DNA from: a virus
IMG/VR virus record: IMGVR_UViG_3300032334_001544
Span: 1 to 58,298 of that record
Direction: 5' to 3' (one strand)
Length of the DNA: 58,298 nucleotides
Under the pieces are notes generated by a model, which did not search any database, was not told the DNA's origin, and worked only from the letters and a program-made list of their open reading frames with translations. How positions within the stretch are numbered: the stretch's first letter is position 1; each line of letters starts with the position of its first letter. Positions 1 through 58,298 of the stretch are shown here, piece after piece. A program made the position numbers and the translations under genes.

Positions 1-123
1 CACGGTCTCATACACACCATACTCATGGCCGCTTCCCACACCTACACGAAAGCCCAAACGGTAATTGACAAAGATTGCGACCATAAACAGTACAAACATC
101 ACGCTTGCTGTGAACAGATCCAT
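1..123 (-). CDS. Small membrane protein, partial
   Basis: The 5' part of a minus-strand gene runs off the left edge. It starts at ATG 123 and 41 codons are visible. Residues 1-19 are hydrophobic (MDLFTASVMFVLFMVAIFV) and form one probable membrane helix, followed by a basic, glycine-rich stretch. Its start lies 1 base downstream of the stop of the preceding gene, so the two are probably co-transcribed. The family is not recognised. Confidence 0.5.
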   Translation of the reverse strand, partial: MDLFTASVMFVLFMVAIFVNYRLGFRVGVGSGHEYGVYETV

Positions 124-124
124 G

Positions 125-298
125 TTAGTTGCCTTTCTTTTCCTTGAGATTATTGATGGTCACTTGCCCCTGGGGGCTGTATTGCATCATGACCAGCCTA
201 CGTGCGCTGGTCTGATCGTTGGCATTGACTATCACAGTGAACTGAAGGGTGGGTTGCCCTTTAGTGGTTATGATACCCTTCAGTTCAAATTGCTTCAT
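125..298 (-). CDS. Hypothetical 57-aa protein
   Basis: A short ORF starting at ATG 298 (MKQFELKGIITTKG) and ending with a lysine-rich tail. It follows the ATPase gene by 7 bp and precedes the membrane protein by 1 bp, in an operon-like arrangement. Alternating hydrophobic residues (LQFTVIVN, QVTINNL) suggest a small beta-rich fold. No family is recognised. Confidence 0.55.
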   Translation of the reverse strand: MKQFELKGIITTKGQPTLQFTVIVNANDQTSARRLVMMQYSPQGQVTINNLKEKKGN

Positions 299-305
299 GT
301 CTATC

Positions 306-1088
306 TCACTTCATAACTGTTATTTCTGCCACACGCTTCCAACGGTTAGGCTGGCTTTTACGCAAGTCAGCCAATTTGAGAGCAGTGCGCAGGCTCATCT
401 CTCTCAAACTTTTAGCATTGTCCAACATGAATTCCAAGATCTCTTCCTGTTCTGACAGTTCTAGATCATAATCCTGGAACAGCTTGCCAGTGTTTGCAAT
501 CTGCTTGATACGCAGATATTTATCACGTTCAGTGTCCAAGGTCAGATCGATATAATGGCAACGGCTCTGTAATGCTGACAGGTGGTCCTGTAGCTTCTTG
601 CTGCGGATATTCTCGAACTTGAGATTGGTGATGAAGATCACACCGCCCTTGAATTCGAAACTGTTGGGCACACCTTCAGTACGCAACAAACGGCTGTCAG
701 TGTTCCAGTGGATCATACGCTTCTTACCCGAGTCCAATGCTGCTTTCAGGATGTTGAGGCTGAGCTCGTCCATGAGCACACTGTCACAGTCGTCGAACAC
801 CAACACGCTACCTGGTGTGCTGTACTCATACAACTTGAGATACAAGCCCAGTGCGGTCATTGCACCCTTGACCACCTGGTATTTCTGTTCTCCAGCCACT
901 TGGTCGAACAGGCTGACCTGTTCCAGTTTACTCTGCACCCCGTAGCTCTTGCCCACACCAGGTGGACCCACCACGATCATGCTGCGTACATCGCCCTCTT
1001 TGACTGCCAGTGCCATATCTTCCAGGATGTCGAAACGCTCTGCGATGCGATCCATGACCTGCTGGTCAGTTTCCAGTTGCTTTTGCAT
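306..1088 (-). CDS. AAA+ family ATPase
   Basis: A 260-residue P-loop ATPase. Walker A GPPGVGKS lies at residues 41-48 and Walker B VLVFDDCDS at about 94-102; a sensor-1-like segment (GGVIFITN) follows near residue 150. A stand-alone AAA+ ATPase of this size is common in T4-like marine phages, but its job is unknown; a helper for DNA or protein remodelling is an inference. The ATG at 1088 has an AGGAG 6 nt upstream and a strong early-type promoter just beyond it. The C-terminus (residues 215-260) is helical and basic. Confidence 0.8.
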   Translation of the reverse strand: MQKQLETDQQVMDRIAERFDILEDMALAVKEGDVRSMIVVGPPGVGKSYGVQSKLEQVSLFDQVAGEQKYQVVKGAMTALGLYLKLYEYSTPGSVLVFDDCDSVLMDELSLNILKAALDSGKKRMIHWNTDSRLLRTEGVPNSFEFKGGVIFITNLKFENIRSKKLQDHLSALQSRCHYIDLTLDTERDKYLRIKQIANTGKLFQDYDLELSEQEEILEFMLDNAKSLREMSLRTALKLADLRKSQPNRWKRVAEITVMK

Positions 1089-1114
1089 ACAAACTCCTAC
1101 GTTGTTATATATTC

Positions 1115-1142
1115 ACTATAACGTAGGATTGTCTTTTGTCAA
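1115..1142 (-). promoter_or_regulatory. Early sigma70-type promoter with overlapping inverted repeat
   Basis: On the minus strand, TTGACA (1142-1137) and TATAGT (1120-1115) are separated by 16 bp, the spacing used throughout this genome. It drives the ATPase gene. An 8-bp inverted repeat (CCTACGTT 1096-1103 with AACGTAGG 1120-1127) reaches from the leader into the -10 region and could be an operator or a leader hairpin. Confidence 0.75.
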
Positions 1143-1843
1143 CGGTAATTTTCAGCTGGATATCTGTTATTATAATGTTCAGCGCCAGTGGCAAAACTCT
1201 TGGCGATCTCTGAAGCATTAGGCATCTTGCTGCCGATCCAAGCCTCATGATCGAATCTCCAATAGGGAGGACCACCTTGGATGTGTGCTTTGAACTGCGT
1301 GGCATTCTGCGTCATGCAATCCACAGGATGGGCTAGGGCTACTAGTTGTTTGACGTAATCGCTATTGGCCCACCAGAAGTTACCTGAAAAATGCGGCCAG
1401 GGATCAGTTTCCCAGTTGGGTCCTGCAACATCATGGTCTGCCAATGCAGCAACACAGTCTCTCCAACGCTCGATCACGCTGTAATTAAGGAAATCTCTCC
1501 AATCTGCGATGTTTGCATCTCCTGGCCTGGTAACGCCTTTGAGATGGATGTACAACACATGCATGGGCTCTGCAGATTCCTTGCACTGTTGATGCAAGAA
1601 ATTCAATGTGGGATATTCGTAGAATGCACTGTCGGGAGACAGATGGGCCAGGCTTAATTTGTTTTCAGGTTTGCTGGTCATCCAGTCCATGAAGGTGTGG
1701 CGTTGTCCATTACCACAGATGAAGATCTCATCAGCAGCTTCGTATAATCCTGATTCTTTGATCAATTTCCACTGATTGTCCATGACATTATTCCAATCTG
1801 CCAATTCAGTGGTATGCCAGAAAACTTTAATCTTATTCATCAT
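1139..1843 (-). CDS. Putative glycosyltransferase-like protein
   Basis: A 234-residue protein. Motifs such as HFSGNFWWANSDYV (about residues 150-163) and YWRFDHEAWIGS (about 198-209) resemble phage and bacterial glycan-biosynthesis proteins. No signal peptide or membrane helix is seen. ATG 1843 overlaps the upstream stop as ATGA, so translation is coupled to the 93-aa gene. The assignment rests on motif resemblance and on the glycan genes nearby, so the substrate cannot be given. It could instead be a related protein without transferase activity. Confidence 0.5.
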   Translation of the reverse strand: MMNKIKVFWHTTELADWNNVMDNQWKLIKESGLYEAADEIFICGNGQRHTFMDWMTSKPENKLSLAHLSPDSAFYEYPTLNFLHQQCKESAEPMHVLYIHLKGVTRPGDANIADWRDFLNYSVIERWRDCVAALADHDVAGPNWETDPWPHFSGNFWWANSDYVKQLVALAHPVDCMTQNATQFKAHIQGGPPYWRFDHEAWIGSKMPNASEIAKSFATGAEHYNNRYPAENYR

Positions 1844-2121
1844 TTGCCTTTCTTGACCTGTTCTAGTAGATATTCCAGCGTATGAACGATTTGATCAGCT
1901 TCTGCATCTGAGTGCATGCCACTGATCACTTTATAGTGATCCAGTTCTAATCCTATCAACTTGATGCAGCGTTGGCGTTCAGCATTGTTTTCTTTCTGTT
2001 CGCCCACATTCATCAACCTGGTCATGGTCTTGAGCAACTTACGACCAGAGTAGATGATGAATCCCAACAACCCGATGTTGATGATCAATAGCCACATGTC
2101 CATCACTGTGACAAATTTCAT
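1840..2121 (-). CDS. Membrane-anchored coiled protein, hypothetical
   Basis: A 93-residue protein with one N-terminal membrane helix (about residues 9-24, LLIINIGLLGFIIYSG), a basic stop-transfer segment (GRKLLKTMTRL), then a charged, helical cytoplasmic part ending LLEQVKKGK. Both ends overlap neighbouring genes by 4 bp (ATGA), indicating translational coupling. An AGGAG precedes the start. Function unknown. Confidence 0.6.
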   Translation of the reverse strand: MKFVTVMDMWLLIINIGLLGFIIYSGRKLLKTMTRLMNVGEQKENNAERQRCIKLIGLELDHYKVISGMHSDAEADQIVHTLEYLLEQVKKGK

Positions 2122-2366
2122 AAGTCTATTTCTCCTGTGGTCATGTTATCGTAATAAGCATTTTTCTTATTATGGTATTCTTTGATACGGTTGTCAATAT
2201 ATCTGTCTAATGCATTGCGAAATTGTTCTTTAGCAGGAATATATCTGCTTTCCTTGATGTTGTCACGACGATTGATACTGCCACGTTGTTCAGCTTCCCA
2301 AGCATCGTCAGCAGCGTCCATCATCTCTTCCAATGCGTCACAGATGTCATCTAGTTGTTCTTCCAT
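2118..2366 (-). CDS. Hypothetical 82-aa acidic protein
   Basis: A small soluble protein with a very acidic N-terminus (MEEQLDDICDALEEMMDAAD) predicted to be helical, then a basic, tyrosine-rich C-terminal half. AAGGAAC lies 7 nt before ATG 2366. It is the middle member of a cluster with overlapping stops and starts. No family recognised. Confidence 0.55.
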   Translation of the reverse strand: MEEQLDDICDALEEMMDAADDAWEAEQRGSINRRDNIKESRYIPAKEQFRNALDRYIDNRIKEYHNKKNAYYDNMTTGEIDL

Positions 2367-2376
2367 GTCAGTTCCT

Positions 2377-3090
2377 TTATGTTTTTATGCCAGGTTCGCT
2401 GGGGTAAGCATTATGTGGTATCTCATGATAAGCAGCATGTTTCATGCTGGGCCGGACTATGCGATAATCCAGATGGGCCAGCTTGACCGTCAGTTGTTTA
2501 TATTCATCCAGATAGTATTGCAAGGTAGTCTCATAACCAAAACTGCGTTGGTCAGACAGGAACCTGGGAAACCAGTTCCACAGATCACTATAGTGATCCA
2601 TGCTGTGGCTATCTCCCATGGCTACCACGTCTGTATATCCACCATAATGGCGATCATGTGGTAGCACTATGGTATCAGGTTCGATCAGAGCCAATGCATC
2701 GGTCCAAGTGTGTGGGAACCACAGATCAGTCCTGGCTTTGCAGACCACATCATAACGGAAATCATGTGTCTTTTCGTATTCTGACTTGAGCCTGTTGGCC
2801 TGGTGTACGCTGTACCACATGGGAAAGGTACGCTCGTGGGTACGCCCTATCACGGCCAGATGTACGGTACTCAGATACCATTCATGGAATAATTGTGTGT
2901 GGCTGGGTTCAAACATGATGCCACGTGGTCTGATGGCATCTGCTATCTGGCTATAATCTGCGGTATCCATTTCATCGTTCCAGAAATGGCAGAAGATATC
3001 TACCTCATGTGGTGAGAATAAGTCTCGGATTGTATCTATATGATAATCGTAACATCTGGGAATGCCACTGAGGCACAATGCTATCTTCAT
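2377..3090 (-). CDS. Glycosyltransferase-like protein
   Basis: A 237-residue protein beginning MKIALCLSGIPRCYDYH, the start used here because upstream in-frame codons run into the promoter. The order LCLSGIPR, EVDIFCHFWND, MWYSVHQANRLKSEYE and VVCKARTDLWFP matches a family found in phage and bacterial polysaccharide loci; the ARTD motif is in the position of a nucleotide-sugar DxD-type site. It probably transfers a sugar in the phage glycan pathway (inference). It has its own promoter just downstream of the beta-barrel gene's terminator. Confidence 0.6.
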   Translation of the reverse strand: MKIALCLSGIPRCYDYHIDTIRDLFSPHEVDIFCHFWNDEMDTADYSQIADAIRPRGIMFEPSHTQLFHEWYLSTVHLAVIGRTHERTFPMWYSVHQANRLKSEYEKTHDFRYDVVCKARTDLWFPHTWTDALALIEPDTIVLPHDRHYGGYTDVVAMGDSHSMDHYSDLWNWFPRFLSDQRSFGYETTLQYYLDEYKQLTVKLAHLDYRIVRPSMKHAAYHEIPHNAYPSEPGIKT

Positions 3091-3116
3091 CTGGTGCTCA
3101 CAAAAAAATATCTTAC

Positions 3117-3144
3117 AGTATATAACATTAGAAAATCTGGTCAA
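3117..3144 (-). promoter_or_regulatory. Early sigma70-type promoter
   Basis: On the minus strand, TTGACC (3144-3139) and TATACT (3122-3117) are separated by 16 bp, 27 bp upstream of the ATG at 3090. It sits immediately after the terminator of the beta-barrel gene, so transcription restarts here. Confidence 0.6.
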
Positions 3145-3175
3145 GAAAAAAGCAGTGGTTGTTACACCACTGCTT
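3144..3175 (-). terminator. Rho-independent terminator of the beta-barrel gene
   Basis: A 10-bp perfect stem, AAGCAGTGGT (3150-3159) with ACCACTGCTT (3166-3175) and a 6-nt loop, is followed on the minus strand by a run of T (3151-3145). It lies 24 bp past the stop of the outer-membrane protein gene. Confidence 0.85.
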
Positions 3176-3198
3176 CTCTGTCAGGAGGTGGGTCCTGA

Positions 3199-3756
3199 TC
3201 AGAACTTGTAGTTAAGTCCCAGGGTCATGATGTTGTTATCCTTGATCTTGGTGCCATCGCTCCAAATATTAATATAACGGTAACGGGCATCTGCTTCCCA
3301 GTTCTTAGCAATAGCATACTTTACGCCACCGCCAACATTATAGATAGTCTTGTTGTTGTCACGAACGCCATCACGGAAATCGTGGTTTTGTACGCCGACA
3401 CCGGCTAGTGCATATGGAGTGAAACCAAATACTGAACCAATTGGGCTAACAACGCCGTTAGCTAGAACACGAGTCTGTGCCTTCTGGCCAGCTTTCTTGA
3501 ATTGTTCATCGACTGTGATTTCAGTTGCGAACATTGGATTCCACTTGTATCCAACCACGCCGCCAGCATTGGCAGGGCTATCGGTTACTGAACGATCCAA
3601 TTTAACTGCACCACCAGCATTAACACCCACATACCAACTGGCAGGAGCGGTTACGGCTGCTGGAGCGGCTGGGGTAGCCTTCTTCTCTGGCAGATTAGCT
3701 GCTGATGCAACTGATGCTGACAGCACTAGAAGGGCTGCTGCGATATACTTTTTCAT
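3199..3756 (-). CDS. Outer-membrane beta-barrel protein (OmpA/Opa-like)
   Basis: A 185-residue protein. Residues 1-19 are a Sec signal peptide (basic MKK, hydrophobic core, cleavage after ASVASA). An Ala/Pro-rich linker follows (about 20-40), then an 8-strand-type beta barrel with alternating aromatic/glycine strands (SWYVGVNAGGAV, AGGVVGYKWNP, YALAGVGV, YNVGGGVKYA, ADARYRYINIW). It ends LGLNYKF, the C-terminal aromatic signal for outer-membrane insertion. It probably sits in the host outer membrane. A role in superinfection exclusion, receptor masking or porin exchange is inference. It is a single-gene unit with its own promoter and terminator. Confidence 0.85.
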   Translation of the reverse strand: MKKYIAAALLVLSASVASAANLPEKKATPAAPAAVTAPASWYVGVNAGGAVKLDRSVTDSPANAGGVVGYKWNPMFATEITVDEQFKKAGQKAQTRVLANGVVSPIGSVFGFTPYALAGVGVQNHDFRDGVRDNNKTIYNVGGGVKYAIAKNWEADARYRYINIWSDGTKIKDNNIMTLGLNYKF

Positions 3757-3778
3757 TTTTTCTTCCTCTTGTTTTAAG

Positions 3779-3823
3779 ATATTGCTACCTAAGCAATATA
3801 CTATGACTAAACCATATAGTCAA
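3779..3823 (-). promoter_or_regulatory. Promoter with operator-like hairpin for the beta-barrel gene
   Basis: On the minus strand, TTGACT (3823-3818) and TATATT (3800-3795) are 17 bp apart. An 8-bp inverted repeat, ATATTGCT (3779-3786) with AGCAATAT (3792-3799), covers the -10 and the first transcribed bases, in the position of an operator. An AAGAGGAAG ribosome site follows 7 nt before the ATG. Confidence 0.65.
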
Positions 3824-3881
3824 TAAAGTAGTTGAGTTACTCGACTTGTCGAATCTACTGGTTCTATTTAGCTGAAAAATG

Positions 3882-4826
3882 CTACCAAACAAAGTTCTTC
3901 TGGTAATAAGCAACGATAGTTGGCAACTCTTCAGCAAACTGTTTTTCAGGTTTCCAACCCAATAGCTTTAATTTAGTGTCATCTATGCTATATCTCACAT
4001 CCACCCCCTGTCTCTGGATACCAAAGTCACAGTAATCTGTCAGATCCACTTGTTTGTGGAACACCAATTCCAGGATCTGTGATACCACCTCTCGGTTCTC
4101 ACATTCATAACTGCCAGCAATGTTATAGATCTCATTGCGTGAACCTGACTTGATGATGTGTATGATGGCTGAAGCAGTGTCTTCCACATGTAACCAGGTG
4201 CGCCTGGGCGTTCCCTGCATGTGTAGCGGTATCTTACGACCCACTTCGATACACTTGATAGCTCTGGGTATTAGCTTTTCCACATACTGCCCTATGCCAT
4301 AGTTGTTGCTGGGCCTGACGATCACATAGGGAATATCATAGGTGCGACTCCAGGCCAATATCAATTGGTCTGCCGCAGCTTTGGTAGCCGAATAGGGATT
4401 ACTGGGTTTCAGCAGGCATTCTTCGGTGAAGCTGCCTGCATCAGTATCACCGTATACCTCATCTGTGCTGAAATGCAACAGCACTGGCTTGCGTTCCTTG
4501 GCTATCTTGATCAGTTCCAACAGATGATGCACACCATTGATGTTGCTGTGGACGAAAACATCACTGCCACTGATGCTGTTGTCAACATGGGTCTCAGCCG
4601 CAGTATTGATTATGTAATCACAGTCATACAGATGATCCAGATCGTTTATGTCTTTGTGTTGGAATTGGAAATTATCATACTTGTTGAAGATCTCCAGGAA
4701 TTTCAGATTGCTGGCATAATTGCAGCGATCTATGCCCATGACATACCAGCCCTGGTCCAAGCATCGCTGCGTGATGTGTATGCCTATGAACCCCAGGCAT
4801 CCGGTGACATAAACGATCTTTTTCAT
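3882..4826 (-). CDS. rmlB: dTDP-glucose 4,6-dehydratase-like NAD-dependent enzyme
   Basis: A 314-residue extended SDR enzyme. The Rossmann motif is TGCLGFIG (residues 8-15). INTAAETHVDNSI and STDEVYG (Thr/Asp/Glu of the dehydratase site) are RmlB hallmarks, and YSATK holds the catalytic Tyr and Lys. RmlB turns dTDP-glucose into the 4-keto-6-deoxy sugar, the branch point to rhamnose and other deoxysugars. The product is slightly shorter than cellular RmlB (about 350). It overlaps the upstream transketolase half by 4 bp, so they are translationally coupled. A UDP-sugar dehydratase is the main alternative. Confidence 0.85.
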   Translation of the reverse strand: MKKIVYVTGCLGFIGIHITQRCLDQGWYVMGIDRCNYASNLKFLEIFNKYDNFQFQHKDINDLDHLYDCDYIINTAAETHVDNSISGSDVFVHSNINGVHHLLELIKIAKERKPVLLHFSTDEVYGDTDAGSFTEECLLKPSNPYSATKAAADQLILAWSRTYDIPYVIVRPSNNYGIGQYVEKLIPRAIKCIEVGRKIPLHMQGTPRRTWLHVEDTASAIIHIIKSGSRNEIYNIAGSYECENREVVSQILELVFHKQVDLTDYCDFGIQRQGVDVRYSIDDTKLKLLGWKPEKQFAEELPTIVAYYQKNFVW

Positions 4827-5305
4827 ATCTTTCTCGTCAGATTCAGATAGGCTGGTTGCTTGCTTAATAGGAACTCAGGAAAAACTTCAGCCAATTCACT
4901 CAGCGACCAGGGCTTGTAGATCTTGATGTTGGGCATGTTGCTTAACACAGCTTCATCATCATGCGCCCAATGGCTCAGTCCATCGTGGCTGTAGTCCTTA
5001 TCCCTGCCACTACCTATCAGTTTGACTGGAATGTTTTCAGCATTGACATAGTTACGCAGGAACTCATAGGGACGATACAGGATGAAACTGCTCATGCTGT
5101 AACATACTGGTATCTTGCCAGATTCGGCCAAACCAACACCAGCACCGATCAGTAACTGTTCAGCTGCTCCCACATTGTAGAAACGATCAGCATATCTGTC
5201 ACGGATCTGATCCAATATGCCGTAGCCCAGATCAGCCGTCAGCACTATGACATCAGCATGGCGTGACATCTCATCAGCTAACAGATCAATACATTCTTTT
5301 CTCAT
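4823..5305 (-). CDS. Transketolase-like, C-terminal (pyrimidine-binding) half
   Basis: A 160-residue protein starting at ATG 5305, which overlaps the stop of the N-terminal half as ATGA. It has the Pyr-domain signature: VIVLTADLGYG, the cofactor-activating glutamate in NVGAAEQLLIGAGVGLAESG, and FILYRPYEFLRN. Transketolases and related ThDP enzymes are often split into two chains in sugar-nucleotide loci. This half would assemble with the gene just upstream to move a C2 unit between sugars. The third (C-terminal) domain of full transketolase is missing. Confidence 0.8.
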   Translation of the reverse strand: MRKECIDLLADEMSRHADVIVLTADLGYGILDQIRDRYADRFYNVGAAEQLLIGAGVGLAESGKIPVCYSMSSFILYRPYEFLRNYVNAENIPVKLIGSGRDKDYSHDGLSHWAHDDEAVLSNMPNIKIYKPWSLSELAEVFPEFLLSKQPAYLNLTRKI

Positions 5306-5910
5306 AGTTTCTGATAATCCTCTGGTTTCAGCACATAGTAGTGTGTCAATAATCCTTTGGCGAAATCCCACTCTGGAGGTTCGCTGACCCTGATATTGAT
5401 GTCTGGCAGGAAAGCTCTGAGCCTGTTGATCAGATATTCGTTATCGATATAATCATAAGCGGTCATGCCATTGATGTTCACATACACATGCAGGTTGGTC
5501 AGTTTCTGATCATGGATGAATCTCAGTGATTCCCAGATGCTGCCCTCTGCTGCTTCCCCATCGCTGATCATGCAATAGACGTCACGGTTACGATCGGCCA
5601 GGGCATGCCCTACTGCGATGGGCAATCCTGATCCCAGGCTGCCGGTGCTGCAATACAATCGATTCTCCAGGTCCTTGCCTGGATGGATGCCATGTTTGTG
5701 CAGCAGCATCACTGGATCTGTGCCATAACGATATTCCAGTTCACAATAAAGAGCCAGGCCAGCATGCCCATTGCTCAGGATGAAGACTTCATCGTCAGCT
5801 TTGCGATCGTAAATCTCATGTATGATGGGCCAGGCACTGAGGCAACTGCTGAGATGGCTCAGCTTCTCCTCATAAGTGATGTCGATTATCCTACGTATAA
5901 TATCATGCAT
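5302..5910 (-). CDS. Transketolase-like, N-terminal (ThDP-binding) half
   Basis: A 202-residue protein. It has LSNGHAGLALY (about residues 46-56), GSLGSGLPIAVGHALA (90-105) and the thiamine-diphosphate/Mg motif SDGEAAEGSIWES (116-128), followed by the usual NxNG equivalent (VNINGMTA). It pairs with the downstream gene to rebuild a two-subunit transketolase-type enzyme. It overlaps the upstream epimerase by 8 bp. In the glycan cluster it most likely makes a branched or rare sugar precursor (inference) rather than serving central metabolism. Confidence 0.8.
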   Translation of the reverse strand: MHDIIRRIIDITYEEKLSHLSSCLSAWPIIHEIYDRKADDEVFILSNGHAGLALYCELEYRYGTDPVMLLHKHGIHPGKDLENRLYCSTGSLGSGLPIAVGHALADRNRDVYCMISDGEAAEGSIWESLRFIHDQKLTNLHVYVNINGMTAYDYIDNEYLINRLRAFLPDINIRVSEPPEWDFAKGLLTHYYVLKPEDYQKL

Positions 5911-6724
5911 GGTCTAGTCCTATATTACAAAATTTTGTTATTCCACTATGTATGCCATGTTGTATGCTGAATCCATAATCAGATCTGGCATAATCAGTAT
6001 CACATACCCACACTTCACTCTCAAATTTCTTATTGAGTTCAGTGTGCAGTGTTATGGGTGCAGTGTTGCCAGTGATCTCAGCAAACAGTTCTGATATCTC
6101 AAAATTACTGTACTGTTGCCCGCTACCCAGATTGACGATGTCACCAAAGCGATCAATATTGCTATTGATGACCTGGTCACAGCCACGTATGAAATCATCG
6201 ATGTAGATGAAATCGTGATAGCCCTGATATAATGTCATCGGTTGTTGGTGCATGTAGGCATTGTACAGCCTGGGAAATAGCCTGTGTGGCTTTTCTCCTG
6301 GCCCATAAACGCTATAGGGCCTGGCTATCTTGACATCCAGTCCATATTGCCTGGCATACCCCTGGCACAGTAGTGTGCTCATGCCTTTGGTAGCCTGGTA
6401 CATGTTGACTGGATTGATGCGATCAGTTTCTGCGCTGGCTCGGTCCATGATGCCATACTCAGCACTGCTGCCTATCTGTAACATGCTGATATCTTTTTCC
6501 ATGACATATTCCAGGCAGATGCGGGTATATTCCACATTGGGCATCCACATGTCTGTGTGATCATAGATCTGGCCTGCACAGTTGATTATCCGTTCAGGTG
6601 CAAAATGTTGTAGCATGTTGGCCAGGTCATCATGTCTTATATGTGCCAAGCACTCATGATCATCATAGAATTTGAGAAAATGCTTGCCGATGAATCCGTT
6701 ACTGCCAGTGATTAATATCTTCAT
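5903..6724 (-). CDS. NAD-dependent sugar epimerase/reductase (extended SDR)
   Basis: A 273-residue protein. Rossmann motif TGSNGFIG (6-13), catalytic serine region IGSSAEYG and YQATK (Tyr-x3-Lys), and RPYSVYGPGE as in GDP-fucose synthases and UDP-sugar epimerases. The exact substrate cannot be read from the motifs. It acts on a nucleotide sugar in the cytoplasm, probably downstream of Gmd or RmlB, both encoded nearby. The spacing to the GT34-like gene upstream is 3 bp. Confidence 0.8.
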   Translation of the reverse strand: MKILITGSNGFIGKHFLKFYDDHECLAHIRHDDLANMLQHFAPERIINCAGQIYDHTDMWMPNVEYTRICLEYVMEKDISMLQIGSSAEYGIMDRASAETDRINPVNMYQATKGMSTLLCQGYARQYGLDVKIARPYSVYGPGEKPHRLFPRLYNAYMHQQPMTLYQGYHDFIYIDDFIRGCDQVINSNIDRFGDIVNLGSGQQYSNFEISELFAEITGNTAPITLHTELNKKFESEVWVCDTDYARSDYGFSIQHGIHSGITKFCNIGLDHA

Positions 6725-6727
6725 GTG

Positions 6728-7387
6728 TTAATCTTCTTTGACCAGCTGGGTATATTTCTGAGCCAGTTGCATGCGTGTGTTGAGATCAGTGCCTGGCCAA
6801 TGGATGATCCAATCACCAGTTTGCCAATCACCATCATTGCCAGCTACGTCGGTATATGTCTGATTATACCAGGGGCCATGAGTATAGATGTCATACTGAT
6901 AACTGTTTATCTCACGTTGGGGAACCAATTTGACCACATCAGTAAAGCTATCATGTATATCCAACATGCACTGTTGCTCCTGGAATTGATGGTCCTTATA
7001 ATCTGCATAACGATCCATGATGGTCTGGAAATACCTCTTGGCTGCTGGCGTATTCCTGGCCAGTATGACATCAGCGTTGATGGCATAATTGAAATCACCT
7101 GCCATGATGACGTCATGTGTGTCACAGATGCGATCCTGCACACGGATCTGATGATTGGTTATGATGCTGTCAGTGCCAGTCCATACCACCCATTCAGTGT
7201 CACTGAAGTTTTCAAAGATGTCCAGTATCAACTGTATCTTTTCAAAACCAGGAGTATAGCCATGGAAATCTTCTGTCTTGGCCAGATGGTTGTATCCGTG
7301 TTTGACAGCATATTTTACTTTGTTTGCCCAAGTGATGTCTGCCAGTGTGGTATAGGAGCCATTGTGCAAACTGGTTATTACTATCAT
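6728..7387 (-). CDS. Glycosyltransferase (GT34-like)
   Basis: A 219-residue GT-A-type protein. ATG 7387 is chosen because AAGGA lies 7 nt upstream. It has VVWTGTDSII (about residues 68-77, in the DxD position), an MAGDFNYAINADVILARNT segment typical of the acceptor loop, and a terminal GDWIIHWPGTDLNTR resembling the GT34 metal-binding histidine motif. It probably adds a hexose during assembly of the phage-encoded glycan (inference). No membrane segment, so a soluble or peripheral enzyme. Confidence 0.7.
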   Translation of the reverse strand: MIVITSLHNGSYTTLADITWANKVKYAVKHGYNHLAKTEDFHGYTPGFEKIQLILDIFENFSDTEWVVWTGTDSIITNHQIRVQDRICDTHDVIMAGDFNYAINADVILARNTPAAKRYFQTIMDRYADYKDHQFQEQQCMLDIHDSFTDVVKLVPQREINSYQYDIYTHGPWYNQTYTDVAGNDGDWQTGDWIIHWPGTDLNTRMQLAQKYTQLVKED

Positions 7388-7397
7388 CAATCTGTCC

Positions 7398-7967
7398 TTA
7401 CTGGTTCTTGAAGATCACAAGCAGACCACGTTCACACTGTTCACCAGGGAATGAACTCTTGTTGAACAGTTGATGGCTCAACTTACGATTCTTGACTGTG
7501 GTATAGATGTTTCTTAGATTATAGAATATACCACCTGGCCAATGCTGCTGCATGTTTACATCATGATAGATCAATATGCCATTGTCATTTAATAAGTTAT
7601 CATACACATACTCGAACCATTGATCAGTATGGTAGTGATCAGCATCGCTCATGATGAAATCGAAACTGTCCTGACAACTGAACACGAAATCCCGCTCATC
7701 GCTAGTTAAAAACTGTACACGGCTAGCATATCTTTCTGTGACCTCTGGTGGCATTTCACCGCCCCAGTCTGCCCAGTTATCCACCAGCGTATAGTCATAG
7801 GGTTTGCGATTATATTCCAGGCCAGCTAATATACTGTCAAGGCTCCGCCCACCACCTATGCCCAGTTCCAGGATCTTTTCAGGTTTGTTGGCTTTGACCA
7901 GGCTTTCCACCAGGCTGGCATGTGCTATATCGATCTTGATTTCTTCAACTTGACCAAAATTTGACAT
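7398..7967 (-). CDS. SAM-dependent methyltransferase (class I)
   Basis: A 189-residue protein with motif I ILELGIGGGRS (about 32-42), TLVDNW (motif II) and FDFIMSDADHYHTDQWFEYV as in O-methyltransferases of the CmcI/TylF type. It probably methylates a sugar hydroxyl in the glycan cluster (inference). It shares its ribosome site and upstream sequence with the next methyltransferase gene through a 62-bp direct repeat (AAGGA 8 nt before the ATG in both). Confidence 0.75.
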   Translation of the reverse strand: MSNFGQVEEIKIDIAHASLVESLVKANKPEKILELGIGGGRSLDSILAGLEYNRKPYDYTLVDNWADWGGEMPPEVTERYASRVQFLTSDERDFVFSCQDSFDFIMSDADHYHTDQWFEYVYDNLLNDNGILIYHDVNMQQHWPGGIFYNLRNIYTTVKNRKLSHQLFNKSSFPGEQCERGLLVIFKNQ

Positions 7968-8022
7968 ATATTTTTCCTTATTCTATAATTCTAAAACCAG
8001 ACAAAATTTGATCTTGTTTGAT
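7961..8022. repeat. 62-bp direct repeat, copy 1
   Basis: Identical over 62 bases to 8815-8876, with TCTG also shared after one mismatch. It covers the start and ribosome site of the 189-aa methyltransferase gene plus the last 15 codons of the gene remnant upstream. Together with copy 2 it brackets the FkbM gene. Confidence 0.9.
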
Positions 8023-8079
8023 ATCTGCGCCTGTCTGTTGCTCATAATTCTGATTGTACATGCTAGCTAAATCTATCAT
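7978..8079 (-). pseudogene. 3' remnant of a GT-like gene (33 codons)
   Basis: This stretch encodes MIDLASMYNQNYEQQ followed by TGADIKQDQILSGFRIIE and a stop. The last part is the same C-terminus as the intact 309-aa gene at 8832-9761 (DIKQDQILSGFRIIE), but the preceding residues differ. It is therefore the tail of a second, diverged copy whose body has been replaced by the FkbM gene. It could still be translated as a micro-ORF, but a recombination scar is more likely. Confidence 0.7.
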
Positions 8080-8086
8080 ACCTTGA

Positions 8087-8821
8087 TTAGATTCCCGGAG
8101 TACAAACAAAATCATGATTGTTATTGTTAACGCTATATGCAATATTGTAATTTATTTCTCTTAAAAATGTTTGGTAATCTTCCCAAGTTACATCAAATAC
8201 CCTGTCACAAACATGCTCATATTCAAAAACCAGCACAGGTTTATGAGCTAAGATGGTATTTTTGGCTCCTTGCAATGCATAAAGATCGCTGCCCTGTATA
8301 TCGACTTTGATTAAGCTGACTCTGTTTTGAAATTGCATGCTATCAACAGTAAGCGAGGGAATAACATGATAAGTCATGTGATTATATATTTCATCTTCTA
8401 CGTATCTAATACCAGCACCGCTGTGATAGTTATCACCTTGGCCTGTAGCAATATTCATTTTAAGTTCATGCCCCAGTTCATTCCACGCAGCAGCGTGATA
8501 TAATCTTATGTTGTTTAATTCTGGATTGTTTTGCACTGTTTTTTCCAAATAGCTGAAAACAAAGTCACTGGCTTCCACACTGTGTACTACACCACTAGGG
8601 CCTGTCATTCTGGAAAAATGCAAGGTCATCTGTCCATAATTGCACCCTAGGTCTACTACTTCAGATCCTGGTGTTATGTACTGCTGACATGTAAGTATGA
8701 CTTCCGGTTCAAATACTGCACCGGATCTTATACAATCCAGTACAGGGTCTGCTCCATACGGAGGAACAAAAAAATTAAAACCGTTGTTGTTGATTAAAGT
8801 TCCTGGTAAATCTGTTGACAT
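8087..8821 (-). CDS. FkbM-family methyltransferase
   Basis: A 244-residue SAM methyltransferase. Motif I VVDLGCNYGQMTLHF (about 54-68), acidic loop VHSVEAS and the FkbM signature LIKVDIQGSDLYALQGA followed by VLVFEYE. The family O-methylates sugars or lipids in exopolysaccharide and natural-product loci. The gene is flanked by a 62-bp direct repeat and looks more AT-rich than its neighbours (for example TTAAAAATG, AAAAAAATTAAAA), which suggests recent gain by homologous exchange. Confidence 0.8.
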   Translation of the reverse strand: MSTDLPGTLINNNGFNFFVPPYGADPVLDCIRSGAVFEPEVILTCQQYITPGSEVVDLGCNYGQMTLHFSRMTGPSGVVHSVEASDFVFSYLEKTVQNNPELNNIRLYHAAAWNELGHELKMNIATGQGDNYHSGAGIRYVEDEIYNHMTYHVIPSLTVDSMQFQNRVSLIKVDIQGSDLYALQGAKNTILAHKPVLVFEYEHVCDRVFDVTWEDYQTFLREINYNIAYSVNNNNHDFVCTPGI

Positions 8822-8876
8822 ATATTTTTCCTTATTCTATAATTCTAAAACCAGACAAAATTTGATCTTGTTTGAT
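8815..8876. repeat. 62-bp direct repeat, copy 2
   Basis: Identical to 7961-8022. It spans the start and ribosome site of the FkbM gene and the final codons of the 309-aa glycosyltransferase-like gene. Confidence 0.9.
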
Positions 8877-9761
8877 GTCTGTGATGGCTTGAATGATCTG
8901 GGTCAAAGCCTGGGCACTGTCAGTGACATCACTAAATCTGAAATCTGCCGCGATGTCCATGCCATATGGCAGAACATCTCTGGCATCATGGCTATAACAC
9001 ATGAACACTTTACCAGCATCTTGCAGATTACTTTTGGTATTGGCATAAGTGAAAGGACCGCTGTTTCTGCCTACGATAAGATCAGCGTGGCTGCTAAGGT
9101 AACTGATCTCTCTGAGATCATTGCTGGCATCGAAGATGTCCTTGGTAAACACCACATTGGGTCGTGATGTCACATAAACTTCAGTAGCTAAAAATGTATC
9201 TTCAGGATACTGGTCAGCCAATGCATCGATTACCGGATTGATGTGTTGCAAGCTGCTCTGTTGGCTCTGCACCTGACCATTGCTGAACAGATACAACTTA
9301 CCAGATTTAGCAGCTAGGAACTCGTCAGCTGCTGTAAGATCCAATTTAGTATAATCTATCTCGGGAACATAATGCCATTTATCAGCGTTCATCTGCAGGT
9401 TCCAACCAAAGTTACTGTTGGCTTTCTGATAGATCTCTGCAAATATATCATAATGTTGCAGATAACTGGGATGCTTGTTGTCTGCAAAATGATTGGCCTG
9501 ATAATTTCCCACCCAGGTATTGATCAATACCAGATTGTCATTCTGTACCATAGGTACCATCATGTCAAAACCGTTCAGCACCTGTGCCCTAGTTTCAGAT
9601 TCATAGTTGTTGGTGAAGTCTGATACAACTATAGGATTCAAACGGTGGGCATAGCCCACTGTGATGTCAGGAAGCTGTTGGCTGATGTCTTTTACCAGTC
9701 CACGAGTAGTAAATAGATCACCGTAATGCCAGTGATTGAAGAAGCAAATATCTGTTATCAT
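8832..9761 (-). CDS. Glycosyltransferase-like protein (GT-B type)
   Basis: A 309-residue protein starting at ATG 9761, which overlaps the upstream stop as ATGA. It begins MITDICFFNHWHYGDLFTTR, like heptosyltransferase-type GT-B proteins. The C-terminal half has LREISYLSSHADLIVGRNSG, the usual place of the nucleotide-sugar loop. Probably a soluble transferase of the glycan cluster (inference). Its last 15 codons are duplicated in the remnant at 7978-8079. Confidence 0.6.
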   Translation of the reverse strand: MITDICFFNHWHYGDLFTTRGLVKDISQQLPDITVGYAHRLNPIVVSDFTNNYESETRAQVLNGFDMMVPMVQNDNLVLINTWVGNYQANHFADNKHPSYLQHYDIFAEIYQKANSNFGWNLQMNADKWHYVPEIDYTKLDLTAADEFLAAKSGKLYLFSNGQVQSQQSSLQHINPVIDALADQYPEDTFLATEVYVTSRPNVVFTKDIFDASNDLREISYLSSHADLIVGRNSGPFTYANTKSNLQDAGKVFMCYSHDARDVLPYGMDIAADFRFSDVTDSAQALTQIIQAITDIKQDQILSGFRIIE

Positions 9762-10981
9762 CCAATCACCTGGAATGTTGGGCAAGGCACTACTAATTTA
9801 CCACCGCCGGCAATAAAGTCCTGCTCACGTTTGACAAACTCATCGATAAAATGCCAGGGCAATACCAACAGGTAATCTGGTTTAGCTGCTCGCATCTCTT
9901 CCTCGCTAACAATGGGAATCTGTGTGCCCACAGTCTGTAAACCAAACTTGTAGGGACTGCGCTCAGCGATGGCTGTCATCAGATCCGGAGTGATGCCAAA
10001 CAACTGCAACAGTGTGTTGCCCTTGGTGCTGGCTCCATAACCGTACACGGTCTTGCCTTCAGCCTTGGCTTGTTGTAGGAATTCCATCACTTGTGTTTTC
10101 AGCTTCTGGATGTTCTCTCCAAATCTGGTCCACAGGTACTGGTCAGTGATGTTCCAGTGCAATGTCTCATATTGTAACGTGCTGGCAATGCGGAAGTCAC
10201 ACACATCACGTACCTGCTGTGTGGCAAATGTGCGGACATCGCTATCTGCTTTCTGGAAGTATACCCGGAAACTGCCGCCATTGGTGTCGTTGAGGCTGCA
10301 ATCACGCAACACGAACCCTTCCTGTTCGAACAGCTTCTTGATGCTGTTGAGGTCATAATAGTACACATGCTCATGGCAGATGTTGTCAAATGCCAGTTGC
10401 TTGAGCATGAGTGGAGTATAACTCATCTGTAATACAAACACACCATCATCAGCCAGGATGCTGTGTGCATCACGGATGAATGGCCTGGGATCGTTAAGAT
10501 CATAGAACATGGCGATGCATGTGATCACTTTGGCTTTATTATCACCGTAACCAGTACGCTGCCAGGCATCAGCTGTGAAGAAGTCCTGCACGATGGTGCC
10601 ATGTTTGCTGCTCTCAGTGACATAGCTGTCATCAGCAGGATCGATACCCACTTTGGTCATATAGTCAGGTACCTGACGCAATAATGTACCATCATTGCAG
10701 GCAATATCCAACCAGATATCACCAGTCTTGGTGACAACACGGCTGCTGATCTCGCTGACGATGTCGCCCAGCTGTTTGGTCATGCTGGTATTGATGCCTG
10801 AACGATACCAATACTGCCCATACATGGTGTCCAGTGGAGCCACACCGTCCAATCGCACCGCACCGATGGTTTCATCCAGGTACAGGTCCAGGCTCCAGGG
10901 TTTGGCTTCTCGTCCGGTCAGCTCGCCCGGCTTGACAAAGTCACTGACATAGTGTTCGCCCAATTCTAATATCTTTTTCAT
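9758..10981 (-). CDS. Sugar C-methyltransferase (Methyltransf_14 C-terminus)
   Basis: A 407-residue protein. A short N-terminal domain corresponds to the zinc-binding part of NDP-hexose C-methyltransferases. The SAM domain follows, with WLDIACNDGTLLRQ (about residues 91-104) and FVLQMSYTPLMLKQL...NICHEHVYYY. The C-terminal domain carries YGYGASTKGNTLLQ, diagnostic of this family. These enzymes add a carbon-linked methyl to 4-keto-6-deoxy sugars, a natural partner for RmlB or Gmd nearby. GGGAGA lies 8 nt before ATG 10981. Confidence 0.85.
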   Translation of the reverse strand: MKKILELGEHYVSDFVKPGELTGREAKPWSLDLYLDETIGAVRLDGVAPLDTMYGQYWYRSGINTSMTKQLGDIVSEISSRVVTKTGDIWLDIACNDGTLLRQVPDYMTKVGIDPADDSYVTESSKHGTIVQDFFTADAWQRTGYGDNKAKVITCIAMFYDLNDPRPFIRDAHSILADDGVFVLQMSYTPLMLKQLAFDNICHEHVYYYDLNSIKKLFEQEGFVLRDCSLNDTNGGSFRVYFQKADSDVRTFATQQVRDVCDFRIASTLQYETLHWNITDQYLWTRFGENIQKLKTQVMEFLQQAKAEGKTVYGYGASTKGNTLLQLFGITPDLMTAIAERSPYKFGLQTVGTQIPIVSEEEMRAAKPDYLLVLPWHFIDEFVKREQDFIAGGGKLVVPCPTFQVIG

Positions 10982-10984
10982 TGA

Positions 10985-11356
10985 TTAGTCTCCCGACATA
11001 TAACTTTTTGTTTCAAAAATTGCACTGTTGCATTTCTGATTGATGGCTTTCTTGATAGCAGCACGGCGAGTGTTACTGGTAAAGATAGTCTTAGCCAGCT
11101 GCGCTAACCTGTCTGCATTGGCAGGGTCACGTACTGCATCTTCATGATCCCAGATGATCTTATTGACTTCGCGTATCTCTGCTATCTCATTGTCGATGTC
11201 AACATCGTTACAGTGTTCGATCATGAGATCATGTAATAGTTCATACTCATGATTCACATGTGCCAATTTGGCAGCATCTGTATATTCTGTGCGTTTGATA
11301 TCCAAGATAGTCAATTTATCTACTAGTTCACCAGCACTGATAGGGGCTAAGATCAT
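10985..11356 (-). CDS. DUF6165-like protein
   Basis: A 123-residue helical protein opening MILAPISAGELVDKLTILDIK, matching a family (DUF6165 type) that recurs in bacterial and phage polysaccharide loci. The rest is amphipathic helix (EIAEIREVNKIIWDHE). No catalytic motif is visible. The start overlaps the stop of gmd by 4 bp, and the spacing to the C-methyltransferase is 3 bp. Confidence 0.6.
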   Translation of the reverse strand: MILAPISAGELVDKLTILDIKRTEYTDAAKLAHVNHEYELLHDLMIEHCNDVDIDNEIAEIREVNKIIWDHEDAVRDPANADRLAQLAKTIFTSNTRRAAIKKAINQKCNSAIFETKSYMSGD

Positions 11357-12369
11357 TTGGTCACCAATGCAAGGTCATGCGCACACATTTCTTTTACCAG
11401 GTCATCCAGTGTACGTTTTGGCCGCCAACCTAACTCAGTGTGTGCTTTGGTACTGTCACCCAAAAGATTTACCACATCCACTGGACGATAAAAATGAGGA
11501 TTGATCACGATAAGAGTCTTGCCTGTCAGTGCATCATATCCTTGTTCTGCTAAACCAGTGCCGCGCCAGGCCAGTTTAATATCAAAGTACTCAGCAGTCT
11601 TTTCACAAAAATCCCTAATGCTGGTCTGATAACCTGTGCTGATCACATAGTCATCTGGTTTGTCATGCTGCAACATCTGCCACATGGCTTCCACATAATC
11701 AGCAGCATGGCCCCAGTCCCTGAGGCTGTCCAGATTGCCCAATTCCATGTGGACCTGCCTGCCAGTGACGATATTGGCAAACGCTTTGGTGATCTTCCTA
11801 GTCACAAACAACTCACCGCGCCTGGGGCTTTCATGGTTGAACAGGATACCGTTACAGGCAAATATATCATAACTTTCACGATAGTTGATAGTGATCCAAT
11901 GTGCATACAATTTGGCAATAGCATAGGGGCTGGCTGGTCTGAATGAAGTATTCTCATTCTGAGGATAGCCTTGCACTATGCCGAACATCTCACTGGTACT
12001 AGCCTGATAATATTTGATATCTTTGGTGGTTCTGATACTGCGGATACCTTCCAATATCCTCAATGCGCCCAGTGCATTGCTGTCACTTGTTGTCTCAGGC
12101 GTTTCGTAACTGACCTTGACATGGCTCTGAGCAGCTAGATTATAGATTTCGTCCGGCAACACATCATAGATGATGTTACGGATGTTATTGCTATCTCCCA
12201 GATCACCGTGATGGAATACCACACGGTTCTTGAAAGTTTCAATATTGGGATGGTCAAAATTGCTGCTGCGACGGATCAATCCGTGAACTTCGTATCCTTT
12301 GGATAATAAAAGTTCAGCTAGATAACTGCCATCTTGGCCAGCAATACCAGTGATTAGTGCTTTTTTCAT
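11353..12369 (-). CDS. gmd: GDP-mannose 4,6-dehydratase
   Basis: A 338-residue extended SDR enzyme. TGIAGQDGSYLAELLLSKGY (residues 7-26) is the Gmd cofactor motif; LAAQSHVKVSYE, STSEMFG and YAIAK (catalytic Tyr/Lys) follow, and FNHESPRRGE is the family's conserved loop. It makes GDP-4-keto-6-deoxymannose, the precursor of GDP-fucose, GDP-rhamnose and perosamine. Length is normal for the family. AAAGGTAA precedes ATG 12369. Confidence 0.93.
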   Translation of the reverse strand: MKKALITGIAGQDGSYLAELLLSKGYEVHGLIRRSSNFDHPNIETFKNRVVFHHGDLGDSNNIRNIIYDVLPDEIYNLAAQSHVKVSYETPETTSDSNALGALRILEGIRSIRTTKDIKYYQASTSEMFGIVQGYPQNENTSFRPASPYAIAKLYAHWITINYRESYDIFACNGILFNHESPRRGELFVTRKITKAFANIVTGRQVHMELGNLDSLRDWGHAADYVEAMWQMLQHDKPDDYVISTGYQTSIRDFCEKTAEYFDIKLAWRGTGLAEQGYDALTGKTLIVINPHFYRPVDVVNLLGDSTKAHTELGWRPKRTLDDLVKEMCAHDLALVTK

Positions 12370-12422
12370 TTGTTACCTTTAGCTTATATAACGTATCTGG
12401 TTGCATGTGCGCAGATATCTGA

Positions 12423-13229
12423 TCAGGTAAACTTGTTGATAATATCAGTCAAGTTGGCGCAATGTGGACGTTGTAACATCATATCAGCTTTGAGCTTATC
12501 TAGTTGCCACTTGTGATGCAATCCCATGTTCTGCTGCACATCACGTGGGCTCAGCTTGTCACCGATCTGTGTCTTGCGTTTCCACATCTGATCCGTGTCA
12601 GGACTAAATCCATACCACAATATGAACAGGTCAGTGGTGTTCACGAAAAATGTATGGCGGCCTGCATCCACAGGATATTTCACAGTGGGGGTGTTATGGA
12701 TGCTCCTGCCCCAGCGATTGAACTTGCCTGGCCAGTCACGGGCCTGGGCAGCATGGATTTCATTCCAGTTGTTGAGACTACCCACTATGCCTGGGAAATA
12801 ATCAAAGGTGTTGTACCCATGCACACGCTGCTTGTATAATGGCAGATCGTATGTGAGTTCTGGGAAAGGTTCATCTGCCCCACAGTCAGTCATGCAATAA
12901 CTGGTGATGCTATATTGATGATCTGGACGTTCATCAAGTATGCTGTAATCACCCATGAGGAATTCAGTGATGTTGAGCGTGGTCTTCCATCCAGGCGTGC
13001 GTATTTCGATGTCGCGTATCTCTGCATCACAGTTGATGCAATCAAAATAGGGATTACGGCTGTATCTGACCTCCCAGTCTGGACAGATCTCTTTGATGAT
13101 CGCACGGCTGTTATCTGTGCTGTAATAATCTATCAATATGCCATGATCGAAATGCTGCTTGTGGTGTTGTAGCCACCAGGGCAACAGATATTCTTCATTG
13201 TAGAAATGTGCCATTACTGTCTTTTTCAT
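12423..13229 (-). CDS. Glycosyltransferase (GT2/GT92-like)
   Basis: A 268-residue protein beginning with the GT-A motif MKKTVMAHFYNEEYLLPWW, then HGILIDYYSTDNSRAIIKE (about residues 30-48), the nucleotide-sugar-binding start of Glyco_tranf_2_4/GT92 proteins. AGRHTFFVNTTDLFILWYGF near residue 190 fits the acceptor region. It is the first gene of the glycan cluster downstream of uvsY (7-bp gap) and probably shares its transcript. Confidence 0.75.
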   Translation of the reverse strand: MKKTVMAHFYNEEYLLPWWLQHHKQHFDHGILIDYYSTDNSRAIIKEICPDWEVRYSRNPYFDCINCDAEIRDIEIRTPGWKTTLNITEFLMGDYSILDERPDHQYSITSYCMTDCGADEPFPELTYDLPLYKQRVHGYNTFDYFPGIVGSLNNWNEIHAAQARDWPGKFNRWGRSIHNTPTVKYPVDAGRHTFFVNTTDLFILWYGFSPDTDQMWKRKTQIGDKLSPRDVQQNMGLHHKWQLDKLKADMMLQRPHCANLTDIINKFT

Positions 13230-13236
13230 GTGGGTC

Positions 13237-13695
13237 CTATAATATGATATCTTCCATGCCAGCTGCGCGGAGCCTGACTATGTGGCCCAACATGAAGTTC
13301 TTGCTCTCCATGGCTTTCATGATACCCAACCATTTGTTGCGTACCAGTGCCACTTCATTGATGATGGTTTCAAAGTCGATCACTTCGGGTTCACCATCCA
13401 CGTACTTCTCAGCATCACGGCTTGTCAGGGCACGAGCATAATGTTCCAGGTATTTCTGGAAGTGTTTGCGCCTGATCTGTCTCAGCTGGATGTTCAGGAA
13501 GTTGAGCACAGCTTCGATCTCTTGCAATTGATTGAACCTGTGTTCAGTGATGCCGGGCAGGCCGCTGAGGTTTTTCTCCACATTGCCTGCCACTCGTACA
13601 TCGCCCCTGGCCAGATCCAGCTCGGTTTCATAATAGCTTATGAAAGCTGGTATCTGGCTCAGGTCTTGGCTTACTCTGCTATACCAGGTGCTCAT
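13237..13695 (-). CDS. uvsY: UvsY recombination mediator
   Basis: A 152-residue helical protein. The C-terminal segment RNKWLGIMKAMESKNFMLGHIVRLRAAGMEDIIL lines up with T4 UvsY's WGILLDFCSGALDAIKSRGFAIKHI region. UvsY loads UvsX on gp32-coated single-stranded DNA. Length is close to T4 (137). ATG 13695 overlaps the preceding stop by 4 bp, and uvsX lies one gene upstream, as expected for a recombination module. Confidence 0.85.
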   Translation of the reverse strand: MSTWYSRVSQDLSQIPAFISYYETELDLARGDVRVAGNVEKNLSGLPGITEHRFNQLQEIEAVLNFLNIQLRQIRRKHFQKYLEHYARALTSRDAEKYVDGEPEVIDFETIINEVALVRNKWLGIMKAMESKNFMLGHIVRLRAAGMEDIIL

Positions 13696-13910
13696 TCATC
13701 CAGTTCTTCGTCAGGCTCTTCCAGGTCCATGTGTTCACTGATGGCATGTTCCATGATCTTGTCCACAGCCAATTCCTGTAGATCGCGATCATCTATGCCC
13801 AGTTCCACTAGTTCATTGATAACATGATCTGCTGCCGTTTGTCTATCTTTGGTTGGAATATATTCCCTGACTGTGGTCCAAAACTGAACCAATAATTCTG
13901 TATCAATCAT
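13692..13910 (-). CDS. Hypothetical 72-aa acidic protein between uvsX and uvsY
   Basis: It starts at ATG 13910 (MIDTELLVQFWTTVREYIP), overlapping the uvsX stop by 8 bp, and ends in a strongly acidic tail (HMDLEEPDEELDE). Mostly helical. Its position suggests a role with recombination proteins, but none is recognised. Confidence 0.6.
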   Translation of the reverse strand: MIDTELLVQFWTTVREYIPTKDRQTAADHVINELVELGIDDRDLQELAVDKIMEHAISEHMDLEEPDEELDE

Positions 13911-14973
13911 CCTGTTGTTCCTCTGTATTTTCTGCCACAGTGTTACGTGCCAATTCAGCATACTTAGCACTAAACTCTTGCATGACAGTGTCTAATTTAT
14001 CATCTGTCCAACCCTTGCGGAATTCTTTGATGATCTCGCCAGTAACAGGACTGGTATAGCTGAGTTTGTTGCCATCCTTGACCAGGACACCTTGTGACTC
14101 AAACATCTCCATCAGTCCTGAATAAGGACTCATGCCAGTGCTGTAAGGAATCTTGACCTGGACACTCTCGAAAGGTTTGGCATACCTGGTCTTCATGACC
14201 TTACAAGCAGCACGGATGCCGTTTACTTCGCTTACCTTGTTGCCATCCTCATCTTCCTTGAGCTTGAGCTTACGCATGGCAACAACGATGCTGCTTGCGT
14301 AGATGAAGCCTTGCCCACCTGAGATCTTGTCGTCGGGGTCGAACATGTCCTGTGATGCATAGGTATGGTTAGTGGCAACGATGCCGATGTTCAAGCTACC
14401 GATCATGTTGACTGTGTTGCGCACAAGACTGGTCAATGCTTTAGGCTTGCGGCCCATGTCACCCTTCATGTCACCTGCTTCAAACTGGTTAACATCTGTG
14501 GGAGTGAGTAACATGCCCAAGCTATCGATCACGAACAATACCTTGGGACGATCTTCTATAGCCAGTGTCTTATAGCTCTTGATGAATTCGCTGATGGTCT
14601 TGGCCACATCATCGATCATAGCCATGTTCAGTTTTAGCAGTTTATCTTCACTGGTATCCACACCCAGTGCCTTGAGCCAATCCTTGTCCAGTGCGTTCTC
14701 GCTGTCGATCAGGATCACATAGATGCCCTGCTCTTGTGCGTTCTTGACGATGTTGCCTGAACAGATGTAGCTCTTGCCTGCGCCTGATTCACCAGCAAAC
14801 ACAGTGACTTTTCCCAGTGGGATACCACGATAGAAATCGCCACTGATGCGATAGTTAAGTGTGTAGTTACCTGTGCTGATCCAATCTGTGGGATCGTTAT
14901 AACCGATGCTGAGTCCATCGATGCTTTTAGTCAGATCTTTTCTAAATTTGCTTATGTCGAACGGTTTTGCCAT
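13903..14973 (-). CDS. uvsX: UvsX RecA-like recombinase
   Basis: A 356-residue RecA-fold ATPase. Walker A GESGAGKS at residues 61-68, Walker B VLFVIDSLGML near 150, and the L1/L2 region with MKGDMGRKPKALTSLVRNTV and TNHTYASQDMF. It catalyses strand exchange in phage replication and repair with gp32 and UvsY, both adjacent. Length is near T4 UvsX (about 390). AGAGG lies 8 nt before ATG 14973. The C-terminus is acidic (EENTEEQQDD type). Confidence 0.95.
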   Translation of the reverse strand: MAKPFDISKFRKDLTKSIDGLSIGYNDPTDWISTGNYTLNYRISGDFYRGIPLGKVTVFAGESGAGKSYICSGNIVKNAQEQGIYVILIDSENALDKDWLKALGVDTSEDKLLKLNMAMIDDVAKTISEFIKSYKTLAIEDRPKVLFVIDSLGMLLTPTDVNQFEAGDMKGDMGRKPKALTSLVRNTVNMIGSLNIGIVATNHTYASQDMFDPDDKISGGQGFIYASSIVVAMRKLKLKEDEDGNKVSEVNGIRAACKVMKTRYAKPFESVQVKIPYSTGMSPYSGLMEMFESQGVLVKDGNKLSYTSPVTGEIIKEFRKGWTDDKLDTVMQEFSAKYAELARNTVAENTEEQQDD

Positions 14974-14998
14974 GGTTGTGCCTCTGATTTATTCTATT

Positions 14999-15028
14999 AT
15001 TATATGTGAAAATGCCAGGCAGAGTCAA
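14999..15028 (-). promoter_or_regulatory. Probable uvsX promoter inside the gp32 terminator
   Basis: On the minus strand, TTGACT (15028-15023) and TATAAT (15004-14999) are 18 bp apart, 26 bp before the uvsX start. The -35 lies in the loop of the hairpin that follows gp32, so terminator and promoter overlap. The spacer is longer than the 16 bp used elsewhere. Confidence 0.5.
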
Positions 15029-15039
15029 TCTGCCTGGCA
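15007..15039 (-). terminator. Terminator-like hairpin after gp32
   Basis: An 11-bp perfect stem, TGCCAGGCAGA (15013-15023) with TCTGCCTGGCA (15029-15039) and a 5-nt loop, is followed on the minus strand by ATTTTC. The T tract is short, so it may terminate only partly or act as an RNA-stability hairpin. Confidence 0.65.
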
Positions 15040-15046
15040 AGTAAAA

Positions 15047-16060
15047 TCAGGCAGTTTTACGGCTCCGGATCATTGCCAGGATATCTTCTGCCCTCTGGTT
15101 GCCACCTGCTTTGGGAGCAGCGGTGGAAACTGGTGTCGTTGCCTCGGCAACATCATCATCCGTTGCAAACGGAGGAGTATGATCTACCACTGGAGCAGGC
15201 ACAGGTGTGGCACGTACTGGTGCCGCTGCACGAGCTGATGCTGCAGATGTGTCGTCAGCATCAGGGTTTCCACCAAGGCCAGCTGGTTTGAAGTACTGCC
15301 CCCAACGGTCCTGATCATATGTGGAACCATCCACACTTGCTTCGAACATTTCCTTGATCACTTTGAGTTCAGCATCACCTGGCTTCTTGGGCAGGAATTC
15401 TGCCAAGTTGTGCAAGCCATATGTCTCGATTGCTGCACGTTCCACAGCAGTCAATGCTGACTCCTTGCGAGCCCACTTGCTGGTAGCATAGTCTGCATAC
15501 TGGCCTTTAGTGGTCTTAGTGATGCTAAAATCCAGCCCACGATCATAGTCTGTGGGCAATTCTTCGATATCAGGATCTTTCAATGCAGCGATGACCAGCG
15601 GATAGATGCTGGGGCTCACCACGAAGCGACGGATGGGATTTTCTGGTGTGCTGTCGTCCACCAGAGGATTGTCACGCACAAAACCTTGGAATACATAACT
15701 GCGTTTCTTCCAATACTTCTTGCCCATGTCTTCCAGGCTCTTGTCCTTGAACCATGTGCGTACTTCTGTCAAGATGGGACAAGTCTCGTTCCACATCTCC
15801 AAGCAAGGAACCTGCACAGTCACAGGTTTGCTGCCTACCTGACCCTTGACGCCTGCGAATGGCAAGCGGATCATGGCACGTTCTACCCAAAAGAAGTCAT
15901 TCTTTGTATCACCATCAGGCAAGAACCTGATACGTGATGTGCTACCTTCTGGGATATTCCAATGTGGGTAAATTGCGTTGTCGCGACCGCCGCTGTTGTT
16001 GCCGCCTGCGCGATTCTCTTGTTGTGCTAATTTTGCACGGATCTCTGCCAATGAAGCCAT
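15047..16060 (-). CDS. gp32: gp32 single-stranded DNA-binding protein
   Basis: A 337-residue protein starting at ATG 16060 (MASLAEIRAKLAQQ), with AAGGAAAA about 8 nt upstream. The basic N-terminus serves cooperativity in this family. The OB-fold core has RIRFLPDGDTKNDFFWVER, KKRSYVFQGFVRDNP and PSIYPLVIAAL. It ends with an Ala/Pro-rich linker and a short acidic-to-basic tail. VPCLEMWNETCPIL keeps two cysteines, but the full T4 Cys3-His zinc set is not evident. It coats single-stranded DNA for replication and recombination, next to uvsX and uvsY. Confidence 0.93.
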   Translation of the reverse strand: MASLAEIRAKLAQQENRAGGNNSGGRDNAIYPHWNIPEGSTSRIRFLPDGDTKNDFFWVERAMIRLPFAGVKGQVGSKPVTVQVPCLEMWNETCPILTEVRTWFKDKSLEDMGKKYWKKRSYVFQGFVRDNPLVDDSTPENPIRRFVVSPSIYPLVIAALKDPDIEELPTDYDRGLDFSITKTTKGQYADYATSKWARKESALTAVERAAIETYGLHNLAEFLPKKPGDAELKVIKEMFEASVDGSTYDQDRWGQYFKPAGLGGNPDADDTSAASARAAAPVRATPVPAPVVDHTPPFATDDDVAEATTPVSTAAPKAGGNQRAEDILAMIRSRKTA

Positions 16061-16097
16061 TTCCAATTTTCCTTATGTTTGCCTATAATGCCAAGAT

Positions 16098-16153
16098 AAA
16101 CGGACCATCCGTTTAACATATCTATTTATACATGATGCGTTGTCATTTGTCAA
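16098..16153 (-). promoter_or_regulatory. Hybrid early/late gp32 promoter and leader hairpin
   Basis: On the minus strand, TTGACA (16153-16148) is followed after 17 bp by TATAAATA (16130-16123). This is both a -10 for the early promoter and a perfect T4 late motif. Downstream in the leader, AAACGGA (16098-16104) and TCCGTTT (16108-16114) form a 7-bp hairpin with a 3-nt loop, about 40 nt before the start. T4 gp32 represses its own translation by binding a structured leader, so this hairpin is a candidate site (inference). Confidence 0.6.
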
Positions 16154-16186
16154 AATAAAAAAGCAGCATGTTTTTGGCATGCTGCT
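16152..16186 (-). terminator. Rho-independent terminator after the 756-aa virion gene
   Basis: A 9-bp stem, AGCAGCATG (16162-16170) with CATGCTGCT (16178-16186), is followed on the minus strand by TTTTTTATTTT. It closes the virion-gene transcription unit 32 bp past the stop. Confidence 0.9.
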
Positions 16187-16217
16187 AATTTACTATAAGT
16201 TTCACTTGTTGTCTATA

Positions 16218-18488
16218 TTATTTTGTACGGATACCAGCTACAGCCTGCATCCAAGCGATATTTTCACTGACTTTCTTATCTTCTTTGTCTTTTAGGGCCT
16301 TGGACATGGGTTCTTTTTCGTCGCCATCATCATCCGCATCAAGGAAATCTGGTTTCTTGTTTTTTGCTTCGTTGGTTTTGTCACGGTGCATCATCTTGAA
16401 ATCTTCTGCATCGATCTTGTTGTTGTGATTACGGTCTAGTTTTCTTTGTTTGCCTTTAAGAGCTTCGTTGGTTTTAACATCACCCTGTTCGTGCCTGCTG
16501 TCCATGGTGTCATAAGCCATATCCAAGTAATCAGCTGCCTTGGTTATCTTTGCCTGTACCCATTCTGGTAGATCTTCATTTGATTGAAGCAGTTCTTTCA
16601 ATTCTTTAGCAGCATGTTCAGCATGAGTGAGTTGATCTTTAGCCATGCCAGCTTCATCTGAATATTCACCATCATGTTCTTCATGTTCTTCATGTTCTTC
16701 ATGATCGGTTTCATGCTCTTCATGTTCTTCATGACCGGTCTCATGTTCTTCATGCTCGTCATCTTCTTCAGTAGCGTAGATGTAGTTTTCCATCAGAGGC
16801 AAACCAGCCAGTTTACGCATTTCTTCAATCTGTTTCTTACTCATTTTAGTTTCCTCTGATTTGTTGTTTACTTCTTTACTTTCGTTCCAGGGTTCTGGTT
16901 TCCCTTTGGTGTCATCTCTTTCGGGATGATACTTGCCTTTCTTGCCTTTATAAGCACCTTCTGGGTCTTTCTTACCGGTGATATCGCGCCAATCTTCATC
17001 ATCATCCTCATGTGATTTTTCAGGAGTTGCATCTTCTCCCATGCCCATGACAGCTTCTTCGAACTCATCGCCCGGGGTCTTGTCTTTACGGTCGGGCATC
17101 TTGGCACGAGCTTGTGGGTCTCTGCGCAGTTGTTCTGCCTGTGCAGGATCGCTTTCCACTTGTTTCAGATCTTTCATATACTTGTGTGCCAGCATCAGTG
17201 CCAGCTTCTTATCATGATTGTATGATTCATCTGGTCTGGTGCCGAACGCTTCACCTTCGCTGCTGACCAGATCTCCCATCAAGCTGGCAAAGTTGGCCAC
17301 ATCATCGCAAGCTGGATCAATGCAACGGTTGGCGATATCACCCAAGATGGCACTCAACAACGCTTTGCTGTCAGTGTATTTCCTGGTGATCATCAGTTTG
17401 TCCATGGCAGGATCTTTCTTCAATACCAGACTGAAATTAGGGTCTAATATCTTTCTCTTGACATCTGCATTGGTTTCTGTGATGGCTAAGTGGGCATTTT
17501 CTTTCAATCTCTGGTAGGCACCAGCTGCTGATGCCAGGTAGTTGTCCAAGTTCTCATTGTAAGCCTGTGTGGTAAACCAGCCTTTGAGTTCAGTGATGTC
17601 CTGTTCTGATTCAGGCAACAGGTTGTTCAGTGCTTCCAGGCTTTCTGTGAAACTGCGGCTGTTGTTTGTCAAACGTGCCAAGTGCCCACGGATGCCTTCT
17701 TTCATCTGCTGTGCTGCTGAGATCACATCGTTGGCTTGTTCTGATTCAAATGTCTTGGTCCTGGTGGCACTGGCAAACCTGCCCAGGTTGCGCATCTCGC
17801 TGACTGCGCGGCTGATCACTTGACCGTTTGTATCGTAGGGATTACCACCACGGCTGATATGGTTGGCCATGGCCTTGGCACCTGATACGCTCTTGAATGG
17901 CAACAGGAATTTCTCACCGTTCTCATTCACGCAGTAGATGCGATCCACTTTCAACAGACGATTGTTGGTGTTTTCCAACATCTTCTCTGAATGTACCACA
18001 TGGATGGTCACATTATTGAGGTTGCCCTCGCTGACCTTTCCTCGCCTGTTCCACAGCACACGGCCTTCCATGATGCTTTCGGTCTTGATCCGATCTTTCT
18101 TCTTGTTCTGTTGTTGTGTCATGAATTGTAGGTCCTGTTTACTGAGGGTATCTTTGGTTATGTCTCTGACGTCGAAATTCAACATGTGGCCCTTGGCCAA
18201 TGTTCTCAATTCCTTGAGGAAATCATACCAGTAGCTCTTGTCTTCCGGCAACATCCTGTCGGTGATGCTGGTATCGAAGAATATCTTGAGAGCCTTGTCG
18301 TCCACTATGCTACATGTGACATTGCCATACGCACGATCATGTACCTTGTCCACATATATGAAATTGAAGAACCTGGCTTTTTCCGGATCAACAGTGGCAG
18401 ATCCTTGATCGTCTCCCATGTGTATCTTGGGGAAGCGATTACGCAATTTGAAAAACAGATCTGCTGATATTTGGTCAGTGTTACTCAT
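16218..18488 (-). CDS. Large putative virion protein with His/Glu repeat and Ca-binding-like loops
   Basis: A 756-residue protein next to the large terminase. The N-terminal half is a mixed fold without a recognised domain. About residues 450-570 are low-complexity and charged. Near residues 577-610 is a His/Glu repeat (EEHEEHE units). Then comes a helical block (AKITKAADYLDMAYDTM) as in phage scaffold or head proteins, an EF-hand-like loop DRNHNNKIDAEDF, and a second Asp-rich loop PDFLDADDDGDEKEPM. It ends AWMQAVAGIRTK. Such repeats suit metal binding (inference). The late motif AATAAATA lies 5 nt before the ATG. Confidence 0.6.
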   Translation of the reverse strand: MSNTDQISADLFFKLRNRFPKIHMGDDQGSATVDPEKARFFNFIYVDKVHDRAYGNVTCSIVDDKALKIFFDTSITDRMLPEDKSYWYDFLKELRTLAKGHMLNFDVRDITKDTLSKQDLQFMTQQQNKKKDRIKTESIMEGRVLWNRRGKVSEGNLNNVTIHVVHSEKMLENTNNRLLKVDRIYCVNENGEKFLLPFKSVSGAKAMANHISRGGNPYDTNGQVISRAVSEMRNLGRFASATRTKTFESEQANDVISAAQQMKEGIRGHLARLTNNSRSFTESLEALNNLLPESEQDITELKGWFTTQAYNENLDNYLASAAGAYQRLKENAHLAITETNADVKRKILDPNFSLVLKKDPAMDKLMITRKYTDSKALLSAILGDIANRCIDPACDDVANFASLMGDLVSSEGEAFGTRPDESYNHDKKLALMLAHKYMKDLKQVESDPAQAEQLRRDPQARAKMPDRKDKTPGDEFEEAVMGMGEDATPEKSHEDDDEDWRDITGKKDPEGAYKGKKGKYHPERDDTKGKPEPWNESKEVNNKSEETKMSKKQIEEMRKLAGLPLMENYIYATEEDDEHEEHETGHEEHEEHETDHEEHEEHEEHDGEYSDEAGMAKDQLTHAEHAAKELKELLQSNEDLPEWVQAKITKAADYLDMAYDTMDSRHEQGDVKTNEALKGKQRKLDRNHNNKIDAEDFKMMHRDKTNEAKNKKPDFLDADDDGDEKEPMSKALKDKEDKKVSENIAWMQAVAGIRTK

Positions 18489-18493
18489 GTTTG

Positions 18494-18501
18494 TATTTAT
18501 T
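18494..18501 (-). promoter_or_regulatory. Late promoter motif, leaderless geometry
   Basis: AATAAATA on the minus strand, with 5 nt (CAAAC) before the ATG of the 756-aa gene. In T4 the late motif spans roughly -13 to -6, which would put transcription start at the ATG itself. No Shine-Dalgarno sequence is present. Confidence 0.6.
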
Positions 18502-20069
18502 CAGAACACCGCAACAAAAGGCATTGGTGGAATGATTTCGGATCTATCCATCATTAAATTTTCGCTTAAATTAGCGTCATATTGACGCAAATGCACTATG
18601 ACACGCACTATCAGTAGCGTGGCGCTGATTAAATCGTCAGTTTCACCTATTTTTGCCTGGTAACTGTTGCCATGCGCAACGAAAGTTTTCAATTCTGATA
18701 TCAGGGATTTGCTACGCAATTTCAACTTATCAGTTTCAACCCACAATTTGAATTTGGCACAAGCTGCTAGTTTACTGGTATTGGTTGTGTTGAATCCTTT
18801 GCGATATCTCCTGCTTGACCCCATCTTGGCAGGCTCGCTCAGGAAATCTCCTGGTATGTTTTCTTCACCCAGGTCTGAGATGGCATTCAATGCAGCTTCA
18901 CCGATGGTGTTGTTCTCCACGGTGTAATACAGATTATCACGGTCATTTGTCATGCTTACGATGTGCTTGCATATGGAAGATAATATGCCCACCTGTTGTT
19001 GGATGGGTGTGAGATTGTGTTGCCACTCTGCCACTTGGCTCATGGTGGTAGCATCGAACACCTGTATGGCTGAAGGATCGCCCCCTGTGCCCAGGCTGGG
19101 ATCCAATGTCACTATGTATATGTGTCCGCGCTGTGGCTTCTCGTACCATCTGATCTGTCCTTGTTTTTCTATAGGGTCAATACCAGTTAAATCTATCAAC
19201 TTACTAGGCGCAATCAATGTTTCGTCGTAGATGATAAACTTACAGTTGTTTTCACGTTCAAACCTGTCTGAACCTACGCTGGATCTCTCACGGGCAGCCC
19301 AGGTCTCATCACGTTCAGGATGCCTATCCCAAGTGGCAATGTAAGGACTGAATCCGTTCCTACCTACCAGAGTAGTATTACCAAACTCATCGAACTTCTT
19401 GTTTGCTTCCTTCCAGATCTCAGCAAACATATCTTCGTCGCTGTTTGGAGTGCTTGTGATGATGGCTTTACCACCAGTGCTGAGCGTGGGGCTGATGGAA
19501 GTCCAGAATTCCTTGGCCCATGTGGGTCTAACGAAGGCCAACTCGTCACAGTACAACAGTGAGATACTCATACCACGTCCAGTTGTCTCAGTAGTTGTAG
19601 CTGACACGATACGGCTGCCGTTGTCGAATGTTATGCTGCCCTTGTTGTAATCTGTGGCACCAGCACGGATATGATCAGGCACACTCTCATAGGCAAAGCG
19701 CACACGGTTCATGATTTCTTGCGCACCAGTGTATTTGTTTGATGCCACCAGTATGGTACTATCAGGAATAAACATGGCATACCATAGCAGATATCCGCCA
19801 GCCACTGTGGTCTTGCCCATCTGACGGCCCAGCATGTTTATGCTGAAGCGATTTTCATGGTAATTTTTCAACAATTCTTCCTGATAGTCGAATGGTTGGA
19901 ATTGTATCTTGCCCACTGTGGGATGCTGGATATAAAAGAAGTTTTTCAGGAAGTATTCGCAACCAGTATCAAAATCAGCACACAGGCTAAATTCCAGCAG
20001 TTCTTGCTCAGTATAGCTGATTCGTTTGTGAGCCTTTTTTATCAGGACTCCCTCAAGTGATTTTGCCAT
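18501..20069 (-). CDS. gp17: Terminase large subunit gp17
   Basis: A 522-residue packaging motor. Walker A GRQMGKTT at residues 81-88, Walker B LLYCDELAF near 168, coupling motif IITSTPNSDED. The nuclease domain has YIVTLDPSLGTGGDPSAIQVF (first acidic residue), YTVENNTIGEAAL and a C-terminal GETDDLISATLL with the last metal-binding aspartates. It pumps DNA into proheads and cuts it. Shorter than T4 gp17 (610), as in many marine T4-like phages. AGGA lies 8 nt before ATG 20069. Confidence 0.95.
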   Translation of the reverse strand: MAKSLEGVLIKKAHKRISYTEQELLEFSLCADFDTGCEYFLKNFFYIQHPTVGKIQFQPFDYQEELLKNYHENRFSINMLGRQMGKTTVAGGYLLWYAMFIPDSTILVASNKYTGAQEIMNRVRFAYESVPDHIRAGATDYNKGSITFDNGSRIVSATTTETTGRGMSISLLYCDELAFVRPTWAKEFWTSISPTLSTGGKAIITSTPNSDEDMFAEIWKEANKKFDEFGNTTLVGRNGFSPYIATWDRHPERDETWAARERSSVGSDRFERENNCKFIIYDETLIAPSKLIDLTGIDPIEKQGQIRWYEKPQRGHIYIVTLDPSLGTGGDPSAIQVFDATTMSQVAEWQHNLTPIQQQVGILSSICKHIVSMTNDRDNLYYTVENNTIGEAALNAISDLGEENIPGDFLSEPAKMGSSRRYRKGFNTTNTSKLAACAKFKLWVETDKLKLRSKSLISELKTFVAHGNSYQAKIGETDDLISATLLIVRVIVHLRQYDANLSENLMMDRSEIIPPMPFVAVF

Positions 20070-20317
20070 TATAGAATCCTAAAGTCTTTACCGTTTATAT
20101 AGCGTGTATGACCATAGAGATCTATGTGGCTGATTTGGATGCTGTGTATAGTAGCTTGGATATTGTCTTTCCAGTACCATAAGAACTTGTGTATTCTAGG
20201 GAAATTAGGAACGTGATCATTTGTCTGCCAAACAAACTCTTGGAGTAGACTCCTGTAGTCTGGCATGTAATATAGTATTTGGATAGTTGCTATCTGAGGT
20301 CGTTCCCATAAGCGCAT
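20069..20317 (-). CDS. Usg-family protein
   Basis: An 82-residue protein. PDYRSLLQEFVWQTNDHVPN followed by FPRIHKFLWYWKDNIQATIHS closely matches the Usg family, small proteins encoded upstream of trp genes in alphaproteobacteria and of unknown function. It sits directly upstream of gp17 with overlapping stop and start. Late motif GATAAATA (20322-20329) lies 4 nt before the ATG, so it is probably expressed late, with packaging genes. A host-derived origin is likely (inference). Confidence 0.75.
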   Translation of the reverse strand: MRLWERPQIATIQILYYMPDYRSLLQEFVWQTNDHVPNFPRIHKFLWYWKDNIQATIHSIQISHIDLYGHTRYINGKDFRIL

Positions 20318-20321
20318 AGAA

Positions 20322-20329
20322 TATTTATC
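20322..20329 (-). promoter_or_regulatory. Late promoter motif, leaderless geometry
   Basis: GATAAATA on the minus strand, 4 nt (TTCT) before the Usg-like start. No ribosome site is visible. It is back-to-back with the plus-strand HNH promoter that starts at 20330. Confidence 0.6.
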
Positions 20330-20385
20330 TTGACATATGATCGCAATACGCTATTATATAACAGTAATTTCTACGAAAGTAAATA
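20330..20385 (+). promoter_or_regulatory. Early promoter and late-like motif of the HNH gene
   Basis: TTGACA (20330-20335) and TATTAT (20352-20357) are 16 bp apart. A second signal, AGTAAATA (20378-20385), stands 6 nt before the ATG at 20392, resembling the late motifs of the minus-strand virion genes. The leader has no clear Shine-Dalgarno sequence. Confidence 0.6.
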
Positions 20386-20391
20386 CTTTAT

Positions 20392-20901
20392 ATGCCTGAT
20401 TGCCTCATCCTCAATGCCAATTATCAGCCACTCAGCTGGCTTCCCCTAAGTGTAATCCCCTGGCAACAGGCGGTTAAACTTCATTACATGGACAAAATCA
20501 AAGTCTTGGAATGGTATGACGACTGGGAAGTCCACAGCCCCAGCATCACCCTGAAGGTGCCTGCATTGGCTATTACCAGAGACTATCATGCCTTCCAGAA
20601 GGGAGTGCGTTTTAGTCGCGGCAACCTGTACCTTCGTGACCTGTTCCAATGCCAGTACTGTGCTGAGACTTTCGATTACCATGAGCTGAACATTGATCAT
20701 GTTCATCCCATGAGCAAAGGTGGTAAGACCAATTGGGAGAACTGTGTTACAAGCTGCATACCCTGTAATAATCGCAAGCAGAATTATTATAGGAAACCCA
20801 TACGTGAACCGTTCAAACCTGATTATTGGACGCTGACCAATCGTCGCAAGCGCATGCATTACGACCTTAGACACCCCAGCTGGGCAGATTACATCAATTA
20901 A
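20392..20901 (+). CDS. HNH endonuclease
   Basis: A 169-residue protein. The N-terminal 80 residues (LILNANYQPLSWLPLSVIPW) match the domain that precedes HNH in a widespread bacterial family. The nuclease has CQYCAETF, the catalytic HNH core IDHVHPMSKGGKTNWENCVT and the second zinc pair CIPCNNRK. It is the only plus-strand gene in the virion block, inserted beside the terminase, and its stop overlaps the next minus gene's stop by 4 bp. It may be a packaging-associated or homing nuclease; neither is shown by the sequence. Confidence 0.9.
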   Translation: MPDCLILNANYQPLSWLPLSVIPWQQAVKLHYMDKIKVLEWYDDWEVHSPSITLKVPALAITRDYHAFQKGVRFSRGNLYLRDLFQCQYCAETFDYHELNIDHVHPMSKGGKTNWENCVTSCIPCNNRKQNYYRKPIREPFKPDYWTLTNRRKRMHYDLRHPSWADYIN

Positions 20902-21173
20902 CGGCGTTTAACTGGTGATCCACCCATCAGTGCATACCAGGCTGGAGTACCAGGTCTGATACCAGTGTCACGAGCATATTGCAGCAGCGGTTCTTTTATC
21001 GCTGCTGTTTCCTTGATTATCTCAGCTTTGCGCTCGTTGATACGTTGGGCAGCATTTAGTCCACCCATGTACTGGGCAGCTACCATGTCATATAAGGGAT
21101 CATCTGGTGCTAGTGAACAATCAGTTTCACTACTTGGGGTATAATTTTCAGTGGATATACGATATTGCTTCAT
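20898..21173 (-). CDS. Hypothetical virion-module protein, 91 aa
   Basis: A soluble protein with an acidic N-terminus, a helical centre (AAQRINERKAEIIKETAAIK) and a basic end (SPVKRR). Its ATG overlaps the upstream stop by 4 bp, in a run of virion-module genes. No family recognised. Confidence 0.55.
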   Translation of the reverse strand: MKQYRISTENYTPSSETDCSLAPDDPLYDMVAAQYMGGLNAAQRINERKAEIIKETAAIKEPLLQYARDTGIRPGTPAWYALMGGSPVKRR

Positions 21174-21544
21174 GATTTACGTTTGATGTGTTTGCCCGAG
21201 TTCTGTAACACAGGGCTCTTTATATTGGTATTTGCTATCTCAGTGCTGCGATTATTGCTGAGTTTTTTCATACCCTTGCTTCCCACCATCTTGGCAGCAG
21301 CATTGATCATGTCTAATTCTTCGTCTGTGTATGTGCTCATCAGTGGATCACCGCTGATGCTTCCAGCTGCTTTAGTGGGATAATCAGGAGCACCAGCCAT
21401 TGCGATGCCGAAACGATAGTTGAGATAGGCTGAACCAGTGCTCATGTTTTGATCTGGAAAATGCATAGCGTTCTTGATCGCTGCTTGGTATACAGGATCA
21501 AATTCACCATCTTTTGTTTCACTAATAAATTCAGCCGCTCTCAT
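21170..21544 (-). CDS. Hypothetical protein with capsid-targeting-like N-terminus
   Basis: A 124-residue protein starting MRAAEFISETKDG. The first ten residues resemble the T4 capsid-targeting sequence MKTYQEFIAE, and ISE fits the (I/L)-x-E recognition of the gp21 prohead protease. The rest has an ELDMINAAAKMVGSKGMKKL helix and a basic tail (KHIKRKS). Together these suggest a packaged internal protein (inference). It sits 1 bp after the upstream gene's stop. Confidence 0.5.
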   Translation of the reverse strand: MRAAEFISETKDGEFDPVYQAAIKNAMHFPDQNMSTGSAYLNYRFGIAMAGAPDYPTKAAGSISGDPLMSTYTDEELDMINAAAKMVGSKGMKKLSNNRSTEIANTNIKSPVLQNSGKHIKRKS

Positions 21545-21545
21545 A

Positions 21546-22142
21546 TTAATTCCCAGTCTTTACTGGTAAGCTCCAATAATTGGCCTGCTTGGATTTGCTG
21601 CTACAATCGTAAGATTCCACGAACATACGGGTACGTGCTGATGTGGTCTTCCTGTAGTGGCATTCGAATGTGACACGGGCTTCTGTAGCTGTGGGGTTCC
21701 TGGCAATCACTGTGACATCAGATTCAGGCAACTGATCCGTTTCCACCAACTTGGCTTCTGCTTTCCTCAGTTTATAACCTTGTTCCACCATGGTTTCATG
21801 CATAGGGTTACTCTTGGCAATATTCCTGACAAAATCCTGTGTGATACCAGCCGATTCCATGGGAGGCTGATGCATGAACGTGCGATGCATCTGTTCACCA
21901 TCACGCTCGAATGTCAGCACAAATTCTGCCATCTTCTGTCTCTGGCCTTCGCTCAACAAGCCCATGCCGTCCATCTTTTTCCAGCTTTTTTCGTCCAGGT
22001 CCACTGTGATGGTACTGTCGGTGTGTTCCACAACACTGGCACTAATGGCATTGACGTTATTGATCTCGAAAACTACCACGTCGCCGGTCACTGGTGCAAA
22101 CTGTTGTCTTTCAACTATTTTCAAATATTCGCCGAATTTCAT
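21546..22142 (-). CDS. Hypothetical virion-module protein, 198 aa
   Basis: It begins MKFGEYLKIVERQQF, another short EYL-type start with an IVE site. A beta-rich domain follows (VTGDVVVFEINNVNAISASV, STITVDLDEKSWKKM), then a C-terminal part ending LPVKTGN. GAGGAG lies 7 nt before ATG 22142. No family recognised; its place among head and packaging genes suggests a structural or internal protein. Confidence 0.5.
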   Translation of the reverse strand: MKFGEYLKIVERQQFAPVTGDVVVFEINNVNAISASVVEHTDSTITVDLDEKSWKKMDGMGLLSEGQRQKMAEFVLTFERDGEQMHRTFMHQPPMESAGITQDFVRNIAKSNPMHETMVEQGYKLRKAEAKLVETDQLPESDVTVIARNPTATEARVTFECHYRKTTSARTRMFVESYDCSSKSKQANYWSLPVKTGN

Positions 22143-22151
22143 GTCTGCTCC

Positions 22152-22748
22152 TCAATCAAATGACACTGATACGTGTTGTAGTGGATTATCGCCACCACCT
22201 ACTTTAGGACTAGTTAGTTTGGGTCTATTAAGATCGTTGCCGCTGGGTATAGCTGCACTGATATCTTTGGTCATTTCGTGTGGACTGTTGGTATAAGGAC
22301 GATCATCTGTGCCTTCAGCAGCAGCCATTGCACCCATGTCCATATGATCCATGTCATCTGCTGCACCTTGATCAGGCAAGCTGATGCTCACTGGTGGCAT
22401 TTCAGCAGTTCCCATGCTGGGCATTCCACCGATACCAGGCATATCTTGATCTGCTTGTGCAGCCATGGCAGGCAACCCTGGCAAGCCAGGTATTCCACTT
22501 GCAGGTGCACCCATGCCAGGCGCAGGAACGTCTGCTTGTACGGCTGCCATATCAGGACTATTAACTCCGCCAACCATACCGGCCAGCTTGAGTATCTGTG
22601 CTAATACTGCATCATCACCTGATGTCTTGATTTCCACAGCCTCAGCAACTTTTGCGTTCATCCTGTTGATGCTATCTATGGCTCTGATAGCTTCGGGACT
22701 CCTGTCTGAAATCTCTTGTAATTTCTTTAGTACATCAATCATCTGCAT
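22152..22748 (-). CDS. Hypothetical Met/Gly/Pro-rich virion-module protein
   Basis: A 198-residue protein. The N-terminus is helical (MIDVLKKLQEISDRSPEAIR). From about residue 70 it is low-complexity and rich in Met, Gly, Pro and Asp (PGLPGLPAMAA, MDHMDMGAMAAAEG). Tail KVGGGDNPLQHVSVSFD. It overlaps the upstream stop by 1 bp and has GGGAG 9 nt upstream. Probably disordered; function unknown. Confidence 0.5.
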   Translation of the reverse strand: MQMIDVLKKLQEISDRSPEAIRAIDSINRMNAKVAEAVEIKTSGDDAVLAQILKLAGMVGGVNSPDMAAVQADVPAPGMGAPASGIPGLPGLPAMAAQADQDMPGIGGMPSMGTAEMPPVSISLPDQGAADDMDHMDMGAMAAAEGTDDRPYTNSPHEMTKDISAAIPSGNDLNRPKLTSPKVGGGDNPLQHVSVSFD

Positions 22749-23314
22749 TATATTCTTCTCCCTGTGGTGGTAGCAGGCATTTTGGGTTTGTGCATACCCA
22801 GGGGTCCACGAGTGTTTTGTGGCAGATCATTGGTAGTGGATCCTTTCTCTGGTTTTACTGCAAACTGATGTTCAGTTGTGGGCATCTTCAGAGCATTGGC
22901 CAGATCCGCCAATAATTGTGGGCTATTTGTTTTGGGATAATCTGATGTAAGCACTGGTTCATCAGATTCAGGAACTACAGGTGCTGCCAAGACTTCCTGT
23001 TGGGGAGTCATTACCATGATGCAATGCAACGGCATACCTGTACTTTCATGTATAGCTGCTTGTATCTCATGTGGTGTGCAAGGATAGTTTACTACCAGAT
23101 CCACGATATAAAGTTCTGTGACAGGTATGTGTTCAAAACCCTGGGGTTTTTCACTGATGGGTGTTCTTTTGGGTTCACTTATAGCTTCCAAGTTCCAACG
23201 TGCCATGGACCGTTTAAGGCTGTCCATCTGCTGTTCGGTGAGTTCCTTAGCCAATTTGGCACGGAATCCGTATTTCTTGTCGCTTTCCTTTAGGTATTTT
23301 TTATAAGTCTTCAT
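22748..23314 (-). CDS. Conserved T4-like virion-module protein with CTS-like start
   Basis: A 188-residue protein starting MKTYKKYLKESDKKYGFRAK. MKTY..YLKE closely echoes the T4 capsid-targeting sequence, with an LKE protease site. A small alpha/beta domain follows (LTEQQMDSLKRSMARWNLEA, TELYIVDLVVNYPCTPHEIQ) as in related phage proteins, and the C-terminus is a disordered Pro/Thr-rich region. Late motif GATAAATA lies 17 nt before the ATG. A packaged internal protein is a reasonable inference. Confidence 0.55.
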   Translation of the reverse strand: MKTYKKYLKESDKKYGFRAKLAKELTEQQMDSLKRSMARWNLEAISEPKRTPISEKPQGFEHIPVTELYIVDLVVNYPCTPHEIQAAIHESTGMPLHCIMVMTPQQEVLAAPVVPESDEPVLTSDYPKTNSPQLLADLANALKMPTTEHQFAVKPEKGSTTNDLPQNTRGPLGMHKPKMPATTTGRRI

Positions 23315-23331
23315 GCTTGTGCCCTTGTTGA

Positions 23332-23339
23332 TATTTATC
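23332..23339 (-). promoter_or_regulatory. Late promoter motif
   Basis: GATAAATA on the minus strand overlaps the gp16-like stop codon, with a 17-nt gap to the next ATG (23314). That is long enough for a short leader. Confidence 0.6.
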
Positions 23340-23763
23340 GTTTTCCAAAGGTTTTTAATAACTCGTTGCGATCAAATACCTGTGCTTCTACTATTTCTGT
23401 ACCATTACTGCCTTGTGCTTCAGCCTTCTGCATGGCTAACCTTTCTGCTCGCATGAGCAATTCTTGCTGCTTGAGTTTCTTCTGTACCTTGCCCAGCTTG
23501 GCAGTGATGGCATGCCCCAACATCTTGCTTGCGGCATCAAATATTGGTGCACTGAACCTGGCTTCTGTGTTCATGCCCAGGCTCTGCAGATTCTCGAAAC
23601 TTTCCACGGCCTGATCGGCTAATTTATCCAGTTCCCTGTCGGTCTTATCTTCAGGTATATCCAACATGCTGCTCTCTATGCTCAGTGCAGTTTCCATGGC
23701 ATCTGAGACTTCTCTACTTGGGCTGACAGGTAGGTCAAAAAGCTCTGCTAATTTCTGTGTCAT
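23335..23763 (-). CDS. gp16: Terminase small subunit gp16-like
   Basis: A 142-residue helical protein. It has an acidic N-terminal part (DIPEDKTDRELDKLADQAVE), a central helical block (FSAPIFDAASKMLGHAITAK) and a long basic coiled coil (LGKVQKKLKQQELLMRAERL), the layout of T4 gp16, which forms the ring that recognises DNA and stimulates gp17. Length is near T4 (164). The assignment comes from layout and position before gp17; sequence similarity is weak. Confidence 0.55.
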   Translation of the reverse strand: MTQKLAELFDLPVSPSREVSDAMETALSIESSMLDIPEDKTDRELDKLADQAVESFENLQSLGMNTEARFSAPIFDAASKMLGHAITAKLGKVQKKLKQQELLMRAERLAMQKAEAQGSNGTEIVEAQVFDRNELLKTFGKR

Positions 23764-23766
23764 GTG

Positions 23767-24201
23767 TCATCTCTTCTTAGTATTGCTGAACATGTCGTGT
23801 TCTGTGAGTATACGGAATTTAATATTGTTGTTCTTGCACCAGTTGTCAGCCGCTTGCCATTTGGCCTGGTTGATCACAGCAAAAACCTGGCTGCGCACAT
23901 GCTTGCCTGCTGCTGCTATACTGGTTTCTTTACTGGGCTTTATCTCGATCAATTCCACTTGTTCTGTGCCATTTGCATCACGATATTTTATGAAGAAGTC
24001 AGGTATGTATTTGGTTTTTTTCTGGGTCAGCGGATTAACATAAGGTATCTGTATGGATTCGCTTGCCCAAGCTAGTATATGCGGATTGTTATCACAGAAT
24101 TGCATGAATGTCAATTCCCAACTGCTACGATATCTTATGCTCCCTTTACCAGCATATTTTTCTGGATGTGTGGGAATGAATATACCTTGTGAATACTTCA
24201 T
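23767..24201 (-). CDS. gp4: Head completion protein gp4 (TnsA-like nuclease fold)
   Basis: A 144-residue protein. KGSIRYRSSWELTFMQFCDN (glutamate of the nuclease site), WASESIQIPYVNPLTQKKT, YIPDFF and VELIEIKPSKET (the E-x-K pair) match T4 gp4, which seals filled heads before tail joining. Length is the same class as T4 gp4 (150). ATG 24201 overlaps the upstream stop by 4 bp. Confidence 0.85.
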   Translation of the reverse strand: MKYSQGIFIPTHPEKYAGKGSIRYRSSWELTFMQFCDNNPHILAWASESIQIPYVNPLTQKKTKYIPDFFIKYRDANGTEQVELIEIKPSKETSIAAAGKHVRSQVFAVINQAKWQAADNWCKNNNIKFRILTEHDMFSNTKKR

Positions 24202-24554
24202 GGTAATATAGTACGGCTTATGGTCTGGTTACTGCTGACAGAACTGCGAAATCCCAACTTGCTAGTGGGTCCTTTCTGGCTGTTGAAAAAACTTATCATT
24301 AATTTCTTATAATTGCTACTATCTGTGCTCTTCTGGAATTCCAATATCATGCGATTTGGATCCAGATTATTCTTATATGTGAGTGCTATCAACATGTCCG
24401 TGAGACTCAGAGCAGCATTACGGCTACCAGTCCGGCTACGAAAGAAATTGAATATCTCATTATACTGGACAGGATTTATCTGCATACTTTTGTTAAAGTA
24501 GCTGTTAAAAAATGTCTGTTCTTGGTCTATAGTTGTGACTGGTATGTTTGCCAT
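24198..24554 (-). CDS. Conserved virion-module protein, 118 aa
   Basis: A helical protein (QEQTFFNSYFNKSMQINPVQ, ALSLTDMLIALTYKNNLDPN) between gp4 and a tail-tube-fold gene. The late motif AGTAAATA lies 5 nt before the ATG and there is no ribosome site, suggesting a leaderless late mRNA. It may be a neck, tail-completion or baseplate component; none can be assigned. Confidence 0.55.
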   Translation of the reverse strand: MANIPVTTIDQEQTFFNSYFNKSMQINPVQYNEIFNFFRSRTGSRNAALSLTDMLIALTYKNNLDPNRMILEFQKSTDSSNYKKLMISFFNSQKGPTSKLGFRSSVSSNQTISRTILP

Positions 24555-24559
24555 ATGGA

Positions 24560-24567
24560 TATTTACT
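24560..24567 (-). promoter_or_regulatory. Late promoter motif, leaderless geometry
   Basis: AGTAAATA on the minus strand overlaps the stop of the 460-aa gene, with 5 nt (TCCAT) before the ATG at 24554. Confidence 0.5.
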
Positions 24568-25945
24568 GATTAATTATCGCAGTCTGTCTGTTGTACAGTA
24601 TATATCTTTCAGCGATGGATGCCAGGTCGGCACCTGGTTTTATATTCAACAATGCGATCTGTTTGGCTGCAACAGCTATTTCTGCACTAGTATAACCCTT
24701 GGCAAACAGTTGTTTCTTCCAATCCAGGCCATTATATGCTATCCGTGTATTGAATAATGGGTCCGAAAGATCTATAGCTGCCACAGATGGACTGAGTCCT
24801 GATAATTCTGGCAATGCCATCAGATTATTGGGTTTTGATATATACATTTCTGATAGTTGTACAAGATTATAATCGGCCAACTGGCCCAGAGTGTACTGTC
24901 CCAGATAATTGCTGGCAGATTCAATCTGTTGGACAGTATAGCCTTTGTTATGCAAGACTGCTTGATAACTGTTAGTGGGATACACTTGGTCTCCCAGAGT
25001 TGATAGGATTTTTCCATCACTAGTTAGATCGGCATAGGTGTTAGTTGCGTTACTGACGTTATATGAGCTGCCTGTTGTATCATAAGTTTCTGCTGTGGGA
25101 TACTGATAGTTATTATTCAGAGCAGTATCAGTAGTTACTGATATTGTATTTGCAGGATCTACTATGCTACCCATATAAGGATCTACATTATTATATACTG
25201 GATCAGTGCTTAAAGTAGGCTTGAATACATTATCTACAAGAGGTGTCTCTTCCGAGCTGACTTGGGCAAGTTCCGACACAGTGGCATTATCGTTGGGACT
25301 GGGAAAATTATCGTAACGATCCTGGGTTCCAAAACCAGGAGTAGCCATGGCATTGCCAGTGCTATAGTTCACAGCAGTATAATGCAAGGTCATCTTGGAG
25401 TCCATTATACCTTGACCATCGAAATTATCATGTTGATCATGTGTGAAATTACTGATCACAGGACGCCACAATGTGATGATGCTGCTGTCTGGTCCGTGGA
25501 AACTATAGATGTTTATCTTGTCTAAAAACCAGTTGTTCACACCCTGATCCATACCCCATTGTTTCTGGCTACGGTCGGTGGTGTATCTGTCATCAGTCAG
25601 ATGGTTTGAACTAGCTGTGTACGTGCCATCACGGAAATAATATTGATAGTATTTGGCCCATAGTTTTCTCAGACCATCTGAATTATCATCATGGAAAGTG
25701 ATGGTTACAGGATCATATTTGACTTGTGTCTGTGTCCAGACCCTGTGATTATATTGATTCATGTCTTTAATCACTGGTGTGAATTTGGGTAATTCCACAT
25801 TCTTCACCAGTAGATCTATGTCATCTTTCTCGTTAGTAAAGAAGAAATGTACGTGAAACAGCCACTTGTATTTGGGAGACCGCGCATATTTGTTGCCAAC
25901 AAAAATCTTGCTGGCATGCTGATAATCACGTAATATTTCTTGCAT
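24563..25945 (-). CDS. Tail-tube-fold protein (gp19/gp54-like)
   Basis: A 460-residue protein. Residues 1-200 have the tube-protein pattern: YKWLFHVHFFF, DIDLLVKNVELPKFTPVI, HRVWTQTQVKYDPVTITFHD and GLRKLWAKYYQYYF. The rest is a long Thr/Asn/Tyr-rich extension with a repeated helical motif (VLHNKGYTVQQIESA, LFAKGYTSAEIAVAA). Directly downstream of gp19. It is probably a second tube-type or baseplate-tube junction protein such as gp54 or gp48 (inference). Confidence 0.6.
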   Translation of the reverse strand: MQEILRDYQHASKIFVGNKYARSPKYKWLFHVHFFFTNEKDDIDLLVKNVELPKFTPVIKDMNQYNHRVWTQTQVKYDPVTITFHDDNSDGLRKLWAKYYQYYFRDGTYTASSNHLTDDRYTTDRSQKQWGMDQGVNNWFLDKINIYSFHGPDSSIITLWRPVISNFTHDQHDNFDGQGIMDSKMTLHYTAVNYSTGNAMATPGFGTQDRYDNFPSPNDNATVSELAQVSSEETPLVDNVFKPTLSTDPVYNNVDPYMGSIVDPANTISVTTDTALNNNYQYPTAETYDTTGSSYNVSNATNTYADLTSDGKILSTLGDQVYPTNSYQAVLHNKGYTVQQIESASNYLGQYTLGQLADYNLVQLSEMYISKPNNLMALPELSGLSPSVAAIDLSDPLFNTRIAYNGLDWKKQLFAKGYTSAEIAVAAKQIALLNIKPGADLASIAERYILYNRQTAIINQ

Positions 25946-25955
25946 GACCTATGCC

Positions 25956-26570
25956 TTAGTTTGTAGCAGATACCCCAAATGTCCTGCCTACATTTGTGCC
26001 CACATAACCACCAACTGCTTGGATAGCATTGTCATAACGCAATGTCAGTGAAATGGTAGCAGGATCATTGCTGCTGTATTCGAAATTGTTAAAATTGGCT
26101 TCACTGATGAAGCAACCATACAATTCCCAATCTTCCAGCACAGTAGGTTGTGAACTGCTGGCGCCGTTGCCGCCATCCAATGCTTGGAACCTGGTAGTGA
26201 ACTTGTAATCCTGTCCTGAAACAGCACTGGCCTGTTGTGCAAAATCAAACTGTTTCTGCAACTGTTGGCCCACCAGTGAGTTTACTTGTCCGGATGCATC
26301 ATCACGCAGGTTAACTGTCACAGTCTGCCATTCTGGCTTACCTGTCAGGTACACTTTGCTGTTGTATACATCGATTGTGATGGGGTTAAAGTTCACATTT
26401 GGACGTGTGAAGTCGATCACCTGTTTGGTCATTTCGGTGGTCTGGAAATTAGCTTTACCTAATCCTACGAAATAAACCCTGAAGCGATATTTTAGTTTGG
26501 GCATCAATAAGCCCTGGTTGTTAGCTTTGTCTGCTGGTACTGTCATATTAAGTAATGAAGCTGTTGCCAT
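25956..26570 (-). CDS. gp19: Tail tube protein gp19
   Basis: A 204-residue protein. PKLKYRFRVYFVGLGKANFQ, QVIDFTRPNVNFNPITIDVY and GKPEWQTVTVNLRDDASG are the T4-type tube signature, and ALTLRYDNA-like SLTLRYDNAIQ stands near the C-terminus. It forms the inner tube through which DNA passes. Longer than T4 gp19 (163), as in marine relatives. AAGGAGA precedes the ATG by 9 nt, and the perfect late motif TATAAATA is 21 nt upstream. Confidence 0.93.
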   Translation of the reverse strand: MATASLLNMTVPADKANNQGLLMPKLKYRFRVYFVGLGKANFQTTEMTKQVIDFTRPNVNFNPITIDVYNSKVYLTGKPEWQTVTVNLRDDASGQVNSLVGQQLQKQFDFAQQASAVSGQDYKFTTRFQALDGGNGASSSQPTVLEDWELYGCFISEANFNNFEYSSNDPATISLTLRYDNAIQAVGGYVGTNVGRTFGVSATN

Positions 26571-26591
26571 AGTGCAATCTCCTTATGCAAG

Positions 26592-26599
26592 TATTTATA
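26592..26599 (-). promoter_or_regulatory. Late promoter of gp19
   Basis: A perfect TATAAATA on the minus strand, 21 nt before the gp19 ATG, leaving room for the AAGGAGA ribosome site in the leader. It follows the gp18 terminator, so gp19 is a separate late unit. Confidence 0.85.
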
Positions 26600-26623
26600 T
26601 CGTTTTGTATAGATTCAAAAGCC

Positions 26624-26659
26624 CTAAAATGATAAAGCCGCCTGTTAGGGCGGCTTTAT
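26624..26659 (-). terminator. Terminator after tail sheath gene
   Basis: An inverted repeat, ATAAAGCCGCC (26632-26642) with GGCGGCTTTAT (26649-26659), is followed on the minus strand by CATTTTAG. The hairpin is strong and the T tract moderate. It separates gp18 from gp19. Confidence 0.8.
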
Positions 26660-26679
26660 TCTTGTATATTTTATGTATA

Positions 26680-29600
26680 TTAGACTTTCAGAGATGTTGA
26701 AGTGTTGCTCACTCCACCTAAACCTGGAGCAGATCCCTGGAGGCTTCCAGTATTGAGGATCTTAACAGGAATGTAGATGAATTCCACAGCTCTGATGGGC
26801 TCGATAGCTACGTCGATGTGTAGTTCATTACGATCAATGGTTGTGGGTGTGTTATTTGTTTCATCACATACAACCAAATAATCGTTGAGACCACGCTGTA
26901 CCACTAGGGTATTGAGCATTGATTCCACTATATGTTTTGCTTGGAAACGGGTAATGGTATCATTGGGTTCAAAGATCAACGGTTTTACCACGATTTCCAA
27001 TTGGTATCTGATGTAGTTCACCAGACGTGCCACATTGATACGGTCCATGGCTTTGTTGATACCCTGTCTAGTCTTGTTGCCATAGTTCAAGATTCCCAGG
27101 TTGGGGAATATGGCCACAGGATTAACATTGTGTGTGTACAACAGGTCTCTAAGTGTCTGCTGCGTACCCACCCTTGTGAATGCGTTGCTATTGCCGTCCA
27201 GATATCCGATGGTGCTGACGTTGTCGATGAGACCACGTGCTGTACCAGCTGGAGCAAACCAAGGATAGCTGGCTTGATCACTGCGGATGAACACACGCAA
27301 TATAGCATGGCTCATGGGAACAACAACCTGACCGATGCTGCCATCCAAAGCATTCGTTAATGCTGCTGGTGGATAGAAGTAAGCCAGATATGGATCAGCA
27401 ATGGTCAATCCTGCTTCATCGTCTTGTGCTGTATTGCTGGTATTATCCAGGTACTTGACCAAGTCACTGCTGTTGCTGCTGAGTCTCATGGGAGTATCAG
27501 CGATAATGAAAGCAGTATTACGACGATCATTATTCAGTTCTACCAGGTTGAATGACAATTCTGGATAACCAGGGCATAGTATCAGGTTGAAGAAGCGTGA
27601 ATCTTCACGGATCTGTACGTTTGTATCCACAGTAGCTCGCATATGGCTCACAACAATGTCACGTTGTGCGCTACGGTAGAAATGAGGTGTACCATCAGCT
27701 TTGATACCGCTATAACTCTGCCAAGTTGACTGATATACCGGCAGTGGCTTATTGGGATAGTTCACGTTGGTAAACTTGCTAGCCACATATTTCTTGATAT
27801 TACCACTGCTACGGCGTGTGTTGAACAACAACATACCTCTTGGATACATCGTGGCATCTGGGCAATCCAAATCTGTGTAATCACTGATACGCAGGTTCTG
27901 GACAGCTGGGAAATCACCGATAGCAGGGTCGGTTGTGCCTGTTGTGTCCCAACGAGCATCAGCAAAGATTATACCATTGCTGCCAGTGCGGTCGGTGTTA
28001 TTGATCTGGACCCATATGTCAACACCCAAGATATTCTGATATCTCTTGAGGTTGGGATAGTTTACCAGGTCAGTTGTGTCACACCAGATATCACCGTAAA
28101 CCAATGGTGCACCAGTTGTCTGTGTAGTAGGAGCAACCACATCGAAGATCACGCCATTGGGATCAGTATAGAACAGGTCAAATCCACGAACGTCCTTGCG
28201 AACATTCTGATATCCTTTCCATCTTGTGCCATCATTGATCATGATGTCGATGACACGAGGGCTTTCATAATACCAAAGTGTGCCATCTGGCGCTGCAATG
28301 TCTGGCATGGTATTCTGTTGGAATAACTGAGCTGCTGGAGCCCAATTGGTTCCCAACACTTCACCTACAACCTCATCACTATCCATGATATTCAACACAC
28401 TGGATGTCATACCAGCGTCGCTGAGTGCGCTGCCAGGAACACCTGTTACCAAGTTATTGATTTCACGCATACGGACCACACCACCAGCTTGATGGGTGAT
28501 GCTGATCTGACCGATTTCATTCACTTCTGCTTGGATATAAGGAATGTTAGCTGACATCAACTGGCTTACAAACATGCTAGCACCAGTAATACCTGCAGCA
28601 GGAGTGACCATGCTGATGTTATATTTTGAACTATATTCAGGAGTACCAGGCAATGTGACACTGATTTCAAATGTGTCATTAACAGTGAAGTTAGGATTTA
28701 ATGCAGTACCAACTATATTGGTAGGTCCATCCACCTGGCGTTGCATCACACGATAGTTGAGATAATCACCACCTGCAGGGCCAAAGTCAGCCAGGACATA
28801 TAATGTGCCAGCTGGTATAGCCAAGCCACCCAGTAGCTTGTCCAGTCCGAAGTTTGCTTCAGCATCACCTTTGATGTATACTGGAGCTTTACGTTTAATG
28901 AACGCACCGCTGTTAGAACTGTATATGCTGATGTCGAAATTAGCACCACCATCTACTGATGTAGTCTTCAACCATACACTTCCTGTGGGACGTCTGGTAT
29001 CACCTGTGGGAAGATCAATTTCCAACTGTGGTATTGTGACATATCCAGTGCCCTGGTTAGTCACCGTGATCATTGTGACTTTACCGTTGGTCAATGTAGC
29101 TTGAGCAGTAGCAGCAATACCTGCAAATATCAATACTGCACTACCGTTGGGTTGAGGTGCTGTTGATAGCGGGCTAGGTGCTGCGCCACCCAAAGTACCT
29201 GGACTGATCACGCTGTAATGATAACCGTTGATGGCCACATCATCATTGAGATTGACAGTTATACCATTGTTCCATGTGATGCCTATTCTCACAGCTGGTG
29301 CTGCTGAATATCCACTGCCTTCGGTCTGCAATACGATGTTCTGGATGTTTGTGGGGCTACCGATGCCTAACTGTGCATAACCACTCGCGCCTGTTCCAGT
29401 TTCACCTGTCCTCCAAGCTGGTTCTTTATAGTGTGGTTCTGCCACAAACAATGGACTGTTGAACATACTACCAGTGGTAGGGGTCACTGTGATACCAGCA
29501 GTAGCAAAGAAATTGCCGGTGATATTCTCCAAGTACAGCTTGCCATCTGCCAAAACATTGCCTGATGCATCTAGTGTTTGCCCTGATTCTGCCATGTCAT

Positions 29601-30462
29601 CAACATAAAAGCACATCTTGCTGTTGCGCACGGCTACTGTGACACCAACGATTGCACTGCTATTGATCAGATTCACAAGAGCTGAGACTGTGGGGCTAGC
29701 TGGAACAGTGATCTGTACACCATTGATCCTGAAGCTGTCACCAGCAACCAAGCTGGAATCCATGACAGTGTTGCTGCCTTTGACTGTGGGAACAGCAGCT
29801 TTCCATGCATCAGTACCCACCTGATACCAGTTGTTATCCAATGCTTTCAGATAGACTGGGTTCTTTTGATCAGTGGCTACTACTGCATAATCCCCTATCT
29901 TGCCATAGTTGGGAAGAGGGCGAGTACTGAAAGTATACAGTGATGTGCCAGCATTGCTGGGAATGATGCGATTGGGAGTAATCTTGATAAATTCTTGTAG
30001 TACAGCATCCCATTCAAAGATACCATAATCAGTGGTGTCTGTGTCCTGATAAACTGTCTGATCAGCTGGTGAACCGTAGGGACGATATGCACTGCCTTCC
30101 AGTTGTGTCAGATCTATATTTGTTCTGAGTACATATGCACTAGTGGTCAATCCCAACATGCTATGTGCTGCCATGAGTCCATATTCAGCTAACTCTGAAC
30201 CATAGATACGGTTTCCGCTGTCATTTGATGGGAAGGTGGGAATACCATAATAATTTAATAGTTCACGTTGGCTAGTGACAAGCTGCACTGCATTGGCAGT
30301 GGCTTCAGTGGTGTATGGAGCTATGCCGCCAGCAGTACTGGTTTTATTAGTAGCTGTTGCAATAACAATTAAGGGTACAGTACCAAGACCAGCACTTACA
30401 TAGTTGCTTTCGTCTGTGACTGATACCGATACTCCGGGTGATAGTAATGTTCCTGTTGCCAT
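26680..30462 (-). CDS. gp18: Tail sheath protein gp18, oversized
   Basis: A 1260-residue protein, about twice T4 gp18 (659). The conserved ends are typical sheath: N-terminal LSPGVSVSVTDESNYV and SELAEYGLMAAHSMLGLTTSA; C-terminal NPVAIFPNLGILNYGNKTRQ, INVARLVNYIRYQLE and AVEFIYIPVKILN. The middle (about residues 200-900) holds extra beta-rich domains that would project from the contractile sheath. GAGGAATG precedes the start. A weak late motif (CTAAATA) is 29 nt upstream. Confidence 0.93.
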   Translation of the reverse strand: MATGTLLSPGVSVSVTDESNYVSAGLGTVPLIVIATATNKTSTAGGIAPYTTEATANAVQLVTSQRELLNYYGIPTFPSNDSGNRIYGSELAEYGLMAAHSMLGLTTSAYVLRTNIDLTQLEGSAYRPYGSPADQTVYQDTDTTDYGIFEWDAVLQEFIKITPNRIIPSNAGTSLYTFSTRPLPNYGKIGDYAVVATDQKNPVYLKALDNNWYQVGTDAWKAAVPTVKGSNTVMDSSLVAGDSFRINGVQITVPASPTVSALVNLINSSAIVGVTVAVRNSKMCFYVDDMAESGQTLDASGNVLADGKLYLENITGNFFATAGITVTPTTGSMFNSPLFVAEPHYKEPAWRTGETGTGASGYAQLGIGSPTNIQNIVLQTEGSGYSAAPAVRIGITWNNGITVNLNDDVAINGYHYSVISPGTLGGAAPSPLSTAPQPNGSAVLIFAGIAATAQATLTNGKVTMITVTNQGTGYVTIPQLEIDLPTGDTRRPTGSVWLKTTSVDGGANFDISIYSSNSGAFIKRKAPVYIKGDAEANFGLDKLLGGLAIPAGTLYVLADFGPAGGDYLNYRVMQRQVDGPTNIVGTALNPNFTVNDTFEISVTLPGTPEYSSKYNISMVTPAAGITGASMFVSQLMSANIPYIQAEVNEIGQISITHQAGGVVRMREINNLVTGVPGSALSDAGMTSSVLNIMDSDEVVGEVLGTNWAPAAQLFQQNTMPDIAAPDGTLWYYESPRVIDIMINDGTRWKGYQNVRKDVRGFDLFYTDPNGVIFDVVAPTTQTTGAPLVYGDIWCDTTDLVNYPNLKRYQNILGVDIWVQINNTDRTGSNGIIFADARWDTTGTTDPAIGDFPAVQNLRISDYTDLDCPDATMYPRGMLLFNTRRSSGNIKKYVASKFTNVNYPNKPLPVYQSTWQSYSGIKADGTPHFYRSAQRDIVVSHMRATVDTNVQIREDSRFFNLILCPGYPELSFNLVELNNDRRNTAFIIADTPMRLSSNSSDLVKYLDNTSNTAQDDEAGLTIADPYLAYFYPPAALTNALDGSIGQVVVPMSHAILRVFIRSDQASYPWFAPAGTARGLIDNVSTIGYLDGNSNAFTRVGTQQTLRDLLYTHNVNPVAIFPNLGILNYGNKTRQGINKAMDRINVARLVNYIRYQLEIVVKPLIFEPNDTITRFQAKHIVESMLNTLVVQRGLNDYLVVCDETNNTPTTIDRNELHIDVAIEPIRAVEFIYIPVKILNTGSLQGSAPGLGGVSNTSTSLKV

Positions 30463-30543
30463 TGATTCATTCCTCGTTGGGCTGTTGCCGATATTTAGCG
30501 GAATGATGGGAAATAACTACTTTCACCTGGTTATGTGAGCATA

Positions 30544-31128
30544 TTATACCAATGCAGACACTTTACTTTTCAATGTGATCAGATCACTGTCATTATGGAT
30601 TACCTGGTTGAATTCACTATCTAACCATTGCCATTCACTGGGATGGATGTCCTTGGGTGGTTTCTTTGTACGCAGATATCTGCCTACCCAAACTGGCTCG
30701 TTGCCTCGTTTCACACACCATACCTGGCCATCCATGCGCTGGATCATGTCTATCTCATTGGGAAATCGGGTGTCTGGAATCACATAGTTCTTGCTGTGAT
30801 CAGACAATTTCTTTTCCATGCTGGCGATCCAGATGTCCCTGTGAAACCCTTCACGACATACCTCTGTGCCCCACATCTGTAGCACCCACCTGGGTGTGAG
30901 ATCAGCATAGTTTAATCTGCCTGCCCACCAGGGATCACGCTGTTCTCGCCAATCACGACTTTGAGGCGTATCACCTTCCAGCAAGGCTCGATCCCAGCCA
31001 AATACCACTGACACACAGTCTTTGAGACTGTCAGCAAAACTTACTTTGACAAAATCGTGATTGTTCTGGAGGATGTCAGCGACTGAGCCTTTGCCAGAAC
31101 CTATCAAACCTGTGATACCTATAATCAT
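30544..31128 (-). CDS. gp1: Deoxynucleoside monophosphate kinase (gp1-like)
   Basis: A 194-residue P-loop kinase. Walker A GLIGSGKGS at residues 7-15; SFADSLKDCVSVVFGWDRAL and LQMWGTEVCREGFHRDIWIA carry the acceptor and lid residues of T4 gp1, and VIPDTRFPNEIDMIQ is the third family motif. It phosphorylates dNMPs for DNA synthesis. Slightly shorter than T4 gp1 (241). It lies between gp13 and gp18, an unusual place for an early enzyme. Confidence 0.88.
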   Translation of the reverse strand: MIIGITGLIGSGKGSVADILQNNHDFVKVSFADSLKDCVSVVFGWDRALLEGDTPQSRDWREQRDPWWAGRLNYADLTPRWVLQMWGTEVCREGFHRDIWIASMEKKLSDHSKNYVIPDTRFPNEIDMIQRMDGQVWCVKRGNEPVWVGRYLRTKKPPKDIHPSEWQWLDSEFNQVIHNDSDLITLKSKVSALV

Positions 31129-31164
31129 TCAAATACTTTATACAGTTTTTATAATAAAGTCAAA

Positions 31165-31920
31165 TTATCCAATCACAAACCACATGGGCGTTTCACCGGT
31201 CATGCTATTTGTGATTTCCAGTTCCACCGCATCCATCTTTTCTTTACCACGGGTGAGCAGATCAGTACCATTGAGACTACTACCACCCTGCGGTCCTGGC
31301 AATGTGGCAAATTTACTGCGGGCTTCACCCAACATCATCATGCATTTAGCCAGGGTATATTCACGTATCCAGGGACTGCTGTAGATGTCCCTGAGCAATG
31401 TGACGTCAGGCTTGTAGTTCTCTGTCCACAGCAGGATGGTTTCCTTGTCTGCACGAGGACGGCGCATGATGGTGAGCTCTTTGGTCACTGTATTGAATGT
31501 GTAATTGAGATAACCACCGAACATCTTGGCAGCTTCTTTAAGGAAGCTACTATACGCAAAGTATGTGCTGAGACCACCCACACGTCCAGACTGGATCATA
31601 TAGAAGTTAACGAAGCCAGCTTCGAATGGCTCGTACTGGCTACTGGTACCTGAATTGGCACCAATGTTGCGTTTGAAACAGTTACGCACACTTATGACCT
31701 CGTTGGGCAACTGATAAGTGTTGGTATTCTCTATCAGTTCCAGGAAGCTGTAACTTTCTTCCACGCTGTTGGCACTACGTTGGCGATATCTGATCAATCC
31801 CTGTTTGAGTGCTTGCTCGTAATGTTCGGGATCTAATTCCACATCCACGAGCCCATCACCCAGACTGAATCGCACGTAGTCAAAAACTTCATTCTTAAGG
31901 GCTGATAACATCTGGTCCAT
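31165..31920 (-). CDS. gp13: Neck protein gp13
   Basis: A 251-residue protein. MLSALKNEVFDYVRFSLGDG, LDPEHYEQALKQGLIRYRQR, ILLWTENYKPDVTLLRD and SPWIREYTLAKCMMMLGEAR match marine T4-like gp13, which joins the head-tail connector. The end SMTGETPMWFVIG is also typical. Shorter than T4 gp13 (309). Late motif CATAAATA lies 5 nt before the ATG without a ribosome site. Confidence 0.85.
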   Translation of the reverse strand: MDQMLSALKNEVFDYVRFSLGDGLVDVELDPEHYEQALKQGLIRYRQRSANSVEESYSFLELIENTNTYQLPNEVISVRNCFKRNIGANSGTSSQYEPFEAGFVNFYMIQSGRVGGLSTYFAYSSFLKEAAKMFGGYLNYTFNTVTKELTIMRRPRADKETILLWTENYKPDVTLLRDIYSSPWIREYTLAKCMMMLGEARSKFATLPGPQGGSSLNGTDLLTRGKEKMDAVELEITNSMTGETPMWFVIG

Positions 31921-31925
31921 GAAGA

Positions 31926-31933
31926 TATTTATG
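31926..31933 (-). promoter_or_regulatory. Late promoter motif of gp13, leaderless geometry
   Basis: CATAAATA on the minus strand, with 5 nt (TCTTC) before the gp13 ATG. It overlaps the stop of the upstream gene. Confidence 0.6.
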
Positions 31934-32258
31934 CCACATCAAATGACAGGCATAGCAACGATACCTCTTCTGCTCCAGCTAGGAATATGCGGCTCTTGTG
32001 CTCCTTGGCATCCCAACACCAGTGGGGATTGTTGATGTCATATTGTACAGATATATTATACATGTCCCATTCACAACTGTGGCCCCATTGCCCTTGGCAC
32101 CATCGACGCAACAGCAGATGATCAGCATAACGCTGGAACCTGACAGTATAGGAGAATTTAGTATCCCTGGCGATGTCCACGAAGAATTTGAACTGTGGCC
32201 AGCCGTTATACCTGCTATCCAACTTCTTTATCACCAGCTTGTTCACGATCATAGTCAT
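31929..32258 (-). CDS. Hypothetical 109-aa protein
   Basis: A Trp/Cys-rich small protein (DHLLLRRWCQGQWGHSCEWD) with a beta pattern. The end LAGAEEVSLLCLSFDVA is like the C-terminal strand seen in the small-protein family at 41.4-42.7 kb. Its start overlaps the next gene's stop by 4 bp. Function unknown. Confidence 0.55.
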   Translation of the reverse strand: MTMIVNKLVIKKLDSRYNGWPQFKFFVDIARDTKFSYTVRFQRYADHLLLRRWCQGQWGHSCEWDMYNISVQYDINNPHWCWDAKEHKSRIFLAGAEEVSLLCLSFDVA

Positions 32259-32503
32259 GGTTTACCCCAACGCAGATACATGTATACCAGATCCTCATCT
32301 GTGAAATCACCTGTGACAGTTATGCTATATCCCATGGTTTTCACATCCGGAGAGCAGTGGAAAGTCAAGGCACCCAAGCAATGCTCGTGGCACCACATGC
32401 CATGTTCGGTCAGTTTCCATTCACACAGTGGTTCTGCTGCCCACAGATATGGATCCTCATTATATGCCATGGTGTGGCAATACACTAATGAATGCTTATT
32501 CAT
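32255..32503 (-). CDS. Small LRW-family protein, 82 aa
   Basis: The C-terminus DFTDEDLVYMYLRWGKP carries the acidic-helix plus LRW motif that ends the tandem paralogs on the plus strand at 41428-42653. The N-terminal half is Trp/Cys/His-rich. Overlaps both neighbours by a few bases. It is likely a distant member of the same family, on the opposite strand. Function unknown. Confidence 0.55.
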   Translation of the reverse strand: MNKHSLVYCHTMAYNEDPYLWAAEPLCEWKLTEHGMWCHEHCLGALTFHCSPDVKTMGYSITVTGDFTDEDLVYMYLRWGKP

Positions 32504-32714
32504 CTTGCCAAGCCATTATGATCGCAACCTGTGCTTGGGTATCACCACCACGGATCTCCCAGTAAGGAATTCCATTATTGAAACACCACCGATACACGCA
32601 ATCCGGATACAGTCGATCCATCCAGTCTTTGAACCGGATGGATTCGTTCAGATCTCCAGTGGTACCACGCATGTGCCAACGGCCCAGGTCTGATTCCATG
32701 GATTGCAGGTTCAT
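32496..32714 (-). CDS. Hypothetical 72-aa protein
   Basis: A short protein (RFKDWMDRLYPDCVYRWCFN) ending VAIIMAWQDE, loosely like the LRW-family end. Overlaps the downstream gene by 8 bp and the upstream one by 4 bp. No known family. Confidence 0.5.
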   Translation of the reverse strand: MNLQSMESDLGRWHMRGTTGDLNESIRFKDWMDRLYPDCVYRWCFNNGIPYWEIRGGDTQAQVAIIMAWQDE

Positions 32715-32944
32715 TCCTGGTCCAATATGTCTGCCAGTTCGTGATGAGGCAAGTAATACTCCATCATGATCTTGATAGCTTCATAATAACGGATTGCATT
32801 TTCCAGATCTTCCTGTTCAAAGTCTGGCAATTCTCCACGAGCTCGCAGTTCATAGATCTGTGTACGCAATCCACGATAGTCTGTGATCAAAATATCACGG
32901 AACAGGGCATCAGCAGTGTCGTCACTGATATCAATCTGTGGCAT
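32711..32944 (-). CDS. Hypothetical 77-aa acidic helical protein
   Basis: Mostly helical (DALFRDILITDYRGLRTQIY, FEQEDLENAIRYYEAIKIMM). Overlaps the upstream gene by 14 bp, so translation is coupled. Function unknown. Confidence 0.5.
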   Translation of the reverse strand: MPQIDISDDTADALFRDILITDYRGLRTQIYELRARGELPDFEQEDLENAIRYYEAIKIMMEYYLPHHELADILDQE

Positions 32945-33122
32945 AGCCAGTCTCCTGAATTTGTGCTTTCATCTGTTCTACTAATACAGTCATCTCTCTG
33001 AGCCGTATGTCCAAGCTGTGTAGCAGGGCAGCGTTCATAGTGGCTAGTTTCTTGTTCTGTAGTAGGAGATCAGCAAACTGCCGATCCCTGTTGTAGTCCT
33101 TTATTGCGTCATTGTCAGTCAT
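32931..33122 (-). CDS. Hypothetical 63-aa coiled-coil protein
   Basis: A heptad-like helix across most of its length (KLATMNAALLHSLDIRLREM, VLVEQMKAQIQE). Overlaps the 386-aa gene's stop by 4 bp. Unknown function. Confidence 0.5.
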   Translation of the reverse strand: MTDNDAIKDYNRDRQFADLLLQNKKLATMNAALLHSLDIRLREMTVLVEQMKAQIQETGYATD

Positions 33123-34279
33123 TTCTGCACCTTTAATAGCATGGTATCTGCGTTGAGCCGACCATTCATTTGCACACCAGTGGTGCTCATCTCATCCATC
33201 CAGGTACGCAAGGCTACCTTGCCAGCTGCCATGAACTTCTTCATCACCACCTCAGGCTTACGCACAGTCTTGGCCACGCTGGTCTTCACATCATAGCCCA
33301 GGATGGCTGTGCCTTTGATGCCCAGCGTACCTGAGTCTGCTGCTGCCACATACTTGCCCAGCTTGCGGGTCTTCTTGTTATAGACCCACAGCTCTTTGGC
33401 TCCGATCACATCAACTGGGTTGATGCTTACTAGGTTCAGTTCTGTGTCCTCAGTGCAATACTTGACCTTCTTGACCAGCTTTTCCTTGCTCACAGGCTTC
33501 TTGACACGGGCCTTACGCACTGCTGCCTTGACTGCACCGTATGTGTTCAGAGCGTCCGTGAGCTTGCTATAGAACAACTGCATACGTTTGAGGTCAGCTT
33601 TAGAAACCCACTTGTAGGCTTCTGCCAACTGGCTGTCAGCACCCTTGCCCTGGCTAGCTGTGAGTTCTGCTTCGATCTCAGCATAGTAGCTGATGATGCG
33701 GCTGACGAACTGCTGAGGCATCTTGCTGTCACGGAAGTATGCGACAAAGTCTGGCAGCTCTGTGCCAGCCATGTAGGCATCATACTGGGCTTCCAGTTCA
33801 CCGATGATGTCATATTGCTTGTCACGCATGTGATCTTGGATGGTGCGTTTGGCCTGTACAGGTTTAGCTGCCTGCTTCTCTGTGAGTTTCACATTGCCAT
33901 ATGTGAGCAATTCAGCCAGCTTGTTTGTGACAAAGTCTGGAGTTACATCTGGATAGCCATTGATCATCATCTTGGCAAAGCTGCAAATTGGCATGCCCAC
34001 ACGGCTATCTTCACACTCAGCAAAGGCAGCAATTTCTGCCTTGCCCCATTTGAGGTCGCGTTGGCCAAACTGCACCACATACTTGCGCATTTCTGCAGGG
34101 GTGTAGTAATAGTTGTAGAAATTGTAGCCACGCAACAGGGCAAAACGCTGTTGCTCTTCTGTGAGCTTGTCCCAGTTGTCAAAGGTCAACTCACCACCTG
34201 TGAACTTCTCGTCAGAATATTTGGGCTGACGAGGAGCGGCTTTCTTCTTGGTTTTTACACTGAGTAGGCTTTTCGCCAT
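33119..34279 (-). CDS. Conserved hypothetical phage protein, 386 aa
   Basis: A basic N-terminus (MAKSLLSVKTKKKAAPRQPK), then helical domains (LTEEQQRFALLRGYNFYNYY; DLKRMQLFYSKLTDALNTYG), a lysine-rich linker (RKARVKKPVSKEKLVKKVKY) and a C-terminal beta domain (GTLGIKGTAILGYDVKTSVA). This layout recurs in T4-like marine phages without a known role. Overlaps the GGCT-like gene by 25 bp. Confidence 0.6.
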   Translation of the reverse strand: MAKSLLSVKTKKKAAPRQPKYSDEKFTGGELTFDNWDKLTEEQQRFALLRGYNFYNYYYTPAEMRKYVVQFGQRDLKWGKAEIAAFAECEDSRVGMPICSFAKMMINGYPDVTPDFVTNKLAELLTYGNVKLTEKQAAKPVQAKRTIQDHMRDKQYDIIGELEAQYDAYMAGTELPDFVAYFRDSKMPQQFVSRIISYYAEIEAELTASQGKGADSQLAEAYKWVSKADLKRMQLFYSKLTDALNTYGAVKAAVRKARVKKPVSKEKLVKKVKYCTEDTELNLVSINPVDVIGAKELWVYNKKTRKLGKYVAAADSGTLGIKGTAILGYDVKTSVAKTVRKPEVVMKKFMAAGKVALRTWMDEMSTTGVQMNGRLNADTMLLKVQK

Positions 34280-34782
34280 TGCTGATACCCCTGTGATGTT
34301 GTGTCATTATAATTTACACGATCTGCAGCTTCTGTCAACTGCAAAGTTTCCAGCCTGTTCTGGTTGTATCCATCCATGCAGACCTGATAATACCCAGTGC
34401 TGGGGGCACTCTCATACTCCTGTTCAGCCATGACATATACCCAGGCTACCTGTTCCTGGTCCCGGTAATCATAGACAAACACCCGCTGGCGCAGATAATA
34501 GTTGGGAAAACCTTCATACATGTCCAGGCTTTCCAGATCATAATCATCCACTTGCCACAGCAGGCCAGTGCAGTCATATCGACGATCCAGTTCCACATCT
34601 GCATGTCCGCGGAATGTCAGACGGAAGCCTGGCAATACAGCTGGGCCCAGATTGACAGCCTGGGGGCAACGCTGGCCCATCTGCTCCAGATGGGTGTTAC
34701 TACCATAGGCAAAATAAAGATGACGCCGGGCAGGGTCATGCTTTTTGTGTCGTAGCGACGTGGATTCATTACGGATTCTCAT
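34255..34782 (-). CDS. Gamma-glutamylcyclotransferase-fold (AIG2-like) protein
   Basis: A 175-residue protein. The family signature YFAYGSNTHLEQM is at about residues 23-35; LGPAVLPGFRLTFRG and the catalytic-type glutamate region ESLDMYEGFPNYY follow. GGCT-fold enzymes cleave gamma-glutamyl amines or peptides. Phage copies are frequent, with unknown substrates. It heads the 31.9-34.8 kb minus unit behind its own early promoter; AGAGGTAG lies upstream of ATG 34782. Confidence 0.8.
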   Translation of the reverse strand: MRIRNESTSLRHKKHDPARRHLYFAYGSNTHLEQMGQRCPQAVNLGPAVLPGFRLTFRGHADVELDRRYDCTGLLWQVDDYDLESLDMYEGFPNYYLRQRVFVYDYRDQEQVAWVYVMAEQEYESAPSTGYYQVCMDGYNQNRLETLQLTEAADRVNYNDTTSQGYQQWRKAYSV

Positions 34783-34818
34783 AGTTTTTGCTACCTCTTT
34801 CAGGTGTTAATATAGGTT

Positions 34819-34846
34819 AATATATAGGAGTCTGGCCAGATGTCAA
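34819..34846 (-). promoter_or_regulatory. Early sigma70-type promoter (minus)
   Basis: On the minus strand, TTGACA (34846-34841), 16 bp, TATATT (34824-34819). It drives the GGCT-like gene and the genes after it, and diverges from the plus promoter at 34870. Confidence 0.8.
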
Positions 34847-34869
34847 TGGTTTTTTTCTGAAAAAAACGG

Positions 34870-34897
34870 TTGACGCAGTCAGATACTGTGTTATATT
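34870..34897 (+). promoter_or_regulatory. Early promoter, TTGACG-N16-TATATT
   Basis: TTGACG (34870-34875), 16 bp, TATATT (34892-34897), then the TTGTAA block shared with the other early promoters, and AAAGGAG before ATG 34925. Confidence 0.85.
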
Positions 34898-34924
34898 GGG
34901 TTGTAAGCTGATGCAAAGGAGCAC

Positions 34925-35062
34925 ATGATGATCTGGGTAGCATACAATCATAATGGTGTTGAGATCTGCCGCAATGCTGATGTGGGTAACTTGATGGAAG
35001 AAGTCATGTTCTACGAGGAAGTTACCGGAAATAAATGCACCGTGCGGCAAATTAACGCTTGA
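34925..35062 (+). CDS. Hypothetical 45-aa early protein
   Basis: MMIWVAYNHNGVEICRNADV followed by a short helix (GNLMEEVMFYEEVTG) and a cysteine/basic end. AAAGGAG 5 nt upstream and a strong early promoter support expression. Its stop TGA overlaps the -35 of the next promoter. No family recognised. Confidence 0.6.
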   Translation: MMIWVAYNHNGVEICRNADVGNLMEEVMFYEEVTGNKCTVRQINA

Positions 35063-35086
35063 CACCTGATAAAGCCGTGTTATATT
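35059..35086 (+). promoter_or_regulatory. Early promoter, TTGACA-N16-TATATT
   Basis: TTGACA (35059-35064) and TATATT (35081-35086) with 16-bp spacing, followed by TTATAA. The -35 contains the stop codon of the previous gene. Drives the L7/L12-like gene. Confidence 0.88.
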
Positions 35087-35116
35087 CAGTTATAAATTGA
35101 TGCAAAGGAGCAAGCC

Positions 35117-35284
35117 ATGCACACCACAGTTGTAAGTCCTGCCATGCGTACCACCATCCTGGACATGATCCGCGGCCCATACAAGTTCCGTAAACTGGAA
35201 CTGATTATGAAAGTCAAAACAATGACAGGCCTGGGGCATAAAGATACCAAGGACCTGGTAGAAGCTATCCAACAAAGCAGATAA
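35117..35284 (+). CDS. Ribosomal protein L7/L12 C-terminal-domain-like peptide
   Basis: A 55-residue protein. KLELIMKVKTMTGLG followed by HKDTKDLVEA aligns without gaps to the bL12 C-terminal domain (E. coli KVAVIKAVRGATGLG, LKEAKDLVES). These helices bind EF-Tu, EF-G and IF2 on the ribosome. The N-terminal dimerisation domain and hinge are absent, and the domain's last strands are also missing. It may mimic the factor-binding face to change translation-factor use (inference). AAAGGAG 6 nt before ATG 35117, under its own early promoter. Confidence 0.75.
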   Translation: MHTTVVSPAMRTTILDMIRGPYKFRKLELIMKVKTMTGLGHKDTKDLVEAIQQSR

Positions 35285-35290
35285 TAATCA

Positions 35291-35339
35291 CAGACCGTGT
35301 CAAACAAACCATTGACACGGTCTGAACTTGTGTTATATT
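35291..35339 (+). promoter_or_regulatory. Early promoter with 13-bp inverted repeat over the -35
   Basis: TTGACA (35312-35317), 16 bp, TATATT (35334-35339), then TTATAA. CAGACCGTGTCAA (35291-35303) and TTGACACGGTCTG (35312-35324) form a perfect 13-bp inverted repeat with an 8-bp gap, whose right arm contains the -35. It may be an operator, or a terminator-like hairpin for the L12-like gene lacking a T tract. Confidence 0.8.
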
Positions 35340-35367
35340 CAGTTATAAATTGATGATGGAGATGCAC

Positions 35368-35646
35368 ATGTCATACGTTGTTTACAATACCCAGACCACC
35401 CGTATCGTCAGCAGCCGTAACACCAAGCATTGGAAGAGTGCTGGTGCAGCAAAAGCGCACCTGACCCGCATGGGCAAGATGGGATACAATGTGGGCGAGC
35501 ATGCAGTTGCAGAGACCAACTATTTTTACGATAATATCGAGAAGAGCGTAACCAAGACCAATCTGATGACCGGCAAGGAATATCAGGAGAGTGTTAACAC
35601 CCCTATTTCTTGTAGCCTTGCCTCAGAAACATATTGGAGCATGTGA
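35368..35646 (+). CDS. Conserved hypothetical early protein, 92 aa
   Basis: It starts at ATG 35368 (MSYVVYNTQTTRIVSSRNTK) with GGAG upstream. A basic helix (KSAGAAKAHLTRMGKMGY) is followed by a conserved-looking end, NLMTGKEYQESVNTPISCSL then ASETYWSM, as in other marine T4-like phages. The stop overlaps the next start (TGATG). Function unknown. Confidence 0.6.
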   Translation: MSYVVYNTQTTRIVSSRNTKHWKSAGAAKAHLTRMGKMGYNVGEHAVAETNYFYDNIEKSVTKTNLMTGKEYQESVNTPISCSLASETYWSM

Positions 35647-36092
35647 TGACAAATTTTAATAGACCTGTGGTGGTGGATGTGGATGGCACCTTGGCCAACA
35701 CCCAGCACCGCAAACACTTTGTGGAAAGCCGTCCCAAGGACTGGGCTGCTTGGAATGACAACATGGTTCTGGACACTGTGCATGAAGATATTCGCCAGCT
35801 GGTCACTGAACTCAGCCTGCGTCGTGAAGTGATCATCTGCACTGGTCGTGAGGACACTTATCGTGAAGTCACAGAAAAGTGGCTCACAGACAATCAGATC
35901 CCTTTCGATAAGGTGTTCATGCGGCGTGCCAAAGACTACCGCAAGGACAGCATTGTCAAGACAGAACTGCTGGACCAGATCCGTCAATGGCATGGCGAAC
36001 CCTTTGTATGGTTGGACGACCGCAATCAGGTAGTCAATGCCATCCGTGAGGCAGGTGTGCGGGTGCTGCAAGTGGCCCCAGGAGACTTTTGA
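35646..36092 (+). CDS. HAD-family 3'-phosphatase (PseT C-terminal-domain-like)
   Basis: A 148-residue HAD phosphatase. VVVDVDGTLAN (catalytic Asp nucleophile, about residues 9-19), ICTGRED (motif II), RRAKDYRKDSIVKTELL (motif III lysine) and VWLDDRNQVVNAI (motif IV). The end VLQVAPGDF copies the T4 polynucleotide kinase phosphatase domain (WQVASGDF). It would remove 3'-phosphates from nucleic-acid ends. The kinase domain of T4 Pnk is absent from this gene and from the window. ATG 35646 chosen by overlap with the preceding stop. Confidence 0.85.
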   Translation: MTNFNRPVVVDVDGTLANTQHRKHFVESRPKDWAAWNDNMVLDTVHEDIRQLVTELSLRREVIICTGREDTYREVTEKWLTDNQIPFDKVFMRRAKDYRKDSIVKTELLDQIRQWHGEPFVWLDDRNQVVNAIREAGVRVLQVAPGDF

Positions 36093-36094
36093 TA

Positions 36095-36370
36095 ATGGGC
36101 GTTGCCACACCCTCAGAGATAGAACGTCGCCACAGGATCAGATTATCTGTGGCGGCGTACGCCTACGAGTTTGACAACACCAGCATCATGTCAGATGCAG
36201 ACTTTGATCAGCTGGCCCTACAGATCGATCCGCAAGTTTCCACAGGGCATGCTGTCATGGACCAGTTCTTTCGTACCCAATTCCAGCCTGATACAGGACA
36301 GTGGATACACAAGCATCCAGAGCTGGAACGGGTCAAGCAATTATACCTGAGGGTTCATAAGAATGCCTAA
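36095..36370 (+). CDS. Hypothetical 91-aa protein with LigA-like motif
   Basis: It starts at ATG 36095, 2 bases after the phosphatase stop. VAAYAYEFDNTSIMSDADFD resembles the Ia region of NAD-dependent DNA ligases (SISDAEYD), and QWIHKHPELERVKQLYLRV follows. The ligase catalytic domain is absent, so it is a stand-alone small domain of unknown role. Confidence 0.55.
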   Translation: MGVATPSEIERRHRIRLSVAAYAYEFDNTSIMSDADFDQLALQIDPQVSTGHAVMDQFFRTQFQPDTGQWIHKHPELERVKQLYLRVHKNA

Positions 36371-36533
36371 ACATTGGATCATGGGCATATGCCAGGGTGT
36401 GTTTGCTGGCATCATGGCTAGCATATGTGAGCTGGGACTGTTCATCTATATTAGTATACTTTTGATCTCAAGCATGCTATATTCTTTTGCATTGAGCTAT
36501 CTGGAATGGAATCAATCGGATCAGGAGGAATGA
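36363..36533 (+). CDS. Small membrane protein, 56 aa
   Basis: MPKHWIMGICQGVFAGIMAS then LGLFIYISILLISSMLYSFA gives two hydrophobic segments, probably two membrane helices, and a short acidic tail. It overlaps the upstream gene by 8 bp, and its own tail holds the GGAGG-type site for the next gene. Function unknown. Confidence 0.6.
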   Translation: MPKHWIMGICQGVFAGIMASICELGLFIYISILLISSMLYSFALSYLEWNQSDQEE

Positions 36534-36534
36534 A

Positions 36535-36720
36535 ATGAGTACATTAGGTTGGGTTACGGTGTTGGCATTGGTTCTGGCGTTCATTTTGATCGGTCCAGTG
36601 CTGACCATCTATTCATTAAACACGTTGTTCCACACCAACATCGAGTTGGACTTGGGAACCTACGCCAGTGCTACATGGCTCACAGCTTTGTTTGTCACTG
36701 CAATCAACCGTGGCAAATAA
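36535..36720 (+). CDS. Small membrane protein, 61 aa
   Basis: One strong membrane helix (LGWVTVLALVLAFILIGPVL) and a second weaker one near the end (ASATWLTALFVTAI). AGGAGG upstream of ATG 36535. Forms a pair with the preceding membrane gene; possibly an inner-membrane accessory. Unknown function. Confidence 0.6.
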   Translation: MSTLGWVTVLALVLAFILIGPVLTIYSLNTLFHTNIELDLGTYASATWLTALFVTAINRGK

Positions 36721-36732
36721 CAGGAGGCTAAC

Positions 36733-37389
36733 ATGACGTGGCGTTTGAGCACTGAAGAGAAGAAATCGGTTACTGAGATCCAGACCTGGACCAACGGCGA
36801 ACTGGCTGCACAACTAGAGATGGGATGGCGTTGGGGGCATTGGGATTACCAAACCAAACCTGACATCAGCAAGCATGATCCTAACGGTCAGACAGAAGTG
36901 TACGACTTTGGTGATGTGCAGGATCAGGAACAAGATGACAGTTGCTGGCAGGAATGGACCTGGCCTGATGACATGGACTCGGACGAGATCGAGCGTCTCG
37001 AGGAAATCTATAACGACGAAGGTACAGAAGGTCTGGAGAACGAAGGCTGGGAGAACGATGAGACTGAGTACTTTGTGACTGGACCACTGAAAGTGGAATT
37101 TATTCCTGCAAACTACCAGAAGAAGCCTGTGGTGATACAGGCTGTCCAGTTCACAGCAGATAACATCGAAGGCTTGCGTGAATTCTGCGGGGATGCTCTA
37201 GGTGCTGTCACAGACTCAGAAGCACATATCCGTACACTGGAAGATGGTGCTGTGCATCAGGTGGAGCATATTGCCACCATTGGCGACTATATCATCAAGG
37301 GAATCCGTGGCGAGTTTTATGCCTGTAAACCAGACATCTTCCTAGCCAGCTATGAGACCACTTGGCGGAGATATGGACCACATGAGTGA
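36733..37389 (+). CDS. PGDYG-domain protein with acidic N-terminal half
   Basis: A 218-residue protein. Residues 1-125 are unusually acidic (DVQDQEQDD, DMDSDEIERLEEIYNDEGTE). Residues 130-215 form the phage-common domain with KKPVVIQAVQFTADNIEGLR, HIRTLEDG, TIGDYIIKGIRGEFYACKPD and IFLASYE (PGDYG type). The role is unknown. GGAGG lies 6 nt before ATG 36733. The acidic half might be a nucleic-acid mimic (inference). Confidence 0.65.
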   Translation: MTWRLSTEEKKSVTEIQTWTNGELAAQLEMGWRWGHWDYQTKPDISKHDPNGQTEVYDFGDVQDQEQDDSCWQEWTWPDDMDSDEIERLEEIYNDEGTEGLENEGWENDETEYFVTGPLKVEFIPANYQKKPVVIQAVQFTADNIEGLREFCGDALGAVTDSEAHIRTLEDGAVHQVEHIATIGDYIIKGIRGEFYACKPDIFLASYETTWRRYGPHE

Positions 37390-37675
37390 TGATGTACTGG
37401 AATATCTCAAAGACGCTTATTCGTTCCTGATGGATCCTGCTCTGGGCAAAGCCATCGCAGAGATCGAACGCCTGCGTAACAAGTGTGATACCCAGGTACA
37501 GATGCTGAGGCGTCTGGATGCTGAGAAGTTTCCAGGCACATACTTCATCCACAGTGGCTTGGGCGAAACTGATGCCAACGGTATGCCAGAACGATTGATG
37601 GTAGTGCCGGCTTATGGTGTTGACTTTAGTTACATCTACCAGTATACTGGTAAAACTACAGGACCGGAATGGTGA
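37382..37675 (+). CDS. Hypothetical 97-aa early protein
   Basis: It starts at ATG 37382 (MSDDVLEYLKDAYSFLMDPA), overlapping the upstream stop by 8 bp. Helical N-terminus, then a YFIHSGLGETDANGMPERLM segment and a hydrophobic end. No family recognised. Confidence 0.55.
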   Translation: MSDDVLEYLKDAYSFLMDPALGKAIAEIERLRNKCDTQVQMLRRLDAEKFPGTYFIHSGLGETDANGMPERLMVVPAYGVDFSYIYQYTGKTTGPEW

Positions 37676-37676
37676 T

Positions 37677-37943
37677 ATGACCAAAGAACAGCTGGAAGCG
37701 ATCTGGAATAGCAGCGAAATCGGATGGCTTAAACGCCAGAGCAGCTCTGGTAAAAAGAAAGAACAGCGCACGATCGAGATCACCTTCTACAACAAAGTCA
37801 CTGTGCATACCATCCAAGAGACTGTGTGGGCAGGTAAGAAAGATACTACTCAGTTCCATGCTTGGGACATCATTAGCCGGCATTTTCCTGACACCAAAGA
37901 TCTTCCCAGTAAAAACTATGAAACGAGGTTCGTATATGACTGA
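37677..37943 (+). CDS. Hypothetical 88-aa early protein
   Basis: ATG 37677 (MTKEQLEAIWNSSEIGWLKR) follows the upstream stop by 1 base. A basic helical start, then a beta segment (RTIEITFYNKVTVHTIQETV). Unknown function. Confidence 0.55.
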   Translation: MTKEQLEAIWNSSEIGWLKRQSSSGKKKEQRTIEITFYNKVTVHTIQETVWAGKKDTTQFHAWDIISRHFPDTKDLPSKNYETRFVYD

Positions 37944-38163
37944 TATCATGACTGATTATGAGAAGAGCGTCCGCCGTGGTGAGCTCATGGTAGCTCGTTA
38001 CCAGGTGGAGCATCCTACCTATGACCGTGTGGCTGACTTGCTCACAGATCTCAAAGCCTATTGTGAGCACAACGGCATCAATTTTGCTGATGAGGTGCAA
38101 GAAGCTAACTGTCAGTTGGATGCAGAAAAGTTAGAAAAAACATGGCACAGCGTACAGTTGTAA
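37936..38163 (+). CDS. Hypothetical 75-aa early protein
   Basis: It starts at ATG 37936 (MTDIMTDYEKSVRRGELMVA), overlapping the upstream gene by 8 bp. Helical throughout, ending LEKTWHSVQL. Unknown function. Confidence 0.55.
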   Translation: MTDIMTDYEKSVRRGELMVARYQVEHPTYDRVADLLTDLKAYCEHNGINFADEVQEANCQLDAEKLEKTWHSVQL

Positions 38164-38363
38164 AGAAGCCTGTTGTCCCTGAAGACACCTGCCCATACAT
38201 TGATATGGTGCAGGATCTCATGGACAATATAGCTAGTAGTGAGGACGTTAGCTGGCGTAGCGATCAAGCTACGCTGGCCAAAGCCTTGTTGGAATATATC
38301 CGCGAGAGCAATCTGAGACTGCGGACCAGCAGCAAGTTCTGGCATGACAAATATCGTCCTTAA
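38142..38363 (+). CDS. Hypothetical 73-aa early protein
   Basis: Start ATG 38142, overlapping the previous gene by 22 bp. A basic, proline-rich start (MAQRTVVKKPVVPEDTCPYI) and a helical, basic C-terminus (ALLEYIRESNLRLRTSSKFW). Last gene before the promoter at 38369. Unknown function. Confidence 0.5.
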   Translation: MAQRTVVKKPVVPEDTCPYIDMVQDLMDNIASSEDVSWRSDQATLAKALLEYIRESNLRLRTSSKFWHDKYRP

Positions 38364-38368
38364 AGTTG

Positions 38369-38396
38369 TTGACACGGTCAGATACCGTGTTATATT
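38369..38396 (+). promoter_or_regulatory. Early promoter with inverted repeat filling the spacer
   Basis: TTGACA (38369-38374), 16 bp, TATATT (38391-38396), then TTATAA. The spacer holds ACACGGT (38372-38378) and ACCGTGT (38384-38390), a 7-bp inverted repeat of the same ACACGGT core seen at 35291-35324. This suggests a shared DNA-binding protein. Confidence 0.85.
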
Positions 38397-38424
38397 AAAT
38401 TATAAACACAGATGGAGATGCACC

Positions 38425-38667
38425 ATGTATAACAAAAAAGCCTATGCCGTATACACCCACAAGAATTGCACCCTCGCTGAGTGGAAGCAGCATGTGCTAA
38501 CTGAATATGCCAAGCTGGGCATCGATCCTGCTACTGTACGCCCCCTGCGTGAACAGCATGCCTGGGAAGGTGGAGACACCACCATGGGCTGGGCACAGCA
38601 TGTGTGGAATCAGCAAAAGATGCAAGCCCGTACCAAATTGGTAAAACTCCTCAACCCTGAAAAGTAA
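38425..38667 (+). CDS. Hypothetical 80-aa early protein
   Basis: ATG 38425 (MYNKKAYAVYTHKNCTLAEW) with GGAG 8 nt upstream. The middle is Trp/His-rich (EGGDTTMGWAQHVWNQQ) and the tail basic. Unknown function. Confidence 0.6.
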   Translation: MYNKKAYAVYTHKNCTLAEWKQHVLTEYAKLGIDPATVRPLREQHAWEGGDTTMGWAQHVWNQQKMQARTKLVKLLNPEK

Positions 38668-38677
38668 GGCACACGCC

Positions 38678-38863
38678 ATGGAAAAGTTCAACGGAATGTT
38701 CCTGGTGTCCACAGGCTTGGTGCTCACCATCATGGCAGTTGCAGGCATAGAAGCCAGCACAAATGACCAGGCATTGATCGGAGGGTTCCTGGTCAGCCTC
38801 ATGGGTGGCCTGATCCTTGCTTGTGGGGTGCTGATGTTGGACAGGGTCGACGATCGTCGTTGA
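38678..38863 (+). CDS. Small two-helix membrane protein, 61 aa
   Basis: Two membrane segments (MFLVSTGLVLTIMAVAGI and LIGGFLVSLMGGLILACGVL) joined by a short polar loop, with a charged tail (DRVDDRR). Glycine-rich helices suggest a hairpin or oligomer. Unknown function. Confidence 0.6.
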   Translation: MEKFNGMFLVSTGLVLTIMAVAGIEASTNDQALIGGFLVSLMGGLILACGVLMLDRVDDRR

Positions 38864-38910
38864 TGTGCTATCATATAGTTTGTATGTGTAAATTGATCAA
38901 GGATTAACAG

Positions 38911-39126
38911 ATGAACATCGATGATTTGAAATATATCTTCCGTAAGGAGATCGATCGCAAGGATGAGTATCTCTACTTCATGTTGGAGGATGCTGACGCC
39001 GAATACGACAATACCGTTATTCGACACCCTGCTGACGAACTCGAAGATCTGGTGCCCTTGTTAGACTGCTTCATCTATACTGAAACAAAAGAGATGCCCA
39101 GGTTCAAGAAAGGGTACCTATGTTAG
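38911..39126 (+). CDS. Hypothetical 71-aa acidic protein
   Basis: MNIDDLKYIFRKEIDRKDEY then a long acidic segment (MLEDADAEYDNTVIRHPADE) and a short basic end. The last codons overlap the SGNH gene by 7 bp. Unknown function. Confidence 0.5.
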   Translation: MNIDDLKYIFRKEIDRKDEYLYFMLEDADAEYDNTVIRHPADELEDLVPLLDCFIYTETKEMPRFKKGYLC

Positions 39127-39539
39127 AATGTCTGATAGCAGGTGACAGTATCGCAGTGGGCATCCAGCAGTTTGCCCGGCAGTGTGAGATAGTGGCCAAG
39201 GGTGGCATCAACAGCTGGCAGTTCAATAAGATGTATCCCATGCCGCTTACTGCTCGCACGGTGGTGATCAGCATGGGTTCCAACGATCACAAGGGCGTGA
39301 GAACTAAAGAAGAACTGATCCGTATCCGCGAGCGTGTTACTGCTGAACGAGTGTTCTGGGTATTGCCGCACGGCAACCTACACGCTCCACAGAACTTACC
39401 AATAGAACAGATCCAGCAGTGGGTGCGTGAGGTAGCAGCTCAGCATGGGGATAGCATAATCCCTATCCGCAATGTGCAACCAGATAGGATCCATCCCAGC
39501 AGTGCTGGCTATAGAGACATAGCGGAGAAGATGCGATGA
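39120..39539 (+). CDS. SGNH/GDSL-type hydrolase-like protein, copy 1
   Basis: A 139-residue protein. GDSIAVG (catalytic Ser, about residues 8-14), GSND (oxyanion Asn) and DRIHPSSAGY (Asp and His of the triad) are the SGNH blocks in order. Such enzymes hydrolyse esters of lipids or sugars; phage copies are common and their substrates unknown. It is shorter than typical SGNH enzymes (about 200). A diverged paralog lies at 57558-57974. Confidence 0.75.
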   Translation: MLECLIAGDSIAVGIQQFARQCEIVAKGGINSWQFNKMYPMPLTARTVVISMGSNDHKGVRTKEELIRIRERVTAERVFWVLPHGNLHAPQNLPIEQIQQWVREVAAQHGDSIIPIRNVQPDRIHPSSAGYRDIAEKMR

Positions 39540-39877
39540 TGGATTACACACCAGACCGTTGGATCGTAGTCAACTTCGTCAACAACGGAGAACGGTTCAA
39601 CAAGGTGTTGGCAGAGTGGAAGGGTGGCTACTTAGATGGCGATCACTGGCAGATGAACAGTGGCATCACCGCTGTTGAAGAAGAGGGCGACTACTGGCTG
39701 TTCCATGGTGCCAGCGGCAGCGTATATCGCTGTGCCAAGGGTCGCTATGGTGTCACAGGTTTGGCTGCGAGTGTACTGAGGAATCTGCTTGACAAAAACT
39801 CAGACACTGTTACTATTGTATTGTTGCCTGAGGACACAGATTGGTCACAGTTAGAGATGGTGGAGAAGAACCAATGA
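39536..39877 (+). CDS. Hypothetical 113-aa early protein
   Basis: ATG 39536 overlaps the SGNH stop by 4 bp. Beta-rich (WIVVNFVNNGERFNKVLAEW, TAVEEEGDYWLFHGASGSVY) and ending in a charged segment. Overlaps the next start by 4 bp. Unknown function. Confidence 0.55.
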   Translation: MMDYTPDRWIVVNFVNNGERFNKVLAEWKGGYLDGDHWQMNSGITAVEEEGDYWLFHGASGSVYRCAKGRYGVTGLAASVLRNLLDKNSDTVTIVLLPEDTDWSQLEMVEKNQ

Positions 39878-40278
39878 CTGGATTTAAGACATATCAGCGT
39901 ATGCGTGATCTGGATCAGGCTTGTGCAAGCCTGGGAATGGTACTAGCAGATGGCAGCAGCTACAGTACCCTCAGTTATCGTTATCCCAGTGGTGGGTCGG
40001 CGGATCAGTTTTTCATCTGTGTGCCAGAAGATGACGGCACTAGCTTGCCTGTATACAGCCGTGGTATACCATTGTTTAGTGGTGATCTAGATGCCTGTGA
40101 ATCGTTTATCGTAGGCTGGCGTAGACATGCAGAATACACCTCAGCACTGGGGTTTAGCAAGAAGATCGCCACAGCTGAACGTAAGACCGTCGACCACTTC
40201 AAGGGTGAGCGTATCAAGCGGGCTATCATGGAAGGCAAGGATCCTGGAGTATTACCAAATGCTGACTCCCCTTCGTGA
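39874..40278 (+). CDS. Hypothetical 134-aa early protein
   Basis: ATG 39874 (MTGFKTYQRMRDLDQACASL) overlaps the previous stop as ATGA. A mixed alpha/beta first half (SSYSTLSYRYPSGGSADQFF) and a basic helical end (DHFKGERIKRAIMEGKDPG). Overlaps the glycosylase gene by 20 bp. Unknown function. Confidence 0.55.
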   Translation: MTGFKTYQRMRDLDQACASLGMVLADGSSYSTLSYRYPSGGSADQFFICVPEDDGTSLPVYSRGIPLFSGDLDACESFIVGWRRHAEYTSALGFSKKIATAERKTVDHFKGERIKRAIMEGKDPGVLPNADSPS

Positions 40279-40669
40279 TGACCTCATGGTCCAGCAACAG
40301 GTACACACCCGCTGGCAGCATATGGTGGGTGTGATAATGCTGAACCAGACTGGTCGCAAGCCGGTCAAGACCGTGTTGCCAGAATTCCTCAGCCGTTGGC
40401 CAGACGCAGTGTCTTATCTGGACAGTAGTCCTGCAGATGTGGTAGAGGTGATCTGTCCCCTGGGCTTCTATAATCGCAGGGAGAAAACCATACGCCGTAT
40501 GAGTGAAGACTTCCTCAAGTGGGACTTGACAGACGCTACCCAGCTGTATGGTATCGGGCAGTACGGTTCGGAGAGCTATCGTATCTTCTGGTTGGGTCAA
40601 CGGTTCGAACCACAAGACAAGGAACTGCGTCGTTACCTGGGATACCCACAACTGGAAAAAAATAGTTGA
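40259..40669 (+). CDS. MBD4-like HhH-GPD DNA glycosylase
   Basis: A 136-residue enzyme starting at ATG 40259. MVGVIMLNQTGRKPVKTVLP, ICPLGFYNRREKTIRRMSED, YGIGQYGSESYRIFW (the helix-hairpin-helix region) and FEPQDKELRRYL with the catalytic aspartate match the glycosylase domain of MBD4 (GIGKYGNDSYRIFC, PEDHKL). MBD4 removes thymine or uracil opposite guanine. No methyl-DNA-binding domain is attached. It may repair deaminated bases in the phage genome or act on a modified base (inference). Confidence 0.82.
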   Translation: MLTPLRDDLMVQQQVHTRWQHMVGVIMLNQTGRKPVKTVLPEFLSRWPDAVSYLDSSPADVVEVICPLGFYNRREKTIRRMSEDFLKWDLTDATQLYGIGQYGSESYRIFWLGQRFEPQDKELRRYLGYPQLEKNS

Positions 40670-40693
40670 CAGCCACATATTCCATGCTAATAT
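40666..40693 (+). promoter_or_regulatory. Early promoter, TTGACA-N16-TAATAT
   Basis: TTGACA (40666-40671, overlapping the glycosylase stop), 16 bp, TAATAT (40688-40693), then TTATAAG and AGAGGAG before ATG 40718. Confidence 0.85.
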
Positions 40694-40717
40694 AAATTAT
40701 AAGCAGAGGAGATAGCC

Positions 40718-41080
40718 ATGCGTGTGGTAGTCCGTAATCTAAAATATGCCAAGCGGCATCTTTATGCTGGCTCACAACCTGAGTTCTTCGTATATCAGGG
40801 CGACCCTGTCACAACATATAAATGGAGCGCACCTGGCACTGTGTGCCTGACCACCAGTGATCCCAAATGGCCTGTGCGTGAGATCCATCCTGACATGATC
40901 GTGAGCATAGACGATGATGTGGTGCAAGCCAAACCCGTGAGCACTGATCGTGTGATCACTATAGCTGGCAGCAAAGGCTCCACATACCATGTGTCCATAA
41001 GCGGTGGCAAGACCACTTGCAGTTGCCCAGGTTTCGGATTCCGTAAAGATTGTAAACATGTTCGTGAGTTGGTACAATGA
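40718..41080 (+). CDS. SWIM zinc-finger protein
   Basis: A 120-residue protein. The C-terminus CSCPGFGFRKDCKHV is a C-x-C-x(n)-C-x-H SWIM zinc finger, preceded by a beta domain (VHIS-type YHVSISGGKTT). SWIM domains bind DNA or protein. Here it stands alone, probably a small regulator or adaptor (inference). Overlaps the next gene by 4 bp. Confidence 0.8.
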   Translation: MRVVVRNLKYAKRHLYAGSQPEFFVYQGDPVTTYKWSAPGTVCLTTSDPKWPVREIHPDMIVSIDDDVVQAKPVSTDRVITIAGSKGSTYHVSISGGKTTCSCPGFGFRKDCKHVRELVQ

Positions 41081-41424
41081 TGAAGTTGAAGGGAATGGTC
41101 ATCCGTGATGCTATCGTGGATGAAGACAGCGTCACTCTCCAGTTTGATTTCGGTCGGCTAACTCTCAGCGACTACGGTCAGTGTTGCTGCGAAACCCGCT
41201 ACATGAGCACTGATGATGACATCAAGAGCCTGATCGGTAGCCGCTTTGTCTGCTACGAAGTCAAGGACGGTGATTATCAGGGGGCTGAAGATGAGTATAT
41301 GCAGCATGATGTGCAGTTCCTGGAGATCCAGACTGACTCAGGGTTCGTCACATTGGTCAACCACAATGAGCACAACGGATATTATTCAGGTTTCAGCATC
41401 GAAGAAAGATGGTCTGGTACCTGA
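41077..41424 (+). CDS. Conserved hypothetical protein with GQCCCE motif
   Basis: A 115-residue protein. TLSDYGQCCCETRYMSTDDD followed by IGSRFVCYEVKDG matches a small phage family built around a (D/G)xCC motif (DUF7448-like). Three adjacent cysteines could bind a metal. ATG 41077 overlaps the SWIM-gene stop. Unknown function. Confidence 0.6.
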   Translation: MMKLKGMVIRDAIVDEDSVTLQFDFGRLTLSDYGQCCCETRYMSTDDDIKSLIGSRFVCYEVKDGDYQGAEDEYMQHDVQFLEIQTDSGFVTLVNHNEHNGYYSGFSIEERWSGT

Positions 41425-41427
41425 ATA

Positions 41428-41736
41428 ATGTCCTACGCTTTCAAACATTTCCTTGACTCACAGGACAGGACTGAACCTGTGCCTGATAGCCATGTTGCTA
41501 TAAAGTTAGATCGATTCCGTATCGGATCTAAAGACGATACACCCATGACCGATCTGCGTGAGGAATGGAACAAGGTAGAGAACCTGGCAATAATCAGCTG
41601 GATAGAAGATCAGGGCTGGGAATATGAGATCTTCTTGACCAATGAATACAGGCCAGATCTGGAAGTTTTTGATGTGATCATGATGTTGGTGCTGACCAAG
41701 GAAGCAGCCACGGTATATCTGTTGAGGTGGGTATGA
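41428..41736 (+). CDS. LRW-family small protein 1
   Basis: 102 residues, first of five tandem genes whose products end in a helix plus LRW(S/V). Here the end is LTKEAATVYLLRWV. The N-terminal part differs (DSQDRTEPVPDSHVAIKLDR). Its stop overlaps the next ATG by 4 bp (GTATGA). Function unknown. Confidence 0.65.
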   Translation: MSYAFKHFLDSQDRTEPVPDSHVAIKLDRFRIGSKDDTPMTDLREEWNKVENLAIISWIEDQGWEYEIFLTNEYRPDLEVFDVIMMLVLTKEAATVYLLRWV

Positions 41737-41966
41737 CAGAAGTTCGCATCAGTTTTGTGATGTGGAATGATGATTCGCGTTGGGTCCAAACTCTAGATTA
41801 TACCCCAATGTGGAATAATTTTTCTGCTAGCATCTGGACTGATTACAGCCGTGAACCAAGTAGTAGAGAAATTTTGCAAACAGATTATAATGCCCGTATT
41901 GAAAAAAATGACATCGTATTTGCCACAGAAGAGGATGCAGTGAGATTCATACTGAGGTGGTCATGA
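41733..41966 (+). CDS. LRW-family small protein 2
   Basis: 77 residues, starting at ATG 41733 (MTEVRISFVMWNDDSRWVQT). Ends FATEEDAVRFILRWS. The ATGA overlaps on both sides indicate a single polycistronic unit. A beta-rich N-terminal half with a C-terminal acidic helix. Function unknown. Confidence 0.65.
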   Translation: MTEVRISFVMWNDDSRWVQTLDYTPMWNNFSASIWTDYSREPSSREILQTDYNARIEKNDIVFATEEDAVRFILRWS

Positions 41967-42190
41967 GTCCTACTACCGACTGGCACAAGATCGAGGTCAC
42001 AGGTGATCTAGGTATGCGGGCTGCAATGGGTTCCTGGTGCAGGGATCAGTTTGGGCCGCCCTGGAAAGCTGTGGATAATCGTGACGGTCGCTGGTGTTTT
42101 TTCTGGTGTGGACCTAGAGATCATGACTACTATAGGTTCCAGTTCCGTGAACAAGCAGATGCTGTGTTGTTTGCATTGAGGTGGTCATGA
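41963..42190 (+). CDS. LRW-family small protein 3
   Basis: 75 residues from ATG 41963. It has a Trp/Cys-rich centre (SWCRDQFGPPWKAVDNRDGR, WCFFWCGPRDHDYYRF) and the family end REQADAVLFALRWS. Similar stand-alone proteins occur in other T4-like marine phages. Function unknown. Confidence 0.65.
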   Translation: MSPTTDWHKIEVTGDLGMRAAMGSWCRDQFGPPWKAVDNRDGRWCFFWCGPRDHDYYRFQFREQADAVLFALRWS

Positions 42191-42438
42191 CTCGTCGCAT
42201 ACGCTGGGAGATTGTAAAAGGCAATCCATTATGGTTACGGGGCATACGCTGTCGCAATCCTAATCCCACCAGCTTTACCCAGTCCATGGAACCTGAACGC
42301 AATGCTGTGTACAATGAGATGAGACCCTTTATTGATCAGTCCAACGAGCAGGGATTGAATGTCAGATGGTTGGGGCAGTCGCTGATAGCATTTGACAGCG
42401 AGGAAGATCTCACATTGTTCTTGTTGAGGTGGTCATGA
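42187..42438 (+). CDS. LRW-family small protein 4
   Basis: 83 residues from ATG 42187. A basic start (MTRRIRWEIVKGNPLWLRGI), a helical middle and the family end DSEEDLTLFLLRWS. Overlaps both neighbours by 4 bp. Function unknown. Confidence 0.65.
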   Translation: MTRRIRWEIVKGNPLWLRGIRCRNPNPTSFTQSMEPERNAVYNEMRPFIDQSNEQGLNVRWLGQSLIAFDSEEDLTLFLLRWS

Positions 42439-42653
42439 AGTTCCGGTTCCTCATGGTGGAGATGACTGAACCAGAATGGGCCAAATTACGACAACAATTA
42501 ATTGATGAATATGGCATCAGCATATTTCTAAGCTGGCGTATGAAGGCTGAATTAGGTTGTGTTCGTCGGTTTGGTGTATATCCTTCTGATATGATATACC
42601 TTGACTTCTTCGATGAGATGTCCTACACTACATTCGCATTGAGGTATTCATGA
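42435..42653 (+). CDS. LRW-family small protein 5
   Basis: 72 residues from ATG 42435. MKFRFLMVEMTEPEWAKLRQ, then a helical region, ending DFFDEMSYTTFALRYS: Tyr replaces the family Trp. Overlaps the membrane-protein gene by 4 bp. Function unknown. Confidence 0.65.
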   Translation: MKFRFLMVEMTEPEWAKLRQQLIDEYGISIFLSWRMKAELGCVRRFGVYPSDMIYLDFFDEMSYTTFALRYS

Positions 42654-42940
42654 TAGAGAACATCAGAGACTTATGGGAATGGATCAGGGAAGATTGGTAT
42701 GACAACCGATTCCGATTCATTCTGGAAGTGCTGTGTTGGCTGGACAGCATGGCTTGTGCAGTGATCGTCAATGTCACGGTTCCAGATTTGCCATTCAAAC
42801 TGTTGTATCCCCTGTGGATTTCAGGCACATTGATCTATGCCTGGTGTGCTTACAGCCGCGGTAGTTTTGGCATGTTAGTGACCTTCCTGATGATAGCAAG
42901 CATGGATAGCATAGGATACATCAAGATCCTGATCAGATAA
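42650..42940 (+). CDS. Multi-pass membrane protein, 96 aa
   Basis: An N-terminal amphipathic segment (WEWIREDWYDNRFRFILEVL), then about three membrane helices (CWLDSMACAVIVNVTVP, LLYPLWISGTLIYAWCAY, MLVTFLMIASMDSIGYI). Related proteins occur in cyanophages without known role. ATG 42650 overlaps the last LRW gene, so it belongs to the same transcript. Confidence 0.65.
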   Translation: MIENIRDLWEWIREDWYDNRFRFILEVLCWLDSMACAVIVNVTVPDLPFKLLYPLWISGTLIYAWCAYSRGSFGMLVTFLMIASMDSIGYIKILIR

Positions 42941-42962
42941 TTACTCAGAGGGGGGATCATGA

Positions 42963-43289
42963 ATGAAACGCTTACTGGGTAAGACTGTCAACATCCTGGG
43001 TTATGAATATCAGATATGCGAATTAGCAGAACATCTGAGAAGCAAGATGGACGGTGTATGCATGACCAAACAACAGCAGATCGAATATGATCCTGATCTC
43101 CAAGGCATGGCAGCAGCAGATGTCACCATACACGAGCTGCTACACGCCATAGATCACATCATGTATCTGGAACTGGGTGAAGGAAATGTGCGCCGGCTGG
43201 GAATCGCATTCAGTAACCTATTGATAAACAATCCCATCTTGCTGGAATTCCTATTGGAAATAGCTAACAAACAGAAAAAAAACACTTGA
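42963..43289 (+). CDS. Minimal HExxH metallopeptidase-like protein
   Basis: A 108-residue protein. VTIHELLHAIDHIMYLE (about residues 54-70) carries the zinc-binding HExxH motif with the usual hydrophobic flanks, and a downstream glutamate (LELGEGN) could be the third ligand. No signal peptide. It resembles the stand-alone peptidase domains of many phages. A cytoplasmic proteolytic role is inferred. The stop lies just inside the next promoter. Confidence 0.7.
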   Translation: MKRLLGKTVNILGYEYQICELAEHLRSKMDGVCMTKQQQIEYDPDLQGMAAADVTIHELLHAIDHIMYLELGEGNVRRLGIAFSNLLINNPILLEFLLEIANKQKKNT

Positions 43290-43313
43290 CCCATCTGTCA
43301 TCTGTGTTATATT
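43286..43313 (+). promoter_or_regulatory. Early promoter, TTGACC-N16-TATATT
   Basis: TTGACC (43286-43291), 16 bp, TATATT (43308-43313), then TTATAAG and AGAGGAG. The -35 overlaps the stop codon of the peptidase-like gene. Confidence 0.85.
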
Positions 43314-43340
43314 GGATTATAAGCAGAGGAGATGGCAAGC

Positions 43341-43631
43341 ATGACCGATATCAACAGCGAGACAACAGGCACGATCACCATCCGTGGACTGTTCCGTGAC
43401 AAATTCTTCCTCAAAGGTTATGCAGACGTATCCCGCGAACGCGGCTGGGATGATGAATATGACAAATGGTATTCAGGTGCTCAGTGGAATTACGAGCGTG
43501 GTCGCCAATACGCTGCTGCCACTGCCAGCAAGATGCCACCCAAGGTCAAGACACTGAGCGGCAAGGTTGTGCTCAGCCGTGATGCCCAGTGGGCCATGGG
43601 TGATCTGCTTCGTGCCAACGCTATCATGTAA
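43341..43631 (+). CDS. Hypothetical 96-aa early protein
   Basis: ATG 43341 is chosen because the in-frame ATG at 43332 abuts the GAGGAG site. MTDINSETTGTITIRGLFRD, then an Arg/Tyr/Trp-rich middle (DVSRERGWDDEYDKWYSGAQ, WNYERGRQYAAATASKMPPK) and a helical end. Unknown function. Confidence 0.6.
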   Translation: MTDINSETTGTITIRGLFRDKFFLKGYADVSRERGWDDEYDKWYSGAQWNYERGRQYAAATASKMPPKVKTLSGKVVLSRDAQWAMGDLLRANAIM

Positions 43632-43642
43632 GGAGAGAGAAA

Positions 43643-44245
43643 ATGCCAAACTGGTGTTCAAATAATGTCATCGTCCGCCATGAAGATCCAGAACAGATCG
43701 CAAAGGTAGTCAAAGGTTATTCAGAGGGTAGCCTGTTCTCAGAATTCTTTCCATGCCCAGCAGAATTATCTGCTCCCATGGAAATTGGTGAAAACTATAA
43801 TGACCGTGTGGCTGCGCAGGAAGTTGTCAACAAGGAAAAATATGGTTATACTGGCTGGCATGATTGGTGTATCAACAACTGGGGTACCAAGTGGGATGCT
43901 GGCAACGAAAATGACGAGGATCTGGATTGTGCTGATCCCAACATGGTGCAGCTCAGCTTCGATACTGCCTGGCAACCGCCCGTGGCATTCTTCGAGAAGC
44001 TGACAGAGCTGGGATTCGACATCACTGCCTTGTATCTGGAAGAAGGCCAGGGCTTCGTGGGTAAGTACACCAATGCAGAAGGCGACGAGAGTTTCAATTT
44101 CGATGGTGCAGAAGACCTGGCGGACATTCCCGATGACATCAGACAATTCTGGGACTTGGACACCATCTGCGAATGGCGCGAGGAAAGCGACCTGGATCTG
44201 GATGACGAAGAAGATGAAGACGAACCTGTACAGGATGAAGGATAA
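43643..44245 (+). CDS. Api92/YubB-like (DUF1281) protein
   Basis: A 200-residue protein. The family start MPNWCSNNVIVRHEDPEQIA is followed by a long insert and VQLSFDTAWQPPVAFFEKLT, the ferredoxin-like core shared with Api92 and YubB. C-terminus very acidic (LDLDDEEDEDE). Found on phages and plasmids with unknown function. GGAGAGAG lies before the ATG. Confidence 0.8.
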   Translation: MPNWCSNNVIVRHEDPEQIAKVVKGYSEGSLFSEFFPCPAELSAPMEIGENYNDRVAAQEVVNKEKYGYTGWHDWCINNWGTKWDAGNENDEDLDCADPNMVQLSFDTAWQPPVAFFEKLTELGFDITALYLEEGQGFVGKYTNAEGDESFNFDGAEDLADIPDDIRQFWDLDTICEWREESDLDLDDEEDEDEPVQDEG

Positions 44246-44418
44246 TAACACCTGAACACATAACCCCTGCCTGCCGGCTGGCCTATGCAAAAGGTTATCT
44301 GGCAGGTTATCACCAACAGCCCAAAGAATGCCCATATCAGGAACCTGATATGGAATTGGCTGCTGCTTGGCTCAGGGGATATGAAATGGCCGAGACAGAT
44401 TGGGGATTGTTCAGATGA
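44242..44418 (+). CDS. Ribosome modulation factor (RMF)-like protein with unusual start
   Basis: The frame encodes CRLAYAKGYLAGYHQQPKE, then CPYQEPDMELAAAWLRGYEM and AETDW. This matches E. coli RMF (RGYQAGIAGRSKEMCPYQ, QWLGGWREAMADR), which dimerises ribosomes into inactive 100S particles. Its stop TGA overlaps the next ATG (ATGA), as in true genes here. No ATG, GTG or TTG lies in frame after the upstream stop at 44236. Either a non-canonical AUA near 44242-44247 is used, or a +1 frameshift from ATG 44235 (MKDNNT, then TGA at 44253). Start uncertain. Confidence 0.6.
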   Translation: MITPEHITPACRLAYAKGYLAGYHQQPKECPYQEPDMELAAAWLRGYEMAETDWGLFR

Positions 44419-45128
44419 CTGGACAGATAACAGCATATCGCATATTTCCAGATGATAACCGTGTGAGGATCCTACCTGCTCCACGCGAACGTGCCTGGAT
44501 GGATCGGACTACCAGCGAATATGCCTATCGTTGCCTGCCCATGGCCATGGCCAACCAATTGGGTTGGAGCGTGTATCCCAATACCACCATAGCATTGGTA
44601 TGGGATGGCACTGATGCACTGGATGCCATAAAGATAAATGATTGTGATGGTATCGCTGCCAGCATATTTGGTTTTGGTATCGTGACCTTCCATATCATGC
44701 ATCTGATCCAGACCCCTGCAGATGTGAACCTGTTCATCGGTGGGCAAACCAATCATGTGATACCAGGCATACAAGCACTCAACGGTTACATGGAATCAGA
44801 CTGGGCACCTTATACATTCACCATGAACTGGCAGATGACCCATCCAGGTGAAGTGGTGGTGTTCACACCCAATGATGCCATCTGCCATTTCTTCCCTGTG
44901 TCACGTGGCAGCGTGGAAAGTTATAACTTGCAGGTCAAAGAGATCGCAGAAAATCCGGTGTTGGCAGATCAACACGATCAGTTTAACCATAGCCGCAGGG
45001 ATTTCCATGCCAATTTGATGGACCAGCAAGGGCAATGGCAGAAGAATTATTTTCAAGGCAAGTATCCTGACGGCAGCCGTTGCCCTGTCAATCACCAAAC
45101 CAAACTCACATTGAAAGGTCCCAAATGA
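44415..45128 (+). CDS. DUF6065-like phage protein
   Basis: A 237-residue protein from ATG 44415. CLPMAMANQLGWSVYPNTTI, FGFGIVTFHIMHLIQTPADV, NLFIGGQTNHVIPGIQALNG and CHFFPVSRGSVESYNLQVKE fit a family of phage and bacterial proteins of unknown function. A mostly beta fold; no catalytic residues can be named. Confidence 0.6.
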   Translation: MTGQITAYRIFPDDNRVRILPAPRERAWMDRTTSEYAYRCLPMAMANQLGWSVYPNTTIALVWDGTDALDAIKINDCDGIAASIFGFGIVTFHIMHLIQTPADVNLFIGGQTNHVIPGIQALNGYMESDWAPYTFTMNWQMTHPGEVVVFTPNDAICHFFPVSRGSVESYNLQVKEIAENPVLADQHDQFNHSRRDFHANLMDQQGQWQKNYFQGKYPDGSRCPVNHQTKLTLKGPK

Positions 45129-45319
45129 TTTACACAATGATAGTGATCACATACATCAACAACATGGGCAACTGGAACATCCATCGCCAGTATTTTACCA
45201 GCCGTGAGATATGTGAGTTCGTGGCAGAGCAGGTCAATGCCAACGGAAAAAACACACGCAACAAGGTACAACAGGCTAAATGTCTGGAAGGCAGACAGGA
45301 CGGAGAGATCATAAACTGA
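45125..45319 (+). CDS. Hypothetical 64-aa early protein
   Basis: It starts at ATG 45125 (MIYTMIVITYINNMGNWNIH), overlapping the previous stop. A beta N-terminus, a basic lysine-rich centre (ANGKNTRNKVQQAKCLEGR). Overlaps the phosphoesterase start by 1 base. Unknown function. Confidence 0.55.
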   Translation: MIYTMIVITYINNMGNWNIHRQYFTSREICEFVAEQVNANGKNTRNKVQQAKCLEGRQDGEIIN

Positions 45320-46152
45320 TGCGCATACAGATAGCCAGCGACTTCCATCTGGAACACCGCAACGACATCCCTGAGTTCAACAACGCAGGTGCTGATGTAC
45401 TGATCCTTGCTGGCGACATCTGTCAGGCTGAATGGTTTTACAACAATCCACGGGATCGTGTACCTGAGCCAGGAATGAGCAGCAACTGGCGCGGATATGA
45501 TGCTGCCAGGTTCAGGCAATTCTTCCAACACTGTTCAGATAACTGGCGCATGGTGCTGTATGTGTCAGGCAACCATGAGCATTATGATGGTCGTTGGGAG
45601 CGCACAAGCCAAATCCTGCGTACAGAGATGGAAGCATATCACAACATTCGTTATATGGATCAGGATTGCCTGTTATATGAAGGAGTCAAGTTCCTGGGTG
45701 TGCCCTTGTGGACTGACTTCAAGAATGCCGATCCCAATGTCATGTGGACTGCCAAGAGTTTCATGAGCGACTATCGTTGGATCAAACATTTTACAGCTGG
45801 TCAGTGGGGCAAGTTGCGTCCACAAGACACTCTGGAAAAGCATCGTTCAGATGTGGAATATCTCCGACACTGGGTGGAAATTGACAAGACACCCACTGTG
45901 ATTATTGGGCATCATGCACCCAGCTTGCAAAGCATCCATGAGATGTATAAGAATCAGGCTGACATGAACTATGCTTTCTGTTCAGATCTAGATCATATGA
46001 TGTGGGATTACGATCAGATCAAACTGTGGGTGCATGGCCATGTCCACAGTGCTTTCGATTATACTGTTAACCAGACCCGTGTGGTGTGCAATCCCCTGGG
46101 TTATCCTAGAGAACAAAACCAGTTTAACCCAGGGTTGGTTATTGAGGTTTAG
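45319..46152 (+). CDS. Calcineurin-like metallophosphoesterase
   Basis: A 277-residue protein from ATG 45319. The five metal-binding blocks are present: SDFHLE (about residues 7-12), [21 protein letters not shown] and [12 protein letters not shown]. It hydrolyses a phosphoester; substrate unknown (nucleotides, nucleic acids or a dinucleotide are all possible). Its stop overlaps the convergent fibre gene by 4 bp. It is unrelated in close sequence to the PlcP-like enzyme at 53.4 kb. Confidence 0.85.
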
Positions 46153-49100
46153 ACCTTGTGTACTATCACGATAGCGGCGGGTGAGCTGGGTGCTGGGCCA
46201 ACGGCGGCAAGGCCTTGTAGATATACATGAGTATCGTCAGCCGACCAGCTTATCTGGTAATAATCGCCATTAGTCACTGCCACATCGATGAATGGTCCTA
46301 CGCCACACACATATCCAGCCACAGAACCCTGTGCTGGTAATGTGAAATAACTGGCTGAGTACGGAATATTGATGCCGTTCTTGCGTATCCAAACCACAGC
46401 ATTGTTTTGTTTGTTCTGTGTGTTCTGGAACTGCAAGCTGTAATCGATCCTGTAAGTTCCTGGATTAGTGAAACGTATCTGGCTGGTGTTGGTGACATAT
46501 ACTCCCAGATTAGCATTAGTGTTAGCCAAGCTGACATTTGCACCCACAGTCAGGTTAGCTTGTACTGTAGTATTATCCCAGAAGCTGCCAAATTGGGTGG
46601 TGTAAGACAATATGTTGGCATTGCTGTAGCTGGTGCCTGTGCCAGTGGGCCCTTGAGCACCGGTTGGACCAGTGATTGTGGACGCTGCTCCTGTGGGACC
46701 ACTTGCCCCAGCAACACCAGTGGGACCGGTTGTGCCATTGCCGCCATTTGAACCAGCCGCACCAGTCGGTCCTGTGACACCTTGGTTTCCTTGAGCACCG
46801 GTGGGACCAGTGACTGTGCTAGCTGCACCGGTGACACCTTGCGGACCTGTGGGACCCGTATGTAATATAGGCAAGTCTGTCAGGTACCTGGCACTGCCCA
46901 GGTAATATGTGGCACTGACATTGCCTGCCACCGATACCCCTGCATCAGTGATTACAGCACGTACATTGTTAGCTTCGGTACCGCCAGTGAAGAAACTTAT
47001 GTGGTTGTCAGTAGTGCTGGTACCTATGGTGAGGTTGCCGCCAGCATTATACAGATAAGCATCGTTGGCACCGCTCAGAGTCCAGCCCACAGCAGTGCCA
47101 TCATAATTGCTGCTGTTGATTCCCATGTCGACAAAATAATTCTCGTCGTTGCCCTGATCGTTAGTGGCTACTATATCCGTAGATGCATTGGTGCCATCAC
47201 TCAGGTTCTGGTTAACTATCTGTTCATAATCATTGACTAATCCAATTGACTGGATGCTGGCATTGGCAAAATTGAAGCCTGTGAAAGCACCACCGAAATG
47301 TGCTCGACCATTGGCAAACAAGTTGCCTGACAGATAAGCATCCGTGGCTATCAGGTGTTCTGTCTGGAATCCAGTGGCATCATCAGTATACCAATAAGGT
47401 CCATGAGGCCCATAAAGACCGTATAGTAGTTTGGTGGAATCTGTACCCAGGTTGGGTCCCAATATGATGCCGCCGCCGCTGATGTCTGCTGGTTGCGTGG
47501 CAGTGTTGCCCAGATAAAGAATGATGCTGTCCAGTGCAGCCGCACCTTGGCTTATGATGTTACCAGCCACGTACAAATTACCTGCGATATAGGCATTGTC
47601 AAATGTGGGACTGTCACCAGGACCGATTTCCTGTGCCAGTTGCAGTCTCAAATTGTTGCTGTAGGGTGTGGCTTCTGACACAGTCAAACTACTGCTCAAA
47701 CTAATTAGGCTGTGGACATCAGTGGTGTCCAGTGCCACATTGCCGGTCTGCCTGGTTTGGTTCTGGATTCCGATGCCGCCCTGGACACTGAACACAGCTG
47801 ATGTCTGATTAAACGCCGTGGTCTGTCTGGTATTGTCAGCAAATGTGATACCGATCTGCGGGTTAAATGTGACAGCGTCTGGTCGTATAAAACTCAATCC
47901 AGTGCTGTCTATCTGTGCGCTGAAGTATCTGGTATATCCGCCAGCATGAGCTGCGTTATAGAATTGCATGGCAGTTGCATGGTTGGCATCTGTGGAATCT
48001 TCTAGTGTAACAAAATCTAGGGTGTGCCCTGCCACTGCACTACCAGTGAATCCGCCAGTATTTTTCCAACTCACTGCACCTATTCTCAGCATGATATCGT
48101 TGGCTTTGCTCTGGGTAGGCGTCTTGGCTGTGCCACGAGCCGATCTGGCAGTGATGGCATTGAATGTGGTGCCGCTGCCAAAGTTGTCCAGATTAAGGCG
48201 TGTGCTGGCATTGCCCCAGAAATCGTTGCCAGTGATGTGCAACATGCCACCGGAATTGGTCACGGGCTGATAACTGCCATCCTGTGATCCGATTATGCTA
48301 AAACCACCTATATCACCAGCATATAGATTGCCAGTATAGATCTGTGTCCTACCAGTGCGGTCCACAGCAAATGCAGGCTTTTCCTGGCTATTCAATACCT
48401 GCAATGGACGATTGATGTTCAGGTTGCCAGTGGCATATCGTGTGCCGATATAGAAATCTTCAGTGGGATTGTTAAGAGCTATGATGTTACTATAAAGTGT
48501 GAACTTGCCCACTGTCAGTCCAGTGCCGCCACCGATATACAGGTTGCCATCACGAGCACCTATGGTCTGATCTGTACCCAAGGTCTCGTCCTGCACATAG
48601 ATAGTGCCAGGACCCACCCACAGATGATGCCAACGACGGAGCGGTGAACCCAGATCATATACATCATTAACATATGGTAAAATACTGCTGCCTGCGATTA
48701 TGTGTGCATTGGCACCTGGCACCAGATCTATGTCTGTATCTGCTAATGTGCTGAGCGTGAGTCCAGAATTTACCACATTTCTACTAGTGTACACTATTAT
48801 ATCAGGTTCAGGTATAACAAACAATCCCTGCAATGTATGGCTGGTAACAACCACATTGGCATTGGCACTGTCAGTGCCTGAAACATTGCCCACGAACAGC
48901 ACAGTGCTGTCTGCAGGCATCCCAGCACCAGTGAGGTGATCGCCTATCTGCAATACTGGTGCAGGTGTGGTGGTAAAACGATAGGCCGTCCAACCCAAAT
49001 CAGCACCTGATATGCCGTTGAGCAGGCCATATTCACCTATATTCAGATTATCTGATGAACTGACGCTGAAGCGATCCACGCTGGCCAATGTGAGATTGGC

Positions 49101-49673
49101 AACAGTAACGGCCACGTTACTGGTACCCTGGAGGATGCTGCCCACTGGTATCATGAGGCCTGGCAAGCTGACTAACCCTGTGCCCATTGGCGCCAATGTG
49201 ATGTCACGGTTATTAATTAATCCACCAATGGTCTGATCATTTATGTACAGGTTACCCAGATCTATCGATCCGTTAAAATTTATCACGGCTGCGCCACCGT
49301 TGGCGAACAGATAATTGTCGCTGTATACCGCGCCAGTGACATGCACATTGGCAAAGGTCACATCATTAAAGGTATTGAGGCTCTGGTCGAAATTATTGAG
49401 AGCAGGACTGCTGTCCACCCAGGTGTTGTCATAAAACACATAGGTGCGGCCACCGTCGGTGTCATACCACAGTTGGCCAGGTTCATCTGTGACAGGTTGA
49501 ACATTACCCATTATGGTGCCAGCCTGGCCGATGATCTTACCACCAGGTACGCCGGTGCCGATCCTCAGGGTATTTGTGTTGGGATCGTACCAGATCCTAT
49601 CTGTTTCACCAACTTTGACACGACCATCCATGTCGTTTCTACGGCTGGTGAAGAAATCCATAATCCATGGCAT
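46149..49673 (-). CDS. Long tail-fibre protein with collagen-like repeats and C1q-like tip
   Basis: A 1174-residue protein. Residues 1-100 form a domain shared with the 199-aa gene upstream ([34 protein letters not shown]). The long middle repeats a turn-rich fibre pattern ([24 protein letters not shown]). About residues 938-1016 are collagen-like Gly-x-y repeats (GPTGPQG). A C1q/TNF-like jelly-roll tip follows ([13 protein letters not shown]...DTHVYLQG). Probably the host-recognition fibre. The start [12 protein letters not shown] is supported by the paralog's MPFIQKLFSSYK. Confidence 0.85.
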
Positions 49674-49679
49674 ATTGTA

Positions 49680-50051
49680 TTACCCCGCTGGTGATTGGCC
49701 AGCTTGCATGGCTACCTGTAGTCTAGCCCTATCTGATGTTGGTCTTTGTTGTTTTGGGGCATCTGTTTCATCGAACACACTGGCCACGCCAGCTGCACGT
49801 TTAAGCAATTCCAGCTGTTGCTGCAATGGTCCCACCATCATGTCTGTCTCTGCATCCACAGGACCTGCATCCACAGGCTTGACACCCGTGGCAAGTTCTG
49901 GTTGGCTCACAGGATCTGTCGCCATCATAGGTTCTGCTGTGGCCATCTCAGGTTGCGCACCCACTTGGTCAGGGCCAGGCATCTCATCAGGTTGCAGATC
50001 GTCCAGGTTTAAGGTGATGGGTATTTTAACAATGAATTCTCTGGCTCTCAT
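49680..50051 (-). CDS. Fibre-associated small protein 1 (MRAxEFI family)
   Basis: 123 residues starting MRAREFIVKIPITLNLDDLQ. The N-terminus is like T4 capsid-targeting sequences. The middle is Pro/Met/Glu-rich and probably disordered. VGPLQQQLELLKRAAGVAS forms a helix shared with the 101-aa gene at 50691 (TPPLQQMLDTVKSGA). It directly precedes the long fibre gene (6-bp gap), forming a cassette. AAAGGATC before the ATG, with a late motif upstream. Confidence 0.55.
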   Translation of the reverse strand: MRAREFIVKIPITLNLDDLQPDEMPGPDQVGAQPEMATAEPMMATDPVSQPELATGVKPVDAGPVDAETDMMVGPLQQQLELLKRAAGVASVFDETDAPKQQRPTSDRARLQVAMQAGQSPAG

Positions 50052-50075
50052 ATCTGATCCTTTACCTGATAGAAT

Positions 50076-50083
50076 TATTTATC
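50076..50083 (-). promoter_or_regulatory. Late promoter motif
   Basis: GATAAATA on the minus strand, 24 nt before the ATG at 50051, with an AAAGGATC ribosome site between. Drives the MRAREFI gene and long fibre. Confidence 0.65.
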
Positions 50084-50087
50084 TATA

Positions 50088-50687
50088 TTAAAAGATCATA
50101 CTCGCCAAACGCCATCCGTCATTGTATATCAGGTGTACCACACCGCCATCGATGCTGATTATGGCTCCATCTATGTCACTATCTATGGTGCCTCTGATGT
50201 GTATGTTATTGATACTGGCCAATTGGCTTTGATCTTTTATCACTAACTTCTTGCCATTGCTCATGGCAACCAATACTATATCCACACTGCCTGGATAGTT
50301 CACACCTATGTAATAGTCTGAGCTATTGCAGGTGTAACTACCAGATGTAACCAGCCTGGTTGCACTGTAATCACCTCCAGCAGGCCCAGTGGGGCCAACC
50401 AGTGCTGGGCTGCTGTCCACCCAGGTGTTGGCATAGAACACATACATCCTGCCGCCGTTGGTGTCATACCACATGCTGCCAGACTGGCTAGTCACAGGCT
50501 GTGTATTGCCCACGACCACACCACCACTGCTGGTGATGGGTTTGCCACCAGGTGTGATGCCATCGCTTATCCGCAGGCTGTTGGAATCACTGTCATACCA
50601 GATGTGGTATAATTCACCCAGATGGGATCTGCCCTGACCAGGTTTGAAGTCTTTGTAACTGCTAAAGAGTTTCTGGATGAATGGCAT
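50088..50687 (-). CDS. Short tail-fibre-like protein
   Basis: 199 residues. Residues 1-100 (MPFIQKLFSSYKDFKPGQGR; HIWYDSDSNSLRISDGI; MWYDTNGGRMYVFYANTWVD) are paralogous to the start of the 1174-aa fibre. A single short collagen-like GPTGPAGG follows, then a compact beta domain ending LIYNDGWRLASMIF. Possibly a fibre base or a short fibre using the same attachment domain (inference). Confidence 0.7.
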   Translation of the reverse strand: MPFIQKLFSSYKDFKPGQGRSHLGELYHIWYDSDSNSLRISDGITPGGKPITSSGGVVVGNTQPVTSQSGSMWYDTNGGRMYVFYANTWVDSSPALVGPTGPAGGDYSATRLVTSGSYTCNSSDYYIGVNYPGSVDIVLVAMSNGKKLVIKDQSQLASINNIHIRGTIDSDIDGAIISIDGGVVHLIYNDGWRLASMIF

Positions 50688-50690
50688 GGG

Positions 50691-50996
50691 TCACCCCATG
50701 GGCATCTGAGAGACTGTGGTTATGGCACCAGTGGCAGGTTGGTTCTTGTTGGCTCCGGATTTTACCGTGTCCAACATCTGTTGTAGTGGAGGAGTCCAGA
50801 TCACGTTGCCTTCGCTGTCATAATTCTCACTGGGATCGGTACCATCATCTGCCTGTGGTTCAGGCGCATTGGCAGCAGCATTAGTGATATTGACCACCAC
50901 AGGTGGCTGGGCTGGTTGAGCAGCGGGGCTTGGTTGTTGACCCATCTGTTGAACTATGGCTGATGCTAATTGTGTGATGAATTCGTGGGCTCTCAA
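50691..50996 (-). CDS. Fibre-associated small protein 2 (MRAxEFI family)
   Basis: 101 residues. It starts at a TTG codon (50996) because MRAHEFITQLASA then aligns with its paralog at 50051 and GGAGCAGG lies upstream. Pro/Gln/Ala-rich middle, then TPPLQQMLDTVKSGA. Paired with the short fibre gene as its paralog is with the long one. The perfect late motif TATAAATA is 19 nt upstream. Confidence 0.55.
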   Translation of the reverse strand: MRAHEFITQLASAIVQQMGQQPSPAAQPAQPPVVVNITNAAANAPEPQADDGTDPSENYDSEGNVIWTPPLQQMLDTVKSGANKNQPATGAITTVSQMPMG

Positions 50997-51015
50997 TTAC
51001 CTGCTCCTCAGATTA

Positions 51016-51023
51016 TATTTATA
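51016..51023 (-). promoter_or_regulatory. Late promoter, TATAAATA
   Basis: A perfect TATAAATA on the minus strand with a GAGGAG site between it and the TTG start at 50996. It starts the fibre block and diverges from the plus promoter at 51060. Confidence 0.8.
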
Positions 51024-51059
51024 CGTGTGGACAAGGGTTAGATAAAGAGCAGATATGGC

Positions 51060-51087
51060 TTGACACCACACAGACGTGTAGTATAGT
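51060..51087 (+). promoter_or_regulatory. Early promoter, TTGACA-N16-TATAGT
   Basis: TTGACA (51060-51065), 16 bp, TATAGT (51082-51087). Drives the NHLP-like gene; AAGGAGG follows at about 51105. Confidence 0.8.
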
Positions 51088-51118
51088 CGTGATGTAACAG
51101 AGACAAGGAGGACGGACC

Positions 51119-51502
51119 TTGTTACCAGTACCTTATCTGCCTGCACAAGTGCAGCGATACTTCCATGAGTATCACGATTACGAATACTTTCCACAGCCAG
51201 AGTTCGTGGAAGCTAGAGAATATACTGTGATAAATCCTGCAGAAGTCAAAGCCCGGATCCTGGACTATCTGGGACAAGTGCTGGCCAGATGCTGGTGTAA
51301 CTCAGAGCTGATGGATCTGCTCAAACAGAACCCACATGAATGCCTGTTGCAACTGGGCATAATCCTTCCTGAGGAACTGAACATCCTGGTGGAAGAACGC
51401 AAGAACAATCCCAATAGGCCCAGGCTGGTTGTGTATGAGAAGTCAGGCACAATGACCAAACGTGTTTGTAGCCTGCAACTGATGATGACAGCAGGCAGGT
51501 AG
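51119..51502 (+). CDS. Nitrile-hydratase-leader-peptide (NHLP)-like protein
   Basis: 127 residues, starting at TTG 51119 with AAGGAGG about 8 nt upstream. ELMDLLKQNPHECLLQLGII and LPEELNILVEERKNNPN, ending RLVVYEK, resemble the NHLP fold (F-x-x-L-L-x-D-P-x-x-A-L-x-x-x-G-I-x-L-P-E), best known as leader of modified peptides and from nitrile hydratase alpha. The tail (SGTMTKRVCSLQLMMTAGR) has one Cys and no clear core or GG site, and no maturation enzyme is nearby. Function unknown. Confidence 0.55.
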   Translation: MLPVPYLPAQVQRYFHEYHDYEYFPQPEFVEAREYTVINPAEVKARILDYLGQVLARCWCNSELMDLLKQNPHECLLQLGIILPEELNILVEERKNNPNRPRLVVYEKSGTMTKRVCSLQLMMTAGR

Positions 51503-51537
51503 TTTCTGCATATCAGATGTCACAGAAGAAATGTCTT

Positions 51538-51571
51538 TTGTAATATGATTGTAACATTCGTAATTTATAAT
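51538..51571 (+). promoter_or_regulatory. Candidate Pho box and -10 for the lipid/phosphate operon
   Basis: Two 7-bp direct repeats, TTGTAAT (51538-51544) and TTGTAAC (51549-51555), are separated by 4 bp (11-bp period), the layout of PhoB half-sites (CTGTCAT). They end exactly 10 bp before TATAAT (51566-51571), the spacing known for PhoB-dependent promoters. Matches to the E. coli half-site are 5/7 and 4/7. No conventional -35 is present. A further TGTCA occurs at 51518. Confidence 0.5.
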
Positions 51572-51599
51572 ACCTTAAGTAAACGAAGAGATATAATCA

Positions 51600-52502
51600 A
51601 TGCAACCATTTCCAGATTTCAAATTCATGATCAATACACTTAACCGCGACCTAGAGAACAGTGTATTTGCACATATACCATTTGCCATACCAAAAAGTTA
51701 TACTGTGGCACTAGGCCAGATAGGCGATTTAGAAATCAGATTGGCACAAACACGCAAAGAAGTCAAACAGGCACAAAAACTTCGCTATCAGATATTCCAC
51801 AAAGAACAGGGTGCCATTGCCAGTTTGGAATGTATGCTGAAGCAAAGAGATATAGATCCCTATGACGCATATTGTGATCATTTGCTGGTAGTGGATACCA
51901 AATATCCCAGAAAGAAGGTGCCAGGCGTAAAACAGTCATACAAAGAAAAAGTAGTGGGCACATACCGCCTACTCAGACAAGATATAGCAGATAAGCATGT
52001 GGGCTTCTACAGCCAAGCAGAATTTGATGTAGACAGCCTCATCCAGCGACACCCAGGCAAGCGTTTCTTAGAGCTAGGGCGTAGCTGCGTTGATAAAGCA
52101 TACCGCGACAAACGCACAATAGAACTATTGTGGCGTGGCATCTGGTGGTATGTGACAGAACATAAGATAGATGCCATGTTCGGCTGTGCCAGCTTTGAAG
52201 GCACAGACATAAAAAAACTATCTCAGCAACTGAGCTTGCTACAAGATGTTGCCAGTGCTGCACCTGAATGGCAAACATCTGCACATCATTCAGATTTTGA
52301 CACATCAGATAAAATTACATATAATGATGCCAAGAAGGTGTTGCACCAGTTGCCCACCTTGATAAAAGGTTACATGCGCTGTGGTGCCAGATTCGGCACT
52401 GGTGCTGTTATAGATCGTGAATTCAATACCACAGATGTTCTGGTTTTGTTGCCTGTCACAGACATAACTCCTAGATATCGTGAACACTTTACCATGAATT
52501 AA
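51600..52502 (+). CDS. olsB: OlsB-like ornithine N-acyltransferase (GNAT)
   Basis: A 300-residue protein. AQKLRYQIFHKEQGA (about residues 57-71), RDIDPYDAYCDHLLVVD, VVGTYRLLRQDIA, GFYSQAEFDVDSLIQ, FLELGRSCVDKAYRDKRTIE then LLWRGIWWYV, and MFGCASFEGTD are the signature blocks of OlsB, which attaches a 3-hydroxy acyl chain from acyl-ACP to ornithine, the first step of phosphorus-free ornithine lipids. OlsA, the second enzyme, is not in the window. First gene after the Pho-box-like promoter; pstS, plcP and agt follow in line. Confidence 0.88.
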   Translation: MQPFPDFKFMINTLNRDLENSVFAHIPFAIPKSYTVALGQIGDLEIRLAQTRKEVKQAQKLRYQIFHKEQGAIASLECMLKQRDIDPYDAYCDHLLVVDTKYPRKKVPGVKQSYKEKVVGTYRLLRQDIADKHVGFYSQAEFDVDSLIQRHPGKRFLELGRSCVDKAYRDKRTIELLWRGIWWYVTEHKIDAMFGCASFEGTDIKKLSQQLSLLQDVASAAPEWQTSAHHSDFDTSDKITYNDAKKVLHQLPTLIKGYMRCGARFGTGAVIDREFNTTDVLVLLPVTDITPRYREHFTMN

Positions 52503-52521
52503 GCAAACAAAGGAGTCAACA

Positions 52522-53439
52522 ATGCTTAAACGGATTGCAATAGCACTAGCCGGACTACTAACTGCGACTGCTGTAAATGCAGCAGATATTTCAGGAGCAG
52601 GGGCAACATTCCCTTTCCCCATCTATGCTAAGTGGGCAGATGCCTACAAGACAGAAACTGGCAATAGCCTTAATTATCAGAGCATAGGTTCAGGTGCTGG
52701 TATCAAACAAATTATAGCCAAAACTGTAACATTTGGTGCATCAGATATGCCACTGGATCAGAAGGAATTGGACAAGCACGGTCTAGTGCAATTTCCCACA
52801 GTGATTGGCGGCAATGTCATTGTTGTTAATATTGATGGCGTTGCAGCAGGTGAATTGGAATTAGATGGTGCTACTGTGGCAGATATCTACTTGGGCAAGA
52901 TTACCAAATGGTCAGATGCTAAAATTGCCGCACAGAATCCTAAAGTGAAACTACCAGATACTGCCATTACTGTGGTCCGTCGTAGTGACGGATCAGGCAC
53001 CACATATGTGTTTACCAAATATCTCAGTGAAGTCAGCAAGGATTGGGCAGACAAGATTGGATCAGGCACAGCAGTGGAATGGCCAGTGGGCGTTGGTGCC
53101 AAAGGCAATGACGGGGTAGCAGGCAATGTCAAGATGACCAAGAACAGCATCGGCTATGTGGAATATGCTTATGCCAAACAGAACAGTCTGGCACATACCA
53201 CCATTGGTGGCAAGCAACCAGGAAAAGCAACATTCCAAGACAACAGCTGGCCCATCACTGCACCCACATACATCATCATGTACAAGCAACCAGCAGATGC
53301 TAATGCCAGCCGAGAAGCCTTGAAGTTCTTTGAATGGGCTTATGCCAAGGGGGATGCCATGGCAGATGCACTGGATTATGTGCCACTGGATAGCAAGCAA
53401 AAGTCAGCAGTAAAAGAGATCTGGACGGCCATTAAGTAA
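52522..53439 (+). CDS. pstS: Phosphate-binding protein PstS
   Basis: A 305-residue periplasmic protein. Signal peptide 1-20 (MLKRIAIALAGLLTATAVNA). Phosphate-site motifs: ISGAGATFPFPIYAKW, SIGSGAGIKQI, TFGASDMPL and RRSDGSGTTYVFTKYLS. It captures phosphate for the host PstCAB transporter; phage pstS genes are known in cyanophages and are PhoB-regulated there. Slightly shorter than E. coli PstS (346). AAAGGAG precedes ATG 52522, 20 bp after olsB. Confidence 0.95.
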   Translation: MLKRIAIALAGLLTATAVNAADISGAGATFPFPIYAKWADAYKTETGNSLNYQSIGSGAGIKQIIAKTVTFGASDMPLDQKELDKHGLVQFPTVIGGNVIVVNIDGVAAGELELDGATVADIYLGKITKWSDAKIAAQNPKVKLPDTAITVVRRSDGSGTTYVFTKYLSEVSKDWADKIGSGTAVEWPVGVGAKGNDGVAGNVKMTKNSIGYVEYAYAKQNSLAHTTIGGKQPGKATFQDNSWPITAPTYIIMYKQPADANASREALKFFEWAYAKGDAMADALDYVPLDSKQKSAVKEIWTAIK

Positions 53440-53445
53440 GTTTGC

Positions 53446-54219
53446 ATGGCACAATATCATTCAGTCTTTATCAGCGATGTTCATTTGGGTACCAAAGGCA
53501 GCAAAGCTGAACTATTAGTGGCATTCCTCCGTGAGGTGGAATGCCATAATCTATTCCTGGTGGGCGACATATTCGATGGTTGGCGACTTAAAAAGAACTG
53601 GTACTGGAACGAACATCACAGCACCGTGGTACAGAAGGTGCTCAGGATGGCCCGTAAAGGCACAAAGGTATATTATATTCCTGGCAATCATGACGAGTTC
53701 ATGCGTGAATTCCTGGAATATAATTTCGGCAGCATAGAACTACACAACGAAATGACCTATACAGGTGTCAATAAAAAACAATATATTGTCATACATGGTG
53801 ACAAATTTGACTTTGTCACACTCAACATGAAATGGCTGGCACACATAGGTGACCAGGGCTATACGCTGTTGCTAAACCTCAACACTGTGTTACACTGGAT
53901 CATGGCCAAACTCAAATTGCCTTATTGGAGCCTGAGCAAATGGGCCAAGAGCCAGGTCAAACAAGCAGTTAATTTCGTAGGCGATTATGAGGCCAGCTTG
54001 GTAAATTATGCCAGGATCAAACATGCAGATGGCATCATATGCGGTCACATACACAGTGCCAACATCAGTACAATTAATCACATTGAATATATGAATTCCG
54101 GCGATTGGGTTGAGAGTTGCACAGCCTTAGTTGAGCACACCGATGGTCTCTGGGAAATAATTACATGGACAGCAAATGAAGATAACACTAGTAACAGACA
54201 CATGGACACCCAGCATTAA
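53446..54219 (+). CDS. plcP: PlcP-like phospholipase C (LpxH-type metallophosphoesterase)
   Basis: A 257-residue protein. SVFISDVHLGTKGS (residues 6-19), LVGDIFDGWRLKKNWYWNE, IPGNHDEFMREF, VIHGDKFDF, HIGDQGYTLL and ICGHIHSANIS are the metal-binding blocks of the UDP-2,3-diacylglucosamine-hydrolase-like family that includes PlcP. PlcP cuts the head group from phospholipids to give diacylglycerol during phosphate starvation. The tight link to an Agt-like glycosyltransferase (44-bp overlap) and to pstS and olsB makes PlcP the best reading. An LpxH-type enzyme is the alternative. Confidence 0.82.
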   Translation: MAQYHSVFISDVHLGTKGSKAELLVAFLREVECHNLFLVGDIFDGWRLKKNWYWNEHHSTVVQKVLRMARKGTKVYYIPGNHDEFMREFLEYNFGSIELHNEMTYTGVNKKQYIVIHGDKFDFVTLNMKWLAHIGDQGYTLLLNLNTVLHWIMAKLKLPYWSLSKWAKSQVKQAVNFVGDYEASLVNYARIKHADGIICGHIHSANISTINHIEYMNSGDWVESCTALVEHTDGLWEIITWTANEDNTSNRHMDTQH

Positions 54220-55186
54220 TGGTGTTGTAACAACATTAGTTAATACAGTGGAACACCTGCAACAATTAGGACATGATGTCCAGATCATAGAACCTGGACA
54301 GTTTTGCACTGTGGGATTGCCAGGCTATCAGGAAGTCAGATTAAGTTGGGACATCTGGCGTGTGGGTAAACTGATAGCACAGTTTGATCCTGATGCCATA
54401 CATATTGCCACTGAAGGACCACTGGGGCTAGCTGCCAGATGGTATTGCAAGGTGGACAAACGAAGTATACCACATAACACCAGCTACCATACAAAGTTTC
54501 CTGAATACATGAGCCATCATTATAAGATTCCAGAATCATGGAGCTATTGGTGGATGCGTGTGTTTCACAAGTTCAGCACAAAAGTGTTGGTGACTAATCA
54601 GGACATGCAGGCAGATCTCACACAGCGTGGTTTCCAGAACTTGGCCATATGGAATCGTGGTGTCAATCGCGACCTGTTTAATCCCCAGAGACGCAAGAGA
54701 ACCAGCTATCAGGGACCTATTATACTCTGTGTGAGCCGTGTGAGTAAAGAAAAGGGACTGGAGGACTTTTGCAACCTGCAGGTAAAAGGCACCAAAGTTC
54801 TAGTAGGTGATGGCCCCATACTTGCAGAACTGAAAAGAAAATATCCAGATGTCATATTCACAGGTGCCAAGACAGGCACTGCATTGGCTGAATATTATGC
54901 TGCTGCTGATGTATTCGTGTTTCCCAGCAAGACCGATACATTTGGTGTTGTCATTTTGGAAAGCATCGCATCAGGTACACCAGTAGCTGCTTATCCTGTT
55001 ACAGGCCCCAGAGATGTTGTTATAAATGATGTCAACGGGTATATGGATGACGATTTGACAACTGCGGTTAAACGTGCTATTGTCTGTGATAGAATCCAGG
55101 TAAGGCACAGCAGTGAGCAATATGACTGGGCAGCTTGTACAGAAACTTTTATAAAAAACCTGAAAATAATTGAAAAAAACAATTGA
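54176..55186 (+). CDS. agt: Agt-like glycolipid glycosyltransferase (GT4)
   Basis: A 336-residue GT-B enzyme. An N-terminal TDTWTPSINGVVTTLVNTVE, PGYQEVRLS and HTEGPLG-like IATEGPLGLAAR, and the C-terminal VSRVSKEKGLEDF, VGDGP and FVFPSKTDTFGVVILESIAS with the donor-binding E-x7-E-type motif. This subgroup (SqdX/Agt) transfers sugars to diacylglycerol; Agt makes glycolipids that replace phospholipids. Starting 44 bp inside plcP, it would use the diacylglycerol that PlcP produces. Confidence 0.82.
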   Translation: MKITLVTDTWTPSINGVVTTLVNTVEHLQQLGHDVQIIEPGQFCTVGLPGYQEVRLSWDIWRVGKLIAQFDPDAIHIATEGPLGLAARWYCKVDKRSIPHNTSYHTKFPEYMSHHYKIPESWSYWWMRVFHKFSTKVLVTNQDMQADLTQRGFQNLAIWNRGVNRDLFNPQRRKRTSYQGPIILCVSRVSKEKGLEDFCNLQVKGTKVLVGDGPILAELKRKYPDVIFTGAKTGTALAEYYAAADVFVFPSKTDTFGVVILESIASGTPVAAYPVTGPRDVVINDVNGYMDDDLTTAVKRAIVCDRIQVRHSSEQYDWAACTETFIKNLKIIEKNN

Positions 55187-55212
55187 CAGATGTTGTCAGT
55201 AGTGTATAAATA
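55183..55212 (+). promoter_or_regulatory. Hybrid early/late promoter before the RNA region
   Basis: TTGACA (55183-55188), overlapping the agt stop, is followed after 16 bp by TATAAATA (55205-55212). This works as an early -10 and as a perfect T4 late motif. It would transcribe the small ORF, the terminator hairpin and possibly the tRNA region. Confidence 0.7.
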
Positions 55213-55242
55213 TATAGTAAGTTAAACAAACGGAACGAAGAA

Positions 55243-55320
55243 ATGTTTATGTCTCAAGAACCGAACCAGAATATTTGCAATTGGTATGCCCGTCATACCT
55301 CAGGGGTCCTTGTGGCATGA
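55243..55320 (+). CDS. Possible 25-aa leader peptide
   Basis: An ORF, MFMSQEPNQNICNWYARHTS and five more residues, between the hybrid promoter and a strong terminator, with GGAACGAAG upstream. It ends just before a small hairpin (GATGTG/CACATC, 55319-55334). It may be a leader peptide controlling read-through into the tRNA region (inference), or non-coding. Confidence 0.35.
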   Translation: MFMSQEPNQNICNWYARHTSGVLVA

Positions 55321-55347
55321 TGTGAACGCACATCATCGTGATACAAG

Positions 55348-55375
55348 AACCCCGGTGTCGAACCCGGGGTTTTTT
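55348..55375 (+). terminator. Rho-independent terminator
   Basis: AACCCCGG (55348-55355) pairs with CCGGGGTT (55364-55371), followed by a run of T to 55375. It ends transcripts from the agt operon or the hybrid promoter, or attenuates them before the tRNA genes. Confidence 0.85.
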
Positions 55376-55376
55376 C

Positions 55377-55712
55377 ATGGACTAACAGGCAGTTGCTCCC
55401 TGTGCATAAGAGCAACCAGTGACTGGTACTTGAGCCTCATGGCTGAATAGGTGGTTTCCAGCATTGCAGGAGAGATTGTCTCTCCACAGATACATCTGTG
55501 TGTATCTGTGAAGTGACATACAACCGCCCAGGGCGGACCAAGTTGTGGGTGGAGGTAACCCTCAGTGGAGCAGGCCACTCAGAAACATTCCTGCTGTGTT
55601 GGACCTGTTACAAGGTCTGGGTAAGGGCGATCAAAAGCCAGTGTGGCAGCGGTAGAGGGGGCTGGCCACATCAGATTTTTCACAGCCAAATCTCAGCTGT
55701 GATATATAAGAA
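55377..55712. other. Hairpin-rich region without a convincing gene; possible structured RNA
   Basis: About 335 bp between a terminator and the first tRNA. Inverted repeats crowd it: GTTGCTC/GAGCAAC (about 55392-55416), CCAGTGACTGG, a 10-bp CACAGATACA/TGTATCTGTG (loop TCTGTG) near 55485-55510, CCGCCC/GGGCGG near 55525, and CACAGC/GCTGTG near 55681-55701. Two weak reading frames exist: plus from GTG 55498 (75 codons with CIC and CWTC) and minus from 55578 (67 codons). Neither has a good start signal or known family. A non-coding RNA on either strand is plausible. Confidence 0.35.
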
Positions 55713-55715
55713 TGA

Positions 55716-55791
55716 TTCCCGATAGCTCAGCTGGTAGAGCATCTGACTGTTAATCAGAGTGTCCCTGGTTCGAGCCCAGGTCGGGGAGCCA
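55716..55791 (+). tRNA. tRNA-Asn (GTT)
   Basis: Full cloverleaf: acceptor TTCCCGA/TCGGGGA with one G-U pair, D arm TAGCTCAGCTGGTAGAGC, anticodon loop CTGTTAA (anticodon GTT), T arm CCTGGTTCGAGCCCAGG, discriminator G and encoded CCA. Confidence 0.97.
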
Positions 55792-55796
55792 AATTT

Positions 55797-55870
55797 ATCT
55801 CGTAAGTGTTACGGTAGCACATCAGTCTCCAAAACTGAGGGCGTAGGTTCGACTCCTACACGGGGTGCCA
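55797..55870 (+). tRNA. tRNA-Trp (CCA)
   Basis: Acceptor ATCTCGT/ACGGGGT with two G-U pairs, D-arm GTGTTACGGTAGCAC, anticodon arm CAGT-CTCCAAA-ACTG (anticodon CCA), T arm GTAGGTTCGACTCCTAC, discriminator G and encoded CCA. Confidence 0.92.
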
Positions 55871-55889
55871 GAATATAAGTAGCCATAAC

Positions 55890-56498
55890 ATGTCCATACC
55901 TAAGATATTGATACAAACCAGCCGTGATCCATTACCTGAATATGTGACCCATATGATCCAGGACAAGTTGCCTGCAGGTTGGCATTATCAACATTTCAAC
56001 CATGAACAACGGGAACAATGGCTACAGCTGAATGCCCATCAGTTATTTCCTGACATCATGTCAGTCTATCACAGATTACCCACAGGTGCTCACCAATCAG
56101 ACCTGTTCAGGTATTATTTCCTATATCTCACAGGGGGCATGTACCTGGATAGCGATGCCATGCTGGAACAGCATGCAGATCAGATCATTAGAGATGCAGA
56201 TCTGGTAGTAGTGGTAAACCAACATGGCAGCACATTTAACGGATTTATAGCTGCTGAACCTGGACATGCCATGTTGCTGGCAGCACTGACAGATGTGTAT
56301 CATACAGACCCAAATTATCTGAGACATGATTACCTGTTGTTCTGTCGCAACCTGTATAATATGATCAGCGTACACAGCACCAGCCGAACACGCATACTCA
56401 TGGAAGATCAGGTCACCGCTGAAGGTTGGGGTAGTTTCGCTGGAAGTGAATGCGTGGTGATGCATTACCCCAATACCAAGATAATTCCTCAAAGATAA
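55890..56498 (+). CDS. GT32-type glycosyltransferase inside the tRNA cluster
   Basis: A 202-residue protein. IPKILIQTSRDPLPEYV (N-terminal nucleotide-binding strand) and HQSDLFRYYFLYLTGGMYLD then SDAM (the DxD metal site, about residues 72-95) are GT32/OCH1 signatures; FNGFIAAEPGHAML fits the acceptor loop. It is a single gene between tRNA-Trp and tRNA-Asp, like a moron. It probably works with the glycan genes at the other end of the window (inference). Confidence 0.82.
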   Translation: MSIPKILIQTSRDPLPEYVTHMIQDKLPAGWHYQHFNHEQREQWLQLNAHQLFPDIMSVYHRLPTGAHQSDLFRYYFLYLTGGMYLDSDAMLEQHADQIIRDADLVVVVNQHGSTFNGFIAAEPGHAMLLAALTDVYHTDPNYLRHDYLLFCRNLYNMISVHSTSRTRILMEDQVTAEGWGSFAGSECVVMHYPNTKIIPQR

Positions 56499-56501
56499 TA
56501 C

Positions 56502-56577
56502 GGCCTTGTAGCTCAATCGGGAGAGTGCCAGCCTGTCACGCTGGAGGTAGCCGGATCGAAACCGGTCAAGGTCGCCA
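56502..56577 (+). tRNA. tRNA-Asp (GTC)
   Basis: Acceptor GGCCTTG/CAAGGTC, D arm TAGCTCAATCGGGAGAG, anticodon loop CTGTCAC (anticodon GTC) on stem CCAGC/GCTGG, T-loop ATCGAAA on GCCGG/CCGGT, and encoded CCA. Confidence 0.96.
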
Positions 56578-56586
56578 ATTTTGTGG

Positions 56587-56614
56587 TTGACAATATGATG
56601 ACCTATGTTATATT
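56587..56614 (+). promoter_or_regulatory. Early promoter for the second tRNA group
   Basis: TTGACA (56587-56592), 16 bp, TATATT (56609-56614), 16 bp before tRNA-Arg. Confidence 0.8.
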
Positions 56615-56629
56615 CGTAATATGATGTTA

Positions 56630-56706
56630 GGCCACGTAGCTCAGCCGGATAGAGCACAGGTTTCCTAAACCTGGGGTCGCAGGTTCAAGTCCTGCCGTGG
56701 TCGCCA
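56630..56706 (+). tRNA. tRNA-Arg (CCT)
   Basis: Acceptor GGCCACG/CGTGGTC, D arm TAGCTCAGCCGGATAGAGC, anticodon arm CAGGT-TTCCTAA-ACCTG (anticodon CCT), T arm GCAGGTTCAAGTCCTGC, encoded CCA. It reads the rare AGG codon, a usual phage tRNA choice. Confidence 0.96.
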
Positions 56707-56711
56707 ATATT

Positions 56712-56794
56712 GGGGCGGAAGTATCAAGGTGATACCGGGGACTGTAAATCCCCCGCTTAAAGCACGCCTGGTTCGATTCCAGGACGCCCCACCA
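56712..56794 (+). tRNA. tRNA-Tyr (GTA)
   Basis: A class II tRNA. 5' GGGGCGG pairs with 3' CGCCCC, the anticodon loop carries ACTGTAA (anticodon GTA) between GGGG/CCCC-type stems, there is a short variable arm (GCTTAAAGC), T arm CCTGGTTCGATTCCAGG, and encoded CCA. Confidence 0.92.
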
Positions 56795-56796
56795 AG

Positions 56797-56892
56797 TTTG
56801 CGTCTAGTGTAATGGTAGCACAGGAAATCCGAGACGCCGAGAGGTGGAGTAGGTTTCAAAATGCCAAGAGCGGTTCGATTCCGCAGCGCAAA
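56797..56892 (+). ncRNA. tRNA-like element 1, oversized and unresolved
   Basis: TTTGCGT (56797-56803) pairs with GCGCAAA (56886-56892) as a 7-bp acceptor stem. A D-arm-like AGTGTAATGGTAGCAC and a T arm GCGG-TTCGATT-CCGC are in the right places. Between them are 47 nt instead of about 23, with no standard anticodon arm; GAAATC/GGTTTC can pair to enclose a CGCC-GAGA-GGTG hairpin. There is no encoded CCA. It may be an intron-bearing or degenerate tRNA. Confidence 0.5.
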
Positions 56893-56899
56893 AGAGTTT

Positions 56900-57006
56900 G
56901 ATGCGTTATCGAGCCTTAATGGGGTAATGGTGCCCTGCCTGTGAGGTGGCTCCCGGTACAGTGCCTCCAAAACACTGTGCAGGAAGGATTCGAGCGCCTA
57001 CGCATC
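56900..57006 (+). ncRNA. tRNA-like element 2 (Trp-like anticodon hairpin)
   Basis: GATGCGT (56900-56906) pairs perfectly with ACGCATC (57000-57006). A long hairpin, ACAGTG...CACTGT, presents CTCCAAA, the same anticodon loop as the tRNA-Trp at 55797. ATTCGAG stands at the T-loop position but its stem is poor (about 3 bp). About 50 nt of D-arm-side sequence is too long for a tRNA. No CCA end. Confidence 0.45.
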
Positions 57007-57013
57007 TTAAGAG

Positions 57014-57109
57014 TTTGCAGTGAAAAGGCTGCGTCGGCTGCACTGACCCCTATGCCCTATGCTGGCCAGCGTCTACCGGGCGTGGTTAGGGACCATGTGC
57101 CACTGCAAA
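57014..57109 (+). ncRNA. Structured RNA element 3
   Basis: TTTGCAGTG (57014-57022) and CACTGCAAA (57101-57109) form a perfect 9-bp closing stem. Inside, CCCTA/TAGGG and GCCC/GGGC can pair, enclosing the self-complementary GCTGGCCAGC. No T-loop or anticodon is evident, so it is not a tRNA. It follows element 2 after the linker AGAGTTTG, which also separates elements 1 and 2. Confidence 0.4.
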
Positions 57110-57191
57110 ACAGAATAGAGAGATTGTAGGTGGACCTGTAAAAATTGCCGTTGGTGGTAATGTGACTGGGTTGTAACCTTCATTAATTTAC

Positions 57192-57266
57192 GAGGATATG
57201 GCCGAGTGCTTTAGGCAACGATCTGCAAAATCGTTTAGATTGGTTGAATTCCAATTATCCTCTCCA
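57192..57266 (+). tRNA. tRNA-Cys (GCA)
   Basis: Acceptor GAGGATA/TATCCTC perfect, D arm GGCCGAGTGCTTTAGGC, anticodon arm CGAT-CTGCAAA-ATCG (anticodon GCA), T arm TTGG-TTGAATT-CCAA, discriminator T, encoded CCA. Confidence 0.93.
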
Positions 57267-57282
57267 TATTCTTCTTGGAACT

Positions 57283-57312
57283 TTAGTATTCTTTTATAAA
57301 GTTCTTCCAAAG
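57283..57312. other. AT-rich hairpin in the tRNA-Cys to arfA gap
   Basis: GAACTTTA and TAAAGTTC form an 8-bp inverted repeat within the gene-free 57267-57389. No gene is seen in the gap. It may be a weak terminator or an RNA-processing hairpin after tRNA-Cys. Confidence 0.4.
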
Positions 57313-57389
57313 TGATAGATGAATTTTTATGTTTGTTCAAAACCAAAAAATAAATTCAATTCACTCCCAGACCTCCAAGAAATAAACGG

Positions 57390-57417
57390 TTGACAAGACC
57401 TGGAAAAATGTTAATAT
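57390..57417 (+). promoter_or_regulatory. Early promoter, TTGACA-N16-TAATAT
   Basis: TTGACA (57390-57395), 16 bp, TAATAT (57412-57417), then AAGGAG 7 nt before ATG 57441. Drives the ArfA-like gene and the SGNH gene. Confidence 0.85.
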
Positions 57418-57440
57418 CATGATATAACAAGGAGATGACC

Positions 57441-57557
57441 ATGCGTAGCATATATGCCAAAGCTCTGGCTGATAAGCTGTTCAAACAGCGCATCGTCAGA
57501 TCCCGCAAAGGTAAGGGCAGCTATAAACGCCAGCCCAAGCATAAAGGAGAGAAATGA
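57441..57557 (+). CDS. arfA: ArfA-like alternative ribosome-rescue factor, 38 aa
   Basis: MRSIYAKALADKLFKQRIVR followed by SRKGKGSYKRQPKHKGEK. The run LFKQRIVRSRKGKGSYKR aligns without gaps with E. coli ArfA LFRQRVEKNKKGKGSYMR, including the KGKGSY block that enters the mRNA channel. ArfA recruits RF2 to ribosomes stalled without a stop codon. The length equals the functional core; the C-terminal degradation tail of host ArfA is absent. AAGGAG precedes ATG 57441 and the stop abuts the next ATG. Confidence 0.8.
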   Translation: MRSIYAKALADKLFKQRIVRSRKGKGSYKRQPKHKGEK

Positions 57558-57974
57558 ATGTTGGAATGTCTTATCTTGGGCGATAGCATCGCATCTGGTA
57601 TCCACCAGGTGAAACAAGGTTGCATCGGTATCACAGAGATCGGTGTCAATAGTGGTGATTTTCACCGAAAGTATCACAAGCGGCCGTTGATCACTGATAT
57701 AGATTATCGTTACGTGGTGATCAGTCTCACCACTAACGATCTTAATGTGCGTAATGCCAGGGAGAACTTGCATCTCATACGTAAAGCTGTGCGTACCGAA
57801 CGAGTGATCTGGATATTGCCAGGAGATAAGAAACCTGAAATGCGATCATTGGTCGAGGATGTGGCTAACTTTTATAATGATCACATCATGGATATCACAA
57901 ACCACGTGGGCGCAGATCGCATACACCCGCCCACCGTAAGAGCTTACGAAAACATCGCCAAGAAGATCAAGTGA
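57558..57974 (+). CDS. SGNH-type hydrolase-like protein, copy 2
   Basis: 138 residues, paralog of the gene at 39120. MLECLILGDSIASGIHQVKQ keeps the GDS serine; VVISLTTNDLN replaces GSND with TTND; GADRIHPPTVRAYENIAKKI keeps the Asp-x-x-His block. The divergence at the oxyanion block may alter activity. Directly follows the ArfA-like gene; its stop touches that of the convergent gene. Confidence 0.7.
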   Translation: MLECLILGDSIASGIHQVKQGCIGITEIGVNSGDFHRKYHKRPLITDIDYRYVVISLTTNDLNVRNARENLHLIRKAVRTERVIWILPGDKKPEMRSLVEDVANFYNDHIMDITNHVGADRIHPPTVRAYENIAKKIK

Positions 57975-58205
57975 TCAGGCAAACTTGCTGGCGATACTGA
58001 TGGCTGTGATCAGTGCAGCTTTGACTGCCATGTCATCAGCAACGTCATTCAATTTGTCAGTGGCGATCAGATCTTCCATGAGCTCTTTGGCTTCATCAGG
58101 AGATAGTGCACCTGAGTTGCGCTGTGCTTGTATATCTAATGCCATCTGGGCACGTTCTGATGCCCAGCTGTGATCGTTGTTTGCTAGTTCTTTCAATGTG
58201 GCCAT
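57975..58205 (-). CDS. Hypothetical 76-aa helical protein
   Basis: MATLKELANNDHSWASERAQ, then acidic helices (SPDEAKELMEDLIATDKLND) and an Ala/Ile-rich C-terminal helix (MAVKAALITAISIASKFA). GGGGAG lies 5 nt before ATG 58205. Overlaps the upstream stop by 1 base. Unknown function. Confidence 0.55.
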   Translation of the reverse strand: MATLKELANNDHSWASERAQMALDIQAQRNSGALSPDEAKELMEDLIATDKLNDVADDMAVKAALITAISIASKFA

Positions 58206-58298
58206 CAGAATCTCCCCAATACGGCTTTGCTGGCAATCTTAGCTTGTTGTATCACAATGTTCTTCTTGAGCTTGCAATAACCCTCTGATGGGTTCTCA
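58205..58298 (-). CDS. C-terminal end of a minus-strand gene, partial
   Basis: The last 30 codons of a gene that begins beyond the right edge: YCKLKKNIVIQQAKIASKAV and LGRF, then TGA. The tail is basic and helical. Its stop overlaps the next gene's ATG (TGATG), so the two are coupled. Unknown family. Confidence 0.5.
   Translation of the reverse strand, partial: ENPSEGYCKLKKNIVIQQAKIASKAVLGRF

Follow-up and report, generated by a model that had tools for sequence, protein, structure and literature searches.

What controls a phage gene cassette that joins a phosphate-binding protein to enzymes of lipid remodelling? The cassette, olsB-pstS-plcP-agt, is encoded on the + strand near the right end of a 58,298-base virus record, which was analyzed over its whole length and is referred to here as the window. 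From its tail sheath, tail tube, UvsX-like recombinase and terminase, the virus is placed among the T4-like myoviruses. The initial annotation had read, ahead of olsB, the half-sites TTGTAAT and TTGTAAC 4 bp apart, followed after 10 nt by TATAAT, and a rereading of positions 51538 to 51571 reproduced this arrangement exactly (Table 1). Comparison with other viral and cellular sequences leads us to regard the element as, very probably, a class II PhoB-activated sigma-70 promoter of olsB-pstS-plcP-agt.

Table 1. Cassette genes and predicted promoter elements, in window coordinates
Feature	Position	Strand	Basis or remark
Upstream Pho half-site TTGTAAT	51538..51544	+	Letters read directly
Downstream Pho half-site TTGTAAC	51549..51555	+	Letters read directly; 11 bp from first half
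-10 element TATAAT	51566..51571	+	Letters read directly; 10 nt past box
olsB, L-ornithine N-alpha-acyltransferase	51600..52502	+	NCBIfam NF052555 equivalog, 327 bits (cut-off 320); operon's first gene
Perfect sigma-70 consensus TTGACA-N17-TATAAT	52297..52325	+	12/12 match; inside olsB
pstS, phosphate-binding protein	52522..53439	+	NF008171 and TIGR00975 above cut-off
plcP-like calcineurin-type phosphoesterase (phospholipase C of lipid remodelling)	53446..54219	+	PF00149 above cut-off
agt-like GT4 glycolipid glycosyltransferase	54176..55186	+	PF13439 and PF13692 above cut-off

The cassette genes are separated by 19 and 6 bp, and plcP and agt overlap by 44 bp; a single transcript is therefore likely. 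LpxH models matched the plcP-like protein below their cut-off. The plcP-agt pair, a metallophosphoesterase beside a GT4 glycosyltransferase, is homologous to a pair known from cells: agt has full-length alphaproteobacterial relatives at 42 to 50% identity (46 to 50% for the best cellular ones), and of 20 alphaproteobacterial loci inspected, 17 have a plcP relative next to the agt relative. In marine heterotrophic bacteria, plcP beside agt, with putative Pho boxes, accompanies the replacement of phospholipids by glycolipids (PMC4796936). Unlike those clusters, the window pair is carried by a phage, shares a predicted operon with olsB and pstS, and has no OlsA gene found with it. A search for OlsA (PF01553) in the window and two related, possibly incomplete, records gave no match, so ornithine lipid synthesis would need the OlsA of the host.

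The putative Pho box consists of two 7-bp halves related to CTGTCAT, separated by ATGA and thus repeated with an 11-bp period. It stands where a -35 element would otherwise lie, and its 10-nt distance from TATAAT, which ends 28 bp upstream of the olsB ATG (position 51600), agrees with the roughly 10 to 11 nt of Pho promoters. Similarly, 11-bp direct repeats precede a sigma-70 -10 element in the E. coli pstS, phoA, phoE and yibT promoters (PMC10294691). The tie to phosphate-starvation genes is one of position only, olsB-pstS-plcP-agt lying downstream of the box.

A pattern scan of the whole window found exact TTGTAAY-N4-TTGTAAY once. With a PhoB matrix built from 59 E. coli ChIP-seq sites (PMC10294691 Table 1), the site ranks first among ~116,600 scored window positions, an equal score being expected by chance 0.55 times per whole window. 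It outscores 64% of the real E. coli PhoB sites in a leave-one-out comparison; when the 97-bp gap was shuffled 2000 times, 8 of the shuffled versions attained its score. It also ranks first in the window with a matrix made from other viral pstS promoters (0.7 expected by chance). A strict matrix, built from 48 non-redundant, almost all alphaproteobacterial, pstS upstream regions with the de novo motif CTGTCAT-N4-CTGTCAT, places the site eighth, because both of its halves have A where the matrix has C. The alphaproteobacterial matrix check that had been proposed was thus carried out with a poor fit as its result, for a group that may not be that of the host; that the PhoB in question is alphaproteobacterial had been an assumption. 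We dropped the strict matrix as a yardstick, the A variant being used in both the E. coli ChIP-seq and the viral sets. The half-site scores of 5/7 and 4/7 against CTGTCAT, given in the initial annotation as a weakness, are correct figures, but they are low because that consensus is too narrow, and the doubt that they raised is largely removed. As a single site in 58 kb, judged by sequence alone, the element is of marginal significance (chance expectation about 0.6); comparison with other genomes decides the matter, the element becoming significant by its position and conservation.

The closest relative, a 183-kb phage (L002), has a 27-bp core, TTGTAATATGATTGTAACATTCGTAAT, that is unchanged, the upstream half-site being identical; at four-fold degenerate sites the two genomes are 64% identical in olsB and 50% in agt. 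Across the whole upstream gap 81 of 96 positions are identical, conservation reaching beyond the box. In L002 a second copy of the box, TTGTAACACGATTGTAAT, precedes the next gene, and the entire 183-kb phage contains only two exact copies of TTGTAAY-N4-TTGTAAY, both in the cassette. A more distant phage, L122 (73% identity in olsB, 84% in pstS, 55% in plcP and 75% in agt), has at the same position before olsB TTGTCATCATACTGTTAT, a TGTCAT-type box with TTGTCAT as its upstream half, and before the corresponding acidic-protein gene the box TTGTCATCATAGTGTCAT; TTAAAT or TAAATA lies 10 nt from both. The acidic protein is a small D/E-rich product with its own Pho-type box (L002:5617-5931, L122:6007-6282), encoded between olsB or pstS and plcP; gene and box are absent from the window.

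The same arrangement recurs well beyond these relatives. Unseeded de novo motif discovery in 25 non-redundant viral pstS upstream regions, excluding the window clade, recovered this 11-bp direct repeat as TTGTAAC-AAAA-CTGTCAT in roughly three of every four regions, with a log-likelihood of 131 to 133 depending on register versus 61 to 74 in four shuffled sets. Averaged over 19 viral boxes, the -10 score is highest precisely 10 nt past the box, and 13 of the 19 score at that offset. We also scanned a viral collection for the box followed after 10 nt by TTAAAT, a pattern that uses no protein information, and obtained at least 120 stretches, versus 3 when the same letters were placed at 14 nt. 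By BLAST, the first open reading frame among the matches listed was PstS in 78 of 116 cases and PlcP in 17; the remaining 21 genes include another PstS-type protein (L259, L286) and a Na/Pi cotransporter (L277). Since some of the 116 promoters come from near-identical phages, we also counted distinct ones: among the matches listed there are 79, of which 53 lead PstS and 13 PlcP genes.

The association with individual genes varies between data sets. In 33 other viral plcP-agt loci without pstS or olsB, the canonical box was not found in most; in that set, therefore, the box goes with pstS and olsB and not with plcP, although promoters leading plcP do occur in the census. To find an isolate outside the cyanophages whose host is known, the phage collection was searched. 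It yielded no olsB, and pstS in genuine phages is almost confined to cyanophages; the Salmonella, Campylobacter and Escherichia records containing pstS look like bacterial sequence. Pelagiphage Mosig possesses plcP and is without the TTGTAAY-type form of the box. Between its divergent pstS and plcP genes (L155:4850-5000), TGTTAAG/TGTTAAA repeats with 11-bp spacing occur on the pstS strand and may represent a SAR11 form of the Pho box. A family of ~320-residue, apparently membrane proteins is headed in several phages by the same Pho-type promoter (L186:3639-4595, L243:1420-2376, L250:5088-6053); those members that were scanned against Pfam, PHROG or NCBIfam matched nothing significantly, and the ANDSVQTLGTW stretch recalls PiT-type phosphate transporters.

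In cells, the exact double-TGTAAY promoter was found in 3 of 385 alphaproteobacterial and 3 of 369 gammaproteobacterial genomes, scanned with slightly different patterns, with seven matches in total. Four of the seven precede phosphate genes, namely phoB (L307; TIGR02154 above cut-off), pstC twice (L309, TIGR02138 above cut-off; L303, identified by inspection of its sequence) and a PstS-type protein (L304); the other three precede other genes. Cells as the source of the exact promoter were considered and rejected, as it is rare there. In vivo, E. coli PhoB binds yibT (TGTAATAGTTCTGTAAC) and mglB (TGTAACCCGTATGTAAC), in which both halves are TGTAAY (PMC10294691 Table 1); these two showed no significant PhoB-dependent change in expression, and phoE, with one TGTAAT half, is strongly PhoB dependent (PMC10294691). 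Double TGTAAY is a minority form in E. coli and a common one in the viral set, and the window site is on a phage.

Whether the Pho-type promoter acts alone on the cassette depends on the other promoters nearby. The initial annotation had set it apart from TTGACA-N16 promoters used elsewhere in the window, a fair description, as such promoters are clearly in excess: a search tolerating one mismatch gives 13 of the N16 type versus 1.7 expected and 10 of the N17 type versus 1.6 expected, and neither count was matched in any of 100 shuffles. The perfect consensus inside olsB lies 196 nt upstream of the pstS ATG and may drive pstS-plcP-agt independently of PhoB. The earlier claim that the whole cassette is under PhoB therefore stands as regards the presence of a PhoB promoter, while its exclusivity is doubtful. 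One could go further and suppose that the PhoB box governs olsB, that the internal promoter mainly drives pstS-plcP-agt as ordinary phage genes, and that phosphate tunes only part of the cassette. The 12/12 match and the general enrichment of such promoters favor this division, which we consider possible but rather doubtful, since the internal promoter lies within coding sequence, did not appear at the corresponding position of L002 or L122, and would require a long leader, and since in L122 olsB and pstS lie close together downstream of a Pho box.

The identity of the activator can be weighed in the same way. OmpR-family regulators bind tandem direct repeats, and another host member of that family could occupy the site, in line with its eighth rank under the strict alphaproteobacterial matrix, which may not represent the host. 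Such a regulator is nonetheless improbable: PstS, PlcP or PstS-type proteins make up 97 of the 116 scored first genes among the matches listed, with one Na/Pi cotransporter besides; the cellular copies precede phoB, pstC and pstS; and the orthologous site in L122 is a TGTCAT-type box. Phages often encode their own activators, with motifs near -30, and one such protein, serving middle or late transcription, might use the repeat. We hold this to be very improbable, as the element accompanies phosphate genes in diverse phages, the 183-kb phage has no exact copies outside the cassette, and no protein with a Trans_reg_C (OmpR/PhoB-type) domain was found in 17 viral records, some of them fragments, in a search whose control worked. 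From that last result it follows that the regulator should be the host's, and host PhoB is the most likely one. A chance direct repeat in AT-rich intergenic DNA would be compatible with the equal matrix matches expected in the window, but is contradicted by the conservation, the recurrence, the exact spacing and the census, and we give it hardly any credence. Control of the cassette by host PhoR-PhoB, as originally suggested, is by comparison well supported, by the viral recurrence, the 10-nt spacing, the TGTCAT-type boxes of L122 and the cellular copies.

For a promoter activated by host PhoB, we infer the binding, the induction, the enzyme activities and the benefit to the phage as follows. 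In a phosphate-starved host, phosphorylated PhoB would bind the two 11-bp direct repeats, stand in for the -35 element and recruit host RNA polymerase to the -10 element 10 nt downstream, so that the promoter would fire upon entry of the phage DNA and olsB-pstS-plcP-agt would be transcribed by the recruited polymerase. Phage PstS would then feed the host PstCAB transporter; PlcP would cleave phospholipids to diacylglycerol, which Agt would glycosylate, and OlsB would start ornithine-lipid synthesis, to be completed with host OlsA. Overall, phosphorus from the membrane would become available for phage DNA, with the membrane itself kept intact. As an approximate figure, a cell contains about 2 x 10^7 phospholipids and a 183-kb genome about 3.7 x 10^5 phosphates; membrane phosphorus could therefore, in principle, supply some tens of phage genomes.

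Control of phage pstS and other genes by host PhoB is known from cyanophages P-SSM2 and S-PM2 (PMC10976474 and references there), to which the window is alike in placing, by prediction, a phage phosphate gene under host PhoR-PhoB. Pho boxes predicted in a cyanophage were only partly confirmed by gel shift (PMC10976474). The cyanophage box is of the PyTTAAPyPyT/A type or CTTA-N7-CTTA, whereas that of the window is of the proteobacterial 7-4-7 type; and no lipid genes are reported in those cyanophage systems, whereas the window operon opens with olsB. In the literature searched, host PhoB control of phage genes was not reported outside cyanobacteria, and neither a phage-borne olsB nor a phage plcP-agt lipid cassette was reported. 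On balance, we favor the view that widespread non-cyanobacterial phages carry standardised PhoB promoters, through which the phosphate alarm of the host would trigger phosphate uptake and, in this lineage, the conversion of host phospholipids to ornithine and sugar lipids, turning membrane phosphorus into phage DNA. If so, infection in phosphate-poor habitats would reshape membrane lipids and phosphorus release depending on the phosphate supply. The promoter pattern may also serve as a search tool for phosphate-responsive phage genes, as it retrieves pstS and plcP without protein information.

Further observations concern the surroundings of the cassette. An open reading frame of 127 residues with a TTG start (window 51119-51502), conserved in L002, has a weak NHLP leader peptide match below the model's cut-off. 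Elsewhere in the window, an identical 29-nt sequence, TTGACATATATTTTTCCTTATTCTATAAT, is present at 7961-7989 and 8815-8843. Downstream of agt, a conserved stretch (window 55183-55535; L002:7909-8250) lies behind a TTGACA-N16-TATAAA promoter. An Rfam search of it gave no match beyond tRNAs. It contains strong stems, including the CCCCGGTGTCRAACCCGGGGTTTTTT hairpin, and is possibly a phage non-coding RNA.
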